Both the position numbers and the translations under genes were made by a program. From a virus: DNA of 38,775 nucleotides. This document shows positions 1-38,775 of this stretch, in pieces. The stretch spans positions 1-38,775 of the IMG/VR virus record IMGVR_UViG_3300044765_000078; one strand, given 5' to 3'. The notes under the pieces are model-generated. The model did no database searches. It was not told the origin of the DNA and saw only the letters and a list, made by a program, of their open reading frames with translations. Each line of letters begins with the position of its first letter. The first letter of the stretch is position 1.

Positions 1-63
1 AGCACGTAATTTTAACAATCAGGCGAGCGCGACGGCGCGCCGAATGCCGTGCAAGGGCTAAAG

Positions 64-300
64 ATGAGAAAAGCAGACAGCTGGTTCTTTGTGGTATGCG
101 CAGTGATCGGCATGGGGCACTACCTTGCCACCGATAAAACTATCGTTGAAAGCTACGGATGGATCCCCGTACTTATCAGTTTGCTTGCTTATTTCATCTA
201 TTCTCTTTCGAATCGGATAGATGAGTTACAGCGTCGGATTGCCTTCCTTGAAGATAAGTCACTACAGGCAGACTACATCAGAAAGTTAGAAGACGGATAA
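64..300 (+). CDS. Small two-helix membrane protein, moron-like
   Basis: 78 residues from ATG 64; a GTG at 49 is possible but the AAGGG-type ribosome site favours 64. Two hydrophobic segments (about residues 7-23 and 38-53) are followed by a charged, coiled-coil-like tail (SNRIDELQRRIAFLEDK). This suggests an inner-membrane protein with a cytoplasmic helical tail. It is less GC-rich than its neighbours, stands alone and is followed by its own terminator at 346-369, all typical of lysogenic-conversion 'moron' genes. If the genome is circular, the SOS box at 38727-38746 lies about 90 bases upstream of its start, so its expression in the prophage may be linked to DNA damage. Family not recognised; superinfection exclusion is only a guess. 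Confidence 0.6.
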   Translation: MRKADSWFFVVCAVIGMGHYLATDKTIVESYGWIPVLISLLAYFIYSLSNRIDELQRRIAFLEDKSLQADYIRKLEDG

Positions 301-345
301 CAGGAATTAGTCCACCGAAACTAGAGCCACGATCCCATCCTCCAT

Positions 346-369
346 GCCGGCCACGAGCCGGCTTTTTTT
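346..369 (+). terminator. Rho-independent terminator
   Basis: A perfect 6-bp GC stem (GCCGGC, loop CACGA, GCCGGC) is followed directly by seven T. It closes the 64-300 transcription unit and insulates it from the early promoter that starts about 110 bases later. Confidence 0.9.
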
Positions 370-451
370 CGTCCTGAAGCCGGGCCAGCGCGCGCGCACA
401 GCTCGGGCATGGAACATCGTGACAAGAAATATTCTCGCGCGCACACAAAAA

Positions 452-488
452 TGCGGTTGACGCATCGTCATAAAATGCGTACTATGCA
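452..488 (+). promoter_or_regulatory. Rightward early promoter with two repressor operators
   Basis: TTGACG (457-462), 17 bp, TACTAT (480-485) is a strong sigma70-type promoter pointing into the early operon. Two sites of the form TGCG-N5-CGCA overlie it: TGCGGTTGACGCA (452-464) on the -35 and TGCGTACTATGCA (476-488, one mismatch) on the -10. The second matches the site at 38103-38115 in the immunity region almost exactly, including flanking bases. I infer that the lysogenic repressor, Cro or both shut this promoter. Confidence 0.8.
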
Positions 489-545
489 TCTTATCGCAAC
501 CGAGCCCGCAGGCAAGAGCCCGAGGGCAAACGATAGGAGCAGACC

Positions 546-707
546 ATGAACCGCACTTTCAAGATCACGCACCGCGTCAACGCAGCCGAGCGCACGGTAG
601 CCGTCGAGGCTCGTGACGCTGATGACGCGCAGGAGAAGTTCATCGACTACTGCGAAAGCGTTGGCATGGTGCACGGCACGATCCTGCGTATCCGCGCCGA
701 GGCCTAA
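546..707 (+). CDS. Small early protein of unknown function
   Basis: 53 residues, starting MNRTFKITHRVNAAERT and ending RIRAEA. It is the first gene after the early promoter, with AGGAG 8-12 bases before ATG 546. The next ATG (710) follows two bases after the stop region, so the two are likely co-translated. It looks like a compact beta/alpha protein, but I do not recognise the family. The ribosome site, position and tight spacing support it as a real gene. Confidence 0.6.
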   Translation: MNRTFKITHRVNAAERTVAVEARDADDAQEKFIDYCESVGMVHGTILRIRAEA

Positions 708-709
708 TC

Positions 710-1057
710 ATGGACCGCCTCTCACCCGAAGAAGCCCGCGAGCTTCAAATCCGCGACTTACTCGCCAAAGAGTTCGAGTACCGCAAGGCTCTGCTTGCAG
801 CTGGCGACATGCAGACGGTTCGCGACGTCGGCGACTCCGTTACCGACTACCTCGCTTTCGCATACGACGACCTTCACGACCTCGTTCTCGGCAAGGTCAC
901 GTTCGAACAGATCCGCGACAAGGTGATGCAGAACGAGGCGGAGATCGTCGCGATTCAGCAGGTTGAGGCGATGGAGCAGCGCCGCAAGGAATCCGAGCAG
1001 CAGGCACGCATCGAACAGCGCGTGTGGGATCACTTCTACCTGTCGGGGCACGCATAA
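710..1057 (+). CDS. Helical early protein of unknown function
   Basis: 115 residues, rich in Glu, Arg, Gln and Ala, predicted mostly helical, with a charged C-terminal segment (EAMEQRRKESEQQARIEQR) that could form a coiled coil. It begins two bases after the preceding stop codon and is the second gene of the early operon. No enzymatic motif is visible and I cannot name a family. It is followed by about 290 bases without a convincing gene, which hold the inverted repeats described separately. Confidence 0.65.
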   Translation: MDRLSPEEARELQIRDLLAKEFEYRKALLAAGDMQTVRDVGDSVTDYLAFAYDDLHDLVLGKVTFEQIRDKVMQNEAEIVAIQQVEAMEQRRKESEQQARIEQRVWDHFYLSGHA

Positions 1058-1100
1058 CGGAATAGGAGCGCCGCGCCCCTTCAACGCGCGGCTTGCCCTG

Positions 1101-1203
1101 CACTCGGGTCAGCAAGTTGAGGGAGTGGGATCTCAAATGCCCTGGCAGCCTGGAACAGACAGGCACTCCCGATAAGCGCCTTCCACGAGGGAATTTATCG
1201 GGA
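1101..1203 (+). other. Untranslated leader with competing hairpins
   Basis: The 1058-1348 gap holds no convincing gene but has overlapping complementary segments. CACTC (1101-1105) can pair with GAGTG (1123-1127). GGGAGTG (1121-1127) can instead pair with CACTCCC (1164-1170). TCCCGATAA (1167-1175) can pair with TTATCGGGA (1195-1203), a perfect 9-bp stem. Neighbouring helices share bases and exclude each other, as in attenuators and riboswitches. No poly-U follows, so translational control of the gene at 1349 or RNA processing is as likely as transcription attenuation. Confidence 0.4.
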
Positions 1204-1348
1204 CTGGATGACGGTTGAGGGTACTCAAGACGGTCCCCGTAAATGTCTAGCTGAACCCCAGGATGGCCACCTACCGCCTGACGGCCGAGAACAGAACGGC
1301 ACCCAAACAACAACCGCCGGTGGCGCCGGCCAGATGAGGAGCAGCAGG

Positions 1349-1894
1349 ATGGAAACGACGAGGTACACGGTCGACAAGACGAGCTGGGAACGCGGCCCCT
1401 GGGACGACGAGCCCGATCTCGAGAACCTGACGACGGCGGAAGGTTTCGACGCGCTGGTGTTCCGCGCGTCGTGGAGCGGCAACTTCTGCGGCTACGTCGG
1501 CGTCCCACCCGGCCATCCATGGTACGGCAAGGAATACGGCGCATCGGTCAAGATAACCGAAAAGCAGGCGACTGAGCCCGTAGACATCGACCGCGTGAGC
1601 GTCATCAGCCTGTTGGCGATGTCCATGTACGACAGCGAGTCGGACGACTTGGCAAGCATCGACTGCATCATCCGCGTCCATGGCGGTTTGACGTACTCGG
1701 GCTTCGGCCGCGAGCGCTTCGGCGAAAAGCCTGACCACTGGTATTTCGGCTTTGACTGCGCGCACGCTGGTGACCTCTCGCCTGCCTATGCAAGCAAGTA
1801 CGGGCTCGGGTACGACGATCAGTACCGCGACGTCGATTACGTGCGGCGCGAGATCGCTGACTTGTCGAGGCAACTCGCCGAGGTGGCGAAATGA
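1349..1894 (+). CDS. Early protein of unknown function
   Basis: 181 residues from ATG 1349, chosen because AGGAG lies 8 bases upstream; the open frame runs back to 1208 but that part has no ribosome site and low-complexity composition. The protein is acidic, with aromatic and glycine-rich stretches (SWSGNFCGYVGVPPGHPWYGKEYG; HWYFGFDCAH) suggesting a small globular fold. It seems related to phage-carried hypothetical proteins. The stop overlaps the ATG of the next gene (ATGA), giving translational coupling to a string of tiny genes. Confidence 0.7.
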   Translation: METTRYTVDKTSWERGPWDDEPDLENLTTAEGFDALVFRASWSGNFCGYVGVPPGHPWYGKEYGASVKITEKQATEPVDIDRVSVISLLAMSMYDSESDDLASIDCIIRVHGGLTYSGFGRERFGEKPDHWYFGFDCAHAGDLSPAYASKYGLGYDDQYRDVDYVRREIADLSRQLAEVAK

Positions 1895-2040
1895 TCGCCG
1901 CCCGCATCGCGCGCCGCAGCCTGATGGACCGCCTGCTGCTGGACGGCATGGCGTGGACGGATAGGCACTCGGGCCTGATGTTCGCCGGGCTGGGCGTGAC
2001 GATCGTGCTGGCCGGCGTGATGGAGGCACTTTTCCCATGA
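1891..2040 (+). CDS. Tiny membrane protein
   Basis: 49 residues starting MIAARIARRSLMDRLL. A basic N-terminus is followed by one hydrophobic segment (LMFAGLGVTIVLAGVMEALF). It overlaps the preceding and following genes by ATGA at each end. The overlaps and membrane-like composition support it. Function unknown. Confidence 0.55.
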   Translation: MIAARIARRSLMDRLLLDGMAWTDRHSGLMFAGLGVTIVLAGVMEALFP

Positions 2041-2153
2041 TCCGCGACTTCGCCCGAGCCCTCGTGTTCCTGATCGTCTTCCTGTTCATCGTGGCGGAAG
2101 TGCAGGAGCTGGACGAGATGAACCAACCCGCAGCCATGTGGAGACCAGGATGA
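2037..2153 (+). CDS. Tiny single-span membrane protein
   Basis: 38 residues starting MIRDFARALVFLIVFLFIV: a short basic head, one transmembrane helix and an acidic tail (EVQELDEMNQ). Four-base ATGA overlaps on both sides place it in a run of four coupled genes (1349-2329). Tiny phage membrane proteins like this often modulate host functions, but nothing specific can be said. Confidence 0.5.
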   Translation: MIRDFARALVFLIVFLFIVAEVQELDEMNQPAAMWRPG

Positions 2154-2329
2154 ACACCAGAGATGCAGCCGATGCGCTGCAGCAGTACGAAGAGACGGCG
2201 CGGCGCCGAACCCTGTGGCCTCCGATGCCGGTTAATCCAGTAGACGGCGAACCCTGGCGCCCGGTGATGACCGAGCAGGAGCGCCGAGAACATGAGCAGT
2301 ACGTACGAGAGAACAACCTTCCGTTTTAA
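2150..2329 (+). CDS. Small hypothetical protein
   Basis: 59 residues from ATG 2150, which overlaps the previous stop. An upstream GTG in frame (2138) would give METR at the front but lies inside the previous gene without a ribosome site. The sequence includes a proline-rich middle (WPPMPVNPVDGEPWRP) and a charged helical end (TEQERREHEQYVRENN). Family not recognised. Confidence 0.6.
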   Translation: MNTRDAADALQQYEETARRRTLWPPMPVNPVDGEPWRPVMTEQERREHEQYVRENNLPF

Positions 2330-2344
2330 CCACTGGAGATTGAC

Positions 2345-3223
2345 ATGAAATTCACGAAAGCCACACGTCAGAAAGCACGGCTACGGCTCGCACTGACGGG
2401 GCCGAGCGGCTCGGGCAAGACCTGGGGCGCGCTGCTCCTCGCGCAGGGCCTGGGCGGCAAGATTGCCGTCGTCGACACCGAGCGCGAGAGCGCATCGTTG
2501 TATTCGCACCTGACCGACTTCGACACGCTGAACCTGGCCGCGCCGTTCACGCCGGAACGCTACATCGAGGCGATCAAGGCGGCAGAGGAAGCGGGCTACG
2601 ACACGCTGATCATCGACAGCATCACGCACGAGTGGAGCGGCACTGGTGGTTGCATCGACGAGGTCGACCGAATCGCACGGGCCAAGTACAAGGGCAACTC
2701 GTGGAGCGCTTGGAACGACGTCACGCCGCGCCACCGCGCCTTGCTCGACGCGATCCTGCACAGCCCGATGCACGTCATCGTCACCCTGCGCAGCAAGACC
2801 GAGACCGCGCAGACCGAGGAAAACGGCCGTAAGAAGGTCGTAAAGCTAGGCATGAAGGCCGAGCAGCGCGACGGCTTCGAATACGAAATGACGGTTGTGC
2901 TGGACCTAATCCACGATGGGAACTTCGCCACTGCGACGAAGGACCGTACGGGCCTGTTCGCAAATGCGAGCCCGGCGCCCATCACCGTCGACACTGGCGC
3001 GCAACTCAAGGCATGGCTGGAGACGGGTGTCGAGGCGCCGACCGTTGTATCCGTCGATGAGTGGTGCAAGCGCATGGACGCGGCCAAGACGCTCAAGGAG
3101 CTGAACGCCACCGCGCGCGATGCATGGGAAGCCACTGGCGACCAGCGCATCATCGAATGCCACGAGGCCATCAAGGCCGAGCGACTGGCAGCACATAACC
3201 GACAACTCGCGGAGCAAGCATGA
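2345..3223 (+). CDS. Sak4-like phage recombination ATPase
   Basis: 292 residues. Walker A GPSGSGKT is at about 19-26 and a Walker B-type strand (TLIID) at 87-91, with the RecA-core pattern of phage 'AAA family' proteins often classed with Sak4. These single-strand annealing or recombinase proteins use ATP to promote pairing of phage DNA during replication-linked recombination. The start is supported by GGAG upstream. The C-terminal third (after about 215) is a helical extension without recognisable motifs. Neighbour NinB and the distant NinG fit a phage recombination set. An unspecified phage P-loop NTPase is the cautious alternative. Confidence 0.75.
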   Translation: MKFTKATRQKARLRLALTGPSGSGKTWGALLLAQGLGGKIAVVDTERESASLYSHLTDFDTLNLAAPFTPERYIEAIKAAEEAGYDTLIIDSITHEWSGTGGCIDEVDRIARAKYKGNSWSAWNDVTPRHRALLDAILHSPMHVIVTLRSKTETAQTEENGRKKVVKLGMKAEQRDGFEYEMTVVLDLIHDGNFATATKDRTGLFANASPAPITVDTGAQLKAWLETGVEAPTVVSVDEWCKRMDAAKTLKELNATARDAWEATGDQRIIECHEAIKAERLAAHNRQLAEQA

Positions 3224-3525
3224 TCGACCTGAACGCCATCGACCCGGCCGAAGTTGTCGCCAAGGGGCAGTACTCCATCGTCCGCGCGGCGCATGAAGAC
3301 GCGAAAAAGCGCCTCGCCGGCCTGTGCAGCCAGTTCAGCCCGATCGCACCGCAGATCCTGCGGCTGGCCCAGCCTGACGACGATAACGTGCCGGACGCTG
3401 TCGCAATCGCCGCACTGATCAAACAGGGTCGCGCGCTGCTGAACAAGATCGAGGCGCAAATCGCCGAGGTAGAAAGCCTTGCTACTCAGCGGGCGATGCT
3501 GAAACAGGCTGCGTGGGGGGGGTAG
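3220..3525 (+). CDS. Small helical protein before NinB
   Basis: 101 residues, almost entirely helical by composition, starting inside the stop of the ATPase gene (ATGA overlap). The last codons run through an eight-G tract (3515-3522), ending TGG GGG GGG TAG. A -1 slip there would join this frame to NinB. No family recognised; coupling to the ATPase suggests a role in the same recombination process. Confidence 0.65.
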   Translation: MIDLNAIDPAEVVAKGQYSIVRAAHEDAKKRLAGLCSQFSPIAPQILRLAQPDDDNVPDAVAIAALIKQGRALLNKIEAQIAEVESLATQRAMLKQAAWGG

Positions 3526-3527
3526 CG

Positions 3528-3920
3528 ATGGCAGGCAAGCGCGTCTTTCGCATCACCGCCACGAACCGCCGGCATGTGGCCGAGCAGGTCGCGAATCTGC
3601 CCGAGGGCCACGTGATCAAGGCTGGCCCTCCGACGAGGAGCTTGGAACAGAACGCGATGCTGCACGCGATGTTCGGTGAGTTGGAAAAGAAGGCGCTGCA
3701 TTACGGCCAGCGCCGGACTGCGATGCAGTGGAAGACGCTCATGATCAGCGCGCATGCCATCGCTACCGGCTTGGGCGTCAAAATGGTTCCGGGCTTAGAA
3801 GGCGAGTTCGTGAACATCCGCGAATCGTCGGCAAACATGACCGTAGCGCGGATGACGAGCCTGATCGAATACATCAATGCATGGGCCGCACAGAACGGCG
3901 TGCAGTTCAACCAAAACTGA
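3528..3920 (+). CDS. ninB: NinB-family recombination protein
   Basis: 130 residues from ATG 3528. The characteristic NinB/Orf pattern is visible: a central 'TRSLEQNAMLHAMFGEL' stretch, a Trp-Lys segment (AMQWKTLMI), 'VPGLEGEFVNI' and the C-terminal 'MTVARMTSLIEYINAWAAQNGVQF'. Lambda NinB (Orf) binds single-stranded DNA and helps recombinases load, replacing host RecFOR. It sits directly after the Sak4-like ATPase and its partner. The G-rich tract just upstream serves as the ribosome-site region. Confidence 0.85.
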   Translation: MAGKRVFRITATNRRHVAEQVANLPEGHVIKAGPPTRSLEQNAMLHAMFGELEKKALHYGQRRTAMQWKTLMISAHAIATGLGVKMVPGLEGEFVNIRESSANMTVARMTSLIEYINAWAAQNGVQFNQN

Positions 3921-3927
3921 GGGACAC

Positions 3928-4929
3928 ATGAGCAACCGAGAATTCACCGCGACGCGCACGATGCTCGCAAACGCAATGGCAATAGCAGGCGCCGAACTGC
4001 TGGAATACATGGGGACCGCCGGCGCACTGGCTGCAATCCCGAACACCGACAAGTACGTCGCCGCCGGGACGCTGCAGGGCATCCTGTCGATGGCAGGGAA
4101 GGTGATGGGCGAATCCGCGCCAGCAGCACAGTCCGAACTGTCATTGCGCGCTGCCATCGAAAGGGCTTTGAAGGGCACGCTCATTGAGGACGGCACCATT
4201 GCTGCATTCAACAGCGTTGTAGATGACATCGAACGGGAAGTTCTAGCCATCGCGCCAGCAGTACCGGCACCATCCCAGGTGCCGGCCAAGCCCCAAGTAG
4301 GCTGCGAATGGGACGACGGTCTCCTGCGTGTGCATGGCGAGTCGACCACGTGCGAAGTGTGCGCACCAGCTCGTCTTAGTGGCGAGCAGATAAAGGTCGC
4401 GCTGGAGAAAGCGGGCGTTCCGTTCGACGCACCCTACGTGTATGCGGCCGTTCGTACGATCGAGCGCGAACTTCGCGCCGGTAGCCGCTGCGCGCAGCCC
4501 GAGCTGGACCAGCTGCACAACGCGATCATGAACCTGCCTTGCAGGCGCACGATGTCACACTTCGCGAGCAAAGATGAAATGCTTGCCTACAAAGTGGGCC
4601 ACCGCGACGCGCGCCACGCAGCGGCAGAACTGGTCAACGGCGTCGAACTCCGCGCCGGTAGCTCCGATGTTCGAGACCAGGCGCATTGGCGCCCGATCCA
4701 AAGCGTACCGACGGATGGATCGGAAGTGCTGCTCTACCTGCCGGCGCCGTACAACCGAGTGGTGAAGGCGCGATGGTTCGACGTCTGGGAAAACTGGATC
4801 GAGGGCGAATTCCCTGATCCTCATGACGAATACTGCGGAATCGGCTCGCGCCTGCCAACGCACTGGATGCCGTTGCCGACACTTCCGGCCGCAGCCCCGG
4901 CCGCCAGCAAGGAAGGAGACGCCGAATGA
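3928..4929 (+). CDS. DUF551-domain accessory protein
   Basis: 333 residues from ATG 3928, with GAGGGA upstream. The C-terminal part (about residues 255-320) has the DUF551 signature: WRPIQSVPTDGSEVLLYLP early, a W-rich centre, and a closing 'THWMPLPTLP'. DUF551 proteins are common in accessory early regions of lambdoid phages, function unknown. The N-terminal two thirds are helical and resemble modular Eae/Ea22-type phage proteins, with a possible short Cys pair (CEVC). The gene is followed by an overlapping start at 4926. Confidence 0.75.
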   Translation: MSNREFTATRTMLANAMAIAGAELLEYMGTAGALAAIPNTDKYVAAGTLQGILSMAGKVMGESAPAAQSELSLRAAIERALKGTLIEDGTIAAFNSVVDDIEREVLAIAPAVPAPSQVPAKPQVGCEWDDGLLRVHGESTTCEVCAPARLSGEQIKVALEKAGVPFDAPYVYAAVRTIERELRAGSRCAQPELDQLHNAIMNLPCRRTMSHFASKDEMLAYKVGHRDARHAAAELVNGVELRAGSSDVRDQAHWRPIQSVPTDGSEVLLYLPAPYNRVVKARWFDVWENWIEGEFPDPHDEYCGIGSRLPTHWMPLPTLPAAAPAASKEGDAE

Positions 4930-5474
4930 GCTACACCACCATCAAATCCGTTTGGCCCGGCGAGCGCGCCGACGACATCGAAGAACTGCGTAACTCGCAT
5001 GGCAGCGCACCGGTAATCTGGGGCGACATGGGGCAGCGATACCTTGGATGCGGCCGGTTTGAAGTCATGTGGGGATCGAACGCTGACAACCTCTGGCCAC
5101 TCTGGAAGCGCAAAGACATCCCGCTACACCACCGTGCGGTTCTGGCGCTGACCTACGACAACGTGCTGCTGATGAAGGCCGACTATGCGCGCGCTGCTGC
5201 CGACATTCGCGCCTATATGAAGGACTTCCCGCCGCAATCGGGCTACGTCAATCACTGGAGCCGCATCGCGGAAATTCTGGAGTCTTCCCCGGACTGCCCG
5301 GCCATAGGCTTCCACTGGACATCAGTGTGCGAAGACCCGTTTCAAGGCGACTACAACGAAGACCGCGAGGACTACGACCAGCCCGATTGGTCGAAGTACT
5401 GGGACATGTATGCGTATCTCGACAAGGCCGAGTCCGCCAGCAATGAGAACGGCCAACGTGGGAGCGAAGCGTAA
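4926..5474 (+). CDS. Hypothetical early phage protein
   Basis: 182 residues, Trp/Tyr/Asp-rich and acidic, with no motif I can name. The start ATG overlaps the preceding stop (ATGA), and its stop TAA shares a base with the next ATG (5474). A near-continuous run of overlapping genes from 3928 to 6816 marks one accessory block. Possibly a conserved phage hypothetical. Confidence 0.7.
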   Translation: MSYTTIKSVWPGERADDIEELRNSHGSAPVIWGDMGQRYLGCGRFEVMWGSNADNLWPLWKRKDIPLHHRAVLALTYDNVLLMKADYARAAADIRAYMKDFPPQSGYVNHWSRIAEILESSPDCPAIGFHWTSVCEDPFQGDYNEDREDYDQPDWSKYWDMYAYLDKAESASNENGQRGSEA

Positions 5475-5734
5475 TGGCTGAGCAAATCAACTACCACGAG
5501 CAGCAAGAGGGTTGGACGCACGAATACACGCCAGACGGCCAGTGCATTTGCTTCTGTCGCCCGCAAGAGTTGGGCGGAGGCTATGTGACCGTGGATTTCG
5601 CACGGCGGATCTTCTCCTGCGGTTATGGAAGGCCCATCAAACACGTTGGTTCGAAGACGTACGCCGGCCGCGGCTGGAAGAACCAGATCATCCGCGATGC
5701 TATCGATCATCTCGAAAAGGTAATGAAATCATGA
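5474..5734 (+). CDS. Small hypothetical protein
   Basis: 86 residues beginning MAEQINYHEQQEGWTHEY. A beta-rich first half with a cysteine pair (CICFC) and a C-terminal helix (NQIIRDAIDHLEKVMKS). Start and stop overlap neighbouring genes by 1-4 bases. Family unknown. Confidence 0.65.
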   Translation: MAEQINYHEQQEGWTHEYTPDGQCICFCRPQELGGGYVTVDFARRIFSCGYGRPIKHVGSKTYAGRGWKNQIIRDAIDHLEKVMKS

Positions 5735-6816
5735 CTACCACCCACACCGCGGCTCACCCTGCACCGGCAGGAATAGACGTTGACAACGCAGCATTGGACA
5801 AGCTGGAAGCACTGGCGCGCGCGGCAACGCCGGGCGAATGGAAGCGCGAAGATCGCACCGTGTACGTGCTCGAGCCTGACGGATGGCGAAAGGGCGTCGA
5901 GCAATTCCGCAATCGCTTCTCGTGCTCGGTAAGCCGCGACGGCTCGTCGATCCCGCAGGATGAGCTGCAGGCAAACGCCGAGTTCATCGCGGCCGCCAAC
6001 CCGGCCACCATCCTCGCCCTGATCGCCCTCGCTCGCAAGGCTGCAGCAGATGCACCGGCAGCGGACGAGCGGGCGCTGTTCGAGGCGTGGGCATCGGAGC
6101 GCTGGGAGCCACAGGAAATCGGCATGCGCCACCGTGACACGTACATCCCTGTGTCACTGAACGCAGCGTGGAACGCGTGGCAGGCTCGTGCCGCCCACCC
6201 TATCGGACAGGTATCGCCCGCTATCGGACAAGCTGCCGCTACTCTCAAAAGCTACTGGACGGGCGGCTGGTGGACAGGCGTCAGCAACGACGACCTGAGA
6301 AGGATCGAAGAGGCATTTGCAACTCTCGCCGCCCCTATCTCCGCTATCTCGCCTTCCGGCTGGAAACTGGTCCCGCTCGTGTGCACACCCGAGATGCGCG
6401 CGGCATGGGATCGTTCGCCGTCCAGCGAAGATGACGACGTCGATTTCCACGGCGCGTACCGCGCAATGCTCGATGCCGCCCCTGCCGCTATCTCGCCTTC
6501 CGACGAGAAGGGGAAAGCTGACGATGCTAATTCACTGCGATCAGGTCTTTCGGAAATTATTGCAGCAGCGATCAAGGATGAGTCAATGTCGCTTCATTCT
6601 CAGACGTGGCTGGCAATTATGGCCGTGCAAAGCCGCCTCAACTTCCAATCCCCTGCCACCGGCCGGGCAGCCGCGAAGGATGCGGGGATTCCAACAAGCC
6701 GCGCATCGAGAACCTTCGATTACGTGAACAAAGCTGTCGCGGAAGAATTCACAGCCACCGACCGCGCGGCAATGGCGGCGAGCCGCACTGGTGGCTCGGG
6801 AGATCATCATGCCTAA
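5731..6816 (+). CDS. Ea22-like modular accessory protein
   Basis: 361 residues from ATG 5731, overlapping the previous stop. The open frame extends upstream to 5512 but that part is out of frame with the real gene there. N-terminal 'ALDKLEALARAATPGEW' and 'DELQANAEFIAAANPATILALIAL' match the Ead/Ea22-like pattern of lambdoid phages. Later segments repeat a 'DERALFEAWASERW...AWNAWQARAA' type module and alanine-rich linkers, indicating mosaic assembly. Ea22-type proteins are non-essential early proteins of unclear function. Confidence 0.75.
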   Translation: MTTTHTAAHPAPAGIDVDNAALDKLEALARAATPGEWKREDRTVYVLEPDGWRKGVEQFRNRFSCSVSRDGSSIPQDELQANAEFIAAANPATILALIALARKAAADAPAADERALFEAWASERWEPQEIGMRHRDTYIPVSLNAAWNAWQARAAHPIGQVSPAIGQAAATLKSYWTGGWWTGVSNDDLRRIEEAFATLAAPISAISPSGWKLVPLVCTPEMRAAWDRSPSSEDDDVDFHGAYRAMLDAAPAAISPSDEKGKADDANSLRSGLSEIIAAAIKDESMSLHSQTWLAIMAVQSRLNFQSPATGRAAAKDAGIPTSRASRTFDYVNKAVAEEFTATDRAAMAASRTGGSGDHHA

Positions 6817-7084
6817 GCGCCTGAGTTCATGGTTCTCTGGCCACACCAAACCAACCATTCCGGGTGTGTATGAGCGTAGGTGGCCCAACGTTCCTAGCCA
6901 TGAAAGGTTTTCATACTGGGACGGACGAAGCTGGCGTGTTGGTGGATACAGCCCTGACAACGCGATGGCGTGGAGAGCATTTCACAGTGGCAGGCAAGTG
7001 GCCGAATGGCGAGGGCTTGCAAAGCCGTCGAGACGTAGACGCAGTGCCCAAGAGGCGGCAGAACAGAATGGAGGCGAGGCATGA
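6809..7084 (+). CDS. Small hypothetical protein
   Basis: 91 residues from ATG 6809, overlapping the end of the Ea22-like gene by 8 bases. 'TKPTIPGVYERRWP' and 'YSYWDGRSWRVGG'-like features (FSYWDGRSWRVG) resemble small phage proteins with a WW-like aromatic pattern. The basic tail (KPSRRRRSAQEAAEQ) could contact nucleic acid. No firm family. Confidence 0.6.
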   Translation: MPKRLSSWFSGHTKPTIPGVYERRWPNVPSHERFSYWDGRSWRVGGYSPDNAMAWRAFHSGRQVAEWRGLAKPSRRRRSAQEAAEQNGGEA

Positions 7085-7284
7085 AGCGTTCAAAATGGAA
7101 AGTGCCGATGTCGAAGGCCAAGCCGAAGGAAGGGCATGCGCACTTCGTCCTTGCCTACAAAACCGCAGGCGGCGCGCGCATGGAGTTCGACGGCCAGTTG
7201 CCTGTCCACGCGGCGCAGATGCTAATGGCGCACGCGCTTGACGCGCGCCGGATTAACGAGACGCCTACCGATGGCGCGCTTTGA
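7081..7284 (+). CDS. Small basic hypothetical protein
   Basis: 67 residues, basic N-terminus (MKRSKWKVPMSKAKPK) followed by a beta-hairpin-like part and a helix (HAAQMLMAHALDARRI). ATGA overlap with the preceding gene. Function unknown. Confidence 0.6.
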   Translation: MKRSKWKVPMSKAKPKEGHAHFVLAYKTAGGARMEFDGQLPVHAAQMLMAHALDARRINETPTDGAL

Positions 7285-7298
7285 TGAAAGGACACCCC

Positions 7299-8174
7299 AT
7301 GGTCGCTGAACAAAACATCGATGCCGAGCGCGCGACGCCGGAACTGAAGCCGTGCCCGTTCTGCGGAAGTGCGGACATTGCGCATCACACCTTCGCCGAA
7401 GACGAATTGCGAGACTTCGTAATGTGCAACGGTTGCGGCGTATATGCGCAGCGCGGCGACTGTGAGGCCGAACCTGTAGAAGTATGGAACCGCCGCTCTG
7501 CCGCTATTGGAGAGGGCGGACTGCCGGAGCTGCCGACTTTGGATCCGAGCGTTGAATACTGCGCAGCCGAGATGTACGAATACGCGGTCAACTACGCCCG
7601 CGACGCCATCGCAGCTGATCGCCGGGGTAGCCAGGATTTAAATGCACTGCTGCTCGACGAATACCGCCGTGACCGCGATGCCGCGCGTGCTCGTGCCGCT
7701 GAACTAGAACTCAATCTCAGCGAGCCGGCGCCACAGGCTGAGCAGGTCGTGAAGACGTGGCAGGAGCGCATGTACACACCGAACGCGGACGGGATGCTGC
7801 CTGAGGATGAAACAGAAGCGATGCAAGAGGAAATCGCAGACCTCCGGGCCCAGCTTTCGCGGACGGCCCAGCAAAAGCCTGTTGCGTGGCTTGAGGCAGA
7901 GCCGAGCGCACGCGGCCGGCCAGCGCACGAGGTGATCTTGGGAATGATTTACAGCTCGCGCATCCACACCAAGTGCGCGCCGATGACGTCGAATCCAGTG
8001 TGGCCGCTCTACGCCGCACCGCCGCTGTCCAGCGAACAGCAGGCAACGCAGAAACCGTGCAGGCAAGAGATGATCGCCGCCGGTGCGAAGGCATTGCCGC
8101 GCACGTGTCCGCGTCATGGCCTGTCTGGGTGCCCGAGCATCGTCGAACAGCAGGCAGAGAAAGGAGAGAAGTGA
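7299..8174 (+). CDS. Lar-like restriction alleviation protein, extended
   Basis: 291 residues from ATG 7299 (AAAGGA seven bases upstream; earlier TTG/ATG at 7281/7284 lack a site). The N-terminus carries the Lar zinc-ribbon pattern: LKPCPFCGSADI (CX2C), then VMCNGCGVYA (CX2C), then EAVEVWNRR-like 'EPVEVWNRRSA'. Lar of Rac prophage reduces type I restriction. The rest is a long helical extension unlike minimal Lar, so this belongs to the fused, modular versions seen in phages. The actual activity is unknown. Confidence 0.75.
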   Translation: MVAEQNIDAERATPELKPCPFCGSADIAHHTFAEDELRDFVMCNGCGVYAQRGDCEAEPVEVWNRRSAAIGEGGLPELPTLDPSVEYCAAEMYEYAVNYARDAIAADRRGSQDLNALLLDEYRRDRDAARARAAELELNLSEPAPQAEQVVKTWQERMYTPNADGMLPEDETEAMQEEIADLRAQLSRTAQQKPVAWLEAEPSARGRPAHEVILGMIYSSRIHTKCAPMTSNPVWPLYAAPPLSSEQQATQKPCRQEMIAAGAKALPRTCPRHGLSGCPSIVEQQAEKGEK

Positions 8175-8422
8175 TGAAAGAAGATTCGAAGAATATGCGC
8201 GTTGAATTGCCAAACAACGCGTTTCTGATCATGGAATGGCCGGAAACGATCTCGACCGAAGACCTGGAAGTCGTTGAGCAAATACTCAGCATTCAGCTGC
8301 GCTCCGTCCAGCGCGCCATCGAACGTAGGAAGGCCGAGGAGCAACGCAAACGAGACGAGGCAGAGCAACAGGCAATCAAGATGGCAGAACAGGCTGAAAG
8401 CGAGGGCGGCCACAATGACTGA
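8174..8422 (+). CDS. Small coiled-coil protein
   Basis: 82 residues from ATG 8174, with AAGGAG nearby; the frame is open upstream but out of context. A short beta-like start (MRVELPNNAFLIMEWPE) is followed by a long charged helix (VQRAIERRKAEEQRKRDEAE). Function unknown. Confidence 0.6.
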   Translation: MKEDSKNMRVELPNNAFLIMEWPETISTEDLEVVEQILSIQLRSVQRAIERRKAEEQRKRDEAEQQAIKMAEQAESEGGHND

Positions 8423-8798
8423 TCCGAGCAAACCAATGTCGGATGAACTGAAACCACAGGCGACAGTCGATACGCCGGAGTTCCGGACACTTCTGATCGC
8501 CTATACAGATGCAGACGGCCCCAATGGGACTTTTGAAGAGTGGGAAATTGCCCTCGCCGCCCTCATCGCCCACATCGACGCTTGGGGCTCTCGACTGGCT
8601 GCTGATGCGGCCAAGGATGCCGAACGCTATAGATGGATTCGGGATAAAGCGCGCAGCGAGTGGGATAACCGCCTGTTTGTCACGGACGATGGCCATAAGG
8701 ATTATTACTCTCCTAATGGACTTTTTGAGAATGAATTAGATGCTGCTGTCGATGAAGCTATCGCTGCCGCAAAGAAGGAAACGACATGTGGCTCATGA
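8415..8798 (+). CDS. Hypothetical accessory protein
   Basis: 127 residues from ATG 8415, overlapping the previous gene by 8 bases. The segment AADAAKDAERYRWIRDKA is typical of phage Ea8.5/'YRWIRD' early proteins and is often found as a module in Ea22-like genes. The C-terminus 'ELDAAVDEAIAAAKKE' also matches that class. Function unknown. Confidence 0.65.
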   Translation: MTDPSKPMSDELKPQATVDTPEFRTLLIAYTDADGPNGTFEEWEIALAALIAHIDAWGSRLAADAAKDAERYRWIRDKARSEWDNRLFVTDDGHKDYYSPNGLFENELDAAVDEAIAAAKKETTCGS

Positions 8799-8959
8799 CA
8801 ATGATGCGCCTGATGTGGGGCATCTGGACCGTGCCGCAGTGCACGCGGTGCGGCGGGGGTCATCCGCTGAGCCAGTGCCGCTGGCCAGTGATCATCAAGG
8901 GCGCTCAAGGCTGCCATGGAGCATGCAATCAAGGTCGGAGCAAATGCACGTGCAGGTAG
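8786..8959 (+). CDS. Cysteine-rich micro-protein, zinc-knuckle-like
   Basis: 57 residues starting MWLMTMMRLMWGIW. AAGGA precedes ATG 8786, which overlaps the end of the previous gene by 13 bases. Seven cysteines: CTRCGGGHPLSQC (C19, C22, H26, C31) is a CX2CX3HX4C near-match to a zinc knuckle, followed by C43, C47, C54 and C56. Probably metal binding. Similar tiny Cys-rich proteins occur near phage integrase modules, but I cannot name this one. Confidence 0.5.
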   Translation: MWLMTMMRLMWGIWTVPQCTRCGGGHPLSQCRWPVIIKGAQGCHGACNQGRSKCTCR

Positions 8960-8976
8960 ATGAATAGGGGATGAGC

Positions 8977-9192
8977 ATGTCAAGCACGTTTCTGAACCGA
9001 GACGAACTGAAGGATCTCACCGGACGAAGCTATGTCCGCCTGCAAATCGCCGCATTGGCAAAGATGGGAATCCCTTTCTTTGTCAACGATGTCGGGCGTC
9101 CGGTTGTCGCACGCTCTGCAGTTGAGGGGCATGTATCGGCTGCGCCGACGCCTAAGAAAAGGTGGGTTTCGAACGCATTGAAAACTGGGTAA
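8977..9192 (+). CDS. DUF4224-type small protein upstream of integrase
   Basis: 71 residues. ATG 8977 chosen over ATG 8971, because AGGGG is six bases from 8977 but touches 8971. 'FLNRDELKDLTGRSYVRLQIAAL..MGIPFFVNDVGRPVV' is the DUF4224 pattern, normally encoded directly before tyrosine integrases. The helix-turn-helix look suggests a DNA-binding directionality or regulatory factor (excisionase-like), which is inference. It ends four bases before the integrase start. Confidence 0.8.
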   Translation: MSSTFLNRDELKDLTGRSYVRLQIAALAKMGIPFFVNDVGRPVVARSAVEGHVSAAPTPKKRWVSNALKTG

Positions 9193-9196
9193 CACG

Positions 9197-10237
9197 ATGG
9201 GGCGAAGGCCGACCAAGAACTTAAATTTGCCATCTGGCATGCGTGCGCGCGTGCGTAAATATGGCACCTACTACTACTTCGACGCCGGGCGCCAAGCTGA
9301 CGGCACAAGAAAGGAGGTGCCTCTTGGCAGCGATTACGTTGCGGCCGTGCGGAAGTGGGCTGAGCTAACCGCGAGTGATGTACCGGCGACGGCAGCAATC
9401 ACTTTCCGCAAAGTTGCGGAGCGGTACATCAAGGATGTACTACCAACTAAGAGCCCTACCACGCAGGCAGACAACTTACGCGAGCTACGGAAGCTATACG
9501 AGTTTTTTGATGACCCGCCGGTGCCGCTGGAAGAGATCGAGCCGGGCGATATCCGTCGCTATCTAGACTGGCGCGGGAAGACTGCAAAGGTGCGTGCTAA
9601 CCGGGAAAAGGCGTTGTTCTCCCATATCTGGAACTACGCGCGCGACAAGAGCATCACGAGCAAAGCGAACCCATGCGCAGGCATCAAGGGATTCCGGGAA
9701 GCGGGTCGAGATGTCTACATCGAGGATGATGTCTATCGGATCGTGCACGATGCCGCCGAGCAGCCGTTGAAGGATGCACTAGATCTGGCTTACCTGATTG
9801 GACAGCGGCCGGCAGACGTGCTGAAGCTCACGCGCGCAGACATCAAGGAAGGGGCTCTCTGGGTTCAGCAAAACAAGACGGGCGCGAAGCTACGCGTGGC
9901 GATCGATGGCGAATTGGCAGAGCTGATCAAAAGCATGGAAGGGAGAAAGGTTGCCGGCCTCACTTTAATTTGCATGGGCGATGGCACTCCGATGACGAAA
10001 TACATGATGCGGCACGCTATGGACAGGGCGCGCGCGGCAGCAGTGAAAGCGAATCCAGCCCTCGCTGAACGGATCAAGGAGTTCCAATTCCGCGACCTGC
10101 GTGCAAAAGCAGCAACCGACAAAGACGAAGCCGAGGGAAATGCAGCAGCCCAAGAGTTGCTTGGGCACACGACGCCGACCATGACGCGGCAGTATGTGCG
10201 CCATCGAAAAGGCAAGCTGGTCAAGCCGACGAAATAG
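9197..10237 (+). CDS. int: Tyrosine site-specific integrase
   Basis: 346 residues. The N-terminal part (1-60) resembles the arm-binding fold, 68-160 the SAM-like core-binding domain, and 170-346 the catalytic domain. Visible catalytic residues: Arg204 (GQRPADVL), Lys227, Arg302 (FRDLR), His324 (LLGH) and Tyr333 (RQYVRH). The position usually held by the first His of box II is Arg299, a variant seen in some integrases. It is expected to recombine attP (core 10313-10370) with a host tRNA-Leu(UAA) gene. It is the last gene of the early operon, directly beside attP. Confidence 0.95.
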   Translation: MGRRPTKNLNLPSGMRARVRKYGTYYYFDAGRQADGTRKEVPLGSDYVAAVRKWAELTASDVPATAAITFRKVAERYIKDVLPTKSPTTQADNLRELRKLYEFFDDPPVPLEEIEPGDIRRYLDWRGKTAKVRANREKALFSHIWNYARDKSITSKANPCAGIKGFREAGRDVYIEDDVYRIVHDAAEQPLKDALDLAYLIGQRPADVLKLTRADIKEGALWVQQNKTGAKLRVAIDGELAELIKSMEGRKVAGLTLICMGDGTPMTKYMMRHAMDRARAAAVKANPALAERIKEFQFRDLRAKAATDKDEAEGNAAAQELLGHTTPTMTRQYVRHRKGKLVKPTK

Positions 10238-10312
10238 CCATTTTGCGGAACTACTTCGTTTTTGCGGAACTACTGCCCAACCATACTCATCCGCTGAAAG
10301 CCGCATGGATAC

Positions 10313-10370
10313 TGGTGCCCGGAGCCGGGATCGAACCGGCACGCCATCGCTGGCACGGGATTTTAAGTCC
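10313..10370 (-). other. attP core: 3' part of tRNA-Leu(UAA)
   Basis: On the minus strand, this is the 3' portion of a leucine tRNA: anticodon loop CTTAAAA (anticodon UAA), long variable arm (TGCCAGCGATGGC), T-loop GGTTCGATCCCGG and the CCA end. The 5' half is absent and the 5' anticodon-stem pairing breaks beyond GGA, so it is not a working tRNA. Phages carry such a fragment so that integration restores an intact host tRNA gene. Confidence 0.88.
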
Positions 10371-10440
10371 GAAGCCTAAATTCTAATAATCAAACACTTA
10401 GGATCGTTTTGCGTTCCGCAAATGCACTGCTGAGAACGCT

Positions 10441-10463
10441 TTTCTTCCCTATGAAGAAATTTT
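10441..10463 (+). terminator. Weak hairpin terminator or sib-like element
   Basis: TTTCTTC, loop CCTAT, GAAGAAA followed by four T on the plus strand. The stem is AT-rich, so termination would be weak. It lies across the att core from int, so integration would separate it from the int transcript. Confidence 0.4.
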
Positions 10464-10483
10464 AGATATAGGCTTTTGCGGAA

Positions 10484-10996
10484 CTACTTCGCATTCACTG
10501 CTCGGCACTCTTCGAAGCGCTCGACCACACGCTCGTATCGTGACACGAGGCCTGCAATTGCTGCGCCGTAGCCGAGAACGTCTGCAGCAGCCTCCGGCAC
10601 AAGGTCCGGTCCGCCTGAGTCAACTGCAAGTCCGGCGGCAGCGGGTCGATCGTCGGGCGCGGCGGTGGACTGTATGGGACTTGCGGGGCAGCGCAGCCGG
10701 TCAGTGCCAGCACGCACGCGGCGCTGAGCATCAGCGAGAGCTTGGGCATGTTCGATTTCCTTTTGTTTGGCATCGGCGTCCTGGGCGGCCAGCTTGGCGC
10801 GCAGGTCGGATTCGGTTTTGAGTGCAGCCGCGGCGTCACGGTCGTGCTGTGCTTTGCCGGCGGCGATGGCAGCGGCGTAGCCTTCCTTGTAGTGCTCAGC
10901 GCCGTAGTGATGCACGCCGAACCACGCCGCCACAGATAACGCGCCGGCGATAACGAAAGCTGTCAGAAGACGGTCTAGCATGTCAATGCCGATCAT
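10484..10996 (-). CDS. Rz: Rz-like inner-membrane spanin
   Basis: 170 residues starting MIGIDMLDRLLTAF. One N-terminal transmembrane helix (about 8-26) is followed by a long periplasmic helical/coiled-coil region rich in Ala, Glu and Gln. It is coupled by an ATGA overlap to the endolysin stop. With the nested Rz1 lipoprotein it should span the periplasm and fuse inner and outer membranes in the last lysis step. An internal start (M6) is possible. Its last bases overlap an integrase arm site. Confidence 0.88.
   Translation of the reverse strand: MIGIDMLDRLLTAFVIAGALSVAAWFGVHHYGAEHYKEGYAAAIAAGKAQHDRDAAAALKTESDLRAKLAAQDADAKQKEIEHAQALADAQRRVRAGTDRLRCPASPIQSTAAPDDRPAAAGLAVDSGGPDLVPEAAADVLGYGAAIAGLVSRYERVVERFEECRAVNAK
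10495..10749 (-). CDS. Rz1: Rz1-like outer-membrane lipoprotein spanin
   Basis: 84 residues from ATG 10749 (AAGGAAA upstream), wholly embedded in Rz in another frame, the classic nested arrangement. It has a lipoprotein signal (MPKLSLMLSAACVLALTGC, lipobox LTGC with Cys19) and a proline-rich stretch (PQVPYSPPPRPTIDPLPPD). The mature part is unusually long, with three further cysteines, compared with the very short Rz1 of lambda. Confidence 0.88.
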   Translation of the reverse strand: MPKLSLMLSAACVLALTGCAAPQVPYSPPPRPTIDPLPPDLQLTQADRTLCRRLLQTFSATAQQLQASCHDTSVWSSASKSAEQ

Positions 10997-11448
10997 GCTT
11001 TTACCTCGGCAGGCATGAACAGCGTGGCTTCGGCGGCGCGGCGGCGCACGAGACCATCAAGCACCTTGCCGCCGCTGTAGACCCAGCGCGAGAACTGTGC
11101 CGCCGCGCCGTGATAGTCACGCTTGTTCAGCAGGATCAACAACGTCGACTCGGCCAGTCGGCGCACTCCCAGGTTGAACACGAACGATGTGAGGGCGTCG
11201 AACTGATCTTGTGTGAGAGGGACTTTGACAAGTGACGCGACTGCCGCACCGGCATCGTCAATATCTTGTGTCAGCCACAGGTCGGCTTGCTCTTGCGAGC
11301 AGTGGTCGCCCATCTTGACGCCATGCGTGTGACCGATGCCGATGGTCGGGACGCCGGCCGAGTCGAGGTATGCCTGCAGGCGGCAACCTTCGAACTGCCG
11401 CACAAGGGCACGACAGGCGCCGGAAGGCTTCATGTCGGCCGGGTTCAT
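10993..11448 (-). CDS. GH24 lysozyme endolysin
   Basis: 151 residues with the T4/P22-lysozyme active-site spacing: Glu20 (FEG), Asp29 (LDSAG) and Thr35 (PTIGIGHT). It cleaves peptidoglycan glycan strands. No signal peptide or N-terminal anchor is visible, so release should depend on a holin rather than a SAR mechanism. The start overlaps the preceding holin-like gene by four bases, and its end overlaps Rz. Confidence 0.92.
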   Translation of the reverse strand: MNPADMKPSGACRALVRQFEGCRLQAYLDSAGVPTIGIGHTHGVKMGDHCSQEQADLWLTQDIDDAGAAVASLVKVPLTQDQFDALTSFVFNLGVRRLAESTLLILLNKRDYHGAAAQFSRWVYSGGKVLDGLVRRRAAEATLFMPAEVKA

Positions 11449-11684
11449 TGTGCCACCTTCGCTGCTTTTACGGCCGCTTGGGCCCCGTGCACGATGTTGT
11501 AGACGACGAGAACCAGTCCCACCGCGCGGAACACGTTTGCCGGCAGGTATGGCGCAAGATCGGGCAGATGATCATGGATGCCATCGATGATCGAGTCGGC
11601 GAACGGGTAGAGGGCCAGCAACGTGGCGTTCAGCCATACGTTAAACGATCGGATCGAGGCGCGAATATGGTCAAGGAGTTTCAT
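11445..11684 (-). CDS. Holin-like membrane protein (DUF7940-like)
   Basis: 79 residues from ATG 11684 (MKLLDHIRASIRSFNVWLNATLL...). Two hydrophobic segments: around 17-35 and 53-72 (VFRAVGLVLVVYNIVHGAQ). It resembles a small phage family found beside endolysins. It overlaps both neighbours by a few bases. Either this or the next gene upstream is likely the holin; the other may act as antiholin or pinholin partner. Confidence 0.7.
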   Translation of the reverse strand: MKLLDHIRASIRSFNVWLNATLLALYPFADSIIDGIHDHLPDLAPYLPANVFRAVGLVLVVYNIVHGAQAAVKAAKVAQ

Positions 11685-11928
11685 CGTTTTCCTTCTTCGA
11701 TTGGGCTCGTTCACGGAGGGCCATTTCGAGCCGGATTACCTGGATGCCCAGGACGACGACGCCAGTCATCAGACCGATGATCATCGAGCCGCGAGAGAGC
11801 CAGCCATCGATTAGGCCGAGTTGGCTTGCTGCGCCGATTCCGGTCGTACTTGCCGCGACAAGGGTTGCGATTTTTGGATTGCTCGCCGCGGCTTCAATCG
11901 CGGACCGAACGTTTTCTGGTTCGTGCAT
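11671..11928 (-). CDS. Holin candidate
   Basis: 85 residues from ATG 11928; the frame extends to a TTG at 11943 that I do not favour. Two short membrane segments (IATLVAASTTGIGAASQLGLI; GSMIIGLMTGVVVLGIQVIRL) separated by a turn and followed by a charged tail (EMALRERAQSKKENDE), the layout of class II holins. It would form lesions that let the endolysin reach the cell wall. Confidence 0.75.
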   Translation of the reverse strand: MHEPENVRSAIEAAASNPKIATLVAASTTGIGAASQLGLIDGWLSRGSMIIGLMTGVVVLGIQVIRLEMALRERAQSKKENDETP

Positions 11929-11939
11929 GGTTCTTTCTT

Positions 11940-12344
11940 TCAAGGATGGTGGCTGCCGCCGAGATGATCAGGATGGCAAACCAGATCGAGCCCAAGAGGA
12001 TCAGCATGGCGGTCGGGAATGATCAGTCGAAGTAATTGCGCATATGTCAGTCCTGCCATATACAGGTTGTAGAAGACAGGCGAGACGTATGCCATGTACA
12101 GCAGCCAGCCGGCGAAATTCCCGACAATAGACGCCAGCAGAAGCTTTTGAGAGTCCACGCACAACCGTCCTCGAAGGACGGCCGGCGCAGCGAACAGCAT
12201 GAGAAGATCGACGAGCGCGCCACTGCCGTGATACAGCAGCATGTCCACTGGTGTATTCGGAAGACTGCGAGTTGCCCATCCATGGCCGTAGACCGCCAGC
12301 AGCATCAAGGAGGCAGCCACAATGCGCGCGCGCCACGAGTTCAT
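11940..12344 (-). CDS. Four-span membrane protein of unknown role
   Basis: 134 residues with about four hydrophobic helices (5-20, 44-58, 68-86, 89-108) and a histidine-containing tail (HADPLGLDLVCHPDHLGGSHHP). It lies between tailspike and lysis genes. Start overlaps closely with the stop of the 33-residue gene. Similar proteins may occur at this spot in related Burkholderia phages. It could be part of lysis control or a surface-modifying or exclusion protein; the sequence does not decide. Confidence 0.65.
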   Translation of the reverse strand: MNSWRARIVAASLMLLAVYGHGWATRSLPNTPVDMLLYHGSGALVDLLMLFAAPAVLRGRLCVDSQKLLLASIVGNFAGWLLYMAYVSPVFYNLYMAGLTYAQLLRLIIPDRHADPLGLDLVCHPDHLGGSHHP

Positions 12345-12345
12345 T

Positions 12346-12447
12346 TCACTTGGTCTTTTTATTAGGCGTCGACTTCTTCGGCACAGTTTTTTCTGTAGGC
12401 GGCCGTTGTTTGCCGTCGCCGCCGGTTGCCATGGTCAGTCGTTTCAT
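12346..12447 (-). CDS. Small highly basic protein
   Basis: 33 residues beginning MKRLTMATGGDGKQRPPTEK with nine lysines overall. A strong AAAGGAA site lies 5-6 bases before ATG 12447. The stop is one base from the next start. Intrinsically disordered by composition; perhaps nucleic-acid binding. Too short to assign. Confidence 0.5.
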   Translation of the reverse strand: MKRLTMATGGDGKQRPPTEKTVPKKSTPNKKTK

Positions 12448-12465
12448 GTGTTTCCTTTCTCTGGT

Positions 12466-12473
12466 GGGGGGGG
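12466..12473. repeat. Eight-G homopolymer between genes
   Basis: A run of eight G (C on the transcribed strand) lies between the tailspike stop and the 33-residue gene's ribosome site. It could vary in length between isolates or cause polymerase slippage, but it lies outside any coding frame. Confidence 0.6.
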
Positions 12474-12478
12474 ATTAA

Positions 12479-14854
12479 TTAGAGAGACACGAGGCGCATA
12501 AACCATACGTTCGCTGCGTTATTTACTGCGGCAGGTACTGCAGCCGATAAGGTGATCGTCAGCGTCCCTGTGACATATCCGGCGGCAATGGTGGTAACGA
12601 ACACGTTACCGTTACTAAGCTGAACAAACACTCTATCGCCAGCGACAGGCTGGCTCCCGAAGACGCCAACTGAGTTCACGACGATAGATGTGGCGCCTGA
12701 CACGGCCGATGAAGTAGTAGTAGCTCCGAGCGAATAGGTTGATTTATATTGGCCGCCGAATGCCTGCCTGATGTTTTGCGCAACTCCAAGGTTCCAATCG
12801 TCGCCGTACAATCCAGTGATTCGTCCATCAGACCATGACAGCGACAGTTCTGGCAGGATGTATGCCTTGCCGCCGAAAGCCGCCACGTCGTACCACAATG
12901 AGCCGTTTGCCGAGCGAACGCGAATGCCGGCGCCTTGGCCATCTTGCAGGATCATCAGGCCCATGTCGGTAAGGTTTTCCGACTGTCCGGCGAAACGAAC
13001 GTCGTCGATGATGAAGGTTCCTGTGAACTGCGCGTAACCAAAGATGACGTCGGTGCGAATCGCGGCGTTCTGCAATCGGACCATATCGAAGGTCGTTGAA
13101 ACGTCTGCCGATACCATCGTGCTGTCGTAGATGGTCGAGTGACTAAGCGCACATGATGCCAGTTGGGGGGCGGTTCCACTCAGCTTCAGTGAACAGTCAT
13201 GCATCCGCGCGACGAATTTCGGGTTCTGAACCTGAGTGAAGGCTGAATCACCGCTGGAGAAGAAGCGGCAGCTGTAGAACGAGAAGTTGCGGATTGTGAC
13301 GTTCACCAGACTTTTTAGCTGGAAGGCCTGAGTGCCAATCTGGCAGTCGTCAAATTCCACACTATCAGCGACGATCGCGTAATTATCTGCCACCACAGTT
13401 GTCGAGAACACCGACCTCGTATAATTCTCCCATCGGCAGCGGGCAAACGAGAAGCTTGTAAAGTGTGCGACTGAAGGTCTACCACTCAATCCATCGTAAG
13501 TAGCGCCACCGGAACCGTACCAAATACTATGCAGAGTATTCCCGCTGAAATATGCAGCCGATGGATTTTTGTTAGTGCCGTCAAAGTAACAATCTACGGC
13601 GCAGATTCGGCCATTGGAACCTTGGAAGAAGGTATTGCGGCCGGTATCTGAAATAGGAGTAAAGTCATTGTCGAAATTGCCCCGGGCCATGCGGCAGCGA
13701 ACCAGTTCGATATCGGCATCGTCGCCGTACACAAAACCAGTTTTGGCAACGTCGTACGTGATGCCGAAAGTGCAATCGATGAACTTCGCGCGGGCCTTCA
13801 CGAACAGGAATTGATCGAGGCCATTACCGCTAAAGTCGATCCGATCGCAGATGACACTCGGGATATTCGTAGCAAAGTCGGGTTGATTCCACCGCCAGAC
13901 GGACATGAAGTAGCCTTGGCTATTGGTAACAGCACCGCCGACAAAGCGCAGATTCTTCGATGCGTTCTGCGCGACTAGCGTAGTCCACGAAAATGTACCA
14001 ATGTAGGTATTAGCAGCAATCGGAACGGTGCCTGTCAGGTTAGAAGCCAATGTCACCGTGTTGCCGTTGATTGCAGTGATCGCGGTAGGTGTCGCGAGCG
14101 GGAAGTTAGAAATATTGTCCCCGTACGAGCACCAAATCTGATCGCCCACAACGAACTGGCTGGCATCCACAAATACAAGCTGGTTTTGTCCAACTGATGC
14201 CTGCACGGCGAGTTGGCCGACATGCAAAGGACCGCGAATTTCGCCACCGCCAAGATCGATCGTTATGTCGTCGGCATTGAAAATCAACTGGACGATCTTT
14301 AGGAGTGCTCCATGCATGTAAAGCGTCTGCGATGGCATCGTGAAGTTGATGGTCGTCGCTTTGTACACTTTCTTCGTAAGATGTACATCCTTGCCAGTAG
14401 CGAGTGCGGCATTGAAAGCTGCAGTATCATCGATGATGCCATCGCCTACAGCGCCAAAGTCCTCAACACTGACACTCTCGCGCAGCTTGTCTTGAGCCGT
14501 GCGAGACACCGCACCGGCGCCGCTTTGGATAAAGCCTACTTGAGACGATCCAGACGGGCCGGAAAGCGAAATTTGTAAATTTGATGTGGTATCAGCAGTA
14601 AGTTGATCCCAAATAAGATTACCGTGGACGTCATACACAACCTGGCGGTATTGGCCATTCCCATAGATGATCGCCTGTCCGTTTGCATCAAGGATCACAG
14701 GATTCGTATTCAGGACAGTTTGTCCTGAGTCCTGCCACGTGTTCTTGAGCGTAGACGTATTTGGGATATAGAAATAAACTTGTCCACCAGCGAGCGGCCG
14801 CCCGTTGGAGTCCAAGAATTGCTGCTTCGCATTCGGCAGAAGAGTCGCGGTCAT
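12479..14854 (-). CDS. Tailspike with head-binding and beta-helix domains
   Basis: 791 residues. Residues 1-100 resemble a P22-type head-binding region (NAKQQFLDSNGRPLAGG, YFYIPNTSTLKNTW, NPVILDANGQA). From about 128 the pectate-lyase-like start (VSVEDFGAVGDGIIDDTAAFNAAL) leads into a long right-handed beta-helix. The C-terminus (SLGATTTSSAVSGATSIVV... to FMRLVSL) looks like a beta-rich cap. It should trimerise, bind and possibly cleave host surface polysaccharide. Its leader carries a stable hairpin that covers the ribosome site. Confidence 0.88.
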   Translation of the reverse strand: MTATLLPNAKQQFLDSNGRPLAGGQVYFYIPNTSTLKNTWQDSGQTVLNTNPVILDANGQAIIYGNGQYRQVVYDVHGNLIWDQLTADTTSNLQISLSGPSGSSQVGFIQSGAGAVSRTAQDKLRESVSVEDFGAVGDGIIDDTAAFNAALATGKDVHLTKKVYKATTINFTMPSQTLYMHGALLKIVQLIFNADDITIDLGGGEIRGPLHVGQLAVQASVGQNQLVFVDASQFVVGDQIWCSYGDNISNFPLATPTAITAINGNTVTLASNLTGTVPIAANTYIGTFSWTTLVAQNASKNLRFVGGAVTNSQGYFMSVWRWNQPDFATNIPSVICDRIDFSGNGLDQFLFVKARAKFIDCTFGITYDVAKTGFVYGDDADIELVRCRMARGNFDNDFTPISDTGRNTFFQGSNGRICAVDCYFDGTNKNPSAAYFSGNTLHSIWYGSGGATYDGLSGRPSVAHFTSFSFARCRWENYTRSVFSTTVVADNYAIVADSVEFDDCQIGTQAFQLKSLVNVTIRNFSFYSCRFFSSGDSAFTQVQNPKFVARMHDCSLKLSGTAPQLASCALSHSTIYDSTMVSADVSTTFDMVRLQNAAIRTDVIFGYAQFTGTFIIDDVRFAGQSENLTDMGLMILQDGQGAGIRVRSANGSLWYDVAAFGGKAYILPELSLSWSDGRITGLYGDDWNLGVAQNIRQAFGGQYKSTYSLGATTTSSAVSGATSIVVNSVGVFGSQPVAGDRVFVQLSNGNVFVTTIAAGYVTGTLTITLSAAVPAAVNNAANVWFMRLVSL

Positions 14855-14860
14855 GTCGTG

Positions 14861-14903
14861 CCCTAAGCAAGAAAAAGGAAGTACCTTTGCCTCTTGCCTA
14901 GGG
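14861..14903 (-). promoter_or_regulatory. Hairpin covering the tailspike ribosome binding site
   Basis: 14861-14872 and 14892-14903 form a 12-pair stem on the minus-strand RNA. One pair is A/C in the plus strand but a G-U wobble in the minus transcript. An inner 5-bp stem (14874-14878 with 14884-14888) extends it. The Shine-Dalgarno AGGG (14861-14864), six bases before ATG 14854, lies in the stem. That the pairing is complete only in the sense RNA supports RNA-level control of tailspike translation. Confidence 0.6.
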
Positions 14904-14916
14904 AGACCGCTTAACG
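14902..14916 (-). repeat. Leader element shared with coat gene (copy 1)
   Basis: Plus-strand GGAGACCGCTTAACG; a copy with one difference lies at 26394-26408 before the coat gene. Both sit in intergenic gaps of more than 100 bases in an otherwise packed operon. Function unknown: promoter, RNA processing site or translation element. Confidence 0.55.
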
Positions 14917-15019
14917 ACAGAACGACGAATAGAGGATCGTCTTACCTATGAAAACCGAACAACTTATTCAATCAATCGGGACGGCTGTTTGCACATCCAT
15001 CATCTACGAACTACGGTGC

Positions 15020-17218
15020 CTATCGGCTGCCCGAAAGAAGCGCCGGGAGAGTCCCGGGTACGACTACCGGACTGAGCTTGGATATCGCATTGCCTACCGG
15101 CTGGGCAAGCTGTGGGCGCGCTGTAAGCAGCTTCGCCGCCGCGCGCTGGCCTAGCTGGGTGTATGGTAGCGATCCAGCGCCGATGCCGCCAAGTGTCATC
15201 AATGTGGCTGTGGGCTGTGTCGCCATACCGGCAGCCACGGAACCAGGTGCCAAGAGAGACATGAGCCCACGACCCGCAGTCCCACTATCCGGGTATTTCG
15301 ATCCGAGTACGCGTTGGCCGGCCCCCGACAGGTCCTGCATCAATGCGTTGCCTGTGGCTGTCGCACCTTTCCCGACCGATTTATCGGCGCTGCGCACGGC
15401 GTTTTGCAACTGGCCGGCCGTGAACACACCTTCGTTGTTCATCGCGCCCTGTGATGCTCCGGCGGCCCTAATGCGCACAAAGTTTGCCCATGCCTGATTG
15501 GCACTCGCTAGCTTCTGCGCTAACTCGGGCGAGTTCATCCGCATTAGGTTCCCGTCGACTGCGTCTTTCAGGGCATTCACTGCGGCCCCCAACTGACGGT
15601 TATCGAACGAAGGATCGCCGAGATAGCCTTTTGCAGCCTTCGCAAGTTCGCTTTGCGCGCCCTTAAGGGCGATGCCATCCATGTTCTGCTGTGGCCCGAG
15701 CTTGTCGAAGATCTGTGTTTTCAGGATGTTGAGGAAGGTCTTTTGCTGCGATGCTGGAAGCCCTTGCGCCATCGAACTAAGGTTCATCACATCCGCGTGG
15801 AACTGCGGATCGATCTTGAATTGCATCTTGGGCAGCACGTCGTTGTAAGCGGCACTGATTTTGTTCGCGACTTGTTCGATGCCTTCCTGACCCACCTTGC
15901 CCGTAAACTTTTCGCCGATCGGCGCCAAGGCCTCGTTGTAGGCCGCTGCATTGAACTGCTGAACTGCGCGCTGCTGTGCGTTCTTGATCATGTCGCCGAG
16001 GTAGGGGACGCTCGACAGCTTCTCTTCCGTGCGCGCGAAGCCGCCACCCAGGATCTGGCCCGGCGTAGGCGTTACGCCGCGATCCATCAGCGCTTTGACG
16101 TCCGGCGCCACTTGCGGTGAAATCAAGCGGCTCAGGCCACGCAACACAGGAGACGCCACACCGCCGGCAAGTGCCCCGAGACCGACCTGCTGGGCCTTGT
16201 CACCCCAGAAGTCGTTGCCGCTCTCGACTGGAGTAGCGGCACCCGTAGCGGCTCCAGTGAGCGCGCCAACCCCCGCAGCGCCGCGGTAGGTGTTCGCAAT
16301 AGGGGCAGCCATCGTCAACGGGAGCGTTGCGGCGACGGCGCCCCCTACGTTGCCAAGTGCTCCAGCGATTGGGTGCGCTTTTTCGTATGGAGCGGCTTGC
16401 GCGTTCAAGTTGGCGATGCCCTTATTCGCGTCTGAGACCATCGCCGCACCGGCTTTCTGCATAAACGTGTCCGGATGCTCGCCGAACAAAAGACCACCTA
16501 ACGTCGACGCGATGCCAAGTGGCCCGGCCATAGCTGCGGTGTCTTTCAGTGACTGCAGACCATGCCCCATAAGTTGCTCGATACCTTGCATGGTCGAACC
16601 GAACCCTTTACCAAGCGTAGCCCCCAGCGTAGCCAGAACGCCCGGCTTGGACTGCTGCGGTGCGACTAACTTAGGTGCCGCGGCTTGAGGTTTCGTGACC
16701 GGTTGGCCCTGCGTGAAAGCCGCAAATATCTGGTCGTCCGATGGACCGCTTTGCGGCTGCTGCGGCTGTGCTTTGCTGCCGCTGAATGCCGCGAAGATCG
16801 CGTCGTCGCTTTGGCCACCCTGCGGCTGGCTGACCGGGATACCCGGGAGAGTTTGCGGCATAGATTGCCCCATGTTGGATAGAACCTTCTGCGGATAGGC
16901 TTGCGTCAGCTGGCCCCAGTTTTTCTGGTCTGTGCCGCCGTGGTACGCGCGCAAGGCATCCTGCACGTTGCCGTAGCGCGTCAGGTTCTCATTCAGCAGC
17001 GCGGCGATAGCCGGGATGGCCTGTCTTGGGTCAGTCGGGTCAGAGACGCCCAGCGACTTCGCCGTCGCCGGCATCAGCTGACCTAGGCCTACAGCCCCCT
17101 TGCTAGAGACTGCCTTCGGGTTGCCGCTCGATTCGGTCTGAATGACGGCTCGAATCAGGCCAGGGTCGACGTTGTGCTGTCGGGCTGCAGATTCGATGAT
17201 GTCGTCGTAGTTCGCCAT
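15020..17218 (-). CDS. Injection protein with lytic transglycosylase domain (gp16-like)
   Basis: 732 residues. The N-terminal 130 form an SLT-type transglycosylase: catalytic Glu29 (TESSGNP), GLGQLMP near 46, and AYHGG near 92. A repeated linker follows (SDDAIFAAFSGSKAQPQQ ... SDDQIFAAFTQG). The remainder is Ala/Gly-rich and helical with membrane-active stretches (about 195-350), as in P22 gp16-type ejected proteins. It probably opens a path through the cell wall and helps DNA cross the inner membrane. Confidence 0.85.
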   Translation of the reverse strand: MANYDDIIESAARQHNVDPGLIRAVIQTESSGNPKAVSSKGAVGLGQLMPATAKSLGVSDPTDPRQAIPAIAALLNENLTRYGNVQDALRAYHGGTDQKNWGQLTQAYPQKVLSNMGQSMPQTLPGIPVSQPQGGQSDDAIFAAFSGSKAQPQQPQSGPSDDQIFAAFTQGQPVTKPQAAAPKLVAPQQSKPGVLATLGATLGKGFGSTMQGIEQLMGHGLQSLKDTAAMAGPLGIASTLGGLLFGEHPDTFMQKAGAAMVSDANKGIANLNAQAAPYEKAHPIAGALGNVGGAVAATLPLTMAAPIANTYRGAAGVGALTGAATGAATPVESGNDFWGDKAQQVGLGALAGGVASPVLRGLSRLISPQVAPDVKALMDRGVTPTPGQILGGGFARTEEKLSSVPYLGDMIKNAQQRAVQQFNAAAYNEALAPIGEKFTGKVGQEGIEQVANKISAAYNDVLPKMQFKIDPQFHADVMNLSSMAQGLPASQQKTFLNILKTQIFDKLGPQQNMDGIALKGAQSELAKAAKGYLGDPSFDNRQLGAAVNALKDAVDGNLMRMNSPELAQKLASANQAWANFVRIRAAGASQGAMNNEGVFTAGQLQNAVRSADKSVGKGATATGNALMQDLSGAGQRVLGSKYPDSGTAGRGLMSLLAPGSVAAGMATQPTATLMTLGGIGAGSLPYTQLGQRAAAKLLTARPQLAQPVGNAISKLSPVVVPGTLPALLSGSR

Positions 17219-18762
17219 TACTGCCCCGGCATCTGGATCAGACCAGCGCGTACGAGGTTGCCCAGGTCACTCTTGAACTTGGCAAGCTGCGCGGGCGACT
17301 GTCGTTTGATGAAGGTCTGCTGTTGTTGCGGGCTCATCGAGGTGAACACGAAAGCGTCCGGATTGACGGCTTTGTTCCATTGCGACTGCCACTGGTTGAA
17401 CTTGTCGGTCGTGAGGCCGGAGTTCTGGAATGCGTAGTCCTGGGCTGCGCGCATCTTTTCGGCGGCCATAGTCTTCGTGAGGATGTCCTCATTCGCAAGG
17501 TTGGAGATACCCGGGTTGGCATTCCCCGTGATCGCCGCATTCAGGCGCGCATCGGTGCCAGACCCGAGTGAACCAGATACCGACGATGCATAGTTCGTGA
17601 GGATCTTCTTGAACTCATCGTACCGTTGGACGTCACCAGTCCACCCGATTTTCTTGGCTAGACCTGGAGCCATCGAGTTGAAGAACGATTTCGCGGTATT
17701 GCGCCAGTCGGAGCTAGGGCCGGTATCAAGCGGATTCTTAATCGGATTGCCATCCTTATCGACCCCGTACTGAAGAGCATCACGCGCCTGCTGGAGCAGG
17801 TTCAGGCGCATCGGCGCATCCGCTGCGGAGTTGTGCAGTTCCTGCGCGGCCGCATTGGACGATGAACCTTGTGCAGTCAGCGCAGATTGCTGTCCGGGGC
17901 CGAGTGACGAGAGGGTGCCCGGTGCGCCACCCGCGGCGCCGCCGCTTGCATAGCGCCCGGTATAGTCGCCGCCAGATGGTGAAGGTTGACCGCTCGGGAC
18001 GGCTCCATTCATCATCTGCAGCCATTGAGCCGTCGTTACCTGTCGCTGCGAACCGTCTGGCATGGTGATCGTCTTCGGTGCCGCAAGTTCTGCTTGCGTC
18101 ATGCCTTTGCCGACGAACGTGTTCGGCGTCATCTCGCCGGTAAGCGGATTCTGACTCATGAAAGCCGTGCCGAGGCCCGTGTCGACTGGCACGACCTTTG
18201 GCATCATTGCCTGGATCTTTGCTTCGCCCGAAAGAGAGTTCAGCAAATGGTTCGTGACCCAAGCTTTCTGTTGCGAAGGGTCTCCGGGGATGCTTTTCAG
18301 TTCGCGGATCGCCATGTCCTGCGGAAGAACGCCATTCTGGACTAAGCCGACGATCTGCTGTGCAATGTTTTGCGACATGTCTGTCTTGCCCAGATTCGGA
18401 TCAAGTGCAACCGAGCCGATCGTACCGCGCAGCTGTTGCTGCTGTTTTAGCGCCTGCTCCAGCTTGCCCGTGTCGTACTGCAGCTGGGAATTGCGTTGCT
18501 GCGCAATCTGGCCCATGAACTCGGGCAGGAATGCGCCAGCGCCATTCTGGCTCGCTAGCGCCTGGAGCTTGCCGAAGTCAACTTCACCCGTGTTCGGGTC
18601 GACCGACTGGCGATAGGCGTCAGAAATGGTCTGATTCGCGTTCAGACGCATTTGATTCTGCCGCAGACCCTGGAGGGTCGCGGCGGTCTGGATCGGCTGC
18701 TGGAGGGCCGCAAAAGGGCTTTGTTGTTGCACTTGCAGCGGGATAGATGGATCAAGCGGCAT
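17218..18762 (-). CDS. Internal virion (ejection) protein, gp20-position
   Basis: 514 residues, Gln/Ala-rich (PLQVQQQSPFAALQQPIQTAATLQGLRQNQMRLN at the start), helical, with a Gly/Ser-rich linker near 265-300. No enzymatic motif. It starts next to the gp7-like gene and its stop shares bases with the gp16-like start, matching the P22 ejection-gene order 7-20-16. Assignment rests on position and composition. Confidence 0.75.
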   Translation of the reverse strand: MPLDPSIPLQVQQQSPFAALQQPIQTAATLQGLRQNQMRLNANQTISDAYRQSVDPNTGEVDFGKLQALASQNGAGAFLPEFMGQIAQQRNSQLQYDTGKLEQALKQQQQLRGTIGSVALDPNLGKTDMSQNIAQQIVGLVQNGVLPQDMAIRELKSIPGDPSQQKAWVTNHLLNSLSGEAKIQAMMPKVVPVDTGLGTAFMSQNPLTGEMTPNTFVGKGMTQAELAAPKTITMPDGSQRQVTTAQWLQMMNGAVPSGQPSPSGGDYTGRYASGGAAGGAPGTLSSLGPGQQSALTAQGSSSNAAAQELHNSAADAPMRLNLLQQARDALQYGVDKDGNPIKNPLDTGPSSDWRNTAKSFFNSMAPGLAKKIGWTGDVQRYDEFKKILTNYASSVSGSLGSGTDARLNAAITGNANPGISNLANEDILTKTMAAEKMRAAQDYAFQNSGLTTDKFNQWQSQWNKAVNPDAFVFTSMSPQQQQTFIKRQSPAQLAKFKSDLGNLVRAGLIQMPGQ

Positions 18763-18763
18763 A

Positions 18764-19534
18764 TCAGCCTCCCATGCTGAATTGGTTCATCGCCGGCATC
18801 TGAAGACCAGGCAGACTTGATTCCGGCACGTATACGCCAGTCGCACTTGGGGCATTCCCCTGCAACATCGAATAGAGCATCCCAGCCCCGCCCAGGCTAG
18901 ATAAGCCGCCGCTCAAGGCGTTTGCCGCCCCCATTCGGCCGGCCGCTTGGGCGTTCGCACCGCTCGTGATGTTGTTGCCAATATTCGAAGCTGTTTGCAG
19001 CCCAGCATTGCCGACACCGGCCGCGGCGTTCTGGCCCAGACCAACAAGGCCAGCCGCGCGGTTGTACTGGTCCGCCGCTTGTCCGTAGTTCGTATTGAAG
19101 TTCTGCAGCGCGTTCTGGTACTGCTGCTGGAACGTCTGACTTGCAAGTCCCGTGTTGTATGCGTCAAGGCCTTTCAACTGTGCTCCGGACAGACTTAGAC
19201 CCTTGGCCGCCATGGCGTTGTCGAGGGCCTTGTTGCCCTGCTGCTGTGTGAACTGGTAGCCCGGCGTTTGCTCCAGCTGTTCCATCGTCGGATTGAACGA
19301 GAAGGGCGTGTTCAGTCGCGATCCACCAAGCATCTGCTGAAGCTGCGGGATCGTCGACGAGCCAAGCTGCATGTACGGCGCAAGGTTCTGCTGCATCTGC
19401 TGGAACTGCTGCATTTGCAGGTCAGACGCGCGGTTTGCGGCGTCCGATTGCTTATTTGCGGCGCTTCTGGAAGCATCGGCAGAAATAGCCGCACCCGCCA
19501 AACCTGCTCCTGCCACTGCTGCTGCGACGCACAT
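18764..19534 (-). CDS. DNA transfer/ejection protein, gp7-like
   Basis: 256 residues. Starts MCVAAAVAGAGLAGAAISADASRSAANKQ, an Ala/Gly-rich amphipathic or membrane-active N-terminus, followed by a Gln/Asn-rich helical body (QMQQFQQMQQNLAPYMQLG; FTQQQGNKALDNAMAAKGLSLSG). This pattern is widely annotated as 'DNA transfer protein' in podoviruses and corresponds to P22 gp7. It should be packaged in the head and ejected first. Confidence 0.78.
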   Translation of the reverse strand: MCVAAAVAGAGLAGAAISADASRSAANKQSDAANRASDLQMQQFQQMQQNLAPYMQLGSSTIPQLQQMLGGSRLNTPFSFNPTMEQLEQTPGYQFTQQQGNKALDNAMAAKGLSLSGAQLKGLDAYNTGLASQTFQQQYQNALQNFNTNYGQAADQYNRAAGLVGLGQNAAAGVGNAGLQTASNIGNNITSGANAQAAGRMGAANALSGGLSSLGGAGMLYSMLQGNAPSATGVYVPESSLPGLQMPAMNQFSMGG

Positions 19535-19536
19535 AA

Positions 19537-20031
19537 TTAACCTCTCTTGATATCTTTGATTTTGAGTTCCATTACAACGTCATCAGCGATATAGCCGCGG
19601 CGCTTAAGGATCTCGAACATCTTTCCGGTCATCGTGACAGGCCAGCCGATGATGCTGATTCCACGTTGTCTGAGTACGTCTTCAATTTCAGAGATGAAGC
19701 GGGACATGGAGCGCCGGAAATCCGGTTGCACATAGAATGTGTCCACGTTCCCGCACAGTTCCGTCTTCAGGTGCAAGCTCTTGTACAGGATCAGCAACGC
19801 ATATCCGCGCAGTACCTTTTCATCGTCACGCAAGGTCATCGCGATAAGCGATTGGTGATTGGCGAGATACAGGTACTGATCAATGTCGGGATCGATCTCA
19901 AGCCCGCGCTGACCGTGGTATGCGCATGTGTCTTGCTTGATCTCCGAACATTCATCCCAGCTCTGTTGGCCAAGTGGGACAATCTCGTTCGCGAGTTCGC
20001 GCGTGAAAGCTTCGATTGAAATAGTCGCCAT
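19537..20031 (-). CDS. GNAT-like acetyltransferase in the virion gene block
   Basis: 164 residues. The pattern 'RGYALLILYKSLHLKTELCGNVDTFYVQPDFR' followed by a helix and 'GISIIGWPVTMTGKMFEILKRRGY' looks like the core beta4-beta5 and later motifs of a GNAT N-acetyltransferase; the acetyl-CoA P-loop (usually QxxGxG/A) is degenerate (RRSMSR). Such genes occur in the structural blocks of several podoviruses, with unknown substrates. It may modify a virion or injected protein. It is tightly packed between tail and ejection genes. Confidence 0.65.
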   Translation of the reverse strand: MATISIEAFTRELANEIVPLGQQSWDECSEIKQDTCAYHGQRGLEIDPDIDQYLYLANHQSLIAMTLRDDEKVLRGYALLILYKSLHLKTELCGNVDTFYVQPDFRRSMSRFISEIEDVLRQRGISIIGWPVTMTGKMFEILKRRGYIADDVVMELKIKDIKRG

Positions 20032-20033
20032 GG

Positions 20034-20378
20034 TCAGACGATCTCCACGCCGTCAATCGCAGCGGTAATCGTGGCATTTGCTCCCGCCTGCATCCGGATC
20101 ATCGTCCCAGCCGGCATGGTCTTGCCGGCCAGCTCCGGAGCCACGTAGGTTTGGCCGGCGGAGAGTACCGTGTTCTGCGGATCGATCACTCGATTCGACG
20201 CGCTCGATGCCCCAGCGGCCGGAACGATGTTCGCTGTGATCGTCACCGCGCCAGCGCTGGTATTGGTGAAGGTCGCACGCTTGATGACGCCGGTCGTATT
20301 CGCCGGCACCGTGTAATAAAGTGCGTCCGCATTCGTCAACTGCTGCGGGGCGACCATCTGCTTTGCTGTGATTGTCAT
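20034..20378 (-). CDS. Small beta-rich structural protein
   Basis: 114 residues, Thr/Ala/Val-rich with alternating hydrophobic strands (TTGVIKRATFTNTSAGAVTITANIVPAAG) and a closing 'ITAAIDGVEIV'. It looks like a beta-sandwich tail or decoration protein. Overlaps the fibre gene by four bases. It has composition in common with the 149-residue protein at 31609-32058. Confidence 0.65.
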   Translation of the reverse strand: MTITAKQMVAPQQLTNADALYYTVPANTTGVIKRATFTNTSAGAVTITANIVPAAGASSASNRVIDPQNTVLSAGQTYVAPELAGKTMPAGTMIRMQAGANATITAAIDGVEIV

Positions 20379-21823
20379 GACAGTCCTTTTTCCAATGTCT
20401 TAATGCGTTCGGCCAGCCCGCGAGAGATGAACAGGCCTAATTCGTCGTAGCGGAATGAGTATCGATCGCCGGCCGGGATAACTTCGGTTAGCGCAGGGCT
20501 GATAACCACCTCACGCATCAGCGGATCACCGTTTTCACCCAGCGTCCCCGTGTCTTCAAACTCGACGACGGGCTCGTGCTGCTTGATCTCTTCCGCCCAG
20601 TTGTCGTGACAAATGAATCCGTAGCGCATCGGATCCAGGCCATGCGCCTGCATGATCTCGATCGCCCTTTGCACGGTCATGCCGATGTGATGGCGCGCCG
20701 CATCGCCTTTCAGTGCCACGGCCGAGAGGAATTGATAGGTTCCGATCTCGTTTGACAGTTCCATGGCCGCAGCTACCTCTGCATCGGTCAGTGCAGAAAC
20801 TGGCGTCTTTTCACGCGCATCGGACGTGTTGATTGCACCCGTAGCCGCATAGATCACGCTCCAGCGCTTTGACGGAGTGCCCCATGTTTGCGTGTTATCA
20901 GCGCCGGCCGAGCCATTTCCGTTACTGTCGAAGTAACAGACCTCGGAGAAATTGCTGCTATTCGCGCGAGTGTCGAATGCCAGACCGCCGCCATAGTCAC
21001 CATTCGTGCCATTATTTTTTACACCACGTACACGCGCATATGTCGCAAATGCTGAGGATAGGAACTTGCTGCCCAAGACTAAAGCAGCACCAGCGGACGC
21101 TGTATTCGTGTTTGCATATAGAGCCAGCGTGCCACCATCGGCATCGGAACTTGTCAGTCCAGTGCCGTATACCTCCTGCGTTGGGGCCACACCGCCATAG
21201 CCGGACGCTGTCGTTGCGCCGACTAATACCTTCCCGGTAGTTACCGTGACAGAAGTAAATGCCCCCGAATTCTGGGAAGTTGCTCCGACTGTGGTCCCAT
21301 CAACAGAGCCGCCCTTGATCTTCACACTGGAGGCGTCCTGATAAGCCATAGAGCGGATAGGATCGAGGGGGGTCATCCCGTCGATAACGATATCGTTGAC
21401 CGCTTGGCGCAGCTTCTTTGCCACGTCCTGAGCCTCGTCCAGAATCAGCGACAGATCGACGATCTTGGAAATCAAGCCTGCCTGCTGCGACGTGATCCCG
21501 TCATCCATAACGAGCATGCGGATTAGCGCATTGGCATCGTTGAGCGCCGTCGAGAGTTTTGAGATATCCGGCGATTCGGCAGCCAATTGAACGGCAGTAT
21601 TTGTCTCAGTCAGGTCGTCAATTGCGGATTGCAAATCTGCCGAAACAGAATCCGGGGCTATATCAATATCGCCCACTCGGAGATCGCTTGGAGACGAGCC
21701 TTGTCCGTTCCCGGTTCTGCGCCATAACTGCACAAAGAACTGGAACCATATTGGATTTGCGCGCCCATCTGCGGTCGACAGTGGAACGTTGATGAGCGGG
21801 ATATCGGTCTGCAGATTGCTCAT
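20375..21823 (-). CDS. Tail fibre/needle-type protein with S74 chaperone
   Basis: 482 residues from ATG 21823 (ATGA overlap with gp10-like stop; earlier start at 21850 lies inside that gene). The N-terminal 'PLINVPLSTADGRANPIWFQFFVQLW' is an adaptor-like segment, the middle is helical then beta-rich, and the C-terminus has a Peptidase_S74 intramolecular chaperone: 'INTSDAREKTPVSALTDAEVAAAMEL' followed by 'HHIGMTVQRAIEIMQAHGLDP'. The Ser of TSD is the expected self-cleavage nucleophile. It occupies the place of P22 needle gp26. Confidence 0.82.
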   Translation of the reverse strand: MSNLQTDIPLINVPLSTADGRANPIWFQFFVQLWRRTGNGQGSSPSDLRVGDIDIAPDSVSADLQSAIDDLTETNTAVQLAAESPDISKLSTALNDANALIRMLVMDDGITSQQAGLISKIVDLSLILDEAQDVAKKLRQAVNDIVIDGMTPLDPIRSMAYQDASSVKIKGGSVDGTTVGATSQNSGAFTSVTVTTGKVLVGATTASGYGGVAPTQEVYGTGLTSSDADGGTLALYANTNTASAGAALVLGSKFLSSAFATYARVRGVKNNGTNGDYGGGLAFDTRANSSNFSEVCYFDSNGNGSAGADNTQTWGTPSKRWSVIYAATGAINTSDAREKTPVSALTDAEVAAAMELSNEIGTYQFLSAVALKGDAARHHIGMTVQRAIEIMQAHGLDPMRYGFICHDNWAEEIKQHEPVVEFEDTGTLGENGDPLMREVVISPALTEVIPAGDRYSFRYDELGLFISRGLAERIKTLEKGLS

Positions 21824-23250
21824 TGGTTGTTCGACTCCGCTTGTACCCATGCCCCGAGAAGCGCCGTTTTCACTGGCGCCGACCAGGACAACTCAAACAC
21901 GCGATCGCGCGCCATGCCCAGGCGCTGATATTGGAGGGACGTCAGGTATTCACCTTCGAGTCCCAGTGTCGTGCTGATGGCGTTTCCCCACGTCTTGCCG
22001 CGGGTGTCACTCCAGCGCAGGAAGATCGGAACAGGTCCGTACGAGCCGTCACCGTTCCCGGCTTCCATGTTCGCAATGAACTCGCGATACCGAATCCGGT
22101 CCGAGTTGTCGTCGGTCGAGTGTGCGAACGACCGGATGCGCGGGATTGGATTGCCGTTGTCCGTGTACGTGTTCAAATCCCAGGCGTACAGGTTCCCGTT
22201 CTGCCAGTCACCGACGACGGCCGTGCTGTAGATCGATGCGTAGCAGTTCACGCGGCTGCGGTTCTCGTTTCCGTTCGCATCGAGCCAAATGAGTTCGTTC
22301 CACTGGCCGGTACTCAAGTCGTACTGCCACGTCTTATTCGCCGTTGGGAAGTTCAGCACATAGAAGAAGTGGCCGCCGATCTGATAGGTGAAGCCTTGCG
22401 CATCGGCGAGCGTCGAATAGCTGGCAAGTTCGTTGTCCAACGCGAACGTCGATACCTTCTGGGCCGTGAACTGGTTCGTCCGGCACACGATGGCTCGTCC
22501 TTGCGCCGATTCCGCCAACCATAGGAATTCGCCATCCATCTGTGCGATCGTTGCGGCGGCCATGCAGCCGTACTGCATGAAGACGCCAGGCATGCGCTCG
22601 AACGCGAAGGTCGTGTCGCCGGCGTCAAACCAGATTTCCGTCGTCGTCGCACCGAAGAGGTACAGGTAACGACGCGAGACCCCAAGGCCGATCAGCTTGT
22701 CCGAATATCCCGACTTCGACGCAAAGTCGGTCGCATCGAACTTCACTTGGTTCGCCAGCGAAATGTAAAACTGCTGCGTATTCGGATTGTTCAGGATGAA
22801 GAATCCATCCATGAAGTCAATCGTATTGCCCCCCAAAAATGCAGGGTCGGAAACCGTTGCGAACGCATTGCTCGCGAGGGTGATCGAGTATCCATGCGTT
22901 GAGCCATCGACGATCAGTGCGTAGTTTCCGTTATCCGTCACAGAAACGGGACCACTCGTCGTCTGCAGGTCTCCCAGCTTTGTCGCTGCCCAAGCCGGCG
23001 AGATTGCGTAGACAGACGAGCCGCATACTCCGTACAACTGGTTGTTCGACGCAGCCCACAGACCACGCCATCCGCTCCCGGTTGTAGGTGTCACGGAGGT
23101 CAACAATTTGAGGCCGGGCGTTGGGTAGTACGTGAACGGGAAGGGCGAGCCCTCCGGGTTCTTCTCCGGGTACAGGTTCACGCATCGCTGGGCCGCGGCA
23201 ATGATGCTGCGAGCCTCGTAGGCGCCGACAGTGAGCGCGAAGCGAGCCAT
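21820..23250 (-). CDS. Tail hub / DNA stabilisation protein, gp10-like
   Basis: 476 residues, close in length to P22 gp10 (472). Typical N-terminus (ALTVGAYEARSIIAAAQRCVNLYPEKNPEG..PFTYYPTPGL) and a series of beta-propeller-like blades (GYSITLASNAF, FMDGFFILNNPNTQQFYISL, YLYLFGATTTEIWFD, MDGEFLWLAESAQG). Such proteins form the hexameric tail hub that binds gp4 and carries the tailspikes. It overlaps gp4-like and fibre genes by one and four bases. Confidence 0.88.
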   Translation of the reverse strand: MARFALTVGAYEARSIIAAAQRCVNLYPEKNPEGSPFPFTYYPTPGLKLLTSVTPTTGSGWRGLWAASNNQLYGVCGSSVYAISPAWAATKLGDLQTTSGPVSVTDNGNYALIVDGSTHGYSITLASNAFATVSDPAFLGGNTIDFMDGFFILNNPNTQQFYISLANQVKFDATDFASKSGYSDKLIGLGVSRRYLYLFGATTTEIWFDAGDTTFAFERMPGVFMQYGCMAAATIAQMDGEFLWLAESAQGRAIVCRTNQFTAQKVSTFALDNELASYSTLADAQGFTYQIGGHFFYVLNFPTANKTWQYDLSTGQWNELIWLDANGNENRSRVNCYASIYSTAVVGDWQNGNLYAWDLNTYTDNGNPIPRIRSFAHSTDDNSDRIRYREFIANMEAGNGDGSYGPVPIFLRWSDTRGKTWGNAISTTLGLEGEYLTSLQYQRLGMARDRVFELSWSAPVKTALLGAWVQAESNNQ

Positions 23251-23993
23251 TAGGTCACGCCCCCGATGTAGTAGTCCCCGTAAATATTAAAGGTACCGGC
23301 CGCTTTCTTGAGCGCCGTCGGCATCTGCAACAGCGGGATCTGCGCGTTCGCTTCTTCGATGATCCTCAGCGACGCTTCCGCCTTCTTTTCAGCGCGCGGA
23401 TTCTCCGGAAGGCCGTACATCACACCCAGTTCCAACACGAGATTCCACATCAGGGCTGCGTTGTACTCAGGCGGAAGCGTGATCGTGTCGTTGATCGTCG
23501 CGAACTGCTGCAACGTCTGCATCACAGTCAGGAAGATCGTGTACTGGTTGTTCGGGATCGGCCACGGATAGACAGTGCCCATCGGGACGCCCGGATCGTA
23601 GTAGATCACCTGCGGGAACGAGTTCAGCGTCTTGATCGAGATGCGGTTGTAGTCCTCCATAGACCGCAGGACGGTGAACGGGTAGTCCACGGGCAGCGGT
23701 GTGTTCTGGTTCTGCCGGAAGTACGCCGACTCCAGTTTCGCCGGCCGCGGGATGTCGAAGTCGCCGCCCGGGCCGACCGTGTATGATTGCGCTCCCGTGG
23801 CCTGCTTCGAGACAGTCACCAGCTGGTAGATCATGTAACGGCGCCGCTGGAGCTGCGCCATCATCATGTTGAGGAGGTTGAACGCATCGTTCATGTCCTC
23901 CGCACTGGCGGTTTGGCCGACACCAACCACGTTCGCGGTTTTTAGTGCGAGCGTGATCAGGTCGGATGGCGTGGTCGGAAGCGGAACAGTCAT
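23250..23993 (-). CDS. Head completion/tail accessory protein, gp4-like
   Basis: 247 residues with the P22 gp4-type pattern: an N-terminal helix pair (TPSDLITLALKTANVVGVGQTASAEDMNDAFNLLNMMMAQL), 'DYNRISIKTLNSFPQVIYYDPGVPMGTVYPWPIP' in the middle and 'LPPEYNAALMWNLVLELGVMYGL' later. It closes the portal ring and starts tail assembly. The order portal-scaffold-coat-(two genes)-gp4-gp10 follows P22. Confidence 0.87.
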   Translation of the reverse strand: MTVPLPTTPSDLITLALKTANVVGVGQTASAEDMNDAFNLLNMMMAQLQRRRYMIYQLVTVSKQATGAQSYTVGPGGDFDIPRPAKLESAYFRQNQNTPLPVDYPFTVLRSMEDYNRISIKTLNSFPQVIYYDPGVPMGTVYPWPIPNNQYTIFLTVMQTLQQFATINDTITLPPEYNAALMWNLVLELGVMYGLPENPRAEKKAEASLRIIEEANAQIPLLQMPTALKKAAGTFNIYGDYYIGGVT

Positions 23994-23995
23994 GA

Positions 23996-24811
23996 TTACC
24001 CCAGGTATTCCAGCTTGATGTGGATGGAATACTTCATGGCGCCCGCCGTGCCGGACGCATAGCTAGAGGTTTGATACGTGATGTTCGTGCTAGCCTTCGC
24101 GTAGAAGACCTGAACCCCTTGACCAAAGGCGCCGGCAGAATTTGCCGTATTTGTGCTGGTTACAGTGTTTGCTAACAGGGCAACCCCGCTGTCTTTATCG
24201 GTCCAACCGATACCGACACTGGGCAATGTCGAGGAGGCGGCGTCCGCCGTAGTAACGACCGCGTAGCACGTAGCGCGATACATGCCGGCGCCGCTTGCTG
24301 GCACCGCATACAGGGTCGCCGAACCCACGTTCGCGCTTTGATTGACGAGATCGGCTGCGGCAGGCTCTACCGGGATACCATTGGCGACGAGCGGAATGCC
24401 CGAGTATTGACTCAGCGGGTTCGTAATCTTGGCGACGGTAGGATTGGGAAGGGTGCCCGTCAAATCTCCGCCGACGTTCCCGACATTGCTTGCAGCTGCA
24501 CCGGATGCCATTTTCGCGGACGTGATTGCACCTGCGCTCACAGTCGGATTCGGATAGCTGCCCGTAAGGTCGCCGCCAGCGGTTCCGGACGGCGGCGCGG
24601 AGACCCCAACCAAAGTTACACCGCTGATCGTGCCGCCGCTAATGCTCACGCCATCGGAGCGCTCGCTGCTCAGCGACTGGTAGTCAGTCGGCGCAGTCGT
24701 GCCAAGATCGACGAAGGTCGTCGGCGAAAAATAGTGGCCTCCCTGGACGTAGTAGATGCCTTTCTGCGTGCTCAGGATCGAATAAGCCGCACTATTGTTA
24801 AACGTCGCCAT
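23996..24811 (-). CDS. Structural protein with GGDLTG repeats
   Basis: 271 residues from ATG 24811. Two copies of GGDLTG-x2-PNPTV occur at about 79-91 and 114-126, a repeat common in phage tail and head-fibre proteins. The N-terminal 70 residues may be a virion anchor, and the last ~130 form a beta-rich globular domain. It lies between coat and gp4, absent from P22 itself, so a head fibre or decoration is likely. Confidence 0.7.
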   Translation of the reverse strand: MATFNNSAAYSILSTQKGIYYVQGGHYFSPTTFVDLGTTAPTDYQSLSSERSDGVSISGGTISGVTLVGVSAPPSGTAGGDLTGSYPNPTVSAGAITSAKMASGAAASNVGNVGGDLTGTLPNPTVAKITNPLSQYSGIPLVANGIPVEPAAADLVNQSANVGSATLYAVPASGAGMYRATCYAVVTTADAASSTLPSVGIGWTDKDSGVALLANTVTSTNTANSAGAFGQGVQVFYAKASTNITYQTSSYASGTAGAMKYSIHIKLEYLG

Positions 24812-25059
24812 CACTCACCCCGCGCTTCTTTGATCATCTGCACGAGCTTTTCCTCACCCGTGCGGTGATGCGGGTTCAGCCCCAGCGAACGGGCCTCCTC
24901 GAAAAGAGCCTCACGACCTGGTGTCTCTTCCGGACCGATCGCCGCGGCTTCTTCCTCGGCGTTATGAACGAGGATGCGCTCGCCGTTCGCCAGCTCAACC
25001 CACTTCGGGAACTCGCGGTAGACGTACTCCGCGGTGAAATTTCGCATGTTCGGATGCAT
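24811..25059 (-). CDS. Small structural-region protein, HeH/LEM-like end
   Basis: 82 residues. The C-terminal 'REALFEEARSLGLNPHHRTGEEKLVQMIKEA' looks like a HeH/LEM helix-extended-helix domain, frequent in small phage head proteins. The first half has 'FPKWVELANGERILVHNAEEEAAA'. Located right after the coat terminator, with GAGGAAG upstream. Possibly a head accessory protein. Confidence 0.65.
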   Translation of the reverse strand: MHPNMRNFTAEYVYREFPKWVELANGERILVHNAEEEAAAIGPEETPGREALFEEARSLGLNPHHRTGEEKLVQMIKEARGE

Positions 25060-25079
25060 CGCTTCCTCACTCAGTGTTT

Positions 25080-25105
25080 AAAAAAGGGCCGGCCGAAACC
25101 GGCCC
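25080..25105 (-). terminator. Terminator after the coat gene
   Basis: On the minus strand, GGGCCGG, loop TTTCGG and CCGGCCC are followed by six T. It lies just after the coat stop and before the next head gene. Partial termination here would raise coat levels relative to downstream tail genes. Confidence 0.88.
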
Positions 25106-25125
25106 AAGAACCGCAGGGGAAAGCG

Positions 25126-26325
25126 TTACAGCACGTCCGGTACGATGACTGCCCACTCCGGACGGATCGCAGCGAAGCCGTACAGGATGTCCATACGGGT
25201 GATGAGGTTGTCGCTCATCACGTCATACGCGGTGATCATCCGCATTGCGACACCATCGAACTCCGCACGGGCCGACTCGACCACGCCCGACGTCGGCATG
25301 ACCAGATCGGCGGTAGCCAGGGTGAAGGCTTCGGGGTAGTAGGCGAGGTTCTGGCGGTACTTCGAACCTGCGGTCATCACGAGCGCCAGTGCTGCACCGT
25401 TGGCCGGCGAAGCGGTGACGGTGTTGAACGCGGCCGGGGCCGGCACGATCGACGGGTAGATCGGAATGGACGTCGCACCCGAGGCCACGTCGGCGGTCAC
25501 GACGAACTGTTGCAGCGAGCCCAGATCATCGCCGGTCAGGCGATTGATCGCATTGACGCCCACAATGGTGATAATGTCGCCTTGCTTCAGCGTGCCGGTG
25601 ATGGCGTTGACGGTCAGCGTGTTGCCGGTTTGGCCGGCGCCGTTGACGGTACCTGCGGTGAACGTACCGACCGTGTGAACCTTGGTAGTCTGGTCCATCA
25701 TCCAGTCAAAGCCCAGCGTGTCGGTCGTGATCATGCCCGACTCGTACTGCTCGCTGATCTTGCGTTGCGGGTTGAACAGGCCAGTCAGCGAGCCCACCGT
25801 GCGCGCTTGGGTCAGCGGATCCATGATGATCTTGCGATCCATGCGCGGCGACAGGGTTTGGTCCAGAATCGCGCCAGCCGACAGCCATGTCGTGGCATCC
25901 GGCGACACGAGGTTGCCGCCGCTGATTTTCGGCGCGATGTTGGATGCAGCGTTGGCCACATTCATCAGGTCCGAAGCCACCGATGCGGCCAGACGGTTCA
26001 CAGCCGGCGCCAGGATGCGTTCGCTGTAGTCGTCGAGAGACATCGTGCGCTCGGCCGTGCCGAACGAAACCGGCACGTTCTTTTGCGTCGCGACGGTCAG
26101 CGTAGTGTTCTGCTCGTTGGTGCCTTGCGGGGTAATCGCCGGACCCGTGTTGACGACGTAGTCGTTCGGCAGGCGGATGCGCAGGGTGTTACCGATCTTC
26201 GCGCCGTCACGTGCGAATTGGTCGTCGTACTGCTTGTTGACGGTGCGGAGGAAAGCGTTCGTCTGCGTGAACAGGCGCACCGCCTCGTTGGTGATCATAT
26301 TAATGGTAAGCAGGCTGTTAGCCAT
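25126..26325 (-). CDS. Major capsid protein, P22 coat-like
   Basis: 399 residues (P22 coat 430). Starts MANSLLTINMITNEAVRLFTQTNAFLRTVNKQYDDQF, typical of the P22 gp5 family, and has an Ig-like insertion zone around 220-300 (GNTLTVNAITGTLKQGDIITIVGVNAINRLTGDD). It forms the HK97-fold icosahedral shell. Its leader (26326-26468) is gene-free, and the gene is closed by its own terminator, consistent with dedicated high expression. Confidence 0.92.
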   Translation of the reverse strand: MANSLLTINMITNEAVRLFTQTNAFLRTVNKQYDDQFARDGAKIGNTLRIRLPNDYVVNTGPAITPQGTNEQNTTLTVATQKNVPVSFGTAERTMSLDDYSERILAPAVNRLAASVASDLMNVANAASNIAPKISGGNLVSPDATTWLSAGAILDQTLSPRMDRKIIMDPLTQARTVGSLTGLFNPQRKISEQYESGMITTDTLGFDWMMDQTTKVHTVGTFTAGTVNGAGQTGNTLTVNAITGTLKQGDIITIVGVNAINRLTGDDLGSLQQFVVTADVASGATSIPIYPSIVPAPAAFNTVTASPANGAALALVMTAGSKYRQNLAYYPEAFTLATADLVMPTSGVVESARAEFDGVAMRMITAYDVMSDNLITRMDILYGFAAIRPEWAVIVPDVL

Positions 26326-26393
26326 GTCTATCTCCGTAAAGGCAAAGAAAAATGCGATTGCTCGCGTTTCGTCCCTGCCCTGCGGAGACTGCT

Positions 26394-26408
26394 TAACGGG
26401 CCATACGA
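26394..26408 (-). repeat. Leader element shared with tailspike gene (copy 2)
   Basis: Plus-strand GGAGACTGCTTAACG in the 143-base gap before the coat gene; one difference from 14902-14916. CGGAGA (26393-26398) inside it could pair with TCTCCG (26331-26336), the complement of the coat Shine-Dalgarno. This pairing is only 6 bp and may be chance. Confidence 0.5.
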
Positions 26409-26468
26409 CAATTAACGGCTTGCCTCTGCCTGCTTACCCCGCTTGCGCGGTGAGTACTGCGGTGCTTC

Positions 26469-27179
26469 TTATCGACGCTTGCGCGCCTGTTCGTTACGCC
26501 ACTTGAACCATTCTTTCGAGCCGACGGCCGGCTCGACCTGATCGGATGCCGACGAACCGCCCTCGATGTGCTGCACTGGCGCGGGGGCCCTCGACACCTG
26601 CTTGGTCAGTGCCTTAGTGGCCTTGTCGGCGAGCTTCGTCATCTCGATGCCCATCTGGATGGGGCTCAAGCCGCTGATACGGATCGCTTCGTCCAGGTTG
26701 TCGTGCTTGCCGAGCCATGCGACGACCTTTTCGGCGTTCGGAACTTCTGCGATCACCCTCAGGAACTCAGGACCGCCTACACCAGCGGCGTTCAGATTAG
26801 CCACTGCGGCATCGAACTCCTGACCGAACTCCTTGCGGCCGGCCGTCTCGATCTGCGCCAGGCGCTCGCGCTCGCGTTCCTGTGCACGCATGTTCTCAGC
26901 GTAGGCACGGGCCAGTTGGTCGACGTTCTGCTGCGGTGCCGGCGCCCCCTGAGCGTCTTGGCTAGGATTGGCCTGCGCACGTTCTGCGATCTCACGCCAG
27001 CGCGCAGCTTCTGCTTCGGCCTCGCGACGTTTTGCCGTGATTTCAGCCATGCGGCGCATGACCCATTCGGGCGGTTCCTGCTTGGTCTCCTGCTGTTGCT
27101 CGACCTGCGGCGCTTCCTGTTGCTGGACTGGCTGCGCCTGCTCTTGCGGTTCTTGCTGTGTGATGACTTCGTCTTCCAT
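26469..27179 (-). CDS. Scaffolding protein
   Basis: 236 residues: very Gln/Glu-rich N-terminus (QEPQEQAQPVQQQEAPQVEQQQE), central coiled coil (ITAKRREAEAEAARWREIAERA) and a basic C-terminus (SKEWFKWRNEQARKRR), as needed to bind the coat protein. The place between portal and coat is that of P22 gp8. It guides procapsid assembly and exits before maturation. Confidence 0.85.
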   Translation of the reverse strand: MEDEVITQQEPQEQAQPVQQQEAPQVEQQQETKQEPPEWVMRRMAEITAKRREAEAEAARWREIAERAQANPSQDAQGAPAPQQNVDQLARAYAENMRAQERERERLAQIETAGRKEFGQEFDAAVANLNAAGVGGPEFLRVIAEVPNAEKVVAWLGKHDNLDEAIRISGLSPIQMGIEMTKLADKATKALTKQVSRAPAPVQHIEGGSSASDQVEPAVGSKEWFKWRNEQARKRR

Positions 27180-29345
27180 TTAGGCTCCCTGGTTGGCTTC
27201 GAGTGGTGCAAGCACGGTCTCCATACCCGCCGCGTACGCAGCGTCCGGGTCCATGCGGTCTTGTGATAGGTTTTTCGCCGGGTTCGGCGCGGTCAGCATC
27301 TCTTGGATGGTCTTGCGCACGATGGCGGAGGTCTGCTCCGGGTCAAGCGCCGCCAAGAGTGCTTTCATGCGGTCTGTCTCGGCCTTGAACGACTGCACGA
27401 GGGTTTCGCGGTCATTCTCCATGCGCAGAGCGAGATGGTTCAGCGCGTCCATGTCCAGGCGCTGCTTCTCCATCTCCTGCGCCTTCGTCTTGTCCTGCAG
27501 CTCTTGCTGAAGTTGGTGAATGACCTGGATGGCTTGCTGCAGCTGCTGTTGAAGCTGTTGCTCCTGCGGCGACGGGCCTTCGCCGATCGCGCCCGGGTTG
27601 ATGGCCTTGATCCAGTTACGCATGCGCTCTTGCAGCTTGTCGGCGGCCGGGAAGTCTGCATTGCCCATGTACAGGTCGCCAATGACCTGCGCTAGCTCGG
27701 GAGCGGAGGCGAGCAACTGCGTCATGGCGTTGAAGGCATCTTCGCGGCGCGTCTCGAAGTTCGGGCCGGCTTTCGCGACAACGTCGTACTTGCCGACGTT
27801 CGGGTTGAAGATGGCCGTGACCTTGGCCTCTCCGTCGTCCTTGTTCTGCTGGAGCGCGGTCTGCTGCGTCGGATCAATCTGGATCTGCTGCTCATCGCCG
27901 TTCTCGGCCAGGATGCGGATGATGCGCTTCGTGTCGTAGATCTTCGGAATGAGGTCAATGAGCTGCTTGCCAGTGAAGCGGATGGCCTTAGCTTCCTTGT
28001 CCTTGAAGTGGAACGTGACGCGCGAACCTTGTTTCTGCCGGCGCTCGATCGACACGCCCGAAATCTCATTCCCCTGCTCGCTGAACGTGGCCTCATACTG
28101 GCCCGATGCCATCATCAATTCACGCTCGGCGGTCTGCATCCCGTCCATGTACACAGGCGCCGTGGACGGCGGCTCCTGACGCTGCGGCGATGGGATCGGA
28201 TTGCCGTTCTCGTCAGCGTGGTTGTAGGGCAGGAACGCGTGATTCTGCGTGTTCGCGGTGGCCCAGTAGTTCTCAAGGCCTTCGATTGCCTCAACAGGCG
28301 CCATATACGGCGACTTGCTTTGCAGGGCTCCGAACTCCAACGCGGCAGAGGCGTTGTAATTGTAGGCACGCTGGGCGTCCTTCAGGTAGCGCACGAGCCC
28401 CTTGCGATCCAAGCGGCCCTCCATCACGACTTCTTCGCCCGGCACGCGGATGATTGGGATGTACTTGCCTGCCCAGGTGCTGGACTCGGCGATCTCATCG
28501 CCCACGATCAGGTAATGCTTCACGGTGCGCTTGTCGACGCGGCGACGCTGTGCATTGCCGGCGTCATAGGCCGCTTTGAGCATCGCGCGCGCTTCCTGCG
28601 GGATGTCCGATTCGCGGACGTATTCAACGCCGCTGTCGCCCTCGATGGCGTACAGCCATTCTTTCGACTCGACGACCTCGTAATACTCGGCCACGCGGAC
28701 GGTGTCACGGCGATTCCACGATAGCGCCCCATCACCAAACGTCTGGTTCTTCAGGATAGTGCCAAACTTGGCCTCAGCCTTATCGCGCGGCATGTCGTCG
28801 AAGATGAAGCCGAAGCGGGCATCAGAGCCGTCCTCGTTCTTGATGTGCGGATCGAGGTAGACGGACAGCGGGTCCGGCACCTGACGGATGTAGATTTCCT
28901 GATCGAAGCTGTCCTCGTCCGCGTAGTCGGTGACGATGCGCCAGTAGCCGATGCCGCCGCCCACCTGGAACTCTCGTGCGCGGTCGTAGGCCGTCTGCGC
29001 GTCCGAGATGTACTCGATGTGGCGGACAATGCCCTCGATGATCTGCGCGGCCTCGTAGGTAGCCTGATCGCCAGTCGGGTGCACGACGACAGACGGCTTG
29101 TTTTCCTTGCCCTCATTGACCACGTGCAGCCAGTGCGTGTGCGTCTTGTTGATCGTGACCATCGGCTGGTCTTGGATCTGGCGACGTGCACGCACCGCAG
29201 CATTCCATTGTTCCTGGTTGTCTGAGTCAGCGTACAGGAAGCGAATGTCGTCCTTGAAGCGCTGGCGTGCGTCCTGCTCCCACTCTACGCAAACACGGAA
29301 CCTCTGATGGGCCCGAGCGATGATATCCTTTGCACGTTCGGCCAT
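27180..29345 (-). CDS. Portal protein, P22 gp1-like
   Basis: 721 residues (P22 725). N-terminal 'RFRVCVEWEQDARQRFKDDIRFLYADSDNQEQW' and 'INKTHTHWLHVVNEGKENKPSVVVHPTGD' are typical of P22-type portals, as is a long C-terminal helical/Gln-rich barrel region (EQQLQQQLQQAIQVIHQLQQELQDKTKAQEME). The dodecamer forms the DNA entry channel at one capsid vertex. Shares a base with the TerL stop region. Confidence 0.92.
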   Translation of the reverse strand: MAERAKDIIARAHQRFRVCVEWEQDARQRFKDDIRFLYADSDNQEQWNAAVRARRQIQDQPMVTINKTHTHWLHVVNEGKENKPSVVVHPTGDQATYEAAQIIEGIVRHIEYISDAQTAYDRAREFQVGGGIGYWRIVTDYADEDSFDQEIYIRQVPDPLSVYLDPHIKNEDGSDARFGFIFDDMPRDKAEAKFGTILKNQTFGDGALSWNRRDTVRVAEYYEVVESKEWLYAIEGDSGVEYVRESDIPQEARAMLKAAYDAGNAQRRRVDKRTVKHYLIVGDEIAESSTWAGKYIPIIRVPGEEVVMEGRLDRKGLVRYLKDAQRAYNYNASAALEFGALQSKSPYMAPVEAIEGLENYWATANTQNHAFLPYNHADENGNPIPSPQRQEPPSTAPVYMDGMQTAERELMMASGQYEATFSEQGNEISGVSIERRQKQGSRVTFHFKDKEAKAIRFTGKQLIDLIPKIYDTKRIIRILAENGDEQQIQIDPTQQTALQQNKDDGEAKVTAIFNPNVGKYDVVAKAGPNFETRREDAFNAMTQLLASAPELAQVIGDLYMGNADFPAADKLQERMRNWIKAINPGAIGEGPSPQEQQLQQQLQQAIQVIHQLQQELQDKTKAQEMEKQRLDMDALNHLALRMENDRETLVQSFKAETDRMKALLAALDPEQTSAIVRKTIQEMLTAPNPAKNLSQDRMDPDAAYAAGMETVLAPLEANQGA

Positions 29346-30619
29346 TACATCCAGCTCCCACCGACGTAGCGGCTAGTGTTGAGGGGACGACGCGGCGTCG
29401 TCTGCAGGTTGCGTGTTTCTTTCTTCGGCTCCTTCAGTGCGATGGCCATGTAGCGGAACGCATCCGAACCGTGCGAGGACCAGTCGTGCATCGGCTGATC
29501 GCTGTACTCTTTCGTGTCAGGATCGACGTCGTAGCGATAGTGGCGCAGGGCGTTGAGGCCGTCCGCACACTTGTCCTCGTCGAACCAGACGTTCGGGAAG
29601 ATGGTCCGTGCCGCGCCAATGCCGGTCGACAGCGATACTTTCGGCACGATCTTGACCTTGAAGCCGGCCGCACGCATCTGCTGGGCAATCGTTCGTTCCG
29701 ACGCCAGAAGTTCGTTCTCTGCGTCGTGCGGCAGCCAGCAGTCGCCATACACGTACTGGCGCGATTGAAGCTCTTTCATGTAATGGCCGATGGCCTCACC
29801 CGAGTTCTCGTAGTAGTCGATGACGCGGAACTCAAACGGTGCGAGCTGGCAGAACCAGATGGCCGTCTTATCTGCGCGGCCCAGGTCCCAGAACGTATGC
29901 ACTGGCTTGGATGGGTCGTACGGAACACGGGTGATGTGCCCCTGAGCCTCGGCTTCGCGCAGCTCTTTCGCGTACACGGCGCCATCCATGATCTTGCGGG
30001 TGAACCCCAGCCAGATATGGTTGTAAGCGTCCGGGTCGGTAGCTTTAGAGTGTTCCATTTCAGCGCGCAGCGTGTCAGGCAGCCAAGGGTTATCGAAATA
30101 ATCAACCTTCACCACGATTGCATTGGGCGGAGGATTCTTCACAAAACGCACATACGTGTCGTCCGAGTCCAATTCGGGGTTGAACGACACCCAAATCTCT
30201 GAGCCTTCTTTGCGGATGGTAGGAATCAGCGTTTCCCAGGATCGGCGGGAAACCGTTGCTGCTTCTTCCACCCACACAATATCGACGCCCTCGAACGACT
30301 TGATCTTGTTGACGTTGTTCTTCAGGCCGCCAAATGCAATCTCAGTGCCGTTGATGCCGTAAATGGACTGCTGTTGAACCTCGTAAAAGCTCGCCAGTCC
30401 AAGCGCCTCAATTTGATCCGACAGCAACTTGTGCACAGAATCGCGAATCGAGTCCTGAATCTCGCGCGCGCACAGAATGCGCAGCTTCTTACTCGCGCCC
30501 TGAAGCAGTAATGCCCGAGCAATCGCCCAGGACTTTGCACCGCCTCGCCCCCCGTAAAACACCTTGTACCTCTGAGGCACAAAGAGGGGCTGGAACTTTT
30601 CAGGAAACTCAATATTCAC
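29345..30619 (-). CDS. terL: Terminase large subunit
   Basis: 424 residues. Walker A GGRGGAKS at about 23-30, Walker B DIVWVEEA at 113-120 and coupling motif SFNP at 145-148. The nuclease part has acidic residues at Asp245 (WDLG), Asp299 (LPHDAE) and Asp386 (HGSDAFRY). This PBSX/P22-type ATPase-nuclease packages DNA by the headful mode in relatives, which would give circularly permuted genomes. Overlaps TerS by four bases. Confidence 0.94.
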   Translation of the reverse strand: MNIEFPEKFQPLFVPQRYKVFYGGRGGAKSWAIARALLLQGASKKLRILCAREIQDSIRDSVHKLLSDQIEALGLASFYEVQQQSIYGINGTEIAFGGLKNNVNKIKSFEGVDIVWVEEAATVSRRSWETLIPTIRKEGSEIWVSFNPELDSDDTYVRFVKNPPPNAIVVKVDYFDNPWLPDTLRAEMEHSKATDPDAYNHIWLGFTRKIMDGAVYAKELREAEAQGHITRVPYDPSKPVHTFWDLGRADKTAIWFCQLAPFEFRVIDYYENSGEAIGHYMKELQSRQYVYGDCWLPHDAENELLASERTIAQQMRAAGFKVKIVPKVSLSTGIGAARTIFPNVWFDEDKCADGLNALRHYRYDVDPDTKEYSDQPMHDWSSHGSDAFRYMAIALKEPKKETRNLQTTPRRPLNTSRYVGGSWM

Positions 30620-31056
30620 GGCTTCTTGAATACGACTGTCATCGTCAAATCGTGCTGCAGGGGCTTGCCATCAGCCCCGGTGTGTTCGTTCGTTACTTTG
30701 TCGCGCCATTCATCCTTGCGGCGGTTCTTCAGCCAGAAAATGGCGGCGGTCGTATCAGGCGGGTAATGCTTGGTGATCGGCGTTTCCACAATCTGGCCTT
30801 CAATCACCCTGATATCGACGTCGTCATGCTCATAGCCAATCGCACGGGCAAATAGGCTGCGCTCCACCCGATCATCCGCTTCGTCCTTGCCGCTTTTTAG
30901 GGCCTGTAGAAACTCATCGCTTTCGAGCTTCCAGTTATTGAGCGTCTTCTCTGATACCTCGAAGAAGGAAGCTAATTCACGGTCAGTTGCGCCGAGCTTG
31001 CACAACTTGCGTGCCTGCTCGACGTACTCCGGCTTGAACTTCGACGGACGACCCAT
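30616..31056 (-). CDS. terS: Terminase small subunit
   Basis: 146 residues. N-terminal helix-turn-helix (GRPSKFKPEYVEQARKLCKLGATDRELASFFEVSEKTLNNWK) recognises the pac site. A middle oligomerisation region and a C-terminal beta-rich tail (LQHDLTMTVVFKKP) likely contact TerL. In P22 the pac site lies inside the small-subunit gene, so this gene is where I would look for pac. Confidence 0.88.
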   Translation of the reverse strand: MGRPSKFKPEYVEQARKLCKLGATDRELASFFEVSEKTLNNWKLESDEFLQALKSGKDEADDRVERSLFARAIGYEHDDVDIRVIEGQIVETPITKHYPPDTTAAIFWLKNRRKDEWRDKVTNEHTGADGKPLQHDLTMTVVFKKP

Positions 31057-31059
31057 GCG

Positions 31060-31275
31060 TTACTTCTTCTTCCCTTTACCCAGCACGCGATCCGCTTTCG
31101 CGTCGATCTTGGCCTTTGTGCTTTCGCTGATCTTGCCCTTATGCTCCATTTCGCTTGCGCGAGCCTTGGCATTGCGCGCGTGCGATTTATCGGGCATCGG
31201 GTATTTGCGCTCACCCGGCATGCCGAATTCGGACTTCGGCAGCTTGTTGCGCGTCTTTGCTTTGAGTTCAGCCAT
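31060..31275 (-). CDS. Small basic conserved phage protein (DUF6582-like)
   Basis: 71 residues from ATG 31275. 'KTRNKLPKSEFGMPGERKYPMPDKSHARNAKARASE' is a widespread small phage protein pattern, rich in Lys and helical at the end (AKADRVLGKGKKK). Often found near terminase or head genes. Function unknown; the family name is from memory. Confidence 0.72.
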   Translation of the reverse strand: MAELKAKTRNKLPKSEFGMPGERKYPMPDKSHARNAKARASEMEHKGKISESTKAKIDAKADRVLGKGKKK

Positions 31276-31606
31276 GATGTTCTTTTCGATTAGAGCAATA
31301 AAAAGATGGGCAAACGTGGGCCGTGTATTTCTCAACTACTGAACGCGGCATCCGCTCGGCCAAACCCGATTTGAATTGCTGCACAATAGGCTGGATGAAT
31401 TTATCGCAGAAGTCATCCATGCTGAGCGCGAGATCTTGGTGTTTAAAGCTTCGGCCATGAACTCCAAGTCCGTCCGCCCACCACAACATCTTGAATTCAT
31501 CTGAGCCAATGTCGTAATACCGCACGACGCAGCACTCATTACTCTCGCCCATGAGGGACGAGAAATCGCCCAGGATCATGGACGGAGTGATGAGGCAATT
31601 AGCCAT
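31268..31606 (-). CDS. Hypothetical protein of the late region
   Basis: 112 residues from ATG 31606. Mixed alpha/beta, with 'NCLITPSMILGDFSSLMGESNECCVVRYYDIGSDEFKMLWW' and several cysteines. Overlaps the next gene by eight bases. No family recognised. Confidence 0.6.
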   Translation of the reverse strand: MANCLITPSMILGDFSSLMGESNECCVVRYYDIGSDEFKMLWWADGLGVHGRSFKHQDLALSMDDFCDKFIQPIVQQFKSGLAERMPRSVVEKYTAHVCPSFYCSNRKEHHG

Positions 31607-31608
31607 GA

Positions 31609-32058
31609 TCAGGCCGGCGCAGCAACCCGGTTAGCGCGGATCGTGCCATATGCCGTCATAGTCGATACCGTGAACGTTGCCTGAGCCACCAGATAGACCG
31701 TGGTGGTCTTCGTGATCGAGAGGCGCACAGCCGGAACTTCCAGAGCCATCACGCCAGCCGGGACCGACGCGGCTTGGTTCCATGCCATCGTGGGGTCAGT
31801 GCCCAGGCCGTTGCCGCCAGTCTGGCCGGACAGTGTTGCACTGGTCAGAGATACGCTTGCGGTAACATTCGTGACGCTGGTAGTCGCGGCCGGATTGAAA
31901 TCGAGAACACCCGAGATATCCCAGTCGCCAGGGGACAGAGTAATCGAGGTGACATTTGCCGGCGTCGCTGTCGTCAGGGAGACAGCCGAGCCGGATGGAA
32001 TGGAAGAGGTGACGAGGGTGCCGAGATCAGAAGCAGCAACGCCGAAGTATTTGGTCAT
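31609..32058 (-). CDS. Beta-rich virion protein candidate
   Basis: 149 residues, Thr/Ser/Ala/Val-rich, starting MTKYFGVAASDLGTLVTSS with 'ITLSPGDWDISGVLDFNPAATTSVTNV' and a closing 'FTVSTMTAYGTIRANRVAAP'. This composition matches phage tail/decoration proteins with a jelly-roll or Ig-like fold. AAGGAGG upstream is one of the strongest ribosome sites in the window, as expected for an abundant protein. Confidence 0.65.
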   Translation of the reverse strand: MTKYFGVAASDLGTLVTSSIPSGSAVSLTTATPANVTSITLSPGDWDISGVLDFNPAATTSVTNVTASVSLTSATLSGQTGGNGLGTDPTMAWNQAASVPAGVMALEVPAVRLSITKTTTVYLVAQATFTVSTMTAYGTIRANRVAAPA

Positions 32059-32067
32059 GGCGCCTCC

Positions 32068-32247
32068 TTATTTGCCCAGACCACGATCTTTCGGAGCGCG
32101 AATGCCGTTGATTCGTACCGGCTCCGGCTTCGGACCGCTCGGCGGAGTGCCGCCGTGGAACGTGCCCGCTTTTGCATCGCGCGATTCGCGGGCGCAGCTG
32201 GCCGCGTATTTGGGATTGCCTTCTTGACCTTTACCAAGACCGCTCAT
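32068..32247 (-). CDS. Small first late-region protein
   Basis: 59 residues starting MSGLGKGQEGNPKYAASCAR with GGAG upstream, ending GIRAPKDRGLGK. I prefer it to the alternative open frame at 32055-32237 because it has a ribosome site and phage-like composition, and its stop is ten bases before the next start. It is the first gene after the inverted repeat at 32255-32298. Function unknown. Confidence 0.6.
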   Translation of the reverse strand: MSGLGKGQEGNPKYAASCARESRDAKAGTFHGGTPPSGPKPEPVRINGIRAPKDRGLGK

Positions 32248-32254
32248 GATCGCT

Positions 32255-32298
32255 CCATTAAAACGAGATTAAGGCGCAATGGCCCGCAGTTTTAATGG
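32255..32298. repeat. 10-bp inverted repeat between Q-like and late genes
   Basis: CCATTAAAAC (32255-32264) and GTTTTAATGG (32289-32298), perfect, 24-base spacer. It lies in the only gap (32248-32334) between the Q-position gene and the late genes, where a late promoter and antiterminator site are expected. No good sigma70 promoter is visible there. Confidence 0.6.
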
Positions 32299-32334
32299 TA
32301 GTGATCGAGGGAAATGAGCGCTAGAAATGAATTG

Positions 32335-32607
32335 TCATGACATTGAATTCCCCCAGATAGAGAAAGCCAACTGCTCATGAATCCATCGCAGCCGCGCCGA
32401 AAACATCTGCCGCGACATGCGCAGTTGGGCGGCCTTGGTCTTCTGCGGGCGCGGGTCGCAGTACTCGAGTTCGATCACGCGCGCGGAGTCCGGAGCCAGG
32501 CGTCTAATCTCTTCGCTGACGCGCTGCAGGTCCGGAGGCAGATTGCCAGCCGATGCGATGCGATGCGCGGCCCATTGCGAGAGTAGCTTTCGGATCGGAG
32601 GCGTCAC
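32335..32607 (-). CDS. Q-position late regulator, sigma-region-4-like
   Basis: 90 residues from GTG 32607 (AGGAGG nine bases upstream); the frame is open to 32775 but that part is basic low-complexity overlap with real genes. 'RLAPDSARVIELEYCDPRPQKTKAAQLRMSRQMFSARLRWIHEQLAF' has the helix-turn-helix pattern of sigma70 region 4-like phage antiterminators/activators. It is the last early gene before the late block, the position of lambda Q. Role inferred from both. Confidence 0.7.
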   Translation of the reverse strand: MTPPIRKLLSQWAAHRIASAGNLPPDLQRVSEEIRRLAPDSARVIELEYCDPRPQKTKAAQLRMSRQMFSARLRWIHEQLAFSIWGNSMS

Positions 32608-32714
32608 GGCGGGGCCTCCTTGTTCGGACGATCGACCATGCCAGCGCGGATGCAACGGCCTACGGCTATGCCTACGATTAGTGATAGGGGGAGCCAGAGG
32701 AGGAGGGTGGTCAT
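32604..32714 (-). CDS. Tiny membrane protein
   Basis: 36 residues, MTTLLLWLPLSLIVGIAVG then a short basic tail. Start overlaps the previous stop (ATGA) and its stop overlaps the GTG start of the Q-like gene (GTGA). Likely a real coupled micro-gene; function unknown. Confidence 0.5.
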   Translation of the reverse strand: MTTLLLWLPLSLIVGIAVGRCIRAGMVDRPNKEAPP

Positions 32715-32905
32715 GGGGTCTCCCTCGCGGCCTTCGAAATCTCATCAGCCGCCCATTCCAAGCTTTCGTCCGCAATCGGCGCCCCGCACATGACGCCGAA
32801 TACGATAGCTACTGAAAGTTCATCGACACCAAGATCGTGAGCGGCTTGCTTAATGTCGGCCATGAAGGATGTGACCACTTCATCAATCGTCATGATCCTG
32901 TTCAT
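32711..32905 (-). CDS. Small helical protein
   Basis: 64 residues from ATG 32905 (AAGGAG upstream), MNRIMTIDEVVTSFMADIKQAAHDLGVDELSVAIVFG... The sequence is an acidic helical protein, overlapped on both ends by ATGA. Family unknown. Confidence 0.6.
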   Translation of the reverse strand: MNRIMTIDEVVTSFMADIKQAAHDLGVDELSVAIVFGVMCGAPIADESLEWAADEISKAARETP

Positions 32906-33495
32906 TCGGTTTTCTCCTTCAACGCGCGCAGCTGCGCCTTGAAATCAGCCTTCATGGCGATGAGGCCGTCGATAGTCCAGTCGCCACCAGTCTGATCGGC
33001 TTCAAGTTCCTCGACGGCCTGCAGGCCGATGCGGCTGATCAAGCCGATGCGGTAGTCGGCCGCGTTGCCGGCGCGGTAGCGGTTGCATTTCTTGCACTGT
33101 CCGTGCGCGTTGCGGAAGTCGAAGCGCAGATGTGGCGCGCTGCCGCGACTGCGGTAGTGGCCGCAGTCGTAGCCGCCGCCGGGCTGGTCGGCCAGCGTGG
33201 CGAGGACGGTCGAGCAGCTGATGCACGTCTCATTGCGGTCGCGGAAGCGCACCAGTGAGTTGAATGCTGCCTGCGTCTCTGCGATGTGCTGCGATCGCGT
33301 CTTGAGCTTGGCCTTGCGCGCCTTCATCTCCTTGCGTTCCTTCTGCTCACGAAGGCGTCGCGCGAAGCTGGAAGCGCACGGCGAGCTGCACACTTGCTGT
33401 CCCATGCGTTGTTGCTTGAATGGCATACCGCAATTCGAGCACTTGCGCTCGCGGAGCGTAGTGCGCAGGGCAGTGGAACGAGTGAGGGCGGTCAT
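32902..33495 (-). CDS. ninG: NinG (Rap-type) recombination protein
   Basis: 197 residues from ATG 33495, coupled by ATGA to the 43-residue gene; longer frame to 33744 rejected. N-terminal zinc site (CSNC... C...C), long basic helix (about 44-70), then CISC, and 'YDCGHYRSRGSAPHLRFDFRNAHGQCKKCNRYRAGN', an HNH-like zinc motif of NinG/Rap. Lambda Rap is a structure-specific nuclease that resolves Holliday junctions. It complements NinB and the Sak4-like ATPase encoded elsewhere. Confidence 0.9.
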   Translation of the reverse strand: MTALTRSTALRTTLRERKCSNCGMPFKQQRMGQQVCSSPCASSFARRLREQKERKEMKARKAKLKTRSQHIAETQAAFNSLVRFRDRNETCISCSTVLATLADQPGGGYDCGHYRSRGSAPHLRFDFRNAHGQCKKCNRYRAGNAADYRIGLISRIGLQAVEELEADQTGGDWTIDGLIAMKADFKAQLRALKEKTE

Positions 33496-33623
33496 TTTCC
33501 AAGCACCGCAGAGATGATCGACAGAAAGCAAAACACCACTCCAGCGCAGATGTTGACTGCTCCTGGCCTCCGCGGCGCCAGGTAGATCGCGCTCATTAGT
33601 CCACAAAATTGCCATGCCATCAT
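33492..33623 (-). CDS. Small membrane protein before NinG
   Basis: 43 residues, MMAWQFCGLMSAIYLAPRRPG and then ICAGVVFCFLSIISAVL, giving two short hydrophobic segments. GGGAG lies before ATG 33623 and the stop overlaps the NinG ATG. Supported by the coupling; function unknown. Confidence 0.5.
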   Translation of the reverse strand: MMAWQFCGLMSAIYLAPRRPGAVNICAGVVFCFLSIISAVLGK

Positions 33624-33647
33624 TCAGGTTCTCCCGTTGTTGTTGTG

Positions 33648-33667
33648 CGCCCGGGACTGGCCGGGCG
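33648..33667. other. GC hairpin between genes
   Basis: CGCCCGG, six-base loop, CCGGGCG: a perfect 7-bp stem in the 33624-33676 gap, with no U-tract on either strand. It may pause polymerase or mark RNA processing. Confidence 0.4.
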
Positions 33668-33676
33668 GGGTGGTGG

Positions 33677-34174
33677 TTAGGCTGGAGCCGCCCAGGCTTG
33701 AGAAGCGAGCATTTCGCGCTCGTCGTCGGTCGCATCCTCCGCAACCTTTACGAACACTGATCGCGGCGCGTATGGGAACTGGATTACGCGCATGCTGTGA
33801 AAGCCGGTGAAGCGGGAGCCGTTCGGGTCTTCAAATATGACGGCGTTGATGTCGTAAGGCTGCCCGTCGAACCGGTCTGCCTGCTTAAACACATGGCTGC
33901 AACGGTTGTTCTGGTACGCGTCAGGCCCGACCTCATTCCACTCCCAGTCTTCTCCGGTCAGCGGTGCGACCGGCTCGAACTTTGCGAGCTTCTCAAACAG
34001 GTTGATGGCATATGGCGCCGAAAAGCCAGAGTGGCCCGCTCCGTCAAAGACTGCCAGCAGTTCCAAGACGTGTTCGCAAATGAGCTTTTGCATGTCATCC
34101 TTGAACGTCCCGTCTTCATTCAGCCAGCCAGCAGCTTTGAATTCGCGCTGCGCATGTGTTTCGTAATTGCTCAT
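33677..34174 (-). CDS. Conserved phage protein of unknown function
   Basis: 165 residues. 'YETHAQREFKAAGWLNEDGTFKDDMQKLICEHVLELLAVFDGAGHSGFSAPYAINLFEKLAKFEPVAPLTGEDWEW' and 'YQNNRCSHVFKQADRF' match a very widespread phage protein found near replication genes across many tailed phages. No function has been established that I know of. The middle aromatic motifs suggest an enzyme-like fold. Confidence 0.78.
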   Translation of the reverse strand: MSNYETHAQREFKAAGWLNEDGTFKDDMQKLICEHVLELLAVFDGAGHSGFSAPYAINLFEKLAKFEPVAPLTGEDWEWNEVGPDAYQNNRCSHVFKQADRFDGQPYDINAVIFEDPNGSRFTGFHSMRVIQFPYAPRSVFVKVAEDATDDEREMLASQAWAAPA

Positions 34175-34219
34175 ATCTTCCTTTCGTTGGTCGATGCGCC
34201 TTCGCGCGAAATGGTCTCG

Positions 34220-34300
34220 TCAGTGCATCCCCATGCCCAGGCGCATCATGAGCATGGCGTAGTGCAGGGCTGCGATTAGTTCGAGGTGGTACTTGGTCAT
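34220..34300 (-). CDS. Micro-protein of 26 residues
   Basis: MTKYHLELIAALHYAMLMMR followed by LGMGMH, an amphipathic or membrane-active helix rich in Met. A textbook AAGGAG lies seven bases upstream and the start overlaps the previous stop (ATGA). Short but better supported than chance. Confidence 0.5.
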   Translation of the reverse strand: MTKYHLELIAALHYAMLMMRLGMGMH

Positions 34301-34503
34301 GATTGCTCCTTCGGTTGTTGTTCTGCCCAAGCCCTGCGCTCTTGCCTGTTCGCTGCTTCCCGCCACAGCGGACACGCCTCGTTCGTGTCGTCGTGGCGCC
34401 GGAACCTCTCGTAGCCTTCGCAGTAGCCGTGTGCTGGAGGTGCGTCGGCATGGCGGTGGAAGCGGGTGCACAGGACGCAGGGCTGGGGCGGCCGGTGGGT
34501 CAT
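34297..34503 (-). CDS. Small Cys-containing protein
   Basis: 68 residues. Cys9 and Cys12 (PCVLCTRF), Cys28 and Cys44 could bind zinc; also His-rich near the start (RFHRHADAPPAHGY). The tail is charged helix (REAANRQERRAWAEQQ). It lies directly after the P-like gene. Unknown family, likely conserved among related phages. Confidence 0.62.
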   Translation of the reverse strand: MTHRPPQPCVLCTRFHRHADAPPAHGYCEGYERFRRHDDTNEACPLWREAANRQERRAWAEQQPKEQS

Positions 34504-34505
34504 GG

Positions 34506-35204
34506 TTAGCTCGGCTTGACGTCCAGGGCCTCACGAGCGAACCGCGATTGAATCGGCAGCAGACATTCGCCGGCCGCCTCGCGCTCCAGTAGGCGCTTTG
34601 CCCACCCGAGCGCGTCGCCACCCCGGAAGTCCTTCACGACCGTCATCGCGCCCAGTTCCTTCAATCGCTGCGCCGCTTCCTCGCGACTCGTCTTGGTCTT
34701 GCCCGGCGCCGGCAGGGCAACCATCGGCTGCGGGATCTCGGGCCACTCGCCCTTGTCCAACTGCTCGTTCAAGGCCGCTTCCCACCGCGTTTTGATCTGG
34801 CTGTAGGTCTGCTCGCGCAGGTCGAACGACAACGGCATAGCGGCCCAGTAGATCGCCGGATGCGACCACTTGCCGTACTTGCCGTTGGCGCGATCCTGTG
34901 TACCGGCGACGGCCTCGTAGTAGGCTGCGGTGGCATCCAGCGGGCGGCGGCAAAGCTTCTTGAACTCGGGCAGCGTCGGCGGCCATTCCTTCGTGCCCAG
35001 TGCGTCCAGGCCGCGTTTGAGCTCCGCTGCGCTGTAGCCGGCCAGTTCGCGGGACCAGTGAGCGATTAGGGCATCCGTGTCTGCACCTCCCCACTGGTCC
35101 GCGAACTTCTTGCCGTACTCGAGCAGCATGCGTTCGAACAGGCGCTCGACCCAGCGCTCAGGCAGGGCGTTCGTTGAGGTCGATGATGCGATGGTCAGGC
35201 TCAT
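34506..35204 (-). CDS. Replication protein P-like (helicase loader)
   Basis: 232 residues. 'RWVERLFERMLLEYGKKFADQWGG' and 'ALIAHWSRELAGYSAAELKRGLDALGTKEWPPTLPEFKKLCR' fit the phage lambda P domain, which recruits and loads the host DnaB helicase at the phage origin. It overlaps the O-like gene by 47 bases, an O-P arrangement. The C-terminal part is helical and less conserved. Confidence 0.8.
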   Translation of the reverse strand: MSLTIASSTSTNALPERWVERLFERMLLEYGKKFADQWGGADTDALIAHWSRELAGYSAAELKRGLDALGTKEWPPTLPEFKKLCRRPLDATAAYYEAVAGTQDRANGKYGKWSHPAIYWAAMPLSFDLREQTYSQIKTRWEAALNEQLDKGEWPEIPQPMVALPAPGKTKTSREEAAQRLKELGAMTVVKDFRGGDALGWAKRLLEREAAGECLLPIQSRFAREALDVKPS

Positions 35205-36006
35205 GGCTCGTGGTTCCTTGGATGCGGTTCAGAAGGCGTTGCGTGTTGGCTTGCAGGGCCTGACGCGGCGATCCTCGCGGCTGGTTGGCGTGGCCTGCAT
35301 TGACCTTGGCAGCGTCGGCAGACCAGCGATTCAGGATGGCGACCACGTAGGCAACGCCGATCCGCTCGCCGGGCTTGGCCTGCTTCGCCTCGGCACAGGC
35401 TGCGGCCACCGTCTGAGGCGTCACACCCTGCTCCGCAAGGGCGATCAAGCGAGGGTCGGCAGGCTGCGATTCGATGCCGGCGCGGCGCATGGCGATGCTC
35501 AGCTGGACATGCAGATCCGGGTCGTCGTCAGCGCGCGCAGCCGGCGTTTGCTCGCCCAACTCCGGTTGAGTAGCTGCGCTGTATCCCGTCGAGGTTTCAG
35601 GAATCGGAGAATCAGGAATCGGAGAATCAGCCGGATTTGCACTGTGTTCGCACGGTGCTTGCACTGTGTTCGCACCGTGCCCACCTTCTGGTGGTATCGA
35701 AGACGGCTTCTCATCCCTGTGGGGATTCTGGTGCTTCCTGAATGCGAGCACCTGGATATAACGTGCTCCGTCGACTTCATAACGCTTGAGGAAGCCGGAT
35801 TTCTGCAGGCTGGACAGTGCTTCGTCGACGTCGATCTCGTCGGCCGGGAACAGGTGCATCTTGATCCGCTTGGGCTTGTCCTCGAGGCGCCCTTCGCGGT
35901 CAGCCAGGGTCCACAGGCCGATAAACAGTAACCGGGTAGAGAAGGGCAGTTCGACCAATTCTTCGTTGGTGAAGAAGCCGGGTTTGATGTTGCGAGCACG
36001 TGCCAC
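35158..36006 (-). CDS. Replication initiator, O-like
   Basis: 282 residues. N-terminal winged-helix region (RNIKPGFFTNEELVELPFSTRLLFIGLWTLADREGRLEDKPKRIKMHLFPADEIDVDEALSSLQKSGFLKRY) is the common phage replication-initiator start. A Pro/Ser-rich linker (about 97-145) is encoded by the tandem-repeat DNA described as the candidate origin. The C-terminal domain (150-245) resembles DnaT/primosome-type helices. It should bind the origin within its own gene, as lambda O does. Confidence 0.78.
   Translation of the reverse strand: MARARNIKPGFFTNEELVELPFSTRLLFIGLWTLADREGRLEDKPKRIKMHLFPADEIDVDEALSSLQKSGFLKRYEVDGARYIQVLAFRKHQNPHRDEKPSSIPPEGGHGANTVQAPCEHSANPADSPIPDSPIPETSTGYSAATQPELGEQTPAARADDDPDLHVQLSIAMRRAGIESQPADPRLIALAEQGVTPQTVAAACAEAKQAKPGERIGVAYVVAILNRWSADAAKVNAGHANQPRGSPRQALQANTQRLLNRIQGTTSHEPDHRIIDLNERPA
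35597..35680. repeat. Candidate replication origin: two tandem arrays
   Basis: TCAGGAATCGGAGAA at 35597-35611 and again at 35612-35626 (plus TCAG), a perfect 15-bp tandem. Then 22-bp units at 35637-35658 and 35659-35680, identical but for one base, containing GCACTGTGTTCGCAC. The 22-bp period is not a multiple of three, so the repeat encodes different peptides and looks selected as DNA. The place inside the initiator gene matches lambda's origin. Confidence 0.65.
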
Positions 36007-36007
36007 G

Positions 36008-36226
36008 TCAGTGCTCCCTACGCAGAATCTTCATGGCGCGAGCGCGGCCGGTGCGCTGGATGTAGCCCTTACGCTCCATCAAGGCGAGCATGCTTACGAT
36101 CGAGTTTTGCGACGAGACGAGCATGTGCTCCATCATCTCGGCCTGGGAAGGCTGAGAGCCGGTCTCCGCAAGGTGTTTGACGATGAAGTCGTACAACTCT
36201 TTCTGACGTGCAGTGAGGCCGTTCAT
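36008..36226 (-). CDS. LexA DNA-binding domain without protease
   Basis: 72 residues. 'LTARQKELYDFIVKHLAETGSQPSQAEMMEHM' followed by 'SSQNSIVSMLALMERKGYIQRTGRARAMKIL' aligns over its full length with the LexA N-terminal winged helix (LTARQ, TG, AE, the recognition-helix Asn, ALxRKG). It stops where LexA's hinge starts, so there is no cleavage site and no Ser/Lys protease. It may bind SOS-like boxes but cannot be RecA-inactivated. Translated just before the O-like gene. Confidence 0.75.
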   Translation of the reverse strand: MNGLTARQKELYDFIVKHLAETGSQPSQAEMMEHMLVSSQNSIVSMLALMERKGYIQRTGRARAMKILRREH

Positions 36227-36714
36227 GCTGCCTCCCGATACACGTTGCCCTCAGCCAGGCGCTTATAGATCGTGTTCATCGCCGCGGTCACTTCCCAGCG
36301 CTTGGCTATGGCCATCTGCTGATCGTGGATCTGGAGCGCAGTTTCGATGTCGCGCAGGGCTTCGCCATCCAGGCGGAAGTTTCCTGATTTGGCGCTGCGG
36401 ATCTTGGCGCGGAAGCAGCCGTCGAGGGCCAGGACCAGCTGCTGTTCGTACTCGGCGCCGATGCCCTTCTCGCACAGGACGAGGGCGACATTCAGCGCGC
36501 AGGCGACGCAGGACCACGATTCCTCATTTGCATCACCAGTGCGCAGGTTTTCAAACGAGAGCCAGTAGGCGACGCCTAAGTCGGTCGTTTGATCTTCGGT
36601 CAGGGTAGATGCGTTCTCGCCGCGTGCGTGGCACATGGCGATTGCAACGAGGCCGCCATGCTGCGCGACAGGCTTCGGGCGGTATTGTTTGCGGGGTTTC
36701 TTCGACTTGCTCAT
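36223..36714 (-). CDS. Hypothetical early protein
   Basis: 163 residues, basic N-terminus (MSKSKKPRKQYRPKPVAQHGG), then helical, with 'DLGVAYWLSFENLRTGDANEESWSCVACALNVALVL'. It lies between two DNA-binding proteins with ATGA overlaps. Recalls small conserved proteins of betaproteobacterial phages; function unknown. Confidence 0.65.
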   Translation of the reverse strand: MSKSKKPRKQYRPKPVAQHGGLVAIAMCHARGENASTLTEDQTTDLGVAYWLSFENLRTGDANEESWSCVACALNVALVLCEKGIGAEYEQQLVLALDGCFRAKIRSAKSGNFRLDGEALRDIETALQIHDQQMAIAKRWEVTAAMNTIYKRLAEGNVYREAA

Positions 36715-37079
36715 GCGGCCACCTTCGGAGCAGGGCCGAACAGCGCCGCAACCAGGTCATCGCGACGGTTGATGGGCGTGAACTGGCGGACGATTCGTTG
36801 CTTCGGCATCGCCCCGGGGATGCGGCATTCGGCAGAATCGACTTTATAGGTCGAGCCGACTTTGACGGGGCCGTCATGCCACATGTACTGGTAGCCGGAG
36901 CCGCGATGAATTTCCTTGCGGCGACGATGCACGAGACCGTCACTCTCCATCTGTTCGAGGTACTTGCTGACACAGGAACGGGAGAGTCCGGTGAGCGTCC
37001 GAAGTTCTTCGTTCGAACGCGGAGCGAGTTTCAGAAGTGCCGAAATTGTTTCGGATGTGAGGATGCGTTTCCTGCTCAT
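36711..37079 (-). CDS. Winged-helix DNA-binding protein
   Basis: 122 residues. 'ILTSETISALLKLAPRSNEELRTLTGLSRSCVSKYLEQMESDGLVHRRRKEIHRGSGYQYMW' is a winged helix with recognition helix and wing. A C-terminal tail 'VRQFTPINRRDDLVAALFGP' is typical of phage regulators. Third regulator of the leftward early operon; target unknown. Confidence 0.72.
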   Translation of the reverse strand: MSRKRILTSETISALLKLAPRSNEELRTLTGLSRSCVSKYLEQMESDGLVHRRRKEIHRGSGYQYMWHDGPVKVGSTYKVDSAECRIPGAMPKQRIVRQFTPINRRDDLVAALFGPAPKVAA

Positions 37080-37285
37080 GGCGGGCTCCCGGCTCCGATG
37101 GCGAATTTGACGATCTCACGAGCGTGTACCGCGGCACGACGCTCCGTCCAACCCTTACGCCAGTCGGCGACGGCCGGCGCATTGGGGTTCATGTGGTGAT
37201 CGTCGATACCGGCTCCACGGTCGAACGCGTCAGCGCCGCGTTCTCGCATGATTTCAGGAGTTACGGGGCGAATGGAGTGGTCCAC
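37076..37285 (-). CDS. Small early protein
   Basis: 69 residues from GTG 37285 (GGGAGG upstream). 'PEIMRERGADAFDRGAGIDDHHMNPNAPAVADWRKGWTERRA' is a small conserved phage pattern resembling a modular peptide found in ribosome-modulation-factor-like phage proteins (GxDAxxxGxxxDxNP...). Role uncertain. Confidence 0.62.
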   Translation of the reverse strand: MDHSIRPVTPEIMRERGADAFDRGAGIDDHHMNPNAPAVADWRKGWTERRAAVHAREIVKFAIGAGSPP

Positions 37286-37461
37286 TATGGCCTCCCGCCC
37301 GCGTCAGATGCGTCCCTCAACTGCTGGTTGACCAGCTTGTACGCATCAGCTTTACGCTCGTCCTGATCTGCCTTGTCAATGCAGCGGACGACGAATTGCC
37401 AAACCCATACGCGCCGCTCGGGCGAGTACTTTGGCAGTTTTGTTTGCGGTTGTTCGTTCAT
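37285..37461 (-). CDS. Small early protein
   Basis: 58 residues, starting MNEQPQTKLPKYSPERRVWVWQ with GAGGA before ATG 37461. The stop shares one base with the GTG of the next gene (TAGTG). Charged helical C-terminus. Unknown function. Confidence 0.55.
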   Translation of the reverse strand: MNEQPQTKLPKYSPERRVWVWQFVVRCIDKADQDERKADAYKLVNQQLRDASDAGGRP

Positions 37462-37475
37462 TCAATCCTCAGTGT

Positions 37476-37715
37476 TCAGGAACGCATGTAGGCAGTCGGG
37501 CGCATCGTACGGCTCGGGGCGAACTTGGCCAGTCGCTGGCCAATACTGGGCCTACTCGACGCTCGGCTCGCTGGCTTACCATTCCGGCAGCTGAGCCACG
37601 AATCGCGCAGCTTCTTGCTTTGCGAGACGTCTTCCGCTCGACAGTCCGCCGAGAGCAAAACGAACTCGTCGGCAGTCAGGCAGGTCTTCACGATGATGTT
37701 TCGGGCGGTCTTCAT
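37476..37715 (-). CDS. Small early protein
   Basis: 79 residues, MKTARNIIVKTCLTADEFVLLSADC..., with AAGGAG ahead of ATG 37715. The first half (TCLTADEFVLLSADCRAEDVSQSKKLRDSWL) looks like a ribbon-helix-helix or CopG-like start; the second half is Ser/Arg-rich and could be disordered. Possibly another regulator. Confidence 0.55.
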   Translation of the reverse strand: MKTARNIIVKTCLTADEFVLLSADCRAEDVSQSKKLRDSWLSCRNGKPASRASSRPSIGQRLAKFAPSRTMRPTAYMRS

Positions 37716-37812
37716 GGGTGCTTCTCCTTGTTGGTGGTTCTCAGTTGGGTATTTCTCGTGACTGCTGTTGCTTAGAATCTTTTTCCTAATTGCAACTTTT
37801 TGGACGAATTTA

Positions 37813-37833
37813 ATCGACTCAGTAAGAGTCGAT
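37813..37833. promoter_or_regulatory. Perfect hairpin just after cro (nut-like position)
   Basis: ATCGACTC, five-base loop, GAGTCGAT immediately after the Cro stop (37837). No U-run follows. Lambda has nutR in this place. It could also be an operator or RNA processing site; no boxA is seen. The 37716-37812 gap holds an AT-rich leader (CTTTTTCC-type) with no clear promoter. Confidence 0.45.
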
Positions 37834-37836
37834 GGG

Positions 37837-38082
37837 TTACTGCGGGCGGGACACGGGTTCGGCAGGTTCGCGAGATTCGGTGTAACGAGTCGGATAGATG
37901 AGTTGCAGCTCGCTTACCTCGCCGTCAAATTCAGCGCAGATTCGCTCTGCCAGTTGGGCATTGGGGATTTGAACTCCCCGCTCGATGCGGCTTAAGTTGC
38001 CGACGTCGCTGCCCACCTTCTGAGCGAGAGCGCCTAGCGTCATGCCGCGTTTTTCACGCGCTTGTCGAAGAGGTGATTTCAT
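37837..38082 (-). CDS. Cro-like XRE regulator
   Basis: 81 residues. Helix-turn-helix in 'PLRQAREKRGMTLGALAQKVGSDVGNLSRIERGVQIPNAQLAERICAEF'. It is transcribed away from the repressor gene, first in the leftward early operon, so it takes Cro's place in a lambda-like switch. AGGAG lies about 11 bases before ATG 38082. Only a short tail follows the HTH. Confidence 0.8.
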   Translation of the reverse strand: MKSPLRQAREKRGMTLGALAQKVGSDVGNLSRIERGVQIPNAQLAERICAEFDGEVSELQLIYPTRYTESREPAEPVSRPQ

Positions 38083-38102
38083 GGGATTCGATGCTCCTAA
38101 GA

Positions 38103-38163
38103 TGCGTACTACGCACTTTATCTCAGAAACGCTTGATGCGCAATACGCCTTGCGCAGTTCGCA
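38103..38163. promoter_or_regulatory. Immunity operators and leftward promoter
   Basis: Three TGCG-N5-CGC sites lie between the divergent regulators: TGCGTACTACGCA (38103-38115), TGCGCAATACGCC (38137-38149) and TGCGCAGTTCGCA (38151-38163). A minus-strand promoter TTGCGC, 17 bp, TAAAGT (complement of 38138-38143 and 38115-38120) reads into cro; its -35 lies under the second site and its start under the first. The third site is on the repressor side and may control repressor synthesis. Confidence 0.78.
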
Positions 38164-38185
38164 TCAAAATTCCACAATCGGACAC

Positions 38186-38584
38186 ATGACAGTTGGTGAA
38201 AAGATCAGGGCGATACGTGTCGCCAAAGAGATGACGCTCGCAGAGGTAGAGGCGCGGGCAGGCCTAACAGATGGAAACCTGTCGCGGATTGAGCGGGGGA
38301 AGCAATGGGTGAGTGAAGAGGTACTTCGAAAGATCGCTCAAGCATTACTGGTGCGCGTCGCCGACTTCTTTGATGACGACGCGCCTCCTGGTGTTCCTGC
38401 TGATTATCAGCATCCGGCAACGCAGCGGTTCCAGGAATTGCTGGGTCAAGCGGCCGATGAGGTGCGTCTACTTACTGTTTATCGTCTCGCTGACACCGCG
38501 GAACGTGCGCAGATCGACGCGGCTGTGTCCGACGTTATTGATAGGCTTGATATTGTTGCCATTCTTAACAAGCGTAAGGGCTGA
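38186..38584 (+). CDS. Lysogenic repressor candidate, XRE family, no S24 domain
   Basis: 132 residues from ATG 38186; the frame continues upstream to 38042 through the operators, so 38186 is preferred although its ribosome site is weak. HTH at about 5-55 ('IRAIRVAKEMTLAEVEARAGLTDGNLSRIERGKQ'). A C-terminal helical part (about 92-132) contains 'LLTVYRLADTAERAQI', a likely oligomerisation helix. There is no peptidase S24 fold, so it should not self-cleave in response to RecA. Induction must use another route, most simply the SOS-controlled gene that overlaps its 3' end. Confidence 0.8.
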   Translation: MTVGEKIRAIRVAKEMTLAEVEARAGLTDGNLSRIERGKQWVSEEVLRKIAQALLVRVADFFDDDAPPGVPADYQHPATQRFQELLGQAADEVRLLTVYRLADTAERAQIDAAVSDVIDRLDIVAILNKRKG

Positions 38585-38698
38585 TCGAGACGTCTCCGGA
38601 AACCTCTTTTGCAGTTGCTTGGCATAGGACCGAAGTCTGTCACGGCCGTCTGGGTTAGTCATGCGGTATGTCTCAATCAACTCGTTGACGTCATCCAT
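38468..38698 (-). CDS. SOS-controlled small protein, candidate antirepressor
   Basis: 76 residues from ATG 38698 with GGAGGGAG upstream; the in-frame TTG at 38710 is less likely. It starts MDDVNELIETYRMTNPDGRD and continues as a charged helix (RLRSYAKQLQKRFPE). The module YR-x-x-N/D-x-x-x-R recalls the repressor's own C-terminal helix (VYRLADTAERAQI). The consensus LexA box 28 bases upstream of ATG implies induction by DNA damage. The gene converges on the repressor and covers its last 117 bases. Function as antirepressor is inference; the protein is not one I recognise. Confidence 0.65.
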   Translation of the reverse strand: MDDVNELIETYRMTNPDGRDRLRSYAKQLQKRFPETSRSALTLVKNGNNIKPINNVGHSRVDLRTFRGVSETINSK

Positions 38699-38722
38699 GT
38701 CTCCCTCCAAGTTCAGAACGCT

Positions 38723-38750
38723 AAACTACTGTACACCTATACAGTAGTTT
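38723..38750. promoter_or_regulatory. Consensus LexA (SOS) box
   Basis: TACTGTACACCTATACAGTA (38727-38746) contains CTGT-N8-ACAG, the LexA consensus of gamma- and betaproteobacteria. The dyad extends to 11 perfect bp each side of a 6-base centre (38723-38750). A possible minus-strand promoter (ATGACA at 38768-38773, 16 bp, TAAACT at 38746-38751, complementary strand) would start transcription inside the box. It also lies in the divergent region before the 64-300 gene if the genome is circular. Confidence 0.85.
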
Positions 38751-38775
38751 ACGCTAGGGAATATTGGTGTCATAA

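Follow-up and report, generated by a model that had tools for sequence, protein, structure and literature searches.

The window analysed here, a stretch of 38,775 bases, is a phage genome that encodes P22-like portal, head-closure and terminase proteins together with an integrase. Near its right end lies the gene of a CI-like repressor of 132 residues (38186-38584, plus strand), which consists of a helix-turn-helix (HTH) head and a short C-terminal hairpin domain (38414-38575, plus strand). The leftward early operon opens with the gene of a Cro-like HTH protein of 81 residues (37837-38082, minus strand), and the probable CI/Cro operators (38102-38164) are placed between cI and cro. The sequence of these probable operators, ATGCGTANTAYGCA, occurs in two exact copies, one between cI and cro and the other before the rightward early genes (475-488), and the count of its near copies is above that in all 100 shuffles. 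Convergent with the repressor gene, a small open reading frame (ORF; 38468-38698, minus strand) starts with ATG behind a GGAGGG ribosome-binding site (38703-38708, minus strand). The last 117 nt of this ORF are antisense inside the repressor gene. Elsewhere in the window, a gene at 33677-34174 (minus strand) matches Tad3, an inhibitor of type I Thoeris (Pfam E 7e-36), and is a probable counter-defence gene, and a gene at 7281-8174 (plus strand) carries an N-terminal Lar-like restriction alleviation domain.

Ahead of the small gene lies a putative LexA/SOS box (38727-38746, minus strand), TACTGTACACCTATACAGTA, with 0 mismatches to TACTGT-N8-ACAGTA. The window has no other match to this pattern at up to 2 mismatches (shuffle mean 0.27), and the same box is its sole exact CTGT-N8-ACAG. 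The box is embedded in a perfect palindrome (38722-38751) with arms of 12 bp and a spacer of 6 nt (12+6+12), the only inverted repeat in the box region, whose outer arms vary in relatives. A preliminary description had reported a consensus SOS box that controls a 76-residue gene with a strong ribosome site, next to a 132-residue repressor without the S24 protease. The box is confirmed as an exact and unique match, and the small gene behind it has exactly 76 codons. Pfam finds only the HTH in the repressor, and S24 was detected in two other repressors as positive controls (L013 and L041).

The end of the window is contiguous with its start: a relative (L004) spans the joint, and 45 of 60 positions left of the joint are identical (best of 300 shuffles, 42). 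Despite its classification as linear, the contig probably represents a whole genome in circularly permuted form. With the two ends joined, the box is flanked on its far side by a divergent gene for a small membrane protein (64-300, plus strand). This gene is not conserved; a different gene lies across the box in every relative, and a terminator is found there in L012. Because the neighbour changes each time while the box stays, the box belongs to the small ORF, and the possibility that it switches this neighbour instead is rejected.

The window also encodes a stand-alone LexA DNA-binding domain of 72 residues without a protease (36008-36226, minus strand; Pfam LexA_DNA_bind E 2.7e-17), whose gene adjoins a replication gene in the leftward early operon. 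The box might be the operator of this protein, which would leave the small gene outside SOS control. Such an arrangement is very unlikely. The 72-residue protein was not seen in any of the four other phages that carry the box, whose records may be incomplete, and the domain is rejected as a general binder of the box on this ground. Furthermore, the counterparts of Glu44-Glu45 of E. coli LexA are Val-Ser by inspection, and so its recognition of CTGT is doubtful, judging from the known LexA contacts. We infer instead that the box is bound by host LexA; the binding specificity of this LexA is presumed on the basis of the box and of distant Pseudomonas and Burkholderia affinities. A host search by tblastn with the portal, the integrase, the tail fibre and a 163-residue protein returned only distant Pseudomonas, Burkholderia, Klebsiella and Pantoea matches; for the same purpose, genome contigs were searched with A2 and 398 genomes were scanned for a pattern, neither with any match.

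Selection on the small protein

The small ORF, the repressor gene and the box occur together in five contigs (the window, L004, L006, L007 and L012), and the ORF has the same number of codons in all five. The 37 codons outside cI have a mean pN of 0.21 and a mean pS of 0.82 in these loci. When the five other frames of these codons are considered, pN exceeds pS in four, and the remaining antisense frame shows a smaller difference (0.30 and 0.54). Within the overlap, the small ORF has pN and pS values that are about equal, as expected because cI sets the sequence there. The selection pattern in two further families, B and C, is similar to that of the window type. The small ORF is a real gene under strong selection at the protein level. 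Its stop codon requires a TTA or CTA leucine codon in cI, which is present in all five loci; other cI leucines use these codons in 6 of 60 cases.

Because selection is seen outside the overlap and none is visible within it, the conserved functional part of the protein is the N-terminal helical hairpin (residues 1-37, 38588-38698). The AF2 model of the small protein has helices at residues 2-14 and 16-32 and an uncertain tail; mean pLDDT values of 58.5 and 60.9 give the AF2 models of the small protein and the repressor low to moderate confidence. The protein had not been recognised in the preliminary description, and this still holds after profile searches against Pfam, NCBIfam and PHROGs and sequence and fold searches against the PDB, none of which gave a match. 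No copy was found in named phages and plasmids.

The window-type relatives keep TACTGT-N8-ACAGTA with at most 1 mismatch, and the box is kept in about 25 contigs overall. It is intact in L007 and L012 although the leader between the box and the ATG has diverged there. The window-type family (A) and family C have the N8 of the box (ATRGGTGT) and the leader GTTTAGCGTTCTGAACTTGGAGG in common, although their proteins differ strongly. Because this N8 is conserved beyond what LexA would need, the box may have a role besides LexA binding.

The box could act without the protein, by driving an antisense or interfering transcript through the whole of cI that would lower repressor synthesis, with or without read-through into cro, so that the protein is secondary. 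The direction of transcription and the 117-nt overlap are real. On the strand of the small gene, the start of cI contains a terminator-like hairpin with a T-run (38209-38224, minus strand), as would be expected if the transcript covered cI and stopped short of cro. All five window-type loci have this hairpin (L007 with one compensatory change), and L013 and L014 lack it. However, it has only 5-6 bp and is near chance level in a simple scan, and is suggestive only. Weak as it is, it disfavours read-through from the box into cro. An antisense transcript as the main effect is unlikely, because all three families show strong selection on the amino-acid sequence in the first 37 codons, which are outside cI, and this means that a protein is needed. 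In addition, halting CI synthesis would be a slow way out of lysogeny while existing CI stays active.

Linkage of the small gene to the repressor tail

An exact scan with the box as the sole pattern (CTGTATRGGTGTACAG) across 2.9 million viral contigs returned 53 stretches, 21 of which show the arrangement of small ORF and repressor. Four of these loci are of the window type, and the others belong to two divergent families, six to family B and eleven to family C. In families B and C, the small ORF lies behind the box and is convergent with a repressor of 129-176 residues (L075 is cut by the end of its stretch). The small proteins are related across the families (hhalign 97% for A against B and 75% for B against C), and so are the repressor tails (99% for A against B and 92% for A against C). 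The C-terminal hairpin domain is common to all three families. The heads are of the window type, of the B type and, in family C, of four different kinds; no Pfam HTH model matches two of these four.

A search with the tail of a family C repressor as query, using neither the box nor the small gene, returned 14 loci with four kinds of HTH. All 14 carry an exact CTGT-N8-ACAG 135-225 bp beyond the repressor stop together with a convergent ORF, and in three of them (L239, L240 and L245) the N8 of the box differs from the pattern CTGTATRGGTGTACAG. Within family C, the similarity of the small proteins tracks the C-terminus of the repressor (r 0.87) more closely than the HTH (r 0.54). Because the overlap physically ties the small gene to the tail, co-inheritance alone is no proof of interaction. 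The overlap accounts for part of the linkage, but the box and the hairpin-coding part of the small gene lie outside it. In total, about 25 viral contigs carry the cassette, and the DNA-binding heads of their repressors are of six or more kinds.

Among repressors with a different tail, the closest is that of L013, which is 71% identical in the head and carries an S24 domain (E 6e-20); neither the box nor the small gene is present in that locus. No such box is found near the cI gene of L014, which has a third kind of tail. As a separate observation, about 15 distinct repressors of enterobacterial-type phages, which have the same head and also a complete S24 domain (L041-L056, L058 and L062), are encoded by cI genes that contain an SOS box, perfect or nearly so (TACTGT-N8-ACAGTA/G), within the coding sequence, at position +207 in a variable linker. 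The box codons ACT, TAC and AGT are invariant there and the neighbouring codons vary, and this intragenic box is possibly also a LexA site.

A looser box scan mostly returned other LexA-driven genes. Among the loci observed, L118, L127, L149 and L155 (and L085) carry another LexA-boxed family of about 100 residues that starts with RLRCRPGDLARI and is convergent with ORFs of 118-144 residues, at least some of which are HTH-like and possibly repressors. The one member of this family tested against Pfam gave no match. This family may represent the arrangement in a second form that is unrelated to the first. LexA-boxed small ORFs with N-termini like that of phage 186 Tum lie beside Ogr-like zinc-finger genes in L136 (near 5260) and L172 (near 3500).

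Resemblance of the two hairpins and a proposed switch

The hairpin of the small protein, LIETYRMTNPDGRDRLRSYAKQLQKRF, resembles the repressor tail (in family C, MVETYRLASPTDRLRIDLAVREARDNI). The alignment of the window-type small proteins with the family C tails by hhalign gives 85.5% over 32 columns with a score of 28.2, which none of 250 column shuffles reaches (maximum 18.7); the reversed profile gives 0.9% and 11.5. The comparison of small proteins A with tails B is nearly significant, and the small proteins of families B and C, each compared alone with the tails, give no significant match. For the small protein and its own CI tail alone, the likeness is only suggestive (P about 0.02; hhalign P 0.075), and it became significant once families B and C were included. 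This suggests a hairpin-to-hairpin pairing similar to that of SinI with SinR.

The protein might be SOS-induced and yet have another target, such as RecA and the SOS response, which DinI modulates, cell division, or the repressor of another phage. Phages do have LexA-controlled genes that are not antirepressor genes, for example dinI homologues (PMC3121763). This is quite unlikely here, as the small protein matches neither DinI nor any other family in Pfam, NCBIfam and PHROGs, keeps to one kind of repressor C-terminus across changing heads, and resembles that C-terminus. It is least likely of all that the protein is a positive partner of CI, namely a subunit of a hetero-oligomer or a stabiliser that is made during SOS as a brake to delay induction. 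A hairpin like that of CI could enter a mixed oligomer, and Hex of phage 434 is reported to protect its repressor (PMC3564112). However, a non-cleavable repressor combined with an SOS-made stabiliser would leave the phage no visible SOS exit, and the S24 relatives clearly have one.

The product of the small gene is most probably an antirepressor that is induced by the SOS response and directed against the neighbouring repressor. An antirepressor driven by a LexA box, next to a repressor that cannot be cleaved, had been proposed from the window alone, and it is the best-supported reading after comparison with relatives: the protein is selected, the box follows the ORF, an S24 relative lacks both, the tail and the boxed ORF are linked in 14 of 14 loci, and the two hairpins are alike. 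The antirepressor probably acts by imitating the C-terminal hairpin of the repressor, the proposed target. In the lysogen, host LexA would occupy the box and keep the small gene off. Upon DNA damage, RecA would make LexA cleave itself, allowing the small protein to be made. The small protein would then bind the repressor, most likely by pairing its own hairpin with the similar hairpin at the repressor C-terminus. The paired repressor would be unable to form the oligomer that holds the operators, and lytic transcription would start. The cassette of C-terminal hairpin, small gene and box would thereby stand in for the S24 self-cleavage domain found in relatives with the same repressor head.

Relation to known antirepressors and meaning for temperate phages

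The circuit logic of the module is shared with the Gifsy prophages of Salmonella, whose LexA-controlled antirepressors GfoA, GftA and GfhA inactivate short repressors without a self-cleavage domain (Lemire et al. 2011, PMC3121763). In both cases, a small LexA-controlled protein is combined with a non-cleavable repressor. However, the Gifsy genes form part of a LexA operon that begins with dinI and lies about 1.3 kb beyond the replication genes, at a distance from the repressor, whereas the box of the window directly precedes a single gene that ends inside cI, with no LexA operon carrying dinI and irsA homologues. The window gene is also convergent and overlapping with the repressor gene, and its product is like the repressor C-terminus. 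The PHROGs antirepressor families gave no match to the small protein.

Tum of coliphage 186, to which the small gene had also been compared at first, is the product of a LexA-boxed promoter and inhibits DNA binding by CI (PMC3121763). The comparison stands for the circuit logic and fails for the protein family. Tum has 146 residues with a DinI-like second half and is encoded in its own operon about 6 kb from cI, whereas the window gene overlaps cI. Kinship with Tum is rejected because the small proteins show no sequence or profile similarity to it (blastp E 0.27; hhalign 0.1-0.2%).

In the phage-plasmid N15, the gene of AntC lies in a separate anti-immunity region. AntC is an SOS-regulated antirepressor according to Mardanov and Ravin 2007, as that work is cited in PMC10432266. 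The main repressor of N15 is annotated as a LexA-family regulator. In Bacillus subtilis, SinI and SinR form a heterodimer, in which the small antagonist dissolves the multimer of an HTH repressor (PMC6123443). SinI/SinR is a chromosomal biofilm switch outside the SOS response, and the likeness to the window lies in the proposed mechanism and not in the family; the Pfam profiles of SinI and DinI and the NCBIfam profile of DinI did not match the small protein. In the TF-smORF modules of prophages, a small orphan protein inactivates CI without proteolysis (Silpe et al. 2023, PMC10432266). These modules are SOS-independent and use a dedicated transcription factor as the switch, whereas the window uses a LexA box. 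A search of the literature outside subscription journals found no description of this arrangement. The circuit logic is already known from Tum, Gifsy and N15, and the family, the convergent overlapping layout and the swappable cassette appear to be new.

A wider reading would be that three parts form a transferable SOS-switch cassette, namely a short tail domain of the repressor, a convergent gene that overlaps it and encodes a mimic of this tail, and a LexA box. Recombination would join this cassette to unrelated heads and make any phage repressor damage-inducible without S24; the mimic may descend from the repressor tail, and the SOS transcript would double as an antisense transcript of cI. 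We place the chance of this wider reading slightly below even. Short repressors that lack a domain for self-cleavage are common among temperate phages, and the way in which such phages sense DNA damage is for the most part unexplained. The module of box, small hairpin gene and repressor tail is recognisable and predicts SOS inducibility from sequence. The likeness of the two hairpins suggests that antirepressors may arise as copies of the oligomerisation tail of the repressor itself.
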